Assembly (NCBI GenBank): GCA_023701285.1 | Contig: JAMPXH010000023.1 | Coordinates: 1-44,324 of the forward strand | Length of the DNA: 44,324 bases | Direction of reading: 5' to 3' | Source of the DNA: Candidatus Didemnitutus sp. | GTDB lineage: Bacteria > Verrucomicrobiota > Verrucomicrobiia > Opitutales > Opitutaceae | Part shown: positions 1 through 44,324 of the stretch, in pieces | Numbering within the stretch: the stretch's first letter is position 1 | How the letters are laid out: each line of letters opens with the position of its first letter | The notes under the pieces: model-generated | What the model was told of the DNA's origin: nothing | The model's database searches: none | The model's input: the letters and a program-made list of their open reading frames with translations, nothing else | Program-made: the position numbers and the translations under genes

Positions 1-20
1 CTCGCTAAAACCCCTCCCCA

Positions 21-56
21 GGGCCGTCTCCTTCACCGGAGGCGGCCCTTCTTTTT
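21..56 (+). terminator. Intrinsic terminator of a gene left of the window
   Basis: An 11-bp stem (21-31 with 38-48, one G-T pair) with a six-base loop is followed by TTCTTTTT. The T-run lies on the right, so it terminates plus-strand transcription entering from the left edge. The minus-strand gene ending at 66 has no matching T-run here. Confidence 0.75.
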
Positions 57-65
57 GGGCGGCGC

Positions 66-983
66 TCAGTCCTTCGGCTCGGGCGCGGGCGGCGGCGTAT
101 CGCGCGGCACGTTTTCCTCGACCACGCGGAGCTCGCCGATCGAGACGTCGGCGCGGCGGTTGACGAAGCGCACGCGGCCCGCCGTGGTTTCGCCGAAATA
201 CGGCGCGGCCTTGGCCAGCATGGCATCGGCGATCTCGGAGAATTTGCGCCCGTCGCGGCGCGACATGGAGATGAAGGTCGTCCACACGCGCTTCGAGTGG
301 TGGCGGTTTTTCAACAGGTCGTGGTAGTCGAAGGCGTCGACCACGATGAGGAAGTAGTCGCCCGTCGCGCGCTCGCCGTCGTCGCTGTCGAGCTGGTCGG
401 ACGGCGCGTCCGTGCCGCCGCCTTCGCCCGCGAGGGCGGCCTCGCCGAGGGCGAAATCGTCGCCGCCGGCGCGTTGCTCCCATTGCGTGACGGCGGTGAG
501 GCCGACGCTGCGCGTGCCGGCGCGCGGCACGAGGCCGTGCAGCCAGGTGAGGTCGGTGGTGCGGATCACCGGGTCGCGCCAGCGGGCGGGGCCGTAGCTG
601 ACGCGGAGGATGAGGGAGAGTTTGTCGGGCTCGGGCACGCGGCCCTGGGCGTTGACGGCCGACACGAGACCCTTGCCGGCGAGCACGGGCTCGAGGCGGC
701 GGCAGAGGTCCTCGAATTTCACGTCGGTCGACGCGATCTCGCCGCGCGTGAACAGGTAGCGTTGCGGCGTGGCCGGCGGAGTGAACGCGGGCGGCGCGGG
801 GTCTTCCTGGTCCTGGCGCTGATTCACGGCGCGCTGGATCTCCACGCGGGACGAGCGGGCGTAGTTGGCGGAGGAGATGGTGATCTCCTCCGCTTCGCGG
901 CGCGGGGCGGCGGTGACGGTGGCGGTGCTGGCGAGCAGGCAGGCGAGGGCGAGGAGCGGAAACGGATGCACGCGGCGGAGCAT
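66..983 (-). CDS. Secreted protein of unknown function
   Basis: A 305-residue protein opening with a clear Sec signal peptide (arginines, then a Leu/Ala-rich core ending near VTAA). No family is recognised. The middle carries a proline-rich stretch (PAPPAFTPPATP) and an acidic, glycine-rich stretch (GEGGGTDAPSDQLDSDDGE), and the C-terminus ends in another proline-rich tail. The regular alternation of hydrophobic residues in YFLIVVDAFDYHDLL and VWTTFISMSRRDG suggests beta structure. It is divergent from the exonuclease gene, with a short shared promoter region of about 130 bp. It is probably periplasmic or surface-exposed. The start is the first ATG in frame and gives an uninterrupted signal peptide. 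Confidence 0.75.
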   Translation of the reverse strand: MLRRVHPFPLLALACLLASTATVTAAPRREAEEITISSANYARSSRVEIQRAVNQRQDQEDPAPPAFTPPATPQRYLFTRGEIASTDVKFEDLCRRLEPVLAGKGLVSAVNAQGRVPEPDKLSLILRVSYGPARWRDPVIRTTDLTWLHGLVPRAGTRSVGLTAVTQWEQRAGGDDFALGEAALAGEGGGTDAPSDQLDSDDGERATGDYFLIVVDAFDYHDLLKNRHHSKRVWTTFISMSRRDGRKFSEIADAMLAKAAPYFGETTAGRVRFVNRRADVSIGELRVVEENVPRDTPPPAPEPKD

Positions 984-1115
984 GACGGGTTTCTAGCAAC
1001 ATTACGGGCCGGCTGACGAGGCGCGCGCGTGGCGTATCTTTACGCCGGACGGCGGCGCGGATGCGGCGAGAAAACCCCTTGCCGCGGCCGCGGCTTTGCG
1101 GCGGATTCAGCGGCC

Positions 1116-1871
1116 ATGAAACTCCTCTCGTGGAACGTCAACGGCGTGCGCGCCGCGCTCGGCAAGGGCCTGCTCGACTGGATGGCGGCGGCGCGCGCCG
1201 ACGTCATCTGCCTCCAGGAGGTGAAGGCCACGCCCGGCGACGTGCAAGGAGTCGCCTGGCCGAAGGGCTACGAGATGATCTGGAACGCCGCGGAGAAAAA
1301 GGGCTACAGCGGCACGGCGCTCTTCACGAAGCGTGCGCCGCTGAGCGTCACGCTCGGGCTCGGCTCGCCCGCGCACGACGCCGAGGGCCGGGCGATCACG
1401 GCGGAGTTCGAGGATTGCCACGTGGTGGGCGTCTATGTGCCGAACGCGCAGCCGGAGCTCGCGCGCCTCGCGTTCCGCCAGGCTTGGGACCGCGCGCTGC
1501 TCGCGCATGTGCGCCAGCTGGAGAAGAAGAAACCGGTGCTCTTCTGCGGCGACCTCAACGTCGCGCACGAGGAGATCGACCTCGCGCGGCCGAAGGAGAA
1601 CGTGGGCAACCCCGGTTTTTCCGACGAGGAGCGCGCCGGCTTCCGCGATTACCTCGCGGCGGGTTTCGTGGATACGTTCCGGCATTTCCAACCGGGCGGC
1701 GGGCATTACTCGTGGTGGACCTACCGCGCCAACGCCCGCGCCAACAACGTGGGCTGGCGCATCGACTACGTGATGGCCTCCGCCGCGCTTCGCCCGCGCC
1801 TCAAGCGCGCCTGGATCGAGGCGGACGTGCACGGCAGCGATCACTGCCCGGTGGGCGTGGAGTTGAAATGA
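1116..1871 (+). CDS. xth: Exodeoxyribonuclease III (AP endonuclease, Xth family)
   Basis: A 251-residue member of the endonuclease/exonuclease/phosphatase fold, which cleaves DNA at abasic sites and removes 3' blocking groups in base-excision repair. The family motifs are present in order: LSWNVNGVRA at the N-terminus, the metal-binding glutamate in CLQEVKA, the GDLNVAHEEIDLARPK catalytic block, the RIDYVMAS segment and the terminal GSDHCPVGVEL histidine motif. The length matches the usual 250-270. A GTG 87 bases upstream would add a low-complexity arginine-rich tail, so I chose the ATG whose product begins MKLLSWNVNG. Its stop codon overlaps the ATG of the SET-domain gene (ATGA), implying translational coupling. 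Confidence 0.93.
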   Translation: MKLLSWNVNGVRAALGKGLLDWMAAARADVICLQEVKATPGDVQGVAWPKGYEMIWNAAEKKGYSGTALFTKRAPLSVTLGLGSPAHDAEGRAITAEFEDCHVVGVYVPNAQPELARLAFRQAWDRALLAHVRQLEKKKPVLFCGDLNVAHEEIDLARPKENVGNPGFSDEERAGFRDYLAAGFVDTFRHFQPGGGHYSWWTYRANARANNVGWRIDYVMASAALRPRLKRAWIEADVHGSDHCPVGVELK

Positions 1872-2404
1872 AGGCGCGGACAGGCGGGAAAAAACGCCGG
1901 GCGCGACTTCCGGCGAATCTCCGGTTGGCCCGCTCCGGCGTGCACGGCTACGGGATCTTCGCGCGCGACTTCATCCCGAAGGGCGAGCGCGTCATCGAGT
2001 ATGTCGGCGAGCGCATCACGAAGGCTGAGGCGCTGCGGCGCGACGAGGCCCGGCTGGCGCGGCTCGCCGCGGGAGGCGACGGCTGCGTGTATGTCTTCAT
2101 CCTCAATCAGCGCCACGACATCGACGGTCGTGTGCCGTGGAATCCCGCGCGGCGCATCAACCATTCCTGCGCGCCGAACTGCGAGTCGGAGGTGGGCCGC
2201 GGTCGCATCTGGATCGTGGCGCGGCGCGACATCGCGCCCGGCGAGGAGCTGACCTACGATTACGGTTTCGCCTACGCGGAGGCGCGCAACCACCCGTGCC
2301 GTTGCGGCGCGGCGGAGTGCGCCGGCTACATCGTCAGCTCCTCCCAACGCTGGCGCGTGCGGCGTTGGCGGTCTGATGCCGGCCACACTGCGTCGCACGG
2401 GTAG
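1868..2404 (+). CDS. SET-domain protein-lysine methyltransferase
   Basis: A 178-residue protein that is almost only a SET domain. SET enzymes transfer methyl groups from S-adenosylmethionine to protein lysines. Visible motifs are the N-terminal SGVHGYGIFA (cofactor loop), the RRINHSCAPNCES pseudoknot, the GEELTYDYGF segment with the catalytic tyrosine, and a post-SET zinc-binding cluster CRCGAAECAGYI. A lysine/arginine-rich head (KARTGGKKRRARL) precedes the domain. It overlaps xth by four bases, so the two are co-translated. The target is unknown. The last few residues (HTASHG) and the stop codon fall in a REP-like palindrome, so the C-terminal tail may have been altered by the repeat. Confidence 0.88.
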   Translation: MKARTGGKKRRARLPANLRLARSGVHGYGIFARDFIPKGERVIEYVGERITKAEALRRDEARLARLAAGGDGCVYVFILNQRHDIDGRVPWNPARRINHSCAPNCESEVGRGRIWIVARRDIAPGEELTYDYGFAYAEARNHPCRCGAAECAGYIVSSSQRWRVRRWRSDAGHTASHG

Positions 2405-2464
2405 GGCGGTGTAGAACTGTCAGCTCCGTCGCGTGCGTGGCGGTCGGGACGACCGCCGCTACCC
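2399..2464. repeat. REP-like palindromic element
   Basis: The core GGCGGTC-GGGAC-GACCGCC (2439-2457) is enclosed by a wider inverted pair GGGTAG (2399-2404) and CTACCC (2459-2464). A 28-base stretch here recurs in inverse orientation at 3700-3727, and the GGTCGGGAC core recurs at 12037-12044. The element covers the stop codon of the SET gene. Confidence 0.7.
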
Positions 2465-2506
2465 GTGGCGCGTGCGGCGGGGAAAAATTATGTGGCGCTC
2501 ACTCGC

Positions 2507-2998
2507 TCACGGAGCGGTGAAGGCGGCGGCGGCTTCCTTCTTTGCGACGAAGCGGATCGCGGTGATCGCGTCGTGGCCGTCGAGGAGCAGCACCGTGAGG
2601 TGGTTTTCCTTCTGCGGATAACGCGCGAGGAACTCCTCCGCGTCGGCCAGCAGGATGCGGTGCGGGTAGCGGCGCATCTTCGGCATGGCGAAGGTGCGGG
2701 CGATGCCGGGCATGCCGTGGATGTTGGCGATGAAGAGCGTGTCGTTCCGCGCGAGATAATCGGCGGGCTGCTTCTCGAGGAAGGCGTTGGCGGCCTTGCC
2801 GGTGTCCATCTCGAAGGACACGACGACGCGGCGCGCGCCGCCGGTGTAGCGGAAGGGCTTGTCGTGCTGATCCTTCGTTTCGAAGGCGGCGAAGGCGGCG
2901 CCGACGGCGTAGGGTGGCGCGTCCGCGGCGCGAAGCGCGGGTGTCGCCAGGGCGAAGCAGCAGCAGGCGAGCAGGGCGAGGCGGAGCGTGAAAGTCAT
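2507..2998 (-). CDS. Secreted thioredoxin-fold-like protein
   Basis: A 163-residue protein with a signal peptide (MTFTLRLALLACCCFALATPALRA). The mature part starts with FAAFETKDQHDKPF, which resembles the opening strand of redoxin/AhpC-type thioredoxin folds (F-x-L-x-DQ-x-G-K-x-F), followed by the strand RRVVVSFEMD. There is no cysteine after the signal peptide, so it would not be a redox enzyme. An ATG three codons upstream is an alternative start. It is isolated between two REP-like elements and divergent from the CinA-like gene. The fold assignment is from pattern only. Confidence 0.6.
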   Translation of the reverse strand: MTFTLRLALLACCCFALATPALRAADAPPYAVGAAFAAFETKDQHDKPFRYTGGARRVVVSFEMDTGKAANAFLEKQPADYLARNDTLFIANIHGMPGIARTFAMPKMRRYPHRILLADAEEFLARYPQKENHLTVLLLDGHDAITAIRFVAKKEAAAAFTAP

Positions 2999-3103
2999 GT
3001 GCGCCATCCTGTCGGTTCCGGCGGGCAAGACAAAGGGATTTCCGGTGGTCGGGCGCGGCCGGGTTTGCTTGCGACTTCGGCGGAGCTGCGCAGGGTGGCG
3101 GGC

Positions 3104-3673
3104 ATGACAGCCGCGCTTGAACTCAAAAAACTCATGCAGCGTCCCCCGCTGTGCTCCATCGCCGTCGCCGAGAGTGTGACCGGCGGTCACCTGCAGGCGA
3201 TGCTTACCTCGGTGTCGGGCGCCTCGGAATATTTCCTGGGCGGAGTGACGGCCTACTCGCTCGATGAAAAGGCCCGCATCCTCGGCGTGACCCGCGCGCC
3301 TGCGCGCCGGGTCAACTGTGTGTCGCAACAGGTCGCGGTGGAGATGGCGCTGGGCGTCGGCCGGCTCTTCGAGTCGGACCTCGCCGTGGCGACCACGGGT
3401 TACGCGGAGCCTTCGCCGGCGAACGGCGTGAAGGTGCCGATGGCGTGGTGGGCGATCTGCCACCGGCAGGGCGGCGGCAGTGCGGTGGTGATCTCCGGCT
3501 ATGTCGAGGTGCGCGGCGAGAAGCGCACCTCCGTGCAGCATCGCGTGGCCGAGACCGTCCTGCAGGAACTCGTGAAATATGTGCGCGAGCTCCACGGCCA
3601 GCGCCGGCAGCGCGCGAAGAAGCGCAAGGCCAAGGTGAAGACCAAAGCCAAAACGAAGGCCAAGGCTTCCTGA
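3104..3673 (+). CDS. CinA C-terminal-domain protein (PncC-like nicotinamide-nucleotide amidohydrolase)
   Basis: A 189-residue stand-alone CinA-C domain. The family deamidates NMN to nicotinic acid mononucleotide in pyridine-nucleotide salvage. The nucleophile motif is kept as AESVTGG (usually AESCTGG), followed by GASEYFLGGVTAYS, and ILGV and VSQQVAVEMALG match the later helices. The usual GIAGPxG motif is replaced by GYAEPSPANG, a departure near the active site. The last 30 or so residues are a Lys/Ala/Thr repeat tail (KVKTKAKTKAKAS) that the enzyme family does not need and that could bind nucleic acid. The start is the ATG at the head of the domain; no strong ribosome-binding site is seen. 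Confidence 0.8.
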   Translation: MTAALELKKLMQRPPLCSIAVAESVTGGHLQAMLTSVSGASEYFLGGVTAYSLDEKARILGVTRAPARRVNCVSQQVAVEMALGVGRLFESDLAVATTGYAEPSPANGVKVPMAWWAICHRQGGGSAVVISGYVEVRGEKRTSVQHRVAETVLQELVKYVRELHGQRRQRAKKRKAKVKTKAKTKAKAS

Positions 3674-3699
3674 GTTTCACGTGAGCGGCGCCACGAAAA

Positions 3700-3727
3700 G
3701 GTAGCGGCGGTCGTCCCGACCGCCACG
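3700..3727. repeat. REP-like palindromic element (inverse copy)
   Basis: GGCGGTC (3706-3712), GTCCC, GACCGCC (3718-3724), preceded by GGTAGC. It is the exact inverse complement of 2436-2463. It lies just after the CinA-like gene, so the copies at 2.4 and 3.7 kb bracket a block of two divergent genes. Confidence 0.7.
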
Positions 3728-3824
3728 AACGCGATGCCGCCGTGCACAACGGCCGCGCCGTGTTGGGATAAACGGCTGCGACCAGACGCCGCCATGCGCG
3801 CCCACGGCTTCCTTTCCGCGCATG

Positions 3825-3850
3825 AAAAAACCCGCCGCGAATGCGGCGGG
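3825..3850 (-). terminator. Intrinsic terminator of the SYLF gene
   Basis: Perfect 8-bp stem CCCGCCGC/GCGGCGGG (3831-3838, 3843-3850), loop GAAT, with AAAAAA at 3825-3830 on the plus strand, which is a U-run after the stem on the minus transcript. Confidence 0.85.
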
Positions 3851-3890
3851 TCGGTTGGGCGGACGCGATCGCGCGGCGCCGCGGTGACGC

Positions 3891-4583
3891 TTACTGGTTC
3901 GAGAGGCGCGTCACGTAGTCCATGAGGAAACGGGTCTCCTCCGGCGGCGTGACCCAGTCGCTGAAGAGCAGCTCGGGCGTGCGGTGCTTGGTGCCGTAGA
4001 AGAGGCGGTTGGCCTCCTCGTTGGGTTGCATGAAGCCGGTCTTCACGGCCGCGCCGAGGTAGTAGCCTTCCTGGAGCGTGTAGACGAGGACGTTGGCGCC
4101 ATCGACGATGTGCTTGCTGACCGCCTCGCGCTCGGCGGTGCGGATGCCGGCCTGCGCCTTGGCCTCGGCGCCGAAGTTGAAACGGCTGTTGAGGAGGAGG
4201 CGGGTGCTGGTCTCGTCCATGAGGAGGAGGACGTTGTTGATCGACTTCACGCCGGCCTGGAGGCCAAAGGAGGCCTCGCCGGAGCGGAGGAACACCGGCA
4301 GCGACCACTTGCCGTTCGGGCGGCGGACCATGGCGACAGCGTAGCCGTCCTTGATGCCGAAGAGGAAACCGGCCTGCACCTGGTTGACGATGACGATGCC
4401 CTGCGCGCGGCGGAAGATGTCGGCCGGGATGGCGGTCTTGGTGCTGGACTGGAGGTCCTGCAGGATGGCCTCGCAGGTATCGAGGCGCTCGATGAGCGTC
4501 GAGCGCTTCAACTCGGCGGCATGGCCCGGGAGGGCCGCGACCAAGGCGGCGAGGAGGAGAAAGGCGTTGAGAAACTTCTTCAT
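3891..4583 (-). CDS. SYLF-domain (Ysc84 family) lipid-binding protein
   Basis: A 230-residue exported protein. Residues 1-23 form a signal peptide (MKKFLNAFLLLAALVAALPGHA). The rest is a SYLF domain: IPADIFRRAQGIVIVNQVQAGFLFGIKDGYAVAMVRR, then GKWSLPVFLRSGEASFGLQAGVKSI and the LLMDETS segment. SYLF domains bind phosphoinositides in eukaryotes; bacterial members are periplasmic and their role is poorly defined. The length is typical. The start is the ATG that opens the signal peptide. It is followed by a strong terminator, so it is the last gene of its unit. The zincin gene lies upstream on the same strand, about 110 bp away. Confidence 0.88.
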   Translation of the reverse strand: MKKFLNAFLLLAALVAALPGHAAELKRSTLIERLDTCEAILQDLQSSTKTAIPADIFRRAQGIVIVNQVQAGFLFGIKDGYAVAMVRRPNGKWSLPVFLRSGEASFGLQAGVKSINNVLLLMDETSTRLLLNSRFNFGAEAKAQAGIRTAEREAVSKHIVDGANVLVYTLQEGYYLGAAVKTGFMQPNEEANRLFYGTKHRTPELLFSDWVTPPEETRFLMDYVTRLSNQ

Positions 4584-4695
4584 GTGATCGGGCTGGGACG
4601 GCAAAGCGGCTCCAGGGAGCCGGTTAAGGGACGGAATAAACAGAATCGGACAGGGAATGAAAGCGAAGATTGGAGAGTGTTCCCCGGGGCGGGCG

Positions 4696-5067
4696 CTATT
4701 CCAGCCCCCGGCGGGCGACCTCCTCCTCGTCCCAGCCCAGATAGTGCCCCAGCTCATGCAAATAGGTGAGGCGCACCTCCTCGCGGAAGATTTCCTCATC
4801 CTCCTCCGCAAAATCCCAGATATTCTCCAGGAAGAGCAGGATCTGGGGCGGGAGCGGCTGTTGGTCGCCCAGCTCGCCCCCGTGCTCGTGGCCGACGAAC
4901 AGGCCCAGGATATCCGGCTCCCAGCCCTCGGCGAGGATCGCGTCGTTGGGGAAGGGCTCGAAGCACACCGGCACGCCGTCGGCCACGGCGCGCACCTCGG
5001 CCGGCAGGCGCCGGCGCGCGGCGTCCACGGCGGTCTGGGCCAGGCGGCTGAGTCGGGCAAAAGTCAC
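4696..5067 (-). CDS. Small zincin metallopeptidase-like protein (PF06262 type)
   Basis: A 123-residue protein with the zinc-binding motif HELGHYLGWDEEE close to the C-terminus, as in the minimal zincin family PF06262, whose members are cytoplasmic and about 110-140 residues long. The two histidines and the glutamate of HExxH are present, with Gly-x-Asp in the expected third-ligand region. There is no signal peptide. The reading frame stays open far upstream, but that part is the antisense shadow of the flavoprotein and transporter genes. I chose the GTG that gives the family's usual length; no ATG suits. Substrate unknown. Confidence 0.8.
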   Translation of the reverse strand: MTFARLSRLAQTAVDAARRRLPAEVRAVADGVPVCFEPFPNDAILAEGWEPDILGLFVGHEHGGELGDQQPLPPQILLFLENIWDFAEEDEEIFREEVRLTYLHELGHYLGWDEEEVARRGLE

Positions 5068-5251
5068 CGCCCCAGCCAACCGCCTTGTCCGGGCGCCCGC
5101 AACTCCCGTCTGCCCGCCCGGCGCGCGCACGACGATGGAGCCGGCCGGCCGGTTACGGCGCCGCGCGATTTTTTGTCGGCGAAAATCGGCGTGTCCCTGA
5201 AACGCGTCCGGGCTCCGCGCGTCACAGTCCCCCGTAACAACGATCCCATCC

Positions 5252-5686
5252 ATGAAGACCAACCGATCCCTCCTGATTCTCGCGGTCGCTTTCGCCGCCG
5301 CTTGCTTCGTCCCCGCCACCCAAGCCCAGCCCGAGGGCAAGCCCCGCCGCGAACGTCCGCCCCAAGGTGAGCGCGCCGACGCGATGCGCGAGCACATGGC
5401 CAAGGCGCTCAATCTCACCGCCGAGCAGCAGAGCCAGATCAAGGCCATCCACGAGAAGGAGCGCGAGCAGCGCCAGGCCATCATGGCCGAGGCCGGCGAG
5501 GATCGCGCCCAGGTGCGCGAGAAGGTGAAGGCGCTCCGCGAGGCGACCATCCAACAGGTCGACGCCGTGCTCACGCCCGAACAGCAGGTCAAGGCCCGCG
5601 AGATGCGCGAGAAGGGCAAGGAGAAGATGCAGGGCCGCGCCGAAAAGATGAAGGAGCGCAAACAGCGCAAGCAGACCGAGAACTGA
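5252..5686 (+). CDS. Exported LTXXQ/Spy-like protein
   Basis: A 144-residue periplasmic protein with a signal peptide (ends near ATQAQ) followed by a highly charged, fully helical region. It carries two LTxxQ-type motifs, LNLTAEQQSQIKAI and VLTPEQQVKAREM, as in CpxP/Spy and zinc-resistance-associated proteins, which are cradle-shaped chaperones or metal/stress sensors. The last 30 residues are almost entirely Lys, Arg, Glu and Met. It has its own strong terminator downstream, so it is likely a single-gene unit. A specific role in metal or envelope stress is inferred from family only. Confidence 0.8.
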   Translation: MKTNRSLLILAVAFAAACFVPATQAQPEGKPRRERPPQGERADAMREHMAKALNLTAEQQSQIKAIHEKEREQRQAIMAEAGEDRAQVREKVKALREATIQQVDAVLTPEQQVKAREMREKGKEKMQGRAEKMKERKQRKQTEN

Positions 5687-5730
5687 TCTCGGAACCAATT
5701 TTCAGCCCGGCAAGGGTTGAGAGTGTGCAA

Positions 5731-5771
5731 TGCGCCGCGGTCCAGGGGTGGGCCGCGGCGCAATCTTTTTT
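5731..5771 (+). terminator. Intrinsic terminator
   Basis: Perfect 10-bp stem TGCGCCGCGG/CCGCGGCGCA (5731-5740, 5753-5762) followed by ATC and six T residues (5766-5771). It ends transcription of the LTXXQ gene. Confidence 0.88.
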
Positions 5772-5847
5772 GCCTCCGGATGTCCGGTCGCGGCGCGCGG
5801 ACTTTTCGCCGTGGACAGGCGGGGCGCGCGGCGCACGCTGACGCCGC

Positions 5848-7110
5848 ATGAGTGAGCGGCACATCGGCGTCGTGGGCGGGGGCGCGGCGGGCTTCTTCGG
5901 CGCCATCGCGTGCGCCGAGGCGGACCCGGCGTGCCGCGTGACGCTCTACGAGGCCACGGCGCACCCGCTCGCCAAGGTGCGCGTCTCGGGCGGCGGCCGC
6001 TGCAACGTCACGCACGCCTGCTTCGAGCCGCGCGAGCTGGCCCGGCGCTACCCGCGCGGCGGCCGCGAGCTCACCGGGGCCTTCTCGCGCTTCCAACCGC
6101 GCGACACCATCGCGTGGTTCGAGGCGCGCGGGGTGAGGCTGAAGGTCGAGGAGGACGGGCGCATGTTTCCCGACACCGACGACTCGCGCACGATCGTCGA
6201 CTGCCTCATGGCCGCGGCGCGGAAAGCCGGCGTCGAGCTGCGCACTTCGTGCGGTGTGAAGGGCGCGGTCCGCGCGCCGGAGTCGGGTTTCCGACTCACG
6301 CTGACGAACGGCGAGACCGTGGGCGTCTCGCGCCTGCTGCTGGCCACCGGCGGCAACAAGAGCAACGCCGGCTTCGAGATCGCGCGCGCCTGCGGGCACA
6401 CGATCGAGCCGCCGGTGCCGTCGCTTTTCACGTTCCACATCGACGACCCGCGGTTGAAGGACCTCGCCGGCGTCTCGGTGGAAGACGCGGCGACGGCGGC
6501 GGCCGGCACGCCGTTGAAGGAGCGCGGGCCGCTGCTCGTGACGCATTGGGGTCTGAGCGGGCCGGCGGTGTTGAAGTTGTCCGCCTGGGGCGCACGGGCG
6601 CTGGCGGAGCGCGATTACCGTTTCATCCTGCGCGTGAACTGGGCCCCGCGTTTCAACGCCGAGACGGCGCGCGCCGAGCTCGAACGCGCGCGCACCGCCG
6701 AGCCGCGCAAGCAGCTCACGACGTGGTGCCCGCTTGGCGTGCCGCTCCGGCTCTGGGAGCGGTTGGTCGTCGCGGCCGGGCTGGCGCCGACGGCGACGTG
6801 GACCGGCGCGGGCAACGCCGCGTTGCGTGCGCTGGCGGCGCAGGTGACGGAGGCGGAGTTCGCGGTGCAGGGCAAAAGCCTGTTCAAGGACGAGTTCGTG
6901 ACCTGCGGCGGCGTGCGCCTGAGCGAGGTGGATTTCCGCACGATGCAGAGCCGGCTCGTGCCGGGCCTGCATTTCGCGGGCGAGATGCTCGATGTCGACG
7001 GCATCACGGGCGGTTTCAACTTCCAGGCCGCGTGGACCACGGGCTGGCTCGCGGGCCGGGCGATGGCGGCGGACGGTCGCGCCGGGGCGGACGACACACT
7101 GCGCGGTTGA
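5848..7110 (+). CDS. NAD(P)/FAD-dependent oxidoreductase, HI0933/BaiN family
   Basis: A 420-residue flavoprotein. The dinucleotide-binding motif GVVGGGAAGFFGAI is at the N-terminus, then the family signature KVRVSGGGRCNVTHA, a second nucleotide motif LLLATGGNKSN, and the C-terminal block GGVRLSEVDFRTMQS...GLHFAGEMLDVDGITGGFNFQ, which closes the FAD site. HI0933-type proteins are soluble oxidoreductases; characterised relatives reduce unsaturated steroid or bile-acid rings, but the substrate in most bacteria is unknown. Length and motif order are complete. The next gene follows after 45 bp on the same strand, so they may share a transcript. Confidence 0.9.
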   Translation: MSERHIGVVGGGAAGFFGAIACAEADPACRVTLYEATAHPLAKVRVSGGGRCNVTHACFEPRELARRYPRGGRELTGAFSRFQPRDTIAWFEARGVRLKVEEDGRMFPDTDDSRTIVDCLMAAARKAGVELRTSCGVKGAVRAPESGFRLTLTNGETVGVSRLLLATGGNKSNAGFEIARACGHTIEPPVPSLFTFHIDDPRLKDLAGVSVEDAATAAAGTPLKERGPLLVTHWGLSGPAVLKLSAWGARALAERDYRFILRVNWAPRFNAETARAELERARTAEPRKQLTTWCPLGVPLRLWERLVVAAGLAPTATWTGAGNAALRALAAQVTEAEFAVQGKSLFKDEFVTCGGVRLSEVDFRTMQSRLVPGLHFAGEMLDVDGITGGFNFQAAWTTGWLAGRAMAADGRAGADDTLRG

Positions 7111-7155
7111 ATTCCCGCGGCCGCGCCGCTGTCTTCGGGCTGCGTTTCCCTTCCC

Positions 7156-8103
7156 TTGACCTCCTACGTCCAACTTTTCGCCACGGTGCTGCCGGTGTTT
7201 CTGGTGGTGGTGCTCGGCGTGCTGTTGCGGCGACACGGGTGGGTGAAGGAGGAGGCGGAGGAGAGCCTGTTCAACTTCGTCATCAAGGTCGCGACGCCGT
7301 GCCTGATCTTCGATTCGGTGGCGACCAACGCCGCCCTGCGCGAGCCGGGCAACCTGCTGCTCGCGCCGCTGGCGGGCTTCGGGCTGACGTTGCTGAGCAT
7401 CGGTCTCGCCTACGTCGTGGCGCGCGGGCTCGGGTTGCACGTGGGCACGGGGTTGCGGACCTTCGCGCTGACGGTGGGCATCGCGAATTACGGCTACCTG
7501 CCGCTGCCGATCTCGGACGCGATGTTCGGCGTGGAGGCGCGCGGCGTGCTGCTGGTGCACAACGTCGGCGTGGAGGCCGCGATCTGGACGGGCGGCATCC
7601 TCGTCGTCTCCGGCCTGTCGCCGCGCGAGGGTTGGCGGAAGCTGCTCAACGTGCCGTTGTTCTCGCTGCTCTTCGCGCTGGCAATGAACCTCACCGGGCT
7701 CGCGCCGCTGGTGCCGGCCCCGATCCTCGCCGCGGTGAAATGGATCGGCGCCACCATGATTCCGCTCGGGCTCGTGATGACAGGCGTCAGCATCCAGCCG
7801 CATCTCGGCGACCCGGGGAAGTTGTTCAGCCCGCGCATCAGCCTCGGCGCCTGCCTGGTGCGGTTGCTCGTGCTGCCGGTGACGTTCCTCGTGGTGGCGA
7901 AGTTCGCGCCGTTCACGCCGGAGCTGAAGCGTGTGATCGTGCTGCAAGCCGCGATGCCGACGGCCGTCATCTCGATCATCATCGCGCGCGTCTACGGCGG
8001 CCAGCCGCTCACGGCGGTGCAGATCGTGCTCGTGACGACGACGCTGGCGCTGTTCACCATCCCGGCGTGGATCCAGTTCGGATTGCGCTGGCTCGGCGTG
8101 TGA
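7156..8103 (+). CDS. AEC-family (auxin efflux carrier-type) transporter
   Basis: A 315-residue inner-membrane protein with about ten hydrophobic segments in two five-helix halves, as in AEC permeases. Bacterial members move malonate, malate or other small carboxylates. The opening YVQLFATVLPVFLVVVLGVLLRRHGW, the NFVIKVATPCLIF stretch in helix 2 and the C-terminal LQAAMPTAVISIIIARVYGG are typical. The start is a TTG at 7156; no ATG or GTG near it preserves the first helix, and there is no clear ribosome-binding site. Substrate unknown. Confidence 0.85.
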   Translation: MTSYVQLFATVLPVFLVVVLGVLLRRHGWVKEEAEESLFNFVIKVATPCLIFDSVATNAALREPGNLLLAPLAGFGLTLLSIGLAYVVARGLGLHVGTGLRTFALTVGIANYGYLPLPISDAMFGVEARGVLLVHNVGVEAAIWTGGILVVSGLSPREGWRKLLNVPLFSLLFALAMNLTGLAPLVPAPILAAVKWIGATMIPLGLVMTGVSIQPHLGDPGKLFSPRISLGACLVRLLVLPVTFLVVAKFAPFTPELKRVIVLQAAMPTAVISIIIARVYGGQPLTAVQIVLVTTTLALFTIPAWIQFGLRWLGV

Positions 8104-8165
8104 GCGGGGCGGGGTGCCGGCATCAGCCGGATTGACGGCGCGGGCCGGCCCTGCTGGCTGGAGGC

Positions 8166-8900
8166 ATGGACTGGCTCAGCGACCCGCAGGCATGGATCAG
8201 CCTGCTCACCCTCACCGGCCTCGAGATCGTGCTCGGGATCGACAACATCATCTTCATCTCGATCCTGGCCGGGAAGCTGCCGGTCGAGCAGCAGGCGAAG
8301 GCGCGGCAACTCGGCCTCGCGCTCGCGCTCCTCACGCGCCTGCTGCTGCTGGCGAGCATCGCGTGGATGGCCAAGCTCACCACCCCGCTCTTCACGGTGC
8401 TGGAGCACGGCGTGTCGGGGCGCGATCTCATCCTCATCGTCGGCGGGTTGTTCCTGCTCGTGAAGAGCACCATGGAGATCCACGACAAGCTTGAGGGCGA
8501 GGACGGGCACGCGACCAAGGGCCTCGCGAAGTCCTTCGCCACCGTCCTCGTGCAGATCATGCTGCTCGACGTGGTGTTCTCCCTCGACTCGGTGATCACC
8601 GCGGTGGGCATGGCGCAGCACCTGGCCGTGATGGTCACGGCGGTCATCCTCGCGATGGGCGTGATGCTGCTCTCTGCGGGCACGATCAGCGATTTCGTCA
8701 ACCGGCACCCGACGCTGAAGATCCTCGCGTTGTCCTTCCTGCTGCTGATCGGCACGACGCTGATCGCCGAGGGGCTGGGCTTCCACATCCCGAAGGGCTA
8801 CGTTTACTTCGCCATGGCGTTCTCGTTCGGCGTCGAGATGCTGAACCTGCGCCTGCGCAAGGGCAGCCGGCCGGTCGAGCTGCACCAGCCCGTGCGTTGA
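8166..8900 (+). CDS. TerC-family integral membrane protein
   Basis: A 244-residue membrane protein with seven or so transmembrane helices. It has the two conserved acidic motifs of the TerC superfamily: LEIVLGIDNIIFISIL in the first helix and MLLDVVFSLDSVITAVGM in the second half. TerC relatives export manganese or support metal insertion at the membrane. The start ATG follows the AEC gene by 62 bp. A bidirectional terminator lies 30 bp after the stop. A second TerC-superfamily gene, of the longer Alx type, is at 37454-38434, so the genome has at least two. Confidence 0.9.
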   Translation: MDWLSDPQAWISLLTLTGLEIVLGIDNIIFISILAGKLPVEQQAKARQLGLALALLTRLLLLASIAWMAKLTTPLFTVLEHGVSGRDLILIVGGLFLLVKSTMEIHDKLEGEDGHATKGLAKSFATVLVQIMLLDVVFSLDSVITAVGMAQHLAVMVTAVILAMGVMLLSAGTISDFVNRHPTLKILALSFLLLIGTTLIAEGLGFHIPKGYVYFAMAFSFGVEMLNLRLRKGSRPVELHQPVR

Positions 8901-8930
8901 GCGCGGGCCGGGCGGCGGACAAAGGAAACG

Positions 8931-8958
8931 AAAAAAGCGGGGCCGCGGCCCCGCTTTG
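8931..8958. terminator. Bidirectional intrinsic terminator between convergent genes
   Basis: Nine-bp stem AGCGGGGCC/GGCCCCGCT (8936-8944, 8947-8955) with AAAAA on the left and TTT on the right. It can serve the terC-like gene on plus and, with its stronger U-run, the ribosome-factor gene on minus. Confidence 0.8.
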
Positions 8959-8987
8959 CTGTTGGATTGGGCGCGTGTCCGGCGCGC

Positions 8988-9344
8988 TTATTTCTGGCCG
9001 TGCAACACGTCGGGCGCCTGGTTGCGGGTCTCGTTGCGGCCGTGCACGCGCTTGTCGTGGCGGCTGCGGAGGAGACCGTCGAGCTTGTCGACCACCAGAT
9101 CGACCGACTTGTAGCCGTCATCCGAGGTGGCGGAGGCCACGAGGTCCGGACCGTCGATCTCGACCTGCGCCTTGGCCGTGAAGCGTTCGGCGGGCGTCTT
9201 CGTGTCGTTGAACTCGAGATCCATCCGGATGCGGATGATGTGGGAGTTGTGTCGCAGCAGACGCTCCGCCTTCTGATGCATGGCCTCGGTGAGCGCCGGG
9301 GTGAGGGAGAGGTGGATGCCGCGGACGATGATTTTGTCGTTCAT
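8988..9344 (-). CDS. HPF/RaiA-family ribosome-associated inhibitor, short form
   Basis: A 118-residue protein matching the S30AE domain: IIVRGIHLSLTPALTEAMHQKAERLLRH, then IIRIRMDLEFND and the AKAQVEIDGPDLVASATSDDGYKSVDLVVDKLDGLL helix-strand-helix. HPF/RaiA proteins bind the 30S A- and P-sites in stationary phase or stress and switch off translation, by 100S dimers or monosome silencing. It has only the N-terminal domain plus a 25-residue charged tail, so it is the short type without the dimerisation domain. It is divergent from the thioredoxin-like gene. Confidence 0.88.
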   Translation of the reverse strand: MNDKIIVRGIHLSLTPALTEAMHQKAERLLRHNSHIIRIRMDLEFNDTKTPAERFTAKAQVEIDGPDLVASATSDDGYKSVDLVVDKLDGLLRSRHDKRVHGRNETRNQAPDVLHGQK

Positions 9345-9523
9345 AGTGGAGTGAAGGGAGTAGACACTACATCGGCCGCGTCGGGCATGAAATTACAAGC
9401 CGCCCCGGATTTTCAAGGCGACCTGATGCTGCGAATCGCCGGTCCTGCTAAAGGCGCGCCGCGCGCGTCCGGCGGCGGCTACTCCGCACTGGCGTCGCGA
9501 GCCATCGCGGGCATCGTGAGGCC

Positions 9524-10036
9524 ATGCAACGGCTCATGCTCTGGACCCTCCTGCTGGCGACGATCGGCCTGTCCGCGCGGGCGGAGACGCCGCCGCCCGT
9601 CTCGCCCGATTCGTTCGAGGAACGCGTGCGCGCGCTCGTCGCGGCGCCGACGGTGACGATCGTGCACTTCTGGGCGCCGTGGTGCCCGAATTGCCGCGCC
9701 GAGATGGGCCCGGAGGGCTGGGCGAAGTTCCTCGCGGCCAACCCGGAGGTGCAGGTGGTGTTCGTGAATTTCTGGCACCGCGGCCAGGACGGCGCGCCGG
9801 CGCTCGCGAAGGGCGGACTCGGCGGGCAACCCAATTTCCTCGCGCTCACGCATCCCAATCCCGCCGCCAAGGGCGCTGAGCGCGTCAACACGTTCCTCGG
9901 CCTGCCCGTCACGTGGCTGCCCACGACGTGGGTGTTCCGCGACGGGCGGATGCGCTACGCGCTCAACTACGGCGAGGTGCGCTTCGACGTCCTGCAGACG
10001 CTCGTCAACGACGCCCGCGACGCGTGGAAACACTGA
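9524..10036 (+). CDS. Exported thioredoxin-like protein
   Basis: A 170-residue protein with a signal peptide (ending near SARAE) and a thioredoxin fold. The active-site motif WCPNC lies in VTIVHFWAPWCPNCRAEMGP, and the cis-proline region is VTWLPTTWVFRDG. Periplasmic thioredoxin-like proteins reduce or isomerise disulfides, for example in cytochrome c maturation; the CPNC dipeptide is not diagnostic of one role. The insertion GGLGGQPNFLALTHPNPAAKG between strand 3 and the cis-proline is longer than in the minimal fold. The DUF885 gene follows 43 bp later, so the two may be co-transcribed. Confidence 0.85.
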   Translation: MQRLMLWTLLLATIGLSARAETPPPVSPDSFEERVRALVAAPTVTIVHFWAPWCPNCRAEMGPEGWAKFLAANPEVQVVFVNFWHRGQDGAPALAKGGLGGQPNFLALTHPNPAAKGAERVNTFLGLPVTWLPTTWVFRDGRMRYALNYGEVRFDVLQTLVNDARDAWKH

Positions 10037-10079
10037 GCGCCCCGCACCGCCCGGCCATCTCCGCCACTCTCTTTCCCGC

Positions 10080-11897
10080 ATGAAAACACCCCGCTTCCTC
10101 CTGTGGTTCCTTCTCGCGTGCACGGCGCCCTTCGCGTGCGGCGCCGGCTATACGCCCGCGCAGATCGCCGCGGAGAGCGCGAAGGCCAACGCGTTTTTCG
10201 AGCGCGCCTTCGACGAGTTCGTCGCGCGCAGCCCGATGACGCAAACCCAGCTCGGCCTCAAGCAGGCCTACGACCGCTGGGACGATTTCTCCGAGGAGAA
10301 GATGCTGGGCGACCTGCAACTCGCCGTCACCCAACTCGCCGAGTTGAAGCGCACGGTCGATTTCGCGGCGCTCGATGACACGACGAAGGTGAGCTACCGG
10401 ATGTTCGTCCGTCAGGCCGAGGAGACGATCGAGGGCTGGCGCTGGCGGCACCACAATTACCCGCTCAACCAGATGTCGGGCATCCACTCGACGGTGCCCG
10501 CCTTTCTCATCAGTTACCACACCGTCGATACGATCGACGACGCGCGCGCCTACATCGCGCGCCTGCGCGGCGTGCCCCGCGTGCTCGACCAGGCGATCGA
10601 CGGCGTCACCGAGCGCGCGGCCAAGGGCATCCTGCCGCCGCGCTTCGTCTTCCCCATCGTCATTGAGGCCTGCCGCGCCGTGATCAGCGGCGCCCCTTTC
10701 GACGCGACGGAGAAGCCGAGCGCGTTGTTCGAGGACATCGGGAAGAAGATCGACGCGCTCCCCGACGTCGATCCGGCCGTGCGCGACGAGCTCAAGAGCC
10801 ACGCCCGCGCGGCCCTCCTCGACAGCGTGCGGCCCGCCTACGAGAAACTCATCGCCGTGCTCGAGGTGCAGGAAAAGACCGCCACGCCCGACGACGGCGC
10901 GTGGAAGCTCCCGGAGGGCGCCGCCTACTACGATTTCGCCCTTCGCGGCTACACGACGACCCCGCTCAGCGCGGAGGAGATCCACCAGATCGGCCTGCGC
11001 GAGGTCGCGCGCATCCACGCGGAGATGACGACGATCAAGGAGCGGGTCGGCTTCCAGGGCACGCTGCCGGAATTCTTCGTCCACATGCGCGAGTCGCCGC
11101 AGTATTATTATCCGAACACGCCCGAGGGCAAACAGGCCTACCTCGACCGCGCCTCCGGTTTCATCGAGGCAATGCGCGCGCGGCTGCCGGAGTTCTTCGG
11201 CGTGCAGCCGCAGGCGCCGCTCGTTTTGCGCAAGGTCGAGCCGTTCCGCGAGGAGGGTTCGCCGGCCGCGTTCTACGAGCAGCCCTCGCCCGATGGCTCG
11301 CGGCCCGGCACGTATTACGTCAACACCTTCGACATGCGCGGGCTCCCGATCTACGAGATGGAGTCGCTCGCCTACCACGAGGCGATTCCCGGCCACCACA
11401 TGCAGATCGCGATCGCGCAGGAGCTGGAGGGCCTGCCGCGCTTCCGCAAGTTCAGCTCCGGCTACACGGCCTACGTCGAGGGCTGGGCGCTCTACACCGA
11501 GTATTTCCCGAAGGAGTTCGGCTTCTTCACCGATCCTTACATGGACTTCGGCCGGCTCTCGTCCGAGCTGCTGCGCGCCGCCCGCCTCGTCGTCGACACC
11601 GGCCTCCACGCCAAGCGCTGGACGCGCGAGCAGACGATGGCCTGGCTCAAGGAGAACTCGCCGTTCCCCGAGCGCGACATCTTCACCGAGACCAACCGCT
11701 ACATCGTCTGGCCGGGCCAGGCCGCCTCCTACAAGATCGGCATGCTCAAGATCCTCGAGCTGCGCGAACTCGCGAAACGCGAACTCGGCGCCAAGTTCGA
11801 CCTGCGCGCCTACCACGACCTCGTGCTCCGGGACGGCGCCGTGCCGCTCGACATCCTCGAGGAGAACGTCCGCGCCTGGATCGCGCGGACGAAGTGA
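10080..11897 (+). CDS. DUF885 zinc peptidase-like protein
   Basis: A 605-residue exported protein of the DUF885 family. The signal peptide ends near AFACGAG. The zinc motif is HEAIPGHH, in SLAYHEAIPGHHMQIAIAQEL, with the following GYTAYVEGWALYTEYF glutamate helix as third-ligand region. Other family blocks present are FLISYHTVDTIDDARAYIARL, the PGTYYVNTFDMRGLP strand, and GQAASYKIGMLKILELRELAKRELG near the C-terminus. Length is standard for the family (about 580-620). Members behave as metallo-carboxypeptidases or oligopeptidases, though few have been assayed. The product probably works in the periplasm. Confidence 0.9.
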   Translation: MKTPRFLLWFLLACTAPFACGAGYTPAQIAAESAKANAFFERAFDEFVARSPMTQTQLGLKQAYDRWDDFSEEKMLGDLQLAVTQLAELKRTVDFAALDDTTKVSYRMFVRQAEETIEGWRWRHHNYPLNQMSGIHSTVPAFLISYHTVDTIDDARAYIARLRGVPRVLDQAIDGVTERAAKGILPPRFVFPIVIEACRAVISGAPFDATEKPSALFEDIGKKIDALPDVDPAVRDELKSHARAALLDSVRPAYEKLIAVLEVQEKTATPDDGAWKLPEGAAYYDFALRGYTTTPLSAEEIHQIGLREVARIHAEMTTIKERVGFQGTLPEFFVHMRESPQYYYPNTPEGKQAYLDRASGFIEAMRARLPEFFGVQPQAPLVLRKVEPFREEGSPAAFYEQPSPDGSRPGTYYVNTFDMRGLPIYEMESLAYHEAIPGHHMQIAIAQELEGLPRFRKFSSGYTAYVEGWALYTEYFPKEFGFFTDPYMDFGRLSSELLRAARLVVDTGLHAKRWTREQTMAWLKENSPFPERDIFTETNRYIVWPGQAASYKIGMLKILELRELAKRELGAKFDLRAYHDLVLRDGAVPLDILEENVRAWIARTK

Positions 11898-12001
11898 GCG
11901 CCTGACGGTGATGCTGCGCGGCCCGCGCCGGCCCGCGCGTCCCGCCTGGGCGGACTCATGCCGTTGGACGCGATTCCCGACGGATGAGCTCCTGACCATG
12001 G

Positions 12002-12057
12002 GGTGGTCGCCGCTGTCCCAGCGGCGACAGGCGTCGGTCGGGACACCGACGCCCACC
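12002..12057. repeat. Paired REP-like hairpins
   Basis: Two hairpins sit back to back inside an outer GGTGG/CCACC pair. The first is GTCGCCGCTG/CAGCGGCGAC (12006-12015, 12019-12028, 3-base loop). The second is GGCGTCGGT/ACCGACGCC (12030-12038, 12045-12053) around CGGGAC. The second shares the GGTCGGGAC core with the copies at 2.4 and 3.7 kb. Together they fold as a three-way junction. The element fills the gap between two convergent genes. Confidence 0.7.
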
Positions 12058-12074
12058 TGCTGCATGATCCCGTC

Positions 12075-12809
12075 TCAGCCGCGCGCCGGGCGCCGCAGCT
12101 GGTCGCACACGATGCCGGCGGCCACGGCGGCGTTGAGCGACTCGGCGCCGCCGAACTTCGGGATCGTCACCCGGCGCGTCACGCGCGCCGCCACGGCGGG
12201 CGACAGCCCGCGTCCCTCGCTGCCGATCACGATCACCGCGTCGCGCAGCGCCGGCAGCGCATGCACGTCCTCGCCACCGAGGTCGCAGCCGAGCACCGGT
12301 GCCGTGCCGCCCGCGAGCGCCTCCGCCAGCGGCGCCGTGTGCACGCGCACGCGGGCGAACGAGCCCATGCTGGCGTTGATCACCTTCTGCGAAAACAGAT
12401 CCGCGCCATCCGGCGCGAGCACCACGCGGTCGAGCGCGAACCAGTCGGCGATGCGCAGCAGCGTGCCGACGTTGCCCGGGTCCTGGATGCCGTCGAGCGC
12501 CAGCGTGAGGCCGCGGTCGAGCGCGCCCGGCGCCAGCGGCGCGCGCGCGAGCCGTCCCACCGCGAGCACGCTCGCCGGGGTGGGGTAGTGGCTGATCCGC
12601 GCCATCTCCGTCGGCGACACGCGCGTCACCGCGGCCGTCCCGGCGGGCGCCCACGCCTCCGTCGCGTAGAGCTCCGCGAACGGAAAACCGGCCGCGAGCA
12701 GCTCGCCGATCACCTTCTCGCCCTCGACGACGAACAGCCCGAGCGCCTCGCGGTGCTTCTTTTCCTGCAACGAACGCAGACGGGAAATCTCGGCCTTGGT
12801 GAGCGGCAT
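12075..12809 (-). CDS. TrmH/SpoU-family RNA 2'-O-methyltransferase
   Basis: A 244-residue SPOUT methyltransferase that would 2'-O-methylate ribose in rRNA or tRNA. The three SpoU motifs are present: motif 1 LDGIQDPGNVGTLLRIADWF, motif 2 AVIVIGSEGRGLSPA, and motif 3 VTIPKFGGAESLNAAVAAGIV, which form the deep trefoil knot and the cofactor pocket. The N-terminal 90 residues form the substrate-binding domain typical of TrmH/RlmB (EGEKVIGELLAAG). The divergent gap with the TonB receptor gene is about 155 bp. Confidence 0.92.
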   Translation of the reverse strand: MPLTKAEISRLRSLQEKKHREALGLFVVEGEKVIGELLAAGFPFAELYATEAWAPAGTAAVTRVSPTEMARISHYPTPASVLAVGRLARAPLAPGALDRGLTLALDGIQDPGNVGTLLRIADWFALDRVVLAPDGADLFSQKVINASMGSFARVRVHTAPLAEALAGGTAPVLGCDLGGEDVHALPALRDAVIVIGSEGRGLSPAVAARVTRRVTIPKFGGAESLNAAVAAGIVCDQLRRPARG

Positions 12810-12964
12810 GGGCGCACCAAAACAGCCCCGGCGCGCGCGCGCAAACCCCGCTTTTCGGTGACGATTGTGACGGCGGCGTGGCGGCGCGGTGACATTTGGG
12901 CCTGACGCAGGCTCGCCCGTTGACGCGGCCCGAGCGCACCTGTCACCACCGCGACGTTCACCGC

Positions 12965-15778
12965 ATGACCTTCGTTCAACACCTCTCCTGTCTCCGTCCT
13001 TGGTTCGCGCGCCTCGCCGCCGCGTGCCTGTTCGTCGTGCTCGCCGGCCCGCTGCCGGCGCTCGCGCAATCGACCGGCACGCTCAGCGGCCGCGTGACCG
13101 ATGCGTTCACGAAGCGCGCCCTCGCCGGCGCGCGCGTGAGCCTCAACGGTCAGGAAACCTACACCGACGCCACCGGCGCCTACACGCTCGCCAACGTCGC
13201 CGCTGGCCCGCGTCGCGTCGAGGTCGGCTACGTCGGCTACGCTCCGCTCGCGCTCGACGTTGAAGTTGCGGCGAACGGCGTCACGCGCGCCGACGCCGTG
13301 TTCAACGACGGCGTCGTCCGCCTCGAGCAGTTCGTCATCAAGGGCTCCGTCGTCGGCACCGCGCGCGCCATCAACCAGCAGCGCGCCGCCGCCACGTTGA
13401 AGAACATCGTCGCCTCCGACGAGATCGGCAACTTCCCCGACCAGAACGCGGCCGAGGCCATCCAGCGCATTCCCGGCATCTCGCTTTACCGCGACCAAGG
13501 CGAGGGCCGCTACATCGTGCTCCGCGGCCTCAATTACGGTTTCACTTCCGTGAAGGTGAACGGCGGCTCCTTCGCCGGCGCCGACCTCGGCGACCGCGCC
13601 ACCGCGCTCGACGTCATCCCCGCCGACGCGCTCGCCGCCATCGAGGTCACGAAGGTGCCGACGCCCGACATGGACGGCGAAGGCCTCGGCGGCCAGGTCG
13701 ACATCAAGACCAAGAGCCCCTTCGAGAACGAAGGCCTCGCCGCCAGCGTCACCGCGCAGGGCCAGTATTCGCCGCTCGCCGACCGTTACAGCAGCAAGTT
13801 CAACGGCTATGTCTCCCAGCGCTTCGGCGCCGGCGGCAAGTTCGGCTTCCTCCTCGCGCCCACGTGGCAGGAGCGCAAGTTCGGCTCGCACAACTTCGAG
13901 ACCGGCGGCGCCTGGGTGCCGCCCTCCGATAACGGCACGCCGTTCTACGTCGCCGAGGCGCTGGAGTTCCGCGACTACGAGATCGTGCGCGAGCGCTACG
14001 GCCTGAACGCCGCCCTCGAGGCGCGCCCCGACGGCGCCACCTACCTCTGGCTGCGCGGCGGCTACAATCGCTTCACCGACACGGAAAACCGCCACCTCAC
14101 CATCTTCGACTTCACCGAGGGCACGCTCGATCCCGCCTCCGCCTCGGCCGACGGCGCCACCTACACCGCCCTCCGCCGCTACGGCCGCCGCCTCCGCATG
14201 CGCGAGAAGGACCAGGAGGTCTCCGCCTTCACGCTCGGCGGCGAGAAGACTTTCGGCTCATGGAAGATCGACGCCCAGGCCGGCTACACGAAGGGTGAGG
14301 AGCGCCGTCCCGATGAGATCTCCGCGCGCTTCCGCCGCAACACCCGCGACGCCGTCATCCGCTACGACATCGACGGCCCCTACCACGTCGCCATCACGCA
14401 GCTCGCCGGCGCGAGCTACCTGATCCCCTCGTCCTACAACTTCCAGCGCGTCGACCTTGCCAACGAGACCGGCTCCGAGACCGAGTCGGGCGCCGGCTTC
14501 AACGCCCGCTACGATTTCGGCGACGCCCACCGCCCGTCCTACGTGAAGTTCGGCGCGCTCTTTCGCGCCAAGGAGAAGGAGTCCGAGGGCGAGGCCTACG
14601 AACTCACCGGTGCGCCGGCGTCGTTCACCTTCGCCAATCTCGCCACCGATGCCGGCGAGTATCCCTACCTGCCCGTGCCGCGCCTCAATCCCGGCGCGGT
14701 CCGCGACGCCTTTTACGCCAACCGCTCCGCCTTCACCGGCGACCGCGTGTTCGAGGACAGCGAGTTCGAGGACTTCTCCCTCTCCGAGGATGTGCTCGCC
14801 GCCTACGTCATGGGCGGCACCTCGCTCGGCCGGCTCAACCTCCTCGGCGGTCTCCGCGTCGAGCGCACCCAATTCTCCACCACCGGCCGCCAGCTCGACC
14901 TCGACACCGAGACCGCCACTTGGGCCACCGCCTCGCGCAGCTACACGAACTGGCTGCCCGGCGTGCATCTCCGCTACGACGTCACGAAGAACCTCGTCCT
15001 CCGCGCCGCGTGGTCCAACGCCCTCGCGCGCCCCTCCTTCGGCGACAGCGCCTACCGCTCCGTGGTCAACCGCGACGACCTCGAGATCACCCGCGGCAAC
15101 CCCGCCCTCGAGGCCCTCGAGTCGGAGAACTGGGACGCCTCCGTCGAGTATTACCTCCCGTCGCTCGGCGTGCTGTCCGCCGCCGTGTTCCACAAGGACA
15201 TCAAGAACTTCTCCTACGAATACGAGTCGCCCACGCCCGTCGTCATCGGCGCCGACAGCTACACCCTCACCACCTTCGCCAACGGTTCCTCCGGCTCCAT
15301 CACCGGCCTCGAACTCGCCTACCAGCAGCAGCTCCGCATGCTCCCGGCGCCCTTCGACGGACTCGGCCTCCTCGCCAACGTCACCTTCCTCGACAGCAAG
15401 GCGACCTACCCGACGCGCCCCGGCGAGGACGTGCCCTTCATCGGCCAGAGCGACACCACTGGCAACCTCGGCCTCACCTACGAGAAGGGCCCGCTCTTCC
15501 TCCGCCTCGCGCTCAACTTCCGCTCCGAGCGCCTGCGCGAGGACGAGCCGCTCGGCGGCGAGGCTTGGCAGGATCTCTACGTCGACGACTTCAAGCAGCT
15601 CGACCTCACCGTGCGCTACCAAGTCACGAAGCAATTCGAGGTCTTCGCCGAGGTTCTCAACCTCACCAACGAGCCCTTCCGCGTCTTCCTCAAGAGCGAC
15701 AACGGCCAGGGCGCCCGCCTCGGCCAGCTCGAGGAATACGACTGGTCCGCGAATGTGGGCGTGCGTTGGCGCCTGTGA
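12965..15778 (+). CDS. TonB-dependent outer-membrane receptor (TIGR01782 type)
   Basis: A 937-residue receptor. A signal peptide of about 34 residues ends at LPALAQ. A carboxypeptidase-regulatory-like beta-sandwich follows (about 36-115: GTLSGRVTDAFTKRALAGARVSL), then a plug domain (about 125-250) with the TIGR01782 hallmarks NQQRAAATLKNIVASDEIG, NFPDQNAAEAIQRIPGI and VLRGL. The rest is a 22-strand barrel ending in the aromatic-rich VGVRWRL. TonB-ExbBD energy drives substrate import. The next two genes encode a phytase and a phosphatase-like protein 12 bp and -4 bp apart, so the likely cargo is an organic phosphate such as inositol phosphate. Three GTGAC half-sites lie upstream (12858, 12867, 12889). 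The ATG at 12965 was chosen because it begins the signal peptide. Confidence 0.92.
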   Translation: MTFVQHLSCLRPWFARLAAACLFVVLAGPLPALAQSTGTLSGRVTDAFTKRALAGARVSLNGQETYTDATGAYTLANVAAGPRRVEVGYVGYAPLALDVEVAANGVTRADAVFNDGVVRLEQFVIKGSVVGTARAINQQRAAATLKNIVASDEIGNFPDQNAAEAIQRIPGISLYRDQGEGRYIVLRGLNYGFTSVKVNGGSFAGADLGDRATALDVIPADALAAIEVTKVPTPDMDGEGLGGQVDIKTKSPFENEGLAASVTAQGQYSPLADRYSSKFNGYVSQRFGAGGKFGFLLAPTWQERKFGSHNFETGGAWVPPSDNGTPFYVAEALEFRDYEIVRERYGLNAALEARPDGATYLWLRGGYNRFTDTENRHLTIFDFTEGTLDPASASADGATYTALRRYGRRLRMREKDQEVSAFTLGGEKTFGSWKIDAQAGYTKGEERRPDEISARFRRNTRDAVIRYDIDGPYHVAITQLAGASYLIPSSYNFQRVDLANETGSETESGAGFNARYDFGDAHRPSYVKFGALFRAKEKESEGEAYELTGAPASFTFANLATDAGEYPYLPVPRLNPGAVRDAFYANRSAFTGDRVFEDSEFEDFSLSEDVLAAYVMGGTSLGRLNLLGGLRVERTQFSTTGRQLDLDTETATWATASRSYTNWLPGVHLRYDVTKNLVLRAAWSNALARPSFGDSAYRSVVNRDDLEITRGNPALEALESENWDASVEYYLPSLGVLSAAVFHKDIKNFSYEYESPTPVVIGADSYTLTTFANGSSGSITGLELAYQQQLRMLPAPFDGLGLLANVTFLDSKATYPTRPGEDVPFIGQSDTTGNLGLTYEKGPLFLRLALNFRSERLREDEPLGGEAWQDLYVDDFKQLDLTVRYQVTKQFEVFAEVLNLTNEPFRVFLKSDNGQGARLGQLEEYDWSANVGVRWRL

Positions 15779-15789
15779 GGACTACGCTC

Positions 15790-16884
15790 ATGCGCCTGAT
15801 GACCCTGGCTTTGTTTTCGCCCATGCTGTTCGTGGCGGCGCTTTACGCCGTCATGCCCGATCCCGACGCGCGCAACGCCGACTCCCTCGCGCCGCGCGTC
15901 GTCACCGAGCCCGTCCGTTACGACAGCGACGACCCCGCGATCTGGATCAACCGCGCCAATCCGGCCGGGAGCCTCGTGCTCGGCACCGACAAGGACGCCG
16001 ACGGCGCGATCTACGTCTTCGGTCTCGACGGCCGGCCGCGCGCCGACCTCACCGTGCGCGGCCTCGCCCGGCCCAACAACATCGACGTCGCCTACGACGT
16101 GCCCTTCGCCGGCGGCAAGGTCGACATCGCCGTCGTCACCGAGCGCTTCGCTCATCGCCTCCGCGTCTATCGCTTGCCTGACATGGCCCCGCTCGATGCT
16201 GGCGGCATTCCTGTCTTCGTCGGCGAGCGCGCCCGCGACTGCATGGGCATAGCACTCTACACGCGCCCGTCCGACGGCGCGCTCTTCGCCATCGTCAGCC
16301 GCTCGCCCGACCTCGCGCCCACCGAAGGCTATCTCCACCAATACCGCCTCGTCGACGATGGCACCGGCACCATGCGCGGCGTCTTCGCCCGCGCCTTCGG
16401 CACCTGGAGCGGCAAGAAGGAGATCGAGGCCATCGCCGTGGACAGCGAGCTCGGCTACATCTACTACGCCGATGAGAGCCACGGCATCCGCAAATACCGC
16501 GCCGATCCCGGCGCGGAGGACGCCGAGGATGAGCTCGCCGTCTTCGGCACCGAGGGCTTCGCCCGCGACCGCGAGGGCATTTCGATCTACCAGCACGCCG
16601 ACGGCACCGGCTACCTGCTCGTCTCCAACCAGGCGGCCAACACCTTCCGCATCTTCCCGCGCGCCGGCACCGCCGCCCGCCCGCACGATCACCCTCTCCT
16701 GGCCAGCGTGCGGTTGGCGACGGACCAGAGCGACGGCAGCGACGTGACGAACGTCACCCTCCCGGGTTATCCGGGCGGCCTGTTCGCCGCGATGTCCACC
16801 GACCGCACGTTCCATTTCTACGCGTGGGACGACATTCTCGGCGCCGCCGGGCTTGCGCCCCGCGCCGCTTCCAGGAAAAAGTGA
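15790..16884 (+). CDS. Beta-propeller 3-phytase
   Basis: A 364-residue exported phytase of the six-bladed propeller type (PF02333), which removes phosphates from calcium phytate. After the signal peptide, visible blade motifs are SDDPAIWINRANP, GAIYVFGLDGRPRADLTV, RPNNIDVAYDV, the EIEAIAVDSELGYIYYADES acidic blade with calcium- and phosphate-binding residues, and GFARDREGISIYQH. It starts 12 bp after the TonB receptor stop. A second ATG nine bases downstream is possible. Its stop overlaps the next gene by four bases. The neighbouring receptor suggests a job in phytate or inositol-phosphate scavenging under phosphate limitation. Confidence 0.92.
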   Translation: MRLMTLALFSPMLFVAALYAVMPDPDARNADSLAPRVVTEPVRYDSDDPAIWINRANPAGSLVLGTDKDADGAIYVFGLDGRPRADLTVRGLARPNNIDVAYDVPFAGGKVDIAVVTERFAHRLRVYRLPDMAPLDAGGIPVFVGERARDCMGIALYTRPSDGALFAIVSRSPDLAPTEGYLHQYRLVDDGTGTMRGVFARAFGTWSGKKEIEAIAVDSELGYIYYADESHGIRKYRADPGAEDAEDELAVFGTEGFARDREGISIYQHADGTGYLLVSNQAANTFRIFPRAGTAARPHDHPLLASVRLATDQSDGSDVTNVTLPGYPGGLFAAMSTDRTFHFYAWDDILGAAGLAPRAASRKK

Positions 16885-18179
16885 ATGCGCTCATGCGCCA
16901 ACTGATCTCTCTTCTCGTGCTGCCGCTCGCGCTCTCCGCGGGCGAGGCACCGGTGGGTAATGTGGTCTTCCTGCACCCGGACGGCACCTCGCTCGCCTCG
17001 TGGATGGCGACGCGGTTCCTCAACGTCGGACCCGCCGGGAAGCTCAACTGGGATCAGCTCCCGCATGTGGCGGTCTACGACGGGCGCCTGAGCGACGCCC
17101 TCAGCTCCAGCTCCAACGGCGGCGCCACGACGCACGCCTGGGGCCTGCGCGCCGATCACCGCGCCTTCGGCCACGTCGAACCCGAGGCCCGCGCCCTCTC
17201 CGGCTACCCCGGCCCGCTCCTGCGCGAGGCCCAGGCCGCCGGTCGCGCCGTCGGCATCGTGCAGACCGGTGCGCATTACGAGCCGGGCTCCGCCGTTTTC
17301 CTCACGAGTTCCCACCGCCGCGCCGAGGAGGCCGCGATCTGCGCCGGGCTCATCGAGAGCGGCGCCCCGGTCCTCCTCGGTGGCGGCGAGGCCTGGTTCC
17401 TGCCCGCCGGCGTCGCTGGCCGGCACGGCCCCGGCAAGCGCACCGACGGCCGCGACCTCATCGCCGAGGCCCGCCGCGCGGGCTACACCGTTGTCTTCAC
17501 CCGCGACGAACTCCTCGCGCTCGACCCGCGCCCCGGTGAGAAGGTGCTCGGCCTCTTCGCCCACGACCACACCTTCAACGGCTGGCCCGAGGAGAAGCTC
17601 CGCGCCTCCGGCGAGCCGCTCTACTGGCCCTACGCGCCCACTTACGCGGAGATGATCGCGTGGTCCCTCCGCGTGCTCTCGCGCCACCCGCAGGGCTTCG
17701 CCCTCGTCGCCGAGGAGGAAGGCTCCGATAATTTCGCCAACGGCAACAACGCCGCCGGCGTGCTCGAGGCGCATCGCCGCGCCGACGAGGGCATCGGCGT
17801 CGTCCGCCAGTTCCTCGCCACGCACCCCGACACGCTTCTGCTCATCGCCTCCGACAGCAACGCCGGCAGCATGACGCTCATGGGCAACCGCGCCGACCGC
17901 GTGCCCCTCGACCAGCCCGTGCCCGCGCAGGACGGCAACGGCGCCCCCATCGACGGCCGCGACGGCACCGGCAGCCTGCCTTTCCTCGCGCTCCCCGATG
18001 AGCACGGCCGGCGCCTGCCCTTCTGGATTTCCTGGGGCACGAAGGACGACAGCTCCGGCGGCGTCATCGTGCGCGCCGCGGGCCTGAACGCCGATCGCAT
18101 CCACGGCAACGTCGACAACATCGACCTCTACCGTGTGATGTATCTCACGCTCTTCGGCCGCGACCTCCCGCGCCCCTGA
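16881..18179 (+). CDS. Alkaline-phosphatase-like protein with altered metal site
   Basis: A 432-residue exported homologue of PhoA-type alkaline phosphatases (PF00245). Matching blocks are VGNVVFLHPDGTSL (usual GDGM), SSNGGATTHAWG (nucleophile region, usual TDSAxxATA), LVAEEEGSDNFANGNNAAG (usual EGxxDHxxHxN), LLLIASDSNAGS (usual ADHExGG) and SSGGVIVRAAG (usual HTG/VPVYA). In these by-eye alignments the three histidine zinc ligands become Asn, Ser and Ser, while the aspartates stay. It may be inactive as a classic two-zinc enzyme, or use another chemistry. A GTG start overlaps the phytase stop (GTGA) and has AGGA four bases upstream; an ATG at 16893 is the alternative. Confidence 0.8.
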   Translation: MNALMRQLISLLVLPLALSAGEAPVGNVVFLHPDGTSLASWMATRFLNVGPAGKLNWDQLPHVAVYDGRLSDALSSSSNGGATTHAWGLRADHRAFGHVEPEARALSGYPGPLLREAQAAGRAVGIVQTGAHYEPGSAVFLTSSHRRAEEAAICAGLIESGAPVLLGGGEAWFLPAGVAGRHGPGKRTDGRDLIAEARRAGYTVVFTRDELLALDPRPGEKVLGLFAHDHTFNGWPEEKLRASGEPLYWPYAPTYAEMIAWSLRVLSRHPQGFALVAEEEGSDNFANGNNAAGVLEAHRRADEGIGVVRQFLATHPDTLLLIASDSNAGSMTLMGNRADRVPLDQPVPAQDGNGAPIDGRDGTGSLPFLALPDEHGRRLPFWISWGTKDDSSGGVIVRAAGLNADRIHGNVDNIDLYRVMYLTLFGRDLPRP

Positions 18180-18285
18180 GCGCCGGGCCCGAGCCCTTTG
18201 CGCCGCCCACGTGTTCACGCGGGCGGTCGGCGGTTGAAATCACGCGCACACCGCGCAGGCGCTCAGTTCGCATCTATAAAAACGA

Positions 18286-18433
18286 GTTGAGCTTTACGCC
18301 GGTAAAAAACACCGCGCAAAAGCTCAACCCAGCCAAGTCGAGTGTTGATTTTCAGAGACTTATCGGGCCTCATCCATTCGCGGGCCATGTTGTTGTTATC
18401 ATCAACTCAGTTAAGTTGAATATACTGATCGGC
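18286..18433 (+). other. Left boundary of the cassette array: possible degenerate attC or attI
   Basis: The gap after the phosphatase gene (18180-18442) has no gene. It holds a hairpin GTTGAGCTTT/AAAGCTCAAC (18286-18295, 18319-18328), whose arms match GTTRRRY and RYYYAAC. There is a looser pair GAGTGTTGAT/ATCAACTC (18340-18349, 18401-18408) with two unpaired bases, and a GTTGAAT at 18415. GATCGGC at 18427-18433 is a clear R box for the first cassette. Together these could be an eroded attC, an ORF-less cassette or an attI; I cannot decide. Confidence 0.4.
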
Positions 18434-18442
18434 GGAAGAAAG

Positions 18443-18709
18443 ATGAAATCCCTTGCTCAAGCTCTCGTGGAGACCGCGGCCTTCATCGAGCTGTCCGGCG
18501 AAGACGTCATTGATCCAGACGCGTCGGTGCAGGCACTGGAGTATATTGTCTTCTCGCTCGGCGAAGCCTCAGATGAAGAGAAGAAGGCGTTGATTGGCTA
18601 TTGCCGCGAGAAGGCCGCGGCCATTGCAGCGCAGCCCGCGCCGCGAGATGAAGAGCGGCGAGAGTTTTATCTCAGGTTCGGAGAGGACTTTGGTCTTTCG
18701 GAAGAATGA
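18443..18709 (+). CDS. Cassette 1: small acidic protein, unknown
   Basis: An 88-residue soluble protein with no recognised family. It is acidic and largely helical by composition: FIELSGEDVIDPDASVQALEYIVFSLGEASDEEKKALIGYCREKAAA, then ERREFYLRFGEDFGLSEE. The ATG lies 9 bp after the R box GATCGGC, with the purine-rich GGAAGAAAG between them acting as ribosome-binding site. The frame stays open 52 codons upstream, across the cassette boundary; I excluded that part for this reason. Its stop is 7 bp before attC A. It is typical of integron cassette proteins of unknown role. Confidence 0.75.
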   Translation: MKSLAQALVETAAFIELSGEDVIDPDASVQALEYIVFSLGEASDEEKKALIGYCREKAAAIAAQPAPRDEERREFYLRFGEDFGLSEE

Positions 18710-18715
18710 AAGAGA

Positions 18716-18850
18716 GCCGATCCAGACCGCCAGAGAACAACGCGCGGGATGTGACCTAAATCGCATGTGCCTTCTCCGCTCAGCATTTCCCGTAGTTCAA
18801 AAGGGTTCACTCCACGCTCGCCCGCGCGTGTCTCATCGGTGACGATGGGC
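18716..18850 (+). other. attC site A (135 bp)
   Basis: R'' GCCGATC (18716-18722) and R' GATGGGC (18844-18850). The L stem GAGA-ACA-ACGCGCGGG (18733-18748) pairs with CCCGCGCGTGTCTC (18821-18834), leaving two extra A residues unpaired on the left arm. The R boxes do not fully match each other: R'' matches the start of cassette 1 and R' the end of cassette 2, as expected for integrated cassettes. It is closely similar to site D over most of its length. Confidence 0.8.
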
Positions 18851-18858
18851 GAAAGAAG

Positions 18859-19503
18859 ATGAAGAGAGCGCTGCTTGTTTTGCTGATTCTTGTTCTGTGC
18901 GGATGCACCTCGTGGCGGTATCGCACGGAAGGCGAAAAGGTGTTCTTCAGTATCCGCTCGTGGAATCACGATCCGCTCGATTACGAAGTGAAGGGTGCCG
19001 ACGCTTCATCGTTTCGTCCGTTGCGCGACGGTTACGCGAAAGATCGGCATCGAGTGTATTTGAAGGGCGATGTGATCTCCGGGGCCGATCCAGCCACTTT
19101 TCAGATTCTGCGCGATGGCTACTCCAAAGATAGCGTGCGCGTGTTTCTTGGTCGCTGCGTGTTGCCGGGTGCGAACCCAAATACCTGGGTTCTGCTGGGC
19201 GATTACTGGAGTCGGGATGCGCGCAGCGTCTTCCATGCTCAGCGAGTGATACCGGGTGCGCAGCCCGAGACGTTCCGGTATCTCGGAAGAAATTGGGCCT
19301 TGGATGGCCGCCGCGCATTTCATCATCTGCCGCTTTACACCGAAGATTGTGACGGGCCAGATCAGTTGCGGCTGTCGATTTTCGATGATGTCGATCCAGA
19401 ATCCTTTGTTGTCGTCGAGAGCTTCAAGGCGAAGGATTCTCGCCGTGAATACGATGCCCTCAGAAGGCCCATCCAGCCGGCACAGACAACTCCGGGCAGC
19501 TGA
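18859..19503 (+). CDS. Cassette 2: DKNYY-repeat lipoprotein
   Basis: A 214-residue lipoprotein. The signal peptide MKRALLVLLILVLCGC has a lipobox ending at the cysteine of LCGC, so the mature protein would be membrane-anchored. The rest is built of repeats of about 30 residues of the DKNYY type: GADASSFRPLRDGYAKDRHRVYL, GADPATFQILRDGYSKDSVRVFL, GANPNTWVLLGDYWSRDARSVFH, GAQPETFRYLGRNWALDGRRAFH, and a divergent fifth. DKNYY repeats occur in secreted bacterial proteins of unknown function. It starts 8 bp after R' of site A. Its stop codon TGA forms part of the apical loop of site B, so the last dozen residues are encoded by attC sequence. Confidence 0.82.
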   Translation: MKRALLVLLILVLCGCTSWRYRTEGEKVFFSIRSWNHDPLDYEVKGADASSFRPLRDGYAKDRHRVYLKGDVISGADPATFQILRDGYSKDSVRVFLGRCVLPGANPNTWVLLGDYWSRDARSVFHAQRVIPGAQPETFRYLGRNWALDGRRAFHHLPLYTEDCDGPDQLRLSIFDDVDPESFVVVESFKAKDSRREYDALRRPIQPAQTTPGS

Positions 19504-19537
19504 CGCTGCCCTCCGTGTCTGACCTCAAACGATCGGC
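19467..19537 (+). other. attC site B (71 bp)
   Basis: The shortest and cleanest site. R'' is GCCCATC (19467-19473), R' is GATCGGC (19531-19537). The stem CAGACA-A-C (19483-19490) pairs with GTGTCTG (19515-19521) leaving A19489 unpaired, and GGGCAGC (19494-19500) pairs with GCTGCCC (19505-19511) around the loop TGAC. The loop supplies the stop codon of cassette 2. R'' is the exact complement of GATGGGC, the R box at the start of cassette 2. Confidence 0.85.
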
Positions 19538-19539
19538 GT

Positions 19540-19851
19540 ATGAAATCATCCCGGTTCCGCTTCTTGCTTCTAGGTGCGTCCGCGGTGCTTTCGCTTTTGT
19601 TGTTAGCGGATGTCTCAAGAAAGAATCTGTATTCGGCAGACCCAACAAGCGGACGCATCTACGGCTGTTACTCAGATCTGGAAATACTGCTCGGCCTCAA
19701 GAGCCCGTCGGGTTGGATTCCGCCCGCAGAAGCGGCCGTCGGAATATTGCTACTTCTCGGCATCCTTGTAGCCGGTGGTGTTTCCGTAGTGCGCCAGTTG
19801 CGGGAAAGAAGAGAAGAGCCGATCCAGTCAGCCACAGACCAACGCCCTTGA
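19540..19851 (+). CDS. Cassette 3: small protein with two membrane segments
   Basis: A 103-residue protein with an N-terminal hydrophobic segment (FLLLGASAVLSLLLLA) and a second one (AAVGILLLLGILVAGGVSVV) followed by a basic tail (RQLRERREE). The loop between them, about 45 residues, contains one cysteine and would lie in the periplasm. No family recognised. The ATG is 2 bp after R' of site B, so the gene has no room for a ribosome-binding site of its own outside the attC. Its last ten residues and stop lie inside site C. Confidence 0.72.
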   Translation: MKSSRFRFLLLGASAVLSLLLLADVSRKNLYSADPTSGRIYGCYSDLEILLGLKSPSGWIPPAEAAVGILLLLGILVAGGVSVVRQLRERREEPIQSATDQRP

Positions 19852-19953
19852 TCTCACCTGAATTGATGATTACGCCTACGCTCAACATGGCCCAGTTATT
19901 CAATAGAGACGGCTCGCCCGCTCGGCGGGCGTGGCTGATCTGAGTCGATCGGC
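19818..19953 (+). other. attC site C (136 bp)
   Basis: R'' GCCGATC (19818-19824), R' GATCGGC (19947-19953). The L stem is CAG-A-CCA-A-CGCCC (19835-19847) against GGGCGTGGCTG (19927-19937), with two unpaired A residues on the left arm. A further small hairpin GCCCGC/GCGGGC lies next to the right arm. The central part carries the end of cassette 3 and about 80 bases with no gene. Confidence 0.8.
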
Positions 19954-19961
19954 GGAAAATT

Positions 19962-20237
19962 ATGACTAAACACGAAGCTGCCTGGCTTGCCCTAAGAGTG
20001 TCTGGATTGGTGTTGGCCTTATCTGCGATCCAGCACCTGGCCGCCGTCGTTTACTTCGCGTGGCTATTCTTCGCTGGCGTTTTCCAGAACGTGCAGGAAA
20101 GCGTCACCGAGCGGTTGTCCCTCCAAGCTTCGTTACCCCAGTTCATCTACGGAGCGGTCGTCCTAGCTGCCGCATACTATCTCCTTTTTCGCGGCGAGGC
20201 CTTGCACCGTCTCATCATGAAAGAAGGAAAGAAGTGA
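19962..20237 (+). CDS. Cassette 4: small two-helix membrane protein
   Basis: A 91-residue protein with two hydrophobic segments (about 10-42 and 59-75): LRVSGLVLALSAIQHLAAVVYFAWLFF and FIYGAVVLAAAYYLLF. The loop between them carries charged residues (QESVTERLSLQ), and both ends are basic (MTKHE at the start, LIMKEGKK at the end), so both termini are probably cytoplasmic. It has no recognised family. The ATG is 8 bp after R' of site C; GGAAAA in the gap can act as a weak ribosome-binding site. The stop lies 3 bp before R'' of site D. Confidence 0.75.
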   Translation: MTKHEAAWLALRVSGLVLALSAIQHLAAVVYFAWLFFAGVFQNVQESVTERLSLQASLPQFIYGAVVLAAAYYLLFRGEALHRLIMKEGKK

Positions 20238-20240
20238 AGA

Positions 20241-20375
20241 GCCGATCCAGTCGTCAGAGACAACGCGCGGGAAGTGACCGTAATTCGTATGGCCCAGCTC
20301 CGCTCAGCCTCTCCCGTTCTTCAAAAAGGCTCACTGCACGCTCGCCCGCGCGTGTCTCATCGGTAACGATTGGGC
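20241..20375 (+). other. attC site D (135 bp)
   Basis: R'' GCCGATC (20241-20247) and R' in GATTGGGC (20368-20375). The L stem GAGACA-A-CGCGCGGG (20257-20271) pairs with CCCGCGCGTGTCTC (20345-20358) around one unpaired A. About 75 bases of loosely paired sequence lie between the arms. R'' complements the start of cassette 4, and TTGGGC complements the R'' of site E at the end of cassette 5. Confidence 0.82.
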
Positions 20376-20411
20376 AAAATAAATCCATCTGTGATATTTC
20401 ACCATGAAGTA

Positions 20412-20750
20412 ATGCGCGCAGTGGCATCTAGCTTGCGCGTGCCCTACGAAGATTGGATGCAGGATTGGCCGATTGAAGTCGCTGATAAAGACAGATTAGC
20501 TGAATTCGTGCTTCGGTGCGGAAAATCGGAAAAATCAGAACATCGGCTACTTACGATGGAGCTAATTCTTGCGTCTCTGGATCGTGCCTTTGCCGAGGGA
20601 AGCACCTCAGACCAAATACTCGCATCCGTAGAGAGCTTGATTCGAGAAGACTCTGTTTTTTTTGAGCCGGTGACCGGATACTGGAAGTGCGAGGAGTCAG
20701 AGTCAGATATTTTCTCGATTACCCCATGGCTGCGGTCGGTCTTAAAATGA
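20412..20750 (+). CDS. Cassette 5: small acidic soluble protein, unknown
   Basis: A 112-residue protein with no signal peptide and no recognised family. It begins MRAVASSLRVPYEDWMQDW and contains DRLAEFVLRCGKSEKSEHRLLTMELILASLDRAFAEG, a helical pair, then a short C-terminal region with a Trp-Lys-Cys motif and SITPWLRSVLK. The size and acidity resemble small immunity-type proteins, but there is no toxin next to it. The start is uncertain: an in-frame GTG at 20391 or a TTG at 20370, inside R' of site D, would lengthen it. The stop is 10 bp before R'' of site E. Confidence 0.7.
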   Translation: MRAVASSLRVPYEDWMQDWPIEVADKDRLAEFVLRCGKSEKSEHRLLTMELILASLDRAFAEGSTSDQILASVESLIREDSVFFEPVTGYWKCEESESDIFSITPWLRSVLK

Positions 20751-20760
20751 AAACCACGGA

Positions 20761-20798
20761 GCCCAACCAGTCACTACAGACAACGATCAGGAGAGAGC
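20761..20798 (+). other. Half attC site E, cut by the RAYT element
   Basis: R'' GCCCAAC (20761-20767), the only box here that fits RYYYAAC exactly, and the left L arm CAGACAACG (20777-20785). No right arm or R' follows. The sequence runs into the inverted repeat of the RAYT element at 20799, and the other side of that element is not attC sequence. Confidence 0.72.
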
Positions 20799-20827
20799 AA
20801 AGGGGTCATGGCTTGACTCTTGACAAG
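20799..20827. repeat. Left terminal inverted repeat of the RAYT element
   Basis: 29 bases starting AAAGGGGTCATGGCTTGAC, the exact reverse complement of 21825-21853. Confidence 0.9.
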
Positions 20828-20853
20828 AGAGAGCGGTCGCGGCGTGGTGGGGC

Positions 20854-21846
20854 ATGGCTCGAAAGCTGCGTTTGGAGTATGCGGGGGCGTGTTACCATGT
20901 GATCAACCGGGGGAACTACCGGCGGGATCTGTTCGCGGGGCCGGGGGCGGCGGAGTCGTTCGAGGGCTGCCTGTTCGAGGCGGCGGAGCGTTTCGGGTGG
21001 CGGTTGCACGCCTATGTGGTGATGCGGAATCACTTTCACCTGGCGGTGGAGACGCCGGAGCCGAACTTGAGCGAGGGCATGCGGTGGCTGCAGGCGACGT
21101 GGGCGGCGCGGTTCAACCGCTTCCGGGGCGAGACCGGCCGGCCGTTCCAAGGGCGCTACAAGGCGCTGCATGTGGAGCCGGGACATGCGCTGGCGCAGGT
21201 GGCGCATTACATCCACCTGAACCCGGTGCGCGCCAAGGCGGTGAGCATCGCGCGGCTGCGGGAGCATCGCTGGAGCAGCCTGTATCATTTCATCCAACGC
21301 ACGCGTCCGGCGTGTCTGGAGGCCGGCGTGGTGCTGGCCGAAAGCGGTCGCCTGCCCGATACGGCGGCGGGGTGGAGGCGCTATGAAGCTTACCTCGGAC
21401 TGCTGGCGGAGGAGGACTTGAAGCGACGGAGCGAGCGCTTTGGACGGCTGAGTCGCGGCTGGATGGTCGGCTCGACGGAATTCCGGGCGAAACTCAAAAA
21501 GGAACTGCAAGGCGCTGGCTTGGCGGGCACGCGCTTCGGGTTGCTCGGCGCGGATCGCACGGCGCTCCGGGAGGCCCGGGCGGAGCTGTGGGAGGAATCT
21601 TTGCAGGCGGCCGCCAAGGCGCTGGGCATCTCGCTGAAAGCGCTGCCGGAGCAAGCGTCGGCGCCGGCGAAGGTGGCCTTGGCCTGCCTGCTGAAGCAGA
21701 CGACATCGGTGAGCAACGGCTGGCTGGCGGAGCGGCTGGGGATGGGCCAACCAGCGAGCGTGAGCCAGTATGTGCGGCGCTTCCGGCTGGCCGGAGGCAT
21801 GGAGGAGCGCGGCTACCGGGTGGCCTTGTCAAGAGTCAAGCCATGA
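20854..21846 (+). CDS. REP-associated tyrosine transposase (RAYT, Y1/HUH family)
   Basis: A 330-residue protein of the TnpA_REP class. The Y1 nuclease domain (about 1-140) has YHVINRGNYR, the HUH metal motif as RNHFHLAVE (His60, His62), PFQGRYKAL and VAHYIHLNPVRA; Tyr119 in the last is the likely nucleophile, with Tyr102 as alternative. The C-terminal half holds a helix-turn-helix-like segment (NGWLAERLGMGQPASVSQYVRRF), as in the longer RAYT groups. Such enzymes cut single-stranded REP hairpins. The stop codon and last seven codons lie in the right inverted repeat. The ATG was chosen because MARKLRLEYAGACYHV matches family N-termini. Confidence 0.9.
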   Translation: MARKLRLEYAGACYHVINRGNYRRDLFAGPGAAESFEGCLFEAAERFGWRLHAYVVMRNHFHLAVETPEPNLSEGMRWLQATWAARFNRFRGETGRPFQGRYKALHVEPGHALAQVAHYIHLNPVRAKAVSIARLREHRWSSLYHFIQRTRPACLEAGVVLAESGRLPDTAAGWRRYEAYLGLLAEEDLKRRSERFGRLSRGWMVGSTEFRAKLKKELQGAGLAGTRFGLLGADRTALREARAELWEESLQAAAKALGISLKALPEQASAPAKVALACLLKQTTSVSNGWLAERLGMGQPASVSQYVRRFRLAGGMEERGYRVALSRVKP

Positions 21847-21853
21847 CCCCTTT
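21825..21853. repeat. Right terminal inverted repeat of the RAYT element
   Basis: 29 bases ending GCCATGACCCCTTT, the exact reverse complement of 20799-20827. It overlaps the 3' end of the transposase gene and includes its TGA. Confidence 0.9.
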
Positions 21854-21862
21854 TTTGAGGGT

Positions 21863-23194
21863 TCAGAACCGCAACGCGTCCGGCAGCCGGGCGGCGGCGG
21901 AGAGCATTTCTTCCCAAGTGAGGGGTGCGTGGCGCGAGATCGCGCCCGTGCGGTAGAGCAGGACGAGATAGACGTTCCACGCGGCGGCGCCGACGGCGAC
22001 GGTCGCGAGCGCCGTCCGCCACGGGCCGCGCGCGCGGTGGAAGAGCCACGCGGCGCCGGCCATCAAGGGCAGGAGCGCGGCGTCGAAGCCGCGGTTGCCG
22101 AACGCCGACGCGAACCACCAGCACCACCAGGCGGCGTTGACGTAGAGCGTGAGGGCCACGGCGCCGCTCCATGCGATCGCTGCACCGCGGCGCGTCCACG
22201 CCCAGGCGAACAAGCCCGCCAGCGCGACGAGCAGGAACGGATGCCAGTAGAACAGCCCGTGCCACGGGGAGAAGAGCGAGTTGGCCAGCTCCGGCCGGCT
22301 CCAGTGGAAGCCTTCGCCTTCCGCGCCGTAGCTGAAGACGAGCCAGCGGCCATAGACCACGCGCCACGCCCAGAGTTGGAGCAACACGAACGGCGCCGCG
22401 CCCGCCGCCACGAGGGCGAGGCGCGTGACGGTGCGCCGATTGCGGCCGGCCGCCCATAGGACGACGACGCCGAAGACCGCGAGTTGAAACCGCGTGATCG
22501 CCGCCAGCCCGAGCGCCGCGCCCGCGAGCAGCCACCAGCGGGCGCGCAGCGGCTCACCGGGCGCGGCGTCCGCGGGCGTCGCCGTGGCGCGTTCCAGTGC
22601 GAAAGCCAGCACCGCGACGAGGAAGAACGCCGCGCCGTGGCTCATGCTCAGGTTGACCGTCTGGTAATAGAGCAACGGGCTCGCCGCCCACACGGCCGCC
22701 ACGCCGGCGAGCGCTGCGCTCCGGTCGCCGAGCCAGCGCCCGATCGTCCGGGTCGCGAGCACCAGCGCCAGCACGGCGAGCAGCGCGTGGCCGGTTTGCA
22801 CGGCGATTTGGTAGGGCGCGCTGAAACCGTCGCGCTCAAGCGTGAGCAGCCCGGTCGCGCGGCCCAGCGCCACGAAGGCATCCGCCCCGAGGTAGAACGG
22901 CAGCGTGAGCACCGCCCAGCCGAGACCATACTTGTTCGGGATGCGCCCGGCCTCCGTCGGCGGCAGCGCCAGCGCGGCGGCGCGGTGGTCCGGCGTGAGG
23001 GTGTTGCTCGCGGCGAGGTCGTTGCGGAAATCCCAATCGCCATCGGCCAGCGCCGAGCGCAGCCACAGGTAGTTGAAGGTGTTGTCGTAGCCGCGCAGCG
23101 CGCTGCGGAACGGGATCTCCGCCAACTGCGAGACGAACAGCGCCAGCCCGACGGCGGCGGCGAGTCCGAGGAGGAGATGCATCGTCCGGCTCAT
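21863..23194 (-). CDS. Polytopic membrane protein, glycosyltransferase-like
   Basis: A 443-residue protein with roughly ten to twelve membrane helices. After the first helix comes an extracytoplasmic loop with YDNTFNYLWLRSALADGDWDF, which resembles the aspartate-bearing first loop of GT-C polyprenyl-phosphate-sugar transferases (ArnT/PMT/GT39 relatives), and then a loop with NKYGLGWAVLTLPFYLGAD. A later loop, GEGFHWSRPELANSLFSPWHGLFYWHP, is like those of related uncharacterised membrane proteins. It could add sugars to envelope lipids or proteins, but the sugar donor cannot be told. The frame is open upstream to 23347; I chose the ATG before the first helix (MSRTMHLLLG). Its 3' end touches the RAYT element. 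Confidence 0.7.
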   Translation of the reverse strand: MSRTMHLLLGLAAAVGLALFVSQLAEIPFRSALRGYDNTFNYLWLRSALADGDWDFRNDLAASNTLTPDHRAAALALPPTEAGRIPNKYGLGWAVLTLPFYLGADAFVALGRATGLLTLERDGFSAPYQIAVQTGHALLAVLALVLATRTIGRWLGDRSAALAGVAAVWAASPLLYYQTVNLSMSHGAAFFLVAVLAFALERATATPADAAPGEPLRARWWLLAGAALGLAAITRFQLAVFGVVVLWAAGRNRRTVTRLALVAAGAAPFVLLQLWAWRVVYGRWLVFSYGAEGEGFHWSRPELANSLFSPWHGLFYWHPFLLVALAGLFAWAWTRRGAAIAWSGAVALTLYVNAAWWCWWFASAFGNRGFDAALLPLMAGAAWLFHRARGPWRTALATVAVGAAAWNVYLVLLYRTGAISRHAPLTWEEMLSAAARLPDALRF

Positions 23195-23512
23195 GCGGCG
23201 GTGGCGAACCGGGCCGCGGACGGCGCGGCAGGGCGGGCGCGCAACGGCGACCGGCGAAGAGGCGCAGGCCGCGCAAGTCCAGCGGGAGCGTTTTCCATGG
23301 CGCGTGTTCAGCTTGGGTGCGCCGCGGAAGGCGGCAAGGTTTTGCATGCGGCCCGACGTGCGTGCCGGGGCGTCGCGGCCGCAGCGCGCGTGGCGGCGCA
23401 GCGAGGCAGCGTGCGGTCGACGACCGGCAGGGCGGGAGCCGCGCCGGCCCTGAGGGACAAACGGCCCTGCCGTGCGGGCTACTGCGGGCTTTTCAACGGA
23501 AGGGTCGCGGCT
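23195..23512. other. Divergent intergenic region with a hairpin
   Basis: About 320 bp between divergent genes, without a convincing gene. It holds one inverted repeat, CGGCAGGGC/GCCCTGCCG (23425-23433, 23464-23472), with a 30-base loop and no T-run on either side. Promoters for both genes must lie here, but I see no clear -35/-10 pair. Confidence 0.5.
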
Positions 23513-24763
23513 ATGGTGGCGCGCATGAAGCGACTTCTCCCGTTCACCGCCCTGTTGTGCATCGTCTCGCTGCTGTCGTTGCCGCTCTGGGCGGCGCCCG
23601 CGCAGAAGGGCAAGGACGGCGAGGTGCCGAGCGCCGGTCTCGAGCTGGCCAAGACGGCCACGCAGATCACCGGCATCGCGATCTCACCGCTGCTCGGCGT
23701 GAGCGCGGTGGGTCTTTATCAGTGGATGCAGGCCGACTCACCTGAGCAGAAGGCCGGGCTCCCGTGGTTCGCCAACCCGATGGTGTGGCTGGCGGGCTTC
23801 GCGCTCGTGGGCGCGGCGGCGGCGAAGGATGCGTTCGGCGCCACGATGCCGCCGGGCTGGAAGAAGCCGCTCGATGTGCTCGACACGGTGGAGAACAAGA
23901 TGACCGGCCTCGTCGCGACGGGCGCGGTGGTGCCGTTGCTCGTCTCCGCGGCGTCGAAGGCCATGGCGGCCGGCGGCGACGCGAGCGCCTCGCTCACCTT
24001 CGTCAACTCGGGGCTCGCGATGCTCCAGCTCGGCGCGATCGACCTTTCCTGGCTCTGGACGATCCTCCTGCTGCCGCTCGCGATCGCGGTGCACGCGGTG
24101 GTGTGGGTCGCCTCGCACGCGATCAACGCCCTCATCCTGCTCAGCCCGTGGGGCGCGGTCGACGCGGTGCTGAAGAGCGCGCGCACCGGCTTGATGGCGC
24201 TGCTGGGCGGCATCGCCTACATCGACCCGGTGGTGGGCGTGACGCTGTCGGCGATCGTCGTCCTGTTCGCCTACCTGATCTCCGGCTGGGCGTTCCGCCT
24301 GACGGTGTGGGCGACGGTGTTCTGCTGGGATTTCTTCACCATGCGCCGCGGGCGTTTCAAGCTGCTCGCCGACGGCAACAAGCTGTTCCTCGGCCGCCAG
24401 CTCGAGGGTGTGCCGGTGCGCACCTACGGCCGGCTGCATCAGGCGGCGGACGGGGCGCTGACCTTCAAGTTCCGCCCTTGGCTCGTGCTCAAGGAGCGCG
24501 AGATCGCGCTCCCGCGCGAGGGTCTGGTGGTCGGGCGCGGCGTGTTCTATTCCGAGGTGCTCGGGCACAACGCGAAGACGGACAAGAACGAGACGCTGCT
24601 GCTCCTGCCGCCGCGCTATGTGGGGCATGAGGAGCTGTTCGCGCGCACGTATCATATCAGCGGCACCTGCGAGATCGGGCTGCGCAAGGCGTGGGCTTGG
24701 CTCAAGGAGACGCTCGGCTTCGGCAGGAAGAAGGCCGAGACGGGCCCGGCGCTGGCGACGTGA
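23513..24763 (+). CDS. Multi-pass membrane protein of unknown function
   Basis: A 416-residue protein with an N-terminal signal-like segment (LLPFTALLCIVSLLSLPLWAA) and about six more hydrophobic segments: SPLLGVSAVGLYQWM, MVWLAGFALVGAAAA, GLVATGAVVPLLVSAASKAM, LWTILLLPLAIAVHAVVWVASHAI and VVGVTLSAIVVLFAYLISGWAF. A soluble C-terminal part of about 130 residues follows (GRFKLLADGNKLFLGRQLEGVPVRTYG) with mostly beta-strand character. No family recognised. AAGGG about 10 bases upstream favours the ATG at 23513 over that at 23525. Its TGA overlaps the GTG start of the PucC-like gene, so the two are translationally coupled. Confidence 0.7.
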   Translation: MVARMKRLLPFTALLCIVSLLSLPLWAAPAQKGKDGEVPSAGLELAKTATQITGIAISPLLGVSAVGLYQWMQADSPEQKAGLPWFANPMVWLAGFALVGAAAAKDAFGATMPPGWKKPLDVLDTVENKMTGLVATGAVVPLLVSAASKAMAAGGDASASLTFVNSGLAMLQLGAIDLSWLWTILLLPLAIAVHAVVWVASHAINALILLSPWGAVDAVLKSARTGLMALLGGIAYIDPVVGVTLSAIVVLFAYLISGWAFRLTVWATVFCWDFFTMRRGRFKLLADGNKLFLGRQLEGVPVRTYGRLHQAADGALTFKFRPWLVLKEREIALPREGLVVGRGVFYSEVLGHNAKTDKNETLLLLPPRYVGHEELFARTYHISGTCEIGLRKAWAWLKETLGFGRKKAETGPALAT

Positions 24764-26058
24764 GCGCGGCGGTGCGCATCCTGCACCACATCCGCCTCGG
24801 CGCCTTCCCGGTCGCGTATGGCCTGAGCGGCGTGCTGGTGGGCGGCACGTTGAACCGCGTGATGATCGCGGAGATGGCGCTGCCTGCCACGCTGGTGGCG
24901 GCGTTGTTCGTCATCCCGCTGCTCGTCTCGCCGCTGCGGGTGTGGTTCGGGTATCGCTCGGATGCGTTCCCGCTCTTCGGCCGCCGGCGCGAGCCGTATC
25001 TGTTGCTCGGGGCGCTGCTGATCGGCGCGGGCGTGGCGGCGATCGCGGCCGTGGCGGTGCGCACGCACGAGCGCGTGGGGTTGTTCGCGGCGGGCGCGGC
25101 GGCGGCGTTCCTGCTCTACGGCGTCGGGCGCAACCTCGGCCACACGGCCTACCAGGCGCTGTTGGCGGAGAAGTTCGACGGCGCCACGCGGGCGCGCGCG
25201 ATCACGTTGTATGAGGTCGTCACGCTGCTCGGCTCGGTGATGGGCGCGGGTTTTCTCGGCCGCGCGCTCGAGCATTACGACCCGGAGAAACTCGTGGGCG
25301 TGGCGCTGGCCGTCGCGGTGGCGATCGTGGTGCTGGCGCTCGTGGCCGTGCCGGGGCAGGAGACGCCGACGGGAGGCGCGGCGCGGGCGGAGCAGGCGCG
25401 CTCGAGGCCGTTCGGCGAGGTGTTGCGCGACTACGTGCTGGCCGATCCGCAGGTGCGGCGGCTGTTCGCGGTGGTGATCTGCACCTTCGTCGGCACGCTG
25501 GCGCAGGACGTGTTGCTCGAGCCTTACGGCGCGCTCGTGCTGGACATGAGCGTGGGCGAGACGACGCGGCTGACGATGTTCTGGGGGCTGGGCGTGCTGG
25601 CGGCGATGCTGCTGTCGGGCGTGCTGCTGTTGAAATGGCTGGGTGCTCTGCGGCTGATGCGCGCGGGGCTGGTGGTCAGCTTCGTGGTTTTCGGCGCGGT
25701 GGCGGGCGTGGGGTTGGCGGGCGAGCCGGGGATGTTCCGCTGGCTGGTGCTCGTGATGGGCTTCGGCACCGGGCTGGCGGGGGCGGGCATGCTCGGGAGC
25801 GTGGTGGAATTCACGACGCCGGTGCGCGCGGGGATGCTGATGGGCGTGTGGGGCATGGCCAACATGCTCGGGCACGCCGCCGGCAGCCTGATGGGCGGCA
25901 TCGTGGTGGACACGATGCGCCTGGCGACGGGCAGCGCGCTGACGGCCTACACGGCGCTCTTCGCCTTCGAGGTGGCGATGCTCGTGCTGGCGCTCGCGCT
26001 GACGTTCCGCCTCAGCCCGGCGCGCGCGCGCGCGAGCGGGGAAGTCACTCCGCGCTGA
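24760..26058 (+). CDS. PucC-family MFS transporter
   Basis: A 432-residue twelve-helix transporter. The early block VAYGLSGVLVGGTLNRVMIAEMALPATLVAAL, the loop SPLRVWFGYRSDAFPLFGRRREPYLLLG and GRNLGHTAYQALLAEKF match the PucC/BCH2 branch of the major facilitator superfamily. That branch is known from purple bacteria and cyanobacteria, where it aids light-harvesting complex assembly or (bacterio)chlorophyll handling. No photosynthesis genes are visible, so here it probably moves another tetrapyrrole or amphiphile. The GTG start overlaps the stop of the membrane protein gene (GTGA). The 3' end overlaps the convergent radical SAM gene by 14 bp. Confidence 0.82.
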   Translation: MSAAVRILHHIRLGAFPVAYGLSGVLVGGTLNRVMIAEMALPATLVAALFVIPLLVSPLRVWFGYRSDAFPLFGRRREPYLLLGALLIGAGVAAIAAVAVRTHERVGLFAAGAAAAFLLYGVGRNLGHTAYQALLAEKFDGATRARAITLYEVVTLLGSVMGAGFLGRALEHYDPEKLVGVALAVAVAIVVLALVAVPGQETPTGGAARAEQARSRPFGEVLRDYVLADPQVRRLFAVVICTFVGTLAQDVLLEPYGALVLDMSVGETTRLTMFWGLGVLAAMLLSGVLLLKWLGALRLMRAGLVVSFVVFGAVAGVGLAGEPGMFRWLVLVMGFGTGLAGAGMLGSVVEFTTPVRAGMLMGVWGMANMLGHAAGSLMGGIVVDTMRLATGSALTAYTALFAFEVAMLVLALALTFRLSPARARASGEVTPR

Positions 26059-27376
26059 CGGCGGCGGAGGCCATGCCGCCGACGGGCGCGCACATCTCCA
26101 CGGGCTCGTGCAGCTCGTTCTTCACGTGGGCGCGCATGGCGTCGCGGTAGTTGTTCACCGACTCGAAGAACGCCGACATCATCAGCATGAGCCAATACAT
26201 GCCGCGCTCGTTGAGGCGGAAGCCGCGGGCGTCCTCGCGGGCCGCGCCGAGCGCGCGCATCGTGAGCAACTCGCCCCAGAGCTTGCGGAAGAACTGTTTC
26301 CCGTGGTGCCGCTCGGCCGAGACGCGGTCGAGGTAGAGGCCGAACATGCGCACGAGGAGCGTGTAGCGGAGACGGTCGGTCTCGCTCAGGCGGTGGCAGG
26401 TGGCGATGCCGGTGAGGCCCTGTGCGATACGCTGCTCGTAGCCGGCGAGGGAGAAGGTCGTGGAGTAGAGCGTGCCGTCGAGGTAGCTGAACGCGCCGCT
26501 GCCCACGCCGACGTAGTTGTCGGCCGCGACGATGTATTCGTCGAGCCCGTGGCCGCGCTTGGTGAAACACCACGCGGAGGAGGCGGGGAATTCCGTGCCG
26601 AGCCGCTGCACGATGGTCTGGTAGAACTGCCGCAGGCGGCGCTGGTCGGGCAGCCCCATGCCGCCGGACATGCGGCGCTCGACCGTGGGCGAGGTCATGA
26701 GCGGGTAGAACGAGACCTGGTTGGCGCCGAGGCTCTTGAAGACCGCGATGTCGCGCTCGAGCGAGGCGAGCGTCTGGTGCGGCTGGTTGAAGATGAGGTC
26801 GACGTTCAGCGTCGGGAACATGCCCGCGATGGCGCGGATGCGCTCGATCGTCTCGGCACCGCTGCCGTATTTGTCGTAGCGCTCCATCTCGCGCAGCAGC
26901 TGGTCGTCGAAGCTTTGCACGCCCACGGACAGGCGGGTGACGCCGACGGCGCGCAGCGGCTCGAGCACCTCGGGGCGCAGGTCCTTCGGGTTGGTCTCGA
27001 CGGAGATCTCCGTGATGCCGAACAGGTCCTTGATGAGCTGGATCGTCGTGACGAGTTCGGTGGGCTCGACGGTCGGCGTGCCGCCGCCGAAGTAGACGCC
27101 GGTGAACTTGTAGCCGGCGGCGTGGTAGAGGCGGATCTCCTCGCGCAGCGCGGCGAAGTAGCGCACGGCCTGCGAGTGGCGGTGCTGGACGCGGTGGAAG
27201 GAACAGAACGGGCACAGCACCTCGCAGAACGGGATGTGCACGTAGAGGTAACCGGCCTCGCCGTTCTTCGGCGTGGGCGGCACCTGGCCCGGAGCCTCGT
27301 CCATCCGGAGAAATTTGCGGGTGCGGAAGCGGAAGAGCTTCAGCAGGTAGGAATCGATGATGGGAAGGTCGAACAC
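26045..27376 (-). CDS. Radical SAM enzyme, HemN/HemW-like (coproporphyrinogen III oxidase family)
   Basis: A 443-residue radical SAM protein. The iron-sulfur motif is CEVLCPFCSF, inside YLYVHIPFCEVLCPFCSFHR, the usual opening of HemN/HemW enzymes. It is followed by GVYFGGGTPTVEP, EISVETNPKDLRPEVLEPLRAVGVTRLSVGVQSF and VDLIFNQPHQTLASLERDI. HemN decarboxylates coproporphyrinogen III in heme synthesis; HemW inserts heme; this branch is not assigned to either. The start is unsure: a GTG at 27376 (VFDLPIIDSYLLKLFRF) or an ATG at 27304. It overlaps the PucC-like gene end to end, which suggests a tetrapyrrole context. Confidence 0.8.
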   Translation of the reverse strand: MFDLPIIDSYLLKLFRFRTRKFLRMDEAPGQVPPTPKNGEAGYLYVHIPFCEVLCPFCSFHRVQHRHSQAVRYFAALREEIRLYHAAGYKFTGVYFGGGTPTVEPTELVTTIQLIKDLFGITEISVETNPKDLRPEVLEPLRAVGVTRLSVGVQSFDDQLLREMERYDKYGSGAETIERIRAIAGMFPTLNVDLIFNQPHQTLASLERDIAVFKSLGANQVSFYPLMTSPTVERRMSGGMGLPDQRRLRQFYQTIVQRLGTEFPASSAWCFTKRGHGLDEYIVAADNYVGVGSGAFSYLDGTLYSTTFSLAGYEQRIAQGLTGIATCHRLSETDRLRYTLLVRMFGLYLDRVSAERHHGKQFFRKLWGELLTMRALGAAREDARGFRLNERGMYWLMLMMSAFFESVNNYRDAMRAHVKNELHEPVEMCAPVGGMASAAVSAE

Positions 27377-27470
27377 GGCGTGGCGGCGGGCTCCTGCTAT
27401 TAAACCCGACTGCCCGCGCCGGTGAGCGGACTTTATTGCTGAAGCGTGCGCATTTCTTGACCGCCCGGGG

Positions 27471-28199
27471 TCAAACGGGCGCCGGGGCGGGCGGGACGGA
27501 TTTTTCCTGCAACGCCTGCAACACGATCTGCGCCACGGCGGCGGGGCCGAGGTGATCGGTGTTGATGACGAGGTCGTAGAGGTGCGGGTCGTCGGCATCC
27601 TGCGCGAAGTTGGTGCGGACGAAACGCCGGCGGGCCTCGTCCTGCCGGTCGATGTGCGTCGCAGCGTCGGCGGGCGGGCAGCCGAGCAGCCGCGCGATGC
27701 GGGCGACGCGGTTGGCGCGCGAGGCCACGAGCCGCACGTGCAGGCCGCCGGCCAGGGTGCGCGTCACGAGATGAGCGGCGCGGCCGACGAGGATCACCTG
27801 GCCGACGTGTGCGAGTTGCAGGATGGCTTCGCAGACCTGTTGCTCCAGTTGCCAGAGCGAAGGGTGCAGGCCGACGAGCTCGCCGATGGTGGCGCGGATC
27901 TCGGAGATGCGGTCCTCCGGCAGGTAGGCCGCGAGGCTGGCGGGCAACTGATGCTGGGTCAGCGCGTGCGTGAGCAGATCGCGATCGAGCAACACCCAGG
28001 CGGGCCCGCCGGCGAAGGCGCGGTCGAGCCGCGGCAACAGCTCGAGACCCAGCGTGGTGGCGCCGGCGCCGGTCTCGCGCGACAACGTGATGAACGGATG
28101 GATGTCGCGCTGGGGCGGAAGCTTCGCCGCCGGCGCGGGTGTGCGCAGCCGCGCGTGCAACACGGACAGGCCGTGGTCGAGGTGAGTGCGTTGGGTCAT
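27471..28199 (-). CDS. Cytidylate-kinase-like family protein
   Basis: A 242-residue protein of the PF13189 type. The P-loop-like segment is ITLSRETGAGATTLGLELLPRL, where GAGATT stands in place of GxxGxGKS/T and lacks the lysine. It continues with VLLDRDLL, AHVGQVILVGRAAHLVTRTL, VRLVASRANRVARIARLLG and a lid-like segment with arginines (IDRQDEARRRFVRTNF), followed by YDLVINTDHLG. Family members are annotated as nucleoside monophosphate kinases without proof. A perfect AGGAGG seven bases before the ATG at 28199 sets the start. Confidence 0.8.
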   Translation of the reverse strand: MTQRTHLDHGLSVLHARLRTPAPAAKLPPQRDIHPFITLSRETGAGATTLGLELLPRLDRAFAGGPAWVLLDRDLLTHALTQHQLPASLAAYLPEDRISEIRATIGELVGLHPSLWQLEQQVCEAILQLAHVGQVILVGRAAHLVTRTLAGGLHVRLVASRANRVARIARLLGCPPADAATHIDRQDEARRRFVRTNFAQDADDPHLYDLVINTDHLGPAAVAQIVLQALQEKSVPPAPAPV

Positions 28200-28392
28200 G
28201 GGAGCCTCCTGGGTGAGCGGAAAGAACGGAGATCCGGCGTCGGACCGGGCCGTGGACAACGGGGCGCCGCCTGTCCGGCAGTTTAGCGCCGGCCGGCCCC
28301 GGCGCGAGGCTGCGTTGACGGAAAAACGCGCCGCTGCTGCGCGCGATTACGAATCGTTATCGGCCGCGCTGCGTGCGCGCCCGCGCGCCGGC

Positions 28393-29091
28393 TCAGTTGC
28401 GCTGCCGCGGTCCGGATGCGATGGGCCCGGGAGCCTCGACGCCCCAGAGCGTGGGCTTGGCCTGCGGCTTCGGATCGGCCTCGGGTGCGAGGTGCTTGAA
28501 CACGTCGGCGAAACGCAGCGAGCACTGCAGGCGCCGCTGCGTGGAATCGATCTTGGGGTTGAACTGGATGACGGCCTCCGAGAACGGCGGGGAGTTTTTC
28601 ATCTGCAACGCCATGCGCCGCGTCTCGGCGATGGGGCGGGCGGTGTCCTTGATGAAGCGGTCGAGCCGGAGCAGGTCGGCGTAGGTCACCGGACCCCAGA
28701 GCTCGCGCCATTTCTCCGCGGAGACGAGCGGGGCGACGAGGTTGACGAAATGCTTCTCCTCGCCGCGCTGTTCCCAGAAGCCGAGCACGAGCAGGAAGGG
28801 GTGATCGATCTCGAACTGGCGGACCGCGTCACCGAGATCGACGGCCGTGCCGTATTTGACCGCCTTTGGGTTCACCGGCACGCCGCCGTGGTCGACGTTG
28901 GCGCTGGCCGGGATGTCCCACTTCTGCGTGTAGTTCGAGGGCTTGTAGCCGTTGAAAAAACGGTCGCGCACCCACTCCTCGAACACGAGGCCGTGGCGTT
29001 GGACTTCCTGCGCGCCGAGGGTCGCCGCCACTGCAAGGCACAGCAGCAGGCCGAACTGGCGCAGGCAGCGGTGAAGGCGCGGCGCTGGCAT
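28393..29091 (-). CDS. Secreted protein, possible restriction-endonuclease-like fold
   Basis: A 232-residue protein with a signal peptide (LLLCLAVAATLGAQ). The mature part has WDIPASAN, VPVNPKAVKYGTAVDLGDAVRQFEI, PFLLVLGFWEQRGEEKHF, EKWRELWG and FNPKIDSTQRRLQCSL. The acidic residue, hydrophobic strand and Lys arrangement (DLGDAxxxFxIxxxFLLVLGFW) is reminiscent of PD-(D/E)XK nucleases, and conserved-looking polar motifs run throughout. I cannot name a family. An exported nuclease would be unusual; alternatively it is a fold without nuclease activity. No strong ribosome-binding site is seen. Confidence 0.6.
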   Translation of the reverse strand: MPAPRLHRCLRQFGLLLCLAVAATLGAQEVQRHGLVFEEWVRDRFFNGYKPSNYTQKWDIPASANVDHGGVPVNPKAVKYGTAVDLGDAVRQFEIDHPFLLVLGFWEQRGEEKHFVNLVAPLVSAEKWRELWGPVTYADLLRLDRFIKDTARPIAETRRMALQMKNSPPFSEAVIQFNPKIDSTQRRLQCSLRFADVFKHLAPEADPKPQAKPTLWGVEAPGPIASGPRQRN

Positions 29092-29163
29092 GAGGCGTTT
29101 TTAGGTGAACGCGGGCGCCGTGCGCAAGCCGGCGCTGCGGCCGCGGCCGGCGCGCGGGGCGCT

Positions 29164-29724
29164 TCACGCTTTTTTCTCAACCAGGGCGCAGAGCGATTCG
29201 AGCTGCTTCGTCCAATACGCCTTCATCTTCTCGGCGTCGGCGGCGCTCGCGAGCTTGCCGTGTTGCGGCATGACCTGGCACTTCAGCGGACCCTTGGGCC
29301 AGAAATTCACGGAGACGGTCGTCTCGTCGGGCCAGAGGATGCGGATGGATTTGTGCGGCGTGGCCTTGCGCACCGAGAGCGGCGTGCGCGGCAGCCAGCG
29401 CTCGCGGATCGCGGCGTCCTTCCATGCCTCGAACACGACCGCCACCGGTGCGGCGATCGTCTTGCTCACGCTGATCTCGAAGCCGTCCTCTTTCTGGTGC
29501 TTCACGCGCCGGCCCGCAGCCTGCTCGTAGCCCACCGTCACCATCTGACACCACCAATCCGCCACCTGGTGTTTCTGGTGCAGCCACAGCACGATCTCGG
29601 CGTGAGGCCAGGATTTCGCACCGGCCTTCTCCAGCAGCGTGCACCACTCGCTCCACGTGCGCCCGGTGGCCTGCTTGACCGCCGCACTCGTGATGCCGGC
29701 GAGTTTTTCGGGCGTGCGTTTCAT
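29164..29724 (-). CDS. SRPBCC (AHSA1-like) domain protein
   Basis: A 186-residue cytoplasmic protein in two parts. Residues 1-75 (ITSAAVKQATGRTWSEWCTLLEKAG and IVLWLHQKHQVADWWCQMVTVGYEQ) resemble a DUF4287-type helical module. Residues about 80-186 form a helix-grip fold (ISVSKTIAAPVAVVFEAWKDAAIRERWLP, then VNFWPKGPLKCQVMPQHGKL), as in Aha1/START-like proteins that hold hydrophobic ligands. The start ATG overlaps the stop of the PH-domain gene by four bases, so both are in one operon. Ligand unknown. Confidence 0.8.
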   Translation of the reverse strand: MKRTPEKLAGITSAAVKQATGRTWSEWCTLLEKAGAKSWPHAEIVLWLHQKHQVADWWCQMVTVGYEQAAGRRVKHQKEDGFEISVSKTIAAPVAVVFEAWKDAAIRERWLPRTPLSVRKATPHKSIRILWPDETTVSVNFWPKGPLKCQVMPQHGKLASAADAEKMKAYWTKQLESLCALVEKKA

Positions 29725-30179
29725 CGGGGGCTGGGGCGGGCGGAGAGCCGGTCGCCTTGTCGCGCGAGGTGCGGACAACGCTCGGCCAGTTCGTTGATGA
29801 ACGATTCGCGGTCGTCTGGCGAGACGAGGATGACGGCCTCCGGCGTCTCCAGCCGCACGCGCCGGAGGGACCAAGCCGGAGCCGCGAGGGGATTCCACGT
29901 CGGGCGGACGTCGTGCAGCCGGGCGTAGGGCACGTCCCAAGTCAGCCAGCCCGAGCGCACATGCACCGCTTCCGCCGTGAGCGTGTAGCGCAACGGGAAA
30001 CCCGTCACGCAGACCACGGTCGTCATCACCGTGCCCCACACCGCCAGCAGCGTCACGCCCGCCCACTGCCCCTGCCACAGCAGCCACACGAGGGCGAACA
30101 ACGGGGCGGCTGCCGCCACCAAGACCACGCCGACGAGCCAGCCATCGATCCGGGAGCGAAAAACACGGTCCGCCTGCAT
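29721..30179 (-). CDS. Membrane protein with bacterial PH domain
   Basis: A 152-residue protein with two transmembrane helices (GWLVGVVLVAAAAPLFALVWLLW and AGVTLLAVWGTVMTTVVCVTGFPL) followed by a bacterial PH-like domain (YTLTAEAVHVRSGWLTWDVPYARLHDVRPTW, then LETPEAVILVSPDDRESFINEL). Such bPH modules are found on small membrane proteins of unknown role. The start at 30179 has AGG about ten bases upstream; an ATG at 30197 would add six residues. It precedes and overlaps the SRPBCC gene. Confidence 0.78.
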   Translation of the reverse strand: MQADRVFRSRIDGWLVGVVLVAAAAPLFALVWLLWQGQWAGVTLLAVWGTVMTTVVCVTGFPLRYTLTAEAVHVRSGWLTWDVPYARLHDVRPTWNPLAAPAWSLRRVRLETPEAVILVSPDDRESFINELAERCPHLARQGDRLSARPSPR

Positions 30180-30269
30180 GGTTGGAAAGCCTGCCATGGC
30201 CGCGGCGATTGTCACTCCCGGGCTCATCTTTTTGTTTTCGGGGCTGGAGAAAGTTGTTAGCCGTCCCTC

Positions 30270-31685
30270 ATGAGCGAAGACAACGCCCCGAAGCTGCGCC
30301 TCAAGCCCCGTCTCGCTGCCGACGCGGCCGCCGCTCCGGCCACGCCGCCCCCCGCTCCCGCCGCGGCTCTGACTCCCGCTCCGGATGCGAGCACCGCCGC
30401 TGCGCCCGTCGATCCGCTCCCAGTCCGCTCCAAGCCCCGGCTCTCCGCCGCGCCCGCCGCGGAGTCTCCTGTGCCGCCGCCCGCCGCGCCTGCACCAGAG
30501 CCTGCACCCGAGGCGTCGTCGTCGCCCGCCAGCGCGCCGGCGGGCGAAGCGCCGGCCCCGGTCTTTCCGCCCTCGCCTCCGCTGGCACCCGCTTTTCCGC
30601 CCCCGCCGCCGTCTGCCGCTGCCGCGTTCCCTCCGCCGCCTCCCGCCCCGGCGCCGGTTGTTGCGCCCAGCCCGGCGCCGGGCCCGACATCGCCTGAAGC
30701 GCCCCGGCCCAAAATCGCCTTGAAGCCGCGCGATTCCGGCGCGGCTCCGCTGGTAACCTCCGCGCCGGCCCCGGCTCCGGTCGTGCCGCCGGTGGCGGCG
30801 TTCCCGCCGCCCGTGCCTGTCACGGCGCCCGCGCCCGCGGCACCGCCCGCGCCTTCTGCGGAACCACCGGTGTTCCCACCTCCGGCTCCGCCCCCGGTGG
30901 CAGCCCCGTTTCCCCCGCCGCCCAAGGCCTCGACTCTCCCGCCGCCGCCTCCGGTGGCCGCTCCTTTCCCGCGGCCTCCGACCGCGCCACCTTTCCCGGC
31001 ACCGCTCGCGTCGAGCCCCCTCCAGCCCGCGGTGCCTCCGGTGGTGGCGGAGGCCAAACCTAAGGCCTCGCCGAAGCGGCTCGTCCTGCTGGGTGGCGTT
31101 GCCGTCATCGTGCTCGGTGCGCTGGGCTGGTTCGGCTTCCAGTATCTGACAGCTCCGGACACTGCACCCGCTCCCGAACCGAGCGTCCGCCCGTCGGTCG
31201 CCCAACCGGCCCAGCCGACCGCCGCTCCCTCCAGTGCGCCTGCGACAACCGTTTCCGCCTCCGGGCCTCTGGCTCAGGCGCGCGATGCGGTCGCCGCTGT
31301 CGAACAAGGGCGCACCGCCGCGACCAACGAAGTCCTGTCCACCCCCACGTCGCCCGTCACGCCGTCGCCCGCCGAGACCGCCACGACGGCTCCAGTCGAG
31401 CCTGCGGCCGGCGCGTCTGCGGCGGTGTCGTCAGCACCCGTTCCCGTGGAGCCCGAGCAAACGGCGCCGCCGCCGAGCCCGGCTTTCCGCGCGTGGGTCG
31501 ACGGGTTGCGCATCAGTGGCGTGCGCGCCGGCGCGAATCCCCGGGTGTTCATCGAGCGCACGGCGTATTCCCCGGGCGACCTCGTCAATCCGCAGCTCGG
31601 CATCACCTTCGAGGGCTACAACGCCGAGACGCGCAAACTCAGCTTCAAGGACCGCACCGGCGCGATCGTCGAACGCCGGCACTGA
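30270..31685 (+). CDS. Proline-rich, single-pass membrane protein with small C-terminal domain
   Basis: A 471-residue protein. Residues 1-260 are low-complexity Pro/Ala/Val with short basic islands (LRLKPRL, VRSKPRL, KIALKPRD). A transmembrane helix follows (KRLVLLGGVAVIVLGALGWFGFQYL), then a second Pro/Ala/Thr-rich linker, and finally a compact region of about 65 residues (WVDGLRISGVRAGANPRVFIERTAYSPGDLVNPQLGITFEGYN) resembling the C-terminal modules of GspB/PilP-type secretion proteins. The topology is N-in, C-out. A Type II secretion or pilus link is only suggested by that module. Long repeats of Pro codons make the region prone to slippage. Confidence 0.7.
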   Translation: MSEDNAPKLRLKPRLAADAAAAPATPPPAPAAALTPAPDASTAAAPVDPLPVRSKPRLSAAPAAESPVPPPAAPAPEPAPEASSSPASAPAGEAPAPVFPPSPPLAPAFPPPPPSAAAAFPPPPPAPAPVVAPSPAPGPTSPEAPRPKIALKPRDSGAAPLVTSAPAPAPVVPPVAAFPPPVPVTAPAPAAPPAPSAEPPVFPPPAPPPVAAPFPPPPKASTLPPPPPVAAPFPRPPTAPPFPAPLASSPLQPAVPPVVAEAKPKASPKRLVLLGGVAVIVLGALGWFGFQYLTAPDTAPAPEPSVRPSVAQPAQPTAAPSSAPATTVSASGPLAQARDAVAAVEQGRTAATNEVLSTPTSPVTPSPAETATTAPVEPAAGASAAVSSAPVPVEPEQTAPPPSPAFRAWVDGLRISGVRAGANPRVFIERTAYSPGDLVNPQLGITFEGYNAETRKLSFKDRTGAIVERRH

Positions 31686-31724
31686 TCGCAGGAGCGAGCG
31701 TCGGTTGCGCGCGCCAATCCGGTC

Positions 31725-32399
31725 TCAGGCCGTCAGCGCAGCCTTGATGCTGCGCAACAGTTCCGGGTCCGTCGCGATGCCGAGCACGCCATTCACGACG
31801 AACTGCACGCCGATCGCCATGATGAGGAAGCCCATGATCTTCGTCATCGCGTTCACGCCGACCGGCCCCACGAAGCGCACGATGCGACCGGAGACGCGGA
31901 GCGTCACGTAAGTGAACAGCGCCACCACCACGATGCCGGCGATGATCGCCACGTAGTCGACCCAGTCCTGGGCGAGCGAGGTGAAGCCCAGCGTCACCGC
32001 GATTGAGCCGGGGCCGCTGAGCATAGGCATGGCGAGCGGGGAGAAGGAGATGTCCTGCTTCTGCCGCGCCGCCTCGTGTTCCTCGTTGTCGCTCGCGGTG
32101 TTGCGATGTGCCGTCAGCATGCTCATGCCGATCCCCGCCAGCATGATGCCGCCCGCGATCCGCAGTCCCGGGATGGAGATGCCGAAGAACGCCATGATGA
32201 ACGAGCCGCCGATCAGGAAACTCACGAGGATCGCCACCATGTAGAGGCAGCCCTTGCGCGCCTGTTCGCGACGCCGGGCCTCGCTGTGGCCCTCCGTGAT
32301 GGCGAGGAACGTGGGCGCGGCGGCCAGCGGATTGATGATCGGCAGCAGGCCGATCACCGTGCCGAGAAAAATGGCCCAGAGGTGGACGAGATTGGACAT
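31725..32399 (-). CDS. MarC-family integral membrane protein
   Basis: A 224-residue protein with six membrane helices. Signature segments: LGTVIGLLPIINPLAAAPTFLAITEGHS at the N-terminus, GISIPGLRIAGGIMLAGIGMSML and the PLAMPMLSGPGSIAVTLGF block in the second half. MarC/UPF0056 proteins are widespread and their function is not established; an early link to multiple antibiotic resistance was withdrawn. The length is standard. It lies about 110 bp downstream of the dus gene on the same strand, so co-transcription is possible. Confidence 0.88.
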   Translation of the reverse strand: MSNLVHLWAIFLGTVIGLLPIINPLAAAPTFLAITEGHSEARRREQARKGCLYMVAILVSFLIGGSFIMAFFGISIPGLRIAGGIMLAGIGMSMLTAHRNTASDNEEHEAARQKQDISFSPLAMPMLSGPGSIAVTLGFTSLAQDWVDYVAIIAGIVVVALFTYVTLRVSGRIVRFVGPVGVNAMTKIMGFLIMAIGVQFVVNGVLGIATDPELLRSIKAALTA

Positions 32400-32509
32400 G
32401 GGAAACGCAGGACGGGAACAGTCAGGGATTGGCGGCTCGGTGCTGTCGGCGCAATGCCGCTTTGCCGGTGGCGGCGACCGAATCGCGCGGGCAGGGGCCG
32501 CGCCGCGGA

Positions 32510-33676
32510 CTACCAGGTGTCGACCGGTCCCTTGGGCACCGGGATGAATTCGCGCCGCACGCTGGCCGGGTCGTCCGCGTCGTCGCGCATGAACGACGCC
32601 ACGAGCGGATCGGGGCGGAAGCGCGGCAGCAACTCGCCGCGTTCGTCGCAGAACGGCGCGCGCCATTTCTCGAAACGGGCGACGATGTCGTCGAACTCCG
32701 CGCGCGTGCGCAGGCTGACGACCGCCTTCTTGAATTCCTTCGCTGGGCCAAAACGCTTCGCATACCACGCCGCCGGCTTGCGGAAGAGCCGGCAGCCGAG
32801 TTCCTCGCCGAAAACCTCGCACGCGAGGTCGAGATGACGGCGCATCACCGCGATGCGTTCGGCGAACCCAGCCTCGGCGGGCAGCACGCCGGTGCGCAGG
32901 TAGGCGCACGTGTCGCGGAAAATCCACGGATTGTAGAACGCGCCGCGTCCGATGCTCACGCCGGCGCAGCCGGTTTCTTCGAGCATGCGCTTAGCCGCGG
33001 CGGGCGTGGTCACGTCGCCGTTGCCGATCACGGGGATGGTCTTCACCGCCTGCACGACGGCGCGGATGCCGGCGAGGTTGATCGTGCCGCTGAAACCTTG
33101 GGCGCGGGTGCGGCCGTGGACGAAGATCGCGGCCACGCCCACGTCCTCGAGTGCGCGGGCGAGGTCGGGCGCGGTGAGGTTGTCCTCGTCCCAACCGAGG
33201 CGCATCTTGGCGGTGATGGGGATTTTCACCGCGTCAATCATGCCGCGGACGAGCGCCTGGGTTTTTTTGAGCTCGGTCATCATCGCCGAGCCGCCGCCGA
33301 TGCCGACGACTTTGCGGACAGGGCAGCCCATGTTGATGTCGACCGAGGCGATGCCCATCGACTCGACCAGCGCGGCGGCGTCGCGCATCTCCTCCGGCAC
33401 GGCGCCGAAGAGCTGGACGGAGAGAATTTTCTCGGCGGCGCAGGTTTGGGCAAGCTGGAGGGCCTTGTGGTTGCGTTCGAGGAGCGAGCGGGCGTTGATC
33501 AGGTCCGTCGTAGCCCAGTCGAGTCCGCCGATCTCGCGCACGACGAGCCGGAAGGGCAGGTTGGTGTAACCTGCCAGCGGCGAGAGAAAGAGATTCGATT
33601 CGAACTGGAGCGACCCGATGCGCACGCCCGGATGGTTGCTCGCGACGGCCGCATCGCAAATCAGAACGTGTCGCAC
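32510..33676 (-). CDS. dus: tRNA-dihydrouridine synthase (Dus family)
   Basis: A 388-residue flavoenzyme that reduces uridines of tRNA D-loops to dihydrouridine with FMN and NADPH. Motifs: LFLSPLAGYTNLPFRLVVRE, SVQLFGAVPEEM, SVDINMGCPVRKVVGIGGGSAMM with the catalytic cysteine, ITAKMRLGWDEDN, IFVHGRTRAQGFSG, and TIPVIGNGDVTTPAAAKRMLEETGCAGVSIGRGAFYNPWIF. The C-terminal extension of about 90 residues is longer than in DusB. The start at 33676 is a GTG; another GTG at 33625 (VRIGSLQF) fits the family N-terminus better. A palindrome lies 25 bp upstream, between it and the XRE-like gene. Confidence 0.9.
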   Translation of the reverse strand: MRHVLICDAAVASNHPGVRIGSLQFESNLFLSPLAGYTNLPFRLVVREIGGLDWATTDLINARSLLERNHKALQLAQTCAAEKILSVQLFGAVPEEMRDAAALVESMGIASVDINMGCPVRKVVGIGGGSAMMTELKKTQALVRGMIDAVKIPITAKMRLGWDEDNLTAPDLARALEDVGVAAIFVHGRTRAQGFSGTINLAGIRAVVQAVKTIPVIGNGDVTTPAAAKRMLEETGCAGVSIGRGAFYNPWIFRDTCAYLRTGVLPAEAGFAERIAVMRRHLDLACEVFGEELGCRLFRKPAAWYAKRFGPAKEFKKAVVSLRTRAEFDDIVARFEKWRAPFCDERGELLPRFRPDPLVASFMRDDADDPASVRREFIPVPKGPVDTW

Positions 33677-33700
33677 GATTCAACCGCGAGCCCGCGTCCC

Positions 33701-33721
33701 TGGTAACCTAATAGGTTACCA
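33701..33721. promoter_or_regulatory. Palindromic operator-like site 1
   Basis: Perfect palindrome with a central A: TGGTAACCTA, A, TAGGTTACCA. It sits between the XRE-like gene and dus, 24 bp before the dus start. Sites 2 and 3 are at 34081 and 34150. Confidence 0.75.
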
Positions 33722-33728
33722 ATTTAGT

Positions 33729-34082
33729 TCAAACCGACACGTCGCGCCCGGCTCGTTTTTCGGCCAACCAGTGCAGCAGGCGAAGAGTGAGCTCTGCGTC
33801 AGGGAGCCGGCTGCCGCCCGTCAGGAAATCGTTCAGGCGCTGCTTCGGAACGCCGAGGTAGCGGGCCAGCCGGACCTTGGCGCCGCGGGGCTTGAGTTCG
33901 GCCTGCAGTTGGGCAGCCAGCAGGTTCCAGAGCGGGGTCCCTTCGCCCGGACGCACGGTGTGATAGGACTGCCAGCGTCGCTGGCGGGTCTTGGCGCGCG
34001 CTTCGTCGACCAATTTCTCCCCCAACTCGAACAAGGCTCCTCCGATCTCGAGCCACATCTTTAATCGTGGGTGTGTCCTCAT
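33729..34082 (-). CDS. Small XRE-like DNA-binding protein
   Basis: A 117-residue protein. The C-terminal half contains a helix-turn-helix (VRLARYLGVPKQRLNDFLTGGSRLPDAELTLRLLHWLAEK) of the phage-repressor type. The N-terminal half is helical and basic (MWLEIGGALFELGEKLVDEARAKTRQRRWQ). The start ATG at 34082 overlaps the palindrome 34081-34105, and a third copy lies 68 bp upstream of the start; the first lies just behind the gene. This is the arrangement expected of an autoregulated repressor. Low-copy palindromes of this exact sequence suggest that it is the cognate operator. It is transcribed in the same direction as dus. Confidence 0.78.
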   Translation of the reverse strand: MRTHPRLKMWLEIGGALFELGEKLVDEARAKTRQRRWQSYHTVRPGEGTPLWNLLAAQLQAELKPRGAKVRLARYLGVPKQRLNDFLTGGSRLPDAELTLRLLHWLAEKRAGRDVSV

Positions 34083-34105
34083 TGGTAACCTAATAGGTTA
34101 CCAAT
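34081..34105. promoter_or_regulatory. Palindromic operator-like site 2, overlapping a start codon
   Basis: The most extended copy: 12-bp arms around a central A, core GGTAACCTAATAGGTTACC (34084-34102) with ATT/AAT flanks. It includes two bases of the XRE-like gene's start codon, so a protein bound here would block initiation or promoter clearance. Confidence 0.78.
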
Positions 34106-34149
34106 ATCGTCTACGCACGGCTGAATCTGGAGAAGGAAGGAAGCAAAAA

Positions 34150-34166
34150 GTAACCTAATAGGTTAC
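34150..34166. promoter_or_regulatory. Palindromic operator-like site 3
   Basis: GTAACCTA, A, TAGGTTAC; 8-bp perfect arms. Its centre is 65 bp from that of site 2, about six helical turns, so proteins on the two sites could face the same side. Confidence 0.7.
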
Positions 34167-34339
34167 CATGAGGCGGGGGCGGAACGGTGAAGGGGCGGGA
34201 ACGACTGGAGGATCGGCAGCGGGAAGCGGGCCGTGAGGAGGGCGGGGGCGCAGGCGCGGAGGGGCGGCGCGCAGGGATGTGGGGCGAGGGTGGAGAGAGG
34301 GAAGGCCGACGCCGACGGGCCGTCGGCCTGGACGGGGAC

Positions 34340-35488
34340 TCAGCGGGCGGCGAGGGCGCGCTTCAGGCGGGCGAGGGCTTCGGTGAGCGTGGCGCGGGTG
34401 CAGCCGAAGTTGAGGCGCACATGGGTGTCCTTGGCCGCGCCGAACGGCGCGCCGTCGGAAAAGCCGAGGCCGTGTTGCTCGAAGAAAGCGTGCGCGTTGG
34501 CGAGCTGGAGGCCTTCGATGTTCAGCCACGCGAGATAGGTGGCCTCGACGTGGGTCATCGCGATGCCGGGCAATTCGCCGCGCGCGATCGTCTGCTCGAG
34601 GAGATCGCGGTTGCCGCGGAGGTAGGCGAGAAGTTGCTGGCGCCACGGTTCGCCGTGGCGCATCGCGGCCTCGCCGGCGACGAGGCCGAGGACGTTGACG
34701 TCGGGCACGATGCCTTGCGCGGCGCGACTGAAGGCGGCGCGGAGCCTGGGGTCCGGCACGATGGCGAACGAGCAGCCGAGCCCGGGAATGTTGTAGGTCT
34801 TGCTCGGCGCCATGAGCGTGATGCTGCGGGCGGCGGTGGCGGGCGAGAGCGTGGCGGCGGGGACGTGTGCGACGTCGTCGAGCACGAGGTCGCAGTGGAT
34901 CTCGTCCGACACGAGCAGGAGGTTGTGCCGCTCGCAGAACGCGACGACCTGTTCCAGTTCCGCGCGCGAGAAGGCGCGGCCGACCGGGTTGTGCGGGCTG
35001 CAGAGGAAAAACTGCCTCGTGCGCGGCGTGACGGCGCGTGCGAGCGCCGCGAAGTCGAGTTCCCAGCGTCCGTTGCGCAGCACCATGGGCACGGGGACGG
35101 CCTTGCGGTGCTGGTTGGTGGGCGCGCTCATGAAGGGCGGGTAGACCGGCGTGGCGCAGAGGATCTCGTCGCCCGGTTCGCCCAGGGCGGCGGCGACGTT
35201 GAGACCGGTGACGAGGCCCGGGAGCCAGACGATCCAGGCCGGGTCGACCTGCCAGCCGTAACGCCGCGCGCAGTAGTCGACCGTCGCCGCGATGAGCGAG
35301 GGCAGGGGCTTGGCGTAACCGATCACGCCGTGCTCGATGCGCGCGCGCAGCGCCTCGATGACGGCGGGCGGCGCGGCGAAATCCATGTCGGCCACCCACA
35401 GCGGCAACACGTCGCGGCCGGTGTATTTCTGCCATTTCTGGCTGTCGCTGTGCAGGCGGTCGATCGGGCGGTCGAAATCGAAGTTCAT
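34340..35488 (-). CDS. PatB/MalY-type C-S lyase (PLP aminotransferase fold)
   Basis: A 382-residue fold-type I PLP enzyme. The N-terminus (DRLHSDSQKWQKYTGRDVLPLWVADMDFAAPPAV) is the MalY/PatB signature. SPHNPVGRAFSRAEL, LLLVSDEIHCDLV and MAPSKTYNIPGL follow, with Lys230 of SKTYN binding the cofactor, and HVRLNFGCTRATLTEAL holds the carboxylate-binding arginine. These enzymes split cystathionine or cysteine conjugates to release thiols, ammonia and pyruvate; in E. coli MalY also binds the MalT regulator. The frame is open 80 codons upstream, but the ATG at 35488 opens the family domain. No operon partner. Confidence 0.92.
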   Translation of the reverse strand: MNFDFDRPIDRLHSDSQKWQKYTGRDVLPLWVADMDFAAPPAVIEALRARIEHGVIGYAKPLPSLIAATVDYCARRYGWQVDPAWIVWLPGLVTGLNVAAALGEPGDEILCATPVYPPFMSAPTNQHRKAVPVPMVLRNGRWELDFAALARAVTPRTRQFFLCSPHNPVGRAFSRAELEQVVAFCERHNLLLVSDEIHCDLVLDDVAHVPAATLSPATAARSITLMAPSKTYNIPGLGCSFAIVPDPRLRAAFSRAAQGIVPDVNVLGLVAGEAAMRHGEPWRQQLLAYLRGNRDLLEQTIARGELPGIAMTHVEATYLAWLNIEGLQLANAHAFFEQHGLGFSDGAPFGAAKDTHVRLNFGCTRATLTEALARLKRALAAR

Positions 35489-35571
35489 CGCGGAAACAGT
35501 ATTCGTGGCGGGCCCGCGGAGGCCTGGCCACGGAAAAGTCATCCGAGGCGCGTCGTAATTGCGCGGTGAGT

Positions 35572-35595
35572 CTGTCCCACGGGTGGACAGTTTTT
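35572..35595 (+). other. Hairpin with T-run in the patB-hsp20 gap
   Basis: CTGTCC (35572-35577) and GGACAG (35585-35590) followed by TTTTT. It looks like an intrinsic terminator, but no plus-strand gene precedes it, so it may be a leader or attenuator of the Hsp20 unit or end an unseen transcript. Confidence 0.45.
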
Positions 35596-35714
35596 CCCGC
35601 TCGCACGGACCGCTCGAAAGCAACTGCCGCAAAACCGGCCACTTGCGCACGGCGTGGGCGCGGCACGTCGGATGCAAGGACTCTGGCACAACACAACCCA
35701 AGGAGAACCCAACC

Positions 35715-36143
35715 ATGTATCGCATCACCCATTATTCCTATCCTCGTTCCGCCTCGCTCTTTCGCGGTGCGCGCAGCCCGTGGGCCGGCTTGGAGTCGGA
35801 AATCGATCGTCTCTTCGCGGCCACTTATGCTGAGGCCGCGACGCCGGCGGCGCCGCGCTTCCCAGTCGATCTCTACGAAGACAAGGACAACGTCTACGTC
35901 CGCGCCGAGCTGCCAGGCATCGCCCGCGAGGCCATCAACATCGAGATGGTCGAGGATTACCTGACGCTCAGCGCCACGCGCAAGCAGGGCGATGAGTCCT
36001 TCAGCCTCCAGCGTTCCATCGCGGTGCCGGAGAGTGTCGACGCCGAGAAGGTCAGCGCCTCCCTCGAGCACGGCGTGCTCACCGTCACGCTGCCGAAGCG
36101 CGAGCAGGCCAAGCCGCGCAAGATCGCCATCAGCGTCAACTGA
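35715..36143 (+). CDS. Hsp20/alpha-crystallin family small heat-shock protein (first copy)
   Basis: A 142-residue small heat-shock protein. The N-terminal arm (about 1-45) is YRITHYSYPRSASLFRG and a helix ESEIDRLFAATYAEA; the alpha-crystallin domain follows with PVDLYEDKDNVYVRAELPGIAREAINIEMVEDYLTLSA, the RSIAVPESVDAEKVSASLEHGVLTVTLPK strand pair, and the C-terminal KIAISVN tail. It holds unfolding proteins in an ATP-independent way. AGGAG sits 10 bp upstream of the ATG. The second Hsp20 gene follows 27 bp later, so both are one operon. Confidence 0.93.
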   Translation: MYRITHYSYPRSASLFRGARSPWAGLESEIDRLFAATYAEAATPAAPRFPVDLYEDKDNVYVRAELPGIAREAINIEMVEDYLTLSATRKQGDESFSLQRSIAVPESVDAEKVSASLEHGVLTVTLPKREQAKPRKIAISVN

Positions 36144-36170
36144 ACCCTCATCCACCAGGAGATTCCCACC

Positions 36171-36590
36171 ATGACTCATCTCTTCAACCAGATCGTTCCG
36201 CGCCTCACCCGTTCGCTCTCGCGTCAACCGGAGCAGCCCGAGGCCACCACCACGCGCGAGCCGGAGTTCACGCTCAAGCCCGTTTACGAGTTGCAGGAAA
36301 CCACCGAGGCCTGGGGCCTCACCGTGCAGCTGCCCGGCGTGGCCAAAGACGGCCTCGAATTCACCGTCGAGGACAGCGTGATCCGCATCCAGGGCCGCCG
36401 CGCCTGGCGCGCGCCCGAGGGCTGGACCGCGCTCTACCGCGAGTCCGCCGATGCCGGTTACCTGCTTGAGCTCGAGCACGACCACTCCGTGAACGCGGAC
36501 AAGATCCACGCCGAGCTCAAGGACGGCGTGCTGCAGGTCTCGCTGCCGAAGGCCGAGGCTGTGAAGCCGCGCAAGATCACCATCGCGTGA
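36171..36590 (+). CDS. Hsp20/alpha-crystallin family small heat-shock protein (second copy)
   Basis: A 139-residue paralogue with a shorter, hydrophilic arm (SLSRQPEQPEATTTREPEF) and a complete crystallin domain: LKPVYELQETTEAWGLTVQLPGVAKDGLEFTVEDSVIRIQGRR, VNADKIHAELKDGVLQVSLPKAEAVKPRKITIA. In place of the usual arginine-rich loop it has WRAPEGWTALYRES. It may form mixed assemblies with the first copy. A good AGGAG lies nine bases before the ATG. The pair differ enough in sequence to be an old duplication. Confidence 0.93.
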   Translation: MTHLFNQIVPRLTRSLSRQPEQPEATTTREPEFTLKPVYELQETTEAWGLTVQLPGVAKDGLEFTVEDSVIRIQGRRAWRAPEGWTALYRESADAGYLLELEHDHSVNADKIHAELKDGVLQVSLPKAEAVKPRKITIA

Positions 36591-36699
36591 CCGCGCGTGC
36601 CGCGCGGCGGCAGCCATCGCCCTCCGCGGGCCGTGGCGCCGCCGTCGCGGTGCCCTCCGGTCGCGATTTTTTTCAGGGGTAACGTCCGGTGCGTGTGCG

Positions 36700-36749
36700 C
36701 GCCGGGCCTGCCGCCGGAGTCCGCTTAGCGGGCCCGGCGGCTTTGCTTT
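36700..36749 (+). terminator. Possible terminator after the hsp20 pair
   Basis: CGCCGGGCC (36700-36708) and GGCCCGGCG (36731-36739) form a 9-bp stem with a 22-base loop, then GCTTTGCTTT. The T-run is broken and the loop long, so this is a weak call. It lies 110 bp after the second Hsp20 gene. Confidence 0.45.
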
Positions 36750-36804
36750 CAGTGCGGCGGATTCGCGCTCGCCCGGACGGGGTGCGCGCGTTTGCCTCGC
36801 CGCC

Positions 36805-37443
36805 ATGGATGCAGTGGTGACCCTTGCGATCGTCGGCGGCGTGGCCGCTTTCATCGGTTTCATCATCTGGGCCGCGAAGACCGCCCAGAAACAGACGCGC
36901 GCCAATGTGGCGGCGCTCGCCGCGCGGCAGGGTCTGCAGCTGCTCCAGGAGAAAAAGGCCTTCGGTGTGATCGAGCCGCGCGCCGAGGGCAGCCAGGGCG
37001 GCCGCCGCGTGCGCTTCTGGGCCTTCGCCACCGGCAGCGGCAAATCGCGCCAGATGTGGATCGCGGCCGGCGTCGAGCCGCGGCGCAGCGGTGGATTCAC
37101 CTTCCGGCTGGAGGCTCAGGGGTTCAGCACGAAGGTGGCCGAATTTTTCGGGGCCAAGGAGATCACGGTCGGCGACGCGCCGTTCGACGCGGCGTGGTTC
37201 GTGCGCAGCAACGCGCCGGAGCTCCTGGCCGCGGCGCTCGTGCCCGAGATCCGCGCGAAGCTCATGGCGATGCACGCGGCGGGCGTGCGCCAGCCCGTGA
37301 AGCTGGAGCAGGGCTGGGTGACCTACGCCGAGACGGGCCTCTTCACGGACGCGAAGAAAATCGCCCGCCTCGAGGCGATGCTGCCGGTGTTGCACGACCT
37401 CGCCGATGTGGCCGAGGTCTGTGCGGGCGGGGACGGCCGCTAG
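36805..37443 (+). CDS. Membrane-anchored protein of unknown function
   Basis: A 212-residue protein with one N-terminal helix (VVTLAIVGGVAAFIGFIIWAA), then a cytoplasmic domain of about 185 residues starting with KTAQKQTRANVAALAARQGLQLLQ. The pattern of RRVRFWAFATGSGKSRQMWIAAGVEPRRSGGFTFRLEAQ suggests antiparallel beta strands. The order anchor, helix, beta domain resembles DUF3137-type and similar membrane proteins but I cannot assign a family. Its stop lies 10 bp from the convergent Alx-type gene. Confidence 0.7.
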   Translation: MDAVVTLAIVGGVAAFIGFIIWAAKTAQKQTRANVAALAARQGLQLLQEKKAFGVIEPRAEGSQGGRRVRFWAFATGSGKSRQMWIAAGVEPRRSGGFTFRLEAQGFSTKVAEFFGAKEITVGDAPFDAAWFVRSNAPELLAAALVPEIRAKLMAMHAAGVRQPVKLEQGWVTYAETGLFTDAKKIARLEAMLPVLHDLADVAEVCAGGDGR

Positions 37444-37453
37444 CGCGGCGCGC

Positions 37454-38434
37454 TCAGATCTTGGGCTGCTCCGACTCCGGCTTGCGCTGGGCCGGGATCA
37501 GCACCGAGGCGAGGATCGAGGCGGCGAGCACCGTGCCGATGATGCCGAGCGAGATGTGGATCTCGATCTTCACCCAGCTGGAAGCGATCATCTTGCAGCC
37601 GACGAAGACGAGGATGACCGCGAGGCCGATGTTCAGGTAGCGGAACAACTGCATCACGCCCGACACCGCGAAGTAGAGCGAGCGCAGGCCGAGGATCGCA
37701 AAGATGTTCGACGTGAAAACGATGAACTCGTTGCGCGTGATCGCGATCACCGCGGGGATCGAGTCGAGCGCGAACATCACGTCCGTCGTCTCCACGATCA
37801 GCAGCACGAGGAACATCGGCGTGGCGTGCAGCTTGCCGTGCTGGCGCACGAAGAAGTCGCCGCCGTGGAACTGCGAAGTCACCGGGAGAAACTTGCGGGC
37901 GAGGCGCACGGCCGGGTTTTTCTCCGGTTCGAAGCCGTCTTCCTTCTTCGGCAGCGCGAGCTTGATGCCGGTGTAGACGAGGAACGCGCCGAAGACGTAG
38001 ATGATCCAGTGGAAGGTGTTGATCAGCGAGATGCCCGCGAAGATGAAGGCCGCCCGCATCAGCACCGCGCCGACGATGCCCCAGAACAGCACGCGGTGCT
38101 GGTAACGCGGCTCGACGCGGAAGTATTGGAAGATGACGATGAAGACGAAGACGTTGTCGACGCTCAGGCACAGCTCGACGATGTAGCCGGTGAAGAACTC
38201 CAGCGCCGGCTTGCTCGTCTCGGTGTTCGGCATCTGCAGCGCGATGAGGAGGTTGAACGCCATCGCCAGGCCGAACCACACCGCACACCACGCCAGCGCC
38301 TCCTTGAGCGTGACGACGTGGGACTTCCGGTTGAACACGCCCAGGTCGAGCGCGAGCATCGTGGCGATGAAGACGAGAAAACCGGCCCAAGCCCACCAGG
38401 GCATGGTGCTGAACATGGCGAACGCGGGTGACAT
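37454..38434 (-). CDS. TerC/Alx-family membrane protein
   Basis: A 326-residue protein with nine or so membrane helices, of the longer Alx type of the TerC superfamily. Diagnostic motifs are FIATMLALDLGVFNRKSHVVTLKEAL, VELCLSVDNVFVFIVIF and LIVETTDVMFALDSIPAVIAITRNEF, each carrying the conserved aspartates in the membrane that are thought to handle Mn2+ or Ca2+. In E. coli Alx is controlled by a pH- and Mn-sensing riboswitch; the region upstream is only about 120 bp and shows no such leader that I can recognise. Start could also be at 38416. It is divergent from the mscS-like gene. Confidence 0.9.
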   Translation of the reverse strand: MSPAFAMFSTMPWWAWAGFLVFIATMLALDLGVFNRKSHVVTLKEALAWCAVWFGLAMAFNLLIALQMPNTETSKPALEFFTGYIVELCLSVDNVFVFIVIFQYFRVEPRYQHRVLFWGIVGAVLMRAAFIFAGISLINTFHWIIYVFGAFLVYTGIKLALPKKEDGFEPEKNPAVRLARKFLPVTSQFHGGDFFVRQHGKLHATPMFLVLLIVETTDVMFALDSIPAVIAITRNEFIVFTSNIFAILGLRSLYFAVSGVMQLFRYLNIGLAVILVFVGCKMIASSWVKIEIHISLGIIGTVLAASILASVLIPAQRKPESEQPKI

Positions 38435-38519
38435 GGAAAGCGCGCAGTCTGCGCGGACGGTCGGAGCCGCCGCAAGCGGGGAAATCGGACGCCCCGTTGC
38501 CCGGGGCTAAACCTTTGAC

Positions 38520-38540
38520 AAGGCCGGCCCCCGGCCTTTT
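38520..38540 (+). other. Strong hairpin in the mscS-like leader
   Basis: AAGGCCGG/CCGGCCTT (38520-38527, 38531-38538) with a three-base loop and two further T residues, 14 bp before the start codon. It is placed to act as an attenuator or to affect ribosome binding, or it may only be a leftover terminator. Confidence 0.5.
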
Positions 38541-38553
38541 GCAGGACTCCACC

Positions 38554-39819
38554 ATGAATTTCCGCCGAGTCCTTCTTGCGACCGTCTTCGCGCTGCTCGC
38601 CGCCCTGGGCGGTCGGGCCCAGGAAAGCGCCGCTGCGGCCGATCCCGCCACGGCCCAGCAAGCCGTCAACACCGCCGCGGCCGCCGCCGTGGCCAGCGGC
38701 CACGCCGATCCGCGCACCCCCGACTTCGTCGAGCACCTGGTCGACATCATCCTCTCGGTCTTCGACGTGCGCAGCAGCGGCAACACCGCGACGCACTACA
38801 TCATCGCGGTGCTGATCACGCTGATCGCCTATGTGCTGCGGCGCATCGTGACGACCTGGATCTTCGCGTTCTTCAAGCGGCTGGCTTCGCGCACCGAAAC
38901 CACGCTCGACGACAAGCTGTTCCCCGCGCTCGAAGGACCGGTGAAGGCGCTCATCGTCGTGATCGGTGCGGTGCTTGCGCTCAAGGTGCTGAAATTCTCC
39001 GAGGCCGCCGACGAGACGCTCGGCTACGTCTACACGGTGATGTTCTCGCTGGTGATCTTCTGGGGCTTCATCCGCGCCTTCAACACCGTGCTCGATCACC
39101 TGCACGAGGTGGCGCGCGACAAGCAGCTCGGCATCACGCCCTTCATGCCGTGGATCAAGAAAACGCTCTTCGCGATCGTCTTCGTCTTCGGCGTGCTGAT
39201 GATCGCCCAGAGCCTCGGGGCCAACGTGAAGGCCGCGCTCGGCGCCCTCGGCATCGGCGGCCTCGCCTTCGCCCTCGCGGCGCAGGACACCATCGCGAAC
39301 CTCTTCGGCTCGGTCGTCGTGGCGGTCGACCAGCCGTTCAAGATCGGCGAAACCATCCGCATCGCCGGTAGCGTCGGCACGGTCGAGGACATCGGCCTCC
39401 GTTCCACCAAGCTGCGCCTGATCGACAAGTCGCTCATGGTCATCCCGAACAAGACCGTCGCCGGCGAAGCCATCGTGAACCTCGCCCGTTTCAACGGCCG
39501 CCGCGTCGAGCAGGTGATCGGCCTGACCTACGACACGCCGGCGGACCAGATGGATGCGGTCGTCGCCGAGATCCGGCGCATCATCGAGAGCAAGCCCGAG
39601 GTCAACACGCCGGACACGCACGTCTATTTCCGCGACTACAGCGCCTCCTCGCTCGATATCTGGGTCGTCTACGTGTTCAAGGACGCCGACTTCGTTCGCC
39701 ACATGCAGGTGCGCCAGCAGATCAACCTCGAGATCATGCGCGCCGTCGAGGGCCGCGGCCTGTCCTTCGCCTTCCCGACGCAGACCCTGCACGTCGCGTC
39801 GACGCCGGAGAAGAAGTGA
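38554..39819 (+). CDS. MscS-type mechanosensitive channel
   Basis: A 421-residue channel. A signal-like segment (LLATVFALLAALGGRAQ) and an extracytoplasmic stretch precede several helices. The pore helix is NVKAALGALGIGGLAFALAAQDTIANLFGS, followed by the beta domain VVAVDQPFKIGETIRI...GTVEDIGLRSTKLRLIDKSLMVIPNK and the alpha/beta tail. MscS channels open on membrane tension and protect cells from osmotic downshock. AGGA seven bases before the ATG supports the start. A clear terminator follows. Its size lies between MscS (286) and the large MscK type. Confidence 0.92.
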   Translation: MNFRRVLLATVFALLAALGGRAQESAAAADPATAQQAVNTAAAAAVASGHADPRTPDFVEHLVDIILSVFDVRSSGNTATHYIIAVLITLIAYVLRRIVTTWIFAFFKRLASRTETTLDDKLFPALEGPVKALIVVIGAVLALKVLKFSEAADETLGYVYTVMFSLVIFWGFIRAFNTVLDHLHEVARDKQLGITPFMPWIKKTLFAIVFVFGVLMIAQSLGANVKAALGALGIGGLAFALAAQDTIANLFGSVVVAVDQPFKIGETIRIAGSVGTVEDIGLRSTKLRLIDKSLMVIPNKTVAGEAIVNLARFNGRRVEQVIGLTYDTPADQMDAVVAEIRRIIESKPEVNTPDTHVYFRDYSASSLDIWVVYVFKDADFVRHMQVRQQINLEIMRAVEGRGLSFAFPTQTLHVASTPEKK

Positions 39820-39846
39820 GGCGGACCGCCGCCTGGCGCACCACCC

Positions 39847-39873
39847 GCCGGGGCCGCGCGCCCCGGCTTTTTT
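39847..39873 (+). terminator. Intrinsic terminator of the mscS-like gene
   Basis: GCCGGGGC/GCCCCGGC (39847-39854, 39860-39867), five-base loop, then TTTTTT. It also separates this gene from the convergent ABC operon. Confidence 0.9.
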
Positions 39874-39877
39874 GCGC

Positions 39878-41008
39878 CTACGCGACGTGCTTGCGGAAGC
39901 GCCGGATCGCGAAGCCCATCACGGCGACACCGAGTGCGAGGAGTGCGGCGAGTTGCGTCCAGAGCACCTCGATCCCCACGCCCTTGAGGAACACGCCGCG
40001 GATGACGACGAGCATGTAGCGCAGCGGGTCGAGCAGGCTCAGCCACTGGATGACGGCCGGCATGTTCGCGATCGGGAAGATGAAACCCGAGAAAAGCATC
40101 GCCGGAAAAAAGAAGAAGAACGTCGTCATCATCGCCTGCTGCTGCGTCTGGCTCACCGTCGAGATGAACAGCCCGATGCCGAGCGTGCTGAGGAGGAAAA
40201 GCGCCACGCCCGCCAGCAACAGCGGGAAGCTCCCACGGAACGGGATATCGAACCAGAACAACGCGACTGCCGAGACCATGGCGGTGTTGACGAAGCCGAT
40301 CACCGCGAACGGCGCGCATTTGCCGAGGATGAATTCGATCGGACGGATCGGCGTGACCATGATCTGCTCGATGGTGCCGGCCTCCTTTTCGCGCACGATG
40401 GCCATGCTCGTCAGCATCAGGCCGATGAGCATGACGAGCATCGCGATGATGCCCGGCACGTAGAAGTTGCGGCTTTCGAGGTCGGCGTTGAACCACGCGC
40501 GCGGCTGGAGATCGACGCGTCCGGTGGTGGGCGCACGGCCGGCCGCCCGCTCGGCGCGGTCCGCCAGCAACGCGGTGTTGGCGGCGGTCGCGATCTGCGT
40601 CGCGTAGTTCACCACGAAGCGCGCGGTGTTCGAGTCGGAGCCGTCGACGATCAGCTGCACCTGCGCCGTGCGGCCGCCATGCAGCGTGCGCTCGTAGCCG
40701 GAGTTGATTTGCAAGATCGCCGAGGCCTGTGAGGCGTCGATCGCCGCGCTCGCCACCGCGTCATCCTGGGTCTGGAGGACGGCGTCGAAGTAGGCCGAGC
40801 CGGTGAAGCGCGCGACCAGCGCCCGGCTGGCCGGTGTGCCGTCGCGGTCGACGATCGCGAGCTTCACATGCTGCACGTCGAGCGACACGGCGTAGCCGAA
40901 GATCATCGTCTGGATCAGCGGCAGGCCGAAGATGACGATGCGCATGCGCGGGTCGCGGAAGATGGAGCGGAACTCCTTGCGCAGGATCGTGAGGATGCGT
41001 TCCCACAT
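39878..41008 (-). CDS. ABC-2 type permease (second permease of the exporter)
   Basis: A 376-residue permease of the YbhR/YhhJ kind. One helix after the basic head (RKEFRSIFRDPRMRIVIFGLPLIQTMIFGYAVSLDV), a large periplasmic domain (about 45-175), and five helices in the C-terminal half: IIAMLVMLIGLMLTS, IREKEAGTIEQIMVTPIRP coupling helix, FVNTAMVSAVALFWF, LLLAGVALFLLSTLGIGLFIS and FFFPAMLFSGFIFPI. It starts 2 bp before the first permease gene ends and shares its layout, so the two form a heterodimer. It is the last gene of the operon. Confidence 0.9.
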   Translation of the reverse strand: MWERILTILRKEFRSIFRDPRMRIVIFGLPLIQTMIFGYAVSLDVQHVKLAIVDRDGTPASRALVARFTGSAYFDAVLQTQDDAVASAAIDASQASAILQINSGYERTLHGGRTAQVQLIVDGSDSNTARFVVNYATQIATAANTALLADRAERAAGRAPTTGRVDLQPRAWFNADLESRNFYVPGIIAMLVMLIGLMLTSMAIVREKEAGTIEQIMVTPIRPIEFILGKCAPFAVIGFVNTAMVSAVALFWFDIPFRGSFPLLLAGVALFLLSTLGIGLFISTVSQTQQQAMMTTFFFFFPAMLFSGFIFPIANMPAVIQWLSLLDPLRYMLVVIRGVFLKGVGIEVLWTQLAALLALGVAVMGFAIRRFRKHVA

Positions 41009-41010
41009 GG

Positions 41011-42147
41011 TCAGCCGAGGGTTTTGCGGGTGAAGCGGACCGACAGGCCGATGACGACGACCGCAAAGACCGCGAGGAAGAGCGCGTCCGGCCAGAGCGT
41101 CCCGAGCCCGACGCCGCGGAGGAAGATGCCCTTGACCAGCGCGACGAAGTAGCGCGCCGGCACGACGACGTAGGTCAGGCCCTGCACGGGCAGCGGCATG
41201 TTGGCGATCGCGAAGGCGAAGCCCGAGAGCAGGAACGCCGGCAGGAAGGTGGAGATCATCGCGAACTGGCTGGCGAGCAGCTGCTGCCGTGCGACCGTGC
41301 TGATCAAGATGCCCTGGGCGAGCGTGCCGACGACGAAGAGCATGCCGACGCCGAAGAGCAACGGCACGCTGCCGCGCAACGGCACCTGGAAGAAGAACAC
41401 CGCCATCGCGACGGCGACGATCATGTTGACCAGGCCGATGCCGGCGTAGGGGAGGAGCTTCCCGAGGATGAGCTCGGCGGGTTTCACCGGCGTGGAGATG
41501 AGCTGCTCCATCGTGCCGCGTTCCCACTCGCGCGCGATGGTGAGCGACGTGAGGAGCGCGGCGATCAGCCCCATGATCACCGCCATGATGCCGGGCACGA
41601 TGAAGTTGCGGCTCTCGAGATCGGGGTTGAACCACACGCGAGGCCGCAGCTCGAGGGCGGCCGCAGGGGCGGAGCCGGTGGCGCGTCGCACCTGCTCGAG
41701 CGAGAGCTGCTGGTTGAAGCCCGCGACGATCGCCTGCGTGTAGCCGAGCACGAGGCCGGCGGTGTTCGAATCCGAGCCGTCGACGATCGCCTGCACGCCG
41801 GCCGGGCGGCCCGCGGCGAGCTTGGCCGCAAAATCGGGTGGCACGATCAGTGCGAGCATGGCCTCGCGCGTATCGATGGCGCGCTCCACGTCCCGGTAGC
41901 CCGCGACTGAGCCGCGGTGGTCGAAGTAGCGCGTGGCGGAGAAACGTGCGACCAGTTCGCGGCTCTCTACGCTGTGGCTTTGGTCCCAAACGACGAACGG
42001 CACGCGATCCACGTCGAGCGTCAGCGCGTAGCCGAACATCACGAGCATGAACATCGGAATGCCGATCGCGAGGAGCAGGCTGCGCGGATCGCGCCGGATA
42101 TGGAGCGATTCCTTGCGGGCCACGGCCCAGAGGCGGCGAAGGTTCAC
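41011..42147 (-). CDS. ABC-2 type permease (first permease of the exporter)
   Basis: A 378-residue permease homologous to the next one. Basic head LRRLWAVARKESLHIRRDPRSLLLAIGIPMFMLVMFGYALTLDVDRV, periplasmic domain with IVDGSDSNTAGLVLGYTQAIV, and five C-terminal helices with the coupling motif REWERGTMEQLISTPVKPAEL. The GTG start is set by AGGAGG seven bases upstream and overlaps the ATPase stop (GTGA). Such ABC-2 pairs with split ATPases and an HlyD adaptor (YbhFGRS type) export drugs, dyes or lipophilic compounds; the substrate is not known. Confidence 0.9.
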   Translation of the reverse strand: MNLRRLWAVARKESLHIRRDPRSLLLAIGIPMFMLVMFGYALTLDVDRVPFVVWDQSHSVESRELVARFSATRYFDHRGSVAGYRDVERAIDTREAMLALIVPPDFAAKLAAGRPAGVQAIVDGSDSNTAGLVLGYTQAIVAGFNQQLSLEQVRRATGSAPAAALELRPRVWFNPDLESRNFIVPGIMAVIMGLIAALLTSLTIAREWERGTMEQLISTPVKPAELILGKLLPYAGIGLVNMIVAVAMAVFFFQVPLRGSVPLLFGVGMLFVVGTLAQGILISTVARQQLLASQFAMISTFLPAFLLSGFAFAIANMPLPVQGLTYVVVPARYFVALVKGIFLRGVGLGTLWPDALFLAVFAVVVIGLSVRFTRKTLG

Positions 42148-43127
42148 CGGCGCACCTCCTTTTGCACCCCGGCGGCGGCATCGCGTGCCTCGATCAGTGA
42201 GACGAACACGTCCTCCAAGGTCGGCACGATGCGTTCCAAGCGGGCCAGCCGATGGCCCGCTGCGGCCAGCGCGCCGCGGATCGCGGCCTCGGCGGCGATC
42301 GGATCGGCGGCGACGGCATGCAGGCCGCGGCCGAAGAGCGCGACTTCCTTCACCGCCGGCAGGCGCTCGACGAGCAGCATGGCGTCGTTGGGCCGGTCGC
42401 AATCGATCTCGAGCACGGCCTCGGGCATGTGTTCGGTCTTCAGCTCGCGCGGCGTGCCGAGCGCGACGAGTTCGCCGCGGTAAACGATGCCGAGCCGGTC
42501 GCAGTATTCGGATTCCTCCATGTAGTGCGTCGTGACGAAGACGGTGACGCCCTGCTCGGAGAGCGAGTAGATGAGGTCCCAGAACGCGCGGCGGCTGTTC
42601 GGGTCGACACCGGAGGTCGGCTCGTCGAGGAAGAGGATCGGGGGTTCGTGCAACACGGCGCAGCCGAGCGCGAGCCGTTGTTTCCAGCCGCCCGAGAGCT
42701 CCGCGGTGCGGGAGCGGCGGTGGTCGCGCAGGCCGGCCATCGTCAGCACCCAGTCCTTGCGCGCGGCCTTCTTGTCGCGCGGAAGGCGGTAGATGCCGCT
42801 GTAGAAATCGATGTTCTCCTCGACCGTGAGCTCGTCGTAGAGGGAGAACTTCTGGCTCATGTAGCCGATGCGCGTCTTGATCTTCTCGGTTTCGCGCACG
42901 ATGTCGAAGCCCGCGACCCGGCCCGAGCCGGCGGTGGGATCGAGGAGGCCGCAGAGCATGCGGATCGTCGTGGATTTGCCCGCGCCGTTGGGGCCGAGCA
43001 GCCCGAAAATCTCACCGCGCCGGACGGAAAAACTGATGCCCGCCACCGCCTTGAACGCGCCGAAATGCTTCTCGAGGTCGCGGACCTCGACGATGTTTTC
43101 GGACTGGATTTCAGGCGCGCTGGGCAT
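42144..43127 (-). CDS. ABC transporter ATPase (second ATPase of the exporter)
   Basis: A 327-residue ATP-binding subunit. Walker A is GPNGAGKST, the Q-loop is in IGYMSQKFSLYDELTVEEN, the signature is LSGGWKQRLALG, Walker B is ILFLDEPTSGVD, and the switch histidine lies in VFVTTHYMEESEYC. The C-terminal part of 90 residues is the extension seen in drug-export ATPases. Its stop overlaps the GTG of the first permease. It resembles the second ATPase gene in the operon closely in organisation, so both probably come from one duplication and act as a heterodimer. Confidence 0.92.
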   Translation of the reverse strand: MPSAPEIQSENIVEVRDLEKHFGAFKAVAGISFSVRRGEIFGLLGPNGAGKSTTIRMLCGLLDPTAGSGRVAGFDIVRETEKIKTRIGYMSQKFSLYDELTVEENIDFYSGIYRLPRDKKAARKDWVLTMAGLRDHRRSRTAELSGGWKQRLALGCAVLHEPPILFLDEPTSGVDPNSRRAFWDLIYSLSEQGVTVFVTTHYMEESEYCDRLGIVYRGELVALGTPRELKTEHMPEAVLEIDCDRPNDAMLLVERLPAVKEVALFGRGLHAVAADPIAAEAAIRGALAAAGHRLARLERIVPTLEDVFVSLIEARDAAAGVQKEVRR

Positions 43128-43142
43128 GGGCGGCGGAGGCGA

Positions 43143-43207
43143 TCAGTCGCTGGTGGACTCGGTGGCGACGAGGAGCGTGAGCAACAGGAGCACGATGATC
43201 GCGGCGA

Positions 43208-43211
<4 letters not shown>
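43143..43211 (-). CDS. 22-residue single-helix membrane peptide in the ABC operon
   Basis: ATG at 43211 to TGA at 43143. It encodes MIAAIIVLLLLTLLV followed by ATESTSD, one transmembrane helix with a short polar tail. The ATG overlaps the stop of the upstream ATPase gene (ATGA), and the next ATPase gene starts 15 bp after its stop. No Shine-Dalgarno is seen, so it would rely on coupling. It may be a real accessory peptide of the exporter, or a chance frame in a spacer; the overlap and strictly hydrophobic content favour the former. Confidence 0.5.
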
Positions 43212-44143
<932 letters not shown>

Positions 44144-44155
44144 GGCGTGCGCGCG

Positions 44156-44324
44156 TCAGTCGGCCGCCGGGATGACGACGTCGGCCGGCATGCCGGGCTT
44201 GAGTTCGTCCTGCGGGTTGGCGACGTCGATCTTGAGCCGGAAGACGAGTTTCACGCGCTCCTTCGGCGTCTGCACGGTCTTGGGGGTGAACTCGGCCTCG
44301 GAGGCGATGAAGGCGATCGTGCCC
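44156..44324 (-). CDS. HlyD-family periplasmic adaptor, 3' end only
   Basis: The last 55 residues of a gene that enters from the right edge: it reads [18 protein letters not shown] and ends [28 protein letters not shown]. The [15 protein letters not shown] segment and the LKPGMPADV motif are typical of the C-terminal beta domain of HlyD/YbhG-type membrane-fusion proteins. It is the first visible gene of the ABC operon, in line with the usual adaptor-ATPase-permease order. Confidence 0.85.

Follow-up and report, generated by a model that had tools for sequence, protein, structure and literature searches.

REPIN/RAYT (REPtron) systems are described in PMC8049555 and PMC8266576, and the latter says that the RAYT protein and its repeat have co-evolved. 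PMC3733652 treats GTAG/CGTC REPs, intragenic REPs and O. terrae as a species rich in REPs, along with the Rickettsia palindromic elements (RPE), palindromic repeats lying in frame in the genes of working proteins; the term “helix-turn-helix” has 0 mentions in it.

The locus analysed here lies in a window of 44,324 nucleotides from Candidatus Didemnitutus sp. (the whole stretch under study), where a gene for a small helix-turn-helix (HTH) protein is accompanied by copies of a palindrome. It resembles REPIN/RAYT in having short dispersed palindromes, often in inverted doublets, copies inside genes, such as PMC3733652 describes for O. terrae too, and a gene flanked by the same repeats; but the partner here is an HTH protein without a transposase motif, and the repeat is present in tens of copies rather than hundreds. 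Compared by description, RPEs share with it the in-frame palindromic insertions in unrelated genes, whereas here a dedicated DNA-binding gene accompanies the repeat. With lambda-repressor-like and Cro proteins it shares a predicted HTH fold, a 17-bp two-fold site at the start of the protein's own gene and a correspondence between helix residues and bases; unlike them, its sites are dispersed through host chromosomes, and no phage context was found for it. A published pairing of an HTH gene with such a palindrome was not among the matches listed for the titles and abstract beginnings of open-licence PMC papers.

The reading we favour, with a probability of roughly 0.6 and on the strength of sequence comparisons, is that a Cro/XRE-type dimer binds the 17-bp palindrome, regulates its own gene and is the partner of a co-evolving, REPIN-like repeat population. 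The dimer of the 117-aa protein would bind the palindrome as double-stranded DNA, and at the palindrome at its own start it would repress the HTH gene; the same palindrome, single or in doublets, would make up a small dispersed repeat population in the same genome; and protein and repeats would evolve together, as RAYT and REPIN do.

The HTH gene and its palindromes in the window

The 19-bp palindrome GGTAACCTAATAGGTTACC has two exact copies in the window and a third with one mismatch, in which the core (34150-34166) is exact (Table 1); these are the copies that the sequence-only reading had listed, and the 19-mer occurs in none of 100 dinucleotide-preserving shuffles of the window. Copy 2, which had been placed over the start codon of the regulator, lengthens to a perfect palindrome of 25 bp, which shares two bases with the start codon of the 117-aa gene (ATG at 34080-34082 on the minus strand). 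The other placements held as well: copy 1 falls in the interval between this gene and dus, 25 bp upstream of the GTG (33676) that we take as the dus start, and copy 3 begins 65 bp from the start of copy 2. The A+T-richer setting is also real, as 200-bp segments between 32500 and 35799 have 52-65% GC with a palindrome copy and 62-78% without one. Both centres of the doublet are TAATA, despite a layout common to five other doublets of the genome.

Table 1. Features at the HTH locus (positions in the window; “.” means no strand assigned).
Feature	Position	Strand	Basis
Gene of the 117-aa Cro/XRE-type HTH protein, partner of the palindrome	33729-34082	-	Open reading frame; family in 27 of 61 genomes; predicted fold
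Palindrome copy 1, between the HTH gene and dus	33702-33720	.	Exact 19-mer
Palindrome copy 2 at the start codon of the HTH gene (arms perfect over 34081-34105); probable operator	34084-34102	.	Exact 19-mer; inverted repeat
Palindrome copy 3 (one mismatch), which completes the doublet	34149-34167	.	Pattern match
Doublet unit (copies 2 and 3)	34081-34167	.	Layout as in five other doublets of the window's genome
dus (tRNA dihydrouridine synthase), a neighbour outside the element	32510-33676	-	PF01207, E 2e-77; neighbour in 6 of 94 loci

The AlphaFold2 model of the 117-aa protein (mean pLDDT 85) consists of a long N-terminal helix and four more helices, and VIA-align matches its residues 43-114, with middling Z values, to HNF-1A (Z 8.0, the best row), lambda repressor chains (6.2-7.0; the lambda repressor-operator complex 1lmb, 6.2) and other XRE proteins. 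A lambda-repressor-like HTH domain (XRE/POU folds) is therefore predicted, in agreement with the XRE-like regulator first proposed. Foldseek returned nothing at E <= 0.001, and the protein itself falls below every Pfam and NCBIfam cut-off; a profile search of solved structures gave only weak matches, to the DUX4 homeobox (E 0.0085) and the Cro of prophage Pfl 6 (E 0.05). Among 30 family members, Pfam matches at E <= 0.1 were weak (YdaS_toxin in 22 and HTH_3 in nine; best 7e-5), PHROGs matches were to scattered repressors (best 2.7e-6), and PADLOC gave a single weak match. Across the family, columns with G, T, W, G, L, D, and E are invariant, and no transposase motif was recognised. The protein is one without catalytic function, a point against the reading we favour, since such a protein does not explain how the repeats move.

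Matches to the protein were found in 27 of 61 genomes of Opitutaceae (54 matches at E <= 0.001). Across 288 genomes of the phylum, 16 match at E <= 1e-6, 14 of them in Opitutaceae and two, both weak, elsewhere in the class. A scan of named genomes gave 124 relatives, and the titles of the best 80 of the 124, which were fetched, name Opitutaceae, Opitutia, Opitutae, genera of these, plain Verrucomicrobia and one Akkermansiaceae MAG. The gene family is nearly confined to Opitutaceae. The ortholog in the sibling genome G040 (same genus) shares 72% identity with the 117-aa protein, and doublet, gene, and third palindrome are laid out there as in the window.

Two other assignments were considered and rejected. 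A phage or plasmid origin was set aside because searches of viral contigs, plasmids, and phages yielded no relative. A toxin-antitoxin system (HigA/YdaS-like) should have a constant partner gene, but when the flanks of 94 loci were compared over up to 1.5-3 kb, the largest shared neighbour cluster comprised seven loci, and dus adjoins the HTH gene in six.

Hairpins that act in RNA or as terminators, with the pairing between DNA site and HTH gene secondary, would account for the terminator-like scores of two of the three copies in the window (0.5 expected) and for the strong fold of the doublet, which as a single strand forms two hairpins (z -4.8). However, any palindrome folds, there is no Rfam match in 33400-34500, and the match between helix and half-site described below is not expected from an RNA function; we consider this explanation very improbable. 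No tRNA or tmRNA genes were found in the window. Further along it, at 35715-36143 and 36171-36590 (both forward strand), lies a tandem gene pair that resembles Hsp20-type small heat-shock proteins, by reading only.

Palindromes and recognition helices across the family

The family was compared at 110 loci, one locus with an internal stop in the gene (L091) having been dropped beforehand; removing 16 repeats of identical proteins left 94 distinct loci, and removing 12 more that lacked an assigned half-site or had a gapped helix left 82 for the covariation analysis. Around the 110 loci (not deduplicated), we counted 180 perfect 6-5-6 palindromes with any centre in the 54,473 bases that lie no more than 250 bp from the genes, vs. 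219 in the 386,747 bases at distances above 600 bp. The centre is TATTA or TAATA in 115 of the 180 near palindromes, and neither is among the 12 commonest centres of the far ones. Under a relaxed rule (at least five of six pairs, centre NAWTN), palindromes stand on both sides of the gene at 81 of the 110 loci, on one side at 17 and on neither at 12; a similar rule gives 0.09 palindromes per 3.3-kb locus by chance (mononucleotide shuffles). Comparison of homologous loci, which the sequence-only reading had proposed, thus found palindromes flanking the gene on both sides at 68 of the 94 distinct loci and on one side at 15, the kind of site at its own gene that Cro/XRE autoregulators have; the remaining 11 loci, without a palindrome, count against the pairing.

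The palindrome is 17 bp long: a 6-bp half-site, a 5-bp centre (mostly TAATA or TATTA) and a second 6-bp half-site. The half-sites include GTAACC, GTAACG, GTAACT, GTCACC, GTCACG, GTCACT, GTCAAC, GTCATC, TTCACG, TTCACT, and TTTACT, and they vary with the recognition helix. The residue before the helix Q is R or K wherever base 1 of the half-site is G (76 of 76 loci) and P or A where it is T (6 of 6). The residue after the Q is R in 68 of the 82 loci, with C at base 5 in 62 and T in six, whereas among the 14 loci with another residue this base is A in 11, T in two, G in one and never C. Two further associations are looser. Of the 13 loci with L at the next helix position, 10 have A at base 3, but A is also found with I or V (5 of its 15 loci). 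Of the 20 loci with E two positions further, 17 have G at base 6, a base that comes with some other residue in 13 of its 30 loci. The shuffle z-scores for this covariation are not corrected for relatedness. On a quick family tree built without the helix columns, in which 17 of 79 inner branches are starred, the pairing of R with C at base 5 gives two independent pairs on starred branches (mean 1.8 concordant, 0 opposite) and six on the whole tree; the direction agrees with the covariation, with pairs too few for significance.

From the covariation we infer that the HTH protein probably binds the palindrome. Correspondences of this kind between helix and base are reportedly known as an “evolutionary code” for Cro, and the LacI family is said to have a code as well; with some 80 naturally occurring combinations of helix and half-site, the family would allow a protein-DNA code to be read and tested. 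The six loci in the dus neighbourhood have GTAACC (three), GTCACC (two) and GTCACG (one) as half-sites, and their helices differ; different half-sites and helices within one neighbourhood suggest that specificity may have been switched in place. The upstream palindrome is centred no more than 25 nt from the first in-frame start in 39 of the 74 loci that have both an upstream palindrome and a start codon, a position from which autoregulation is naturally read; taken together with the fold match and the covariation, it makes the autoregulation proposed from the window alone likely.

Dispersed copies, doublets and insertions in genes

The genome of the window (G000; 4.02 Mb in 220 contigs, 95% complete) contains 17 sites of the palindrome when up to three mismatches are allowed, with 0 for the reversed-pattern control. 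Twelve of these form six doublets (65, 66, 66, 66, 68, and 68 bp start to start) and the remaining five are single. G040 has 38 sites, 36 of them with the exact core, and many belong to doublets with a spacing of 45, 54 or 66 bp. A search at spacings of 35-90 bp gave 74 distinct doublets, of which 52 are inverted and 22 direct, judged by their centres. A spacer motif, CACTC..GAGTG, spotted by eye in G000 and G040, is not general, because no 7-mer between the palindromes occurs in more than seven of the 74. The outer base pair of the palindrome goes by species: it is T..A in 28 of 31 copies of G040 vs. 1 of 17 of G000, and G..C in 9 of 17 copies of G000 vs. 0 of 31 of G040.

The palindrome core has one open frame per strand, reading NLIGY on one and NLLGY on the other. 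We surveyed 30 loci for insertions in genes (10 of G000, covering all 17 sites, and 20 of G040, covering 31 of the 36 exact sites) and picked by eye 13 open frames, in 12 of the loci, as likely genes. All except L077 have Pfam matches, and the insertion falls within the matched domain or next to it (methyltransferase, 3Beta_HSD, tRNA_U5-meth_tr, DEAD_2, AAA_28, ABC_tran, SCO1-SenC, formyltransferase, and hydrolase). Doublets are present in 10 of the 13 frames, and their spacing is always a multiple of three (54 in seven, 66 in two, 45 in one); for the other seven doublets in the same loci, this is so in four.

Three genes carry an insertion at the identical place in G000 and G040: a 3-beta-HSD gene and two that we take, by reading, to be an RlmD-like and a methyltransferase gene. 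In the first two the spacers have diverged and the palindromes are exact or nearly so; the methyltransferase insertion has one recognisable palindrome in G000. Copies are also gained or lost between relatives: the insertion in UvrA of G040 is absent from G000, G052, and G003, and that in a helicase gene is absent from G000 and G052, with G003 having a different, longer insert there. Fmt and copA were tried as empty sites and are not clean. Divergence between the genomes compared blurs the insertion ends, where an IS or MITE would leave a target-site duplication. The protein of a copper-ATPase-like gene of G003 (L206) contains NPLGY twice; this is how a CAATG-type core reads, and the gene apparently carries a further in-frame doublet at a different site.

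The palindrome had been described as a dedicated operator, and this description does not survive the number of sites in the two genomes, the doublets or the copies in frame inside unrelated protein genes; the genome-wide search for the 19-mer, suggested along with it, found a palindrome that recurs and is not private to one gene. A broader form of the idea, in which an autoregulated transcription factor has a regulon and the dispersed copies are operators of the regulated genes, fits the palindrome at the HTH gene's own start and those copies that are intergenic. Copies in frame inside genes for unrelated enzymes, their arrangement as spaced doublets, and their gain and loss between relatives all argue against such a regulon, which we regard as unlikely.

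Gene presence, copy number and Y1 genes

We counted four exact palindrome types in the 61 genomes (reversed control, 0 in every genome). At least six copies of one type are present in 21 of the 27 genomes with the HTH gene vs. 0 of the 34 without it, where the maximum is five (Fisher p 2.4e-11, uncorrected for relatedness and with gene-adjacent copies included). Copies scattered without relation to the gene family had been named as an outcome that would refute the operator proposal; the copies are indeed scattered, but they are strongly tied to the HTH gene family. Fifteen of the 16 combinations of genome and type for which a gene of that type was fetched hold 4 to 68 copies: GTAACC in G000 (17), G040 (36), G022 (23), G035 (32), and G052 (13); GTCACG in G027 (36), G006 (68), and G026 (21); GTCAAC in G050 (11), G023 (40), G024 (28), and G052 (23); and GTAACG in G060 (18), G043 (18), and G010 (4). 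The exception, G033, has 0 copies because its centre, TATTT/AAATA, is excluded by the counting pattern.

We infer that the HTH protein matters for the upkeep of the repeats. Genomes with many copies and no intact gene of the same type among those fetched count against the pairing: for GTAACC these are G003 (16), G037 (12), G043 (17), and G046 (15, with a broken gene), and for GTCACG they are G022 (30) and G020 (19). G009 and G060 have 22 GTCAAC copies each, and both have further HTH genes beyond the fetched set.

The palindromes might instead be sites of a chromosome-organising or partitioning protein, spread through their use by the host, and the 3-beta-HSD and RlmD-like insertions, with conserved palindromes between diverged spacers, would suit this, as would a species-specific outer base in many copies. 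The distribution is patchy, however, with the HTH gene in 27 of the 61 family genomes, and one genome can carry several types (GTAACC and GTCAAC together in G052); we think this explanation improbable.

If a RAYT-type transposase (Y1, HUH) moved ordinary REP/REPIN elements and the HTH gene were a passenger, palindrome doublets, dispersal and intragenic copies would likewise result; Y1 genes are present in 53 of the 61 genomes. The window has one, a 330-aa Y1_Tnp (RAYT-like) gene at 20854-21846 (forward strand), the sole PF01797 match in its genome, with no family palindrome near. Yet Y1 genes are equally common without the HTH gene (30 of 34 genomes) and with it (23 of 27), and G023, with 40 copies of the GTCAAC type, gave no Y1 match at E <= 0.001 (95% completeness). 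The palindrome of the HTH family is found at 0 of 19 Y1 loci in six genomes (up to 1.5 kb), one of these loci (L052) having a single off-type, chance-like palindrome; and GTAG and CGTC each occur within 8 nt of the stem at 1 of 48 sites in G000 and G040. We class the element as REPIN-like in behaviour but outside REPIN/RAYT, because two defining features were not found: a tie of the repeats to a Y1/HUH (RAYT) transposase gene, and a stem with GTAG or CGTC at its foot. We therefore doubt that a RAYT-type transposase moves these repeats.

More tentatively, and with a fairly low probability, the element may be a selfish repeat that has no transposase: the repressor-like HTH protein, aided by nothing but replication or repair enzymes of the host, would keep and spread its own binding sites, and new types would arise as helix residues and dozens of dispersed palindromes change together. 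If the autoregulating Cro/XRE-type protein is the partner of the repeats, as in the reading we favour, then dispersed bacterial palindromes can do without a RAYT-type transposase and have a plain DNA-binding protein in its place, and this would be a case of a protein and tens of genomic sites shifting specificity together.

Six HTH genes (L127, L132, L134, L148, L123, and L140) share one neighbourhood; no palindrome was found at the first four, and L123 and L140 have GTCAAC, so that repeats may have been lost around a kept gene. The window's genome has a second member of the HTH family (L019; G000:C143:37-357, forward strand) at a contig end, with 42% identity and a TTTACG-like palindrome downstream, possibly a second, orthogonal set.
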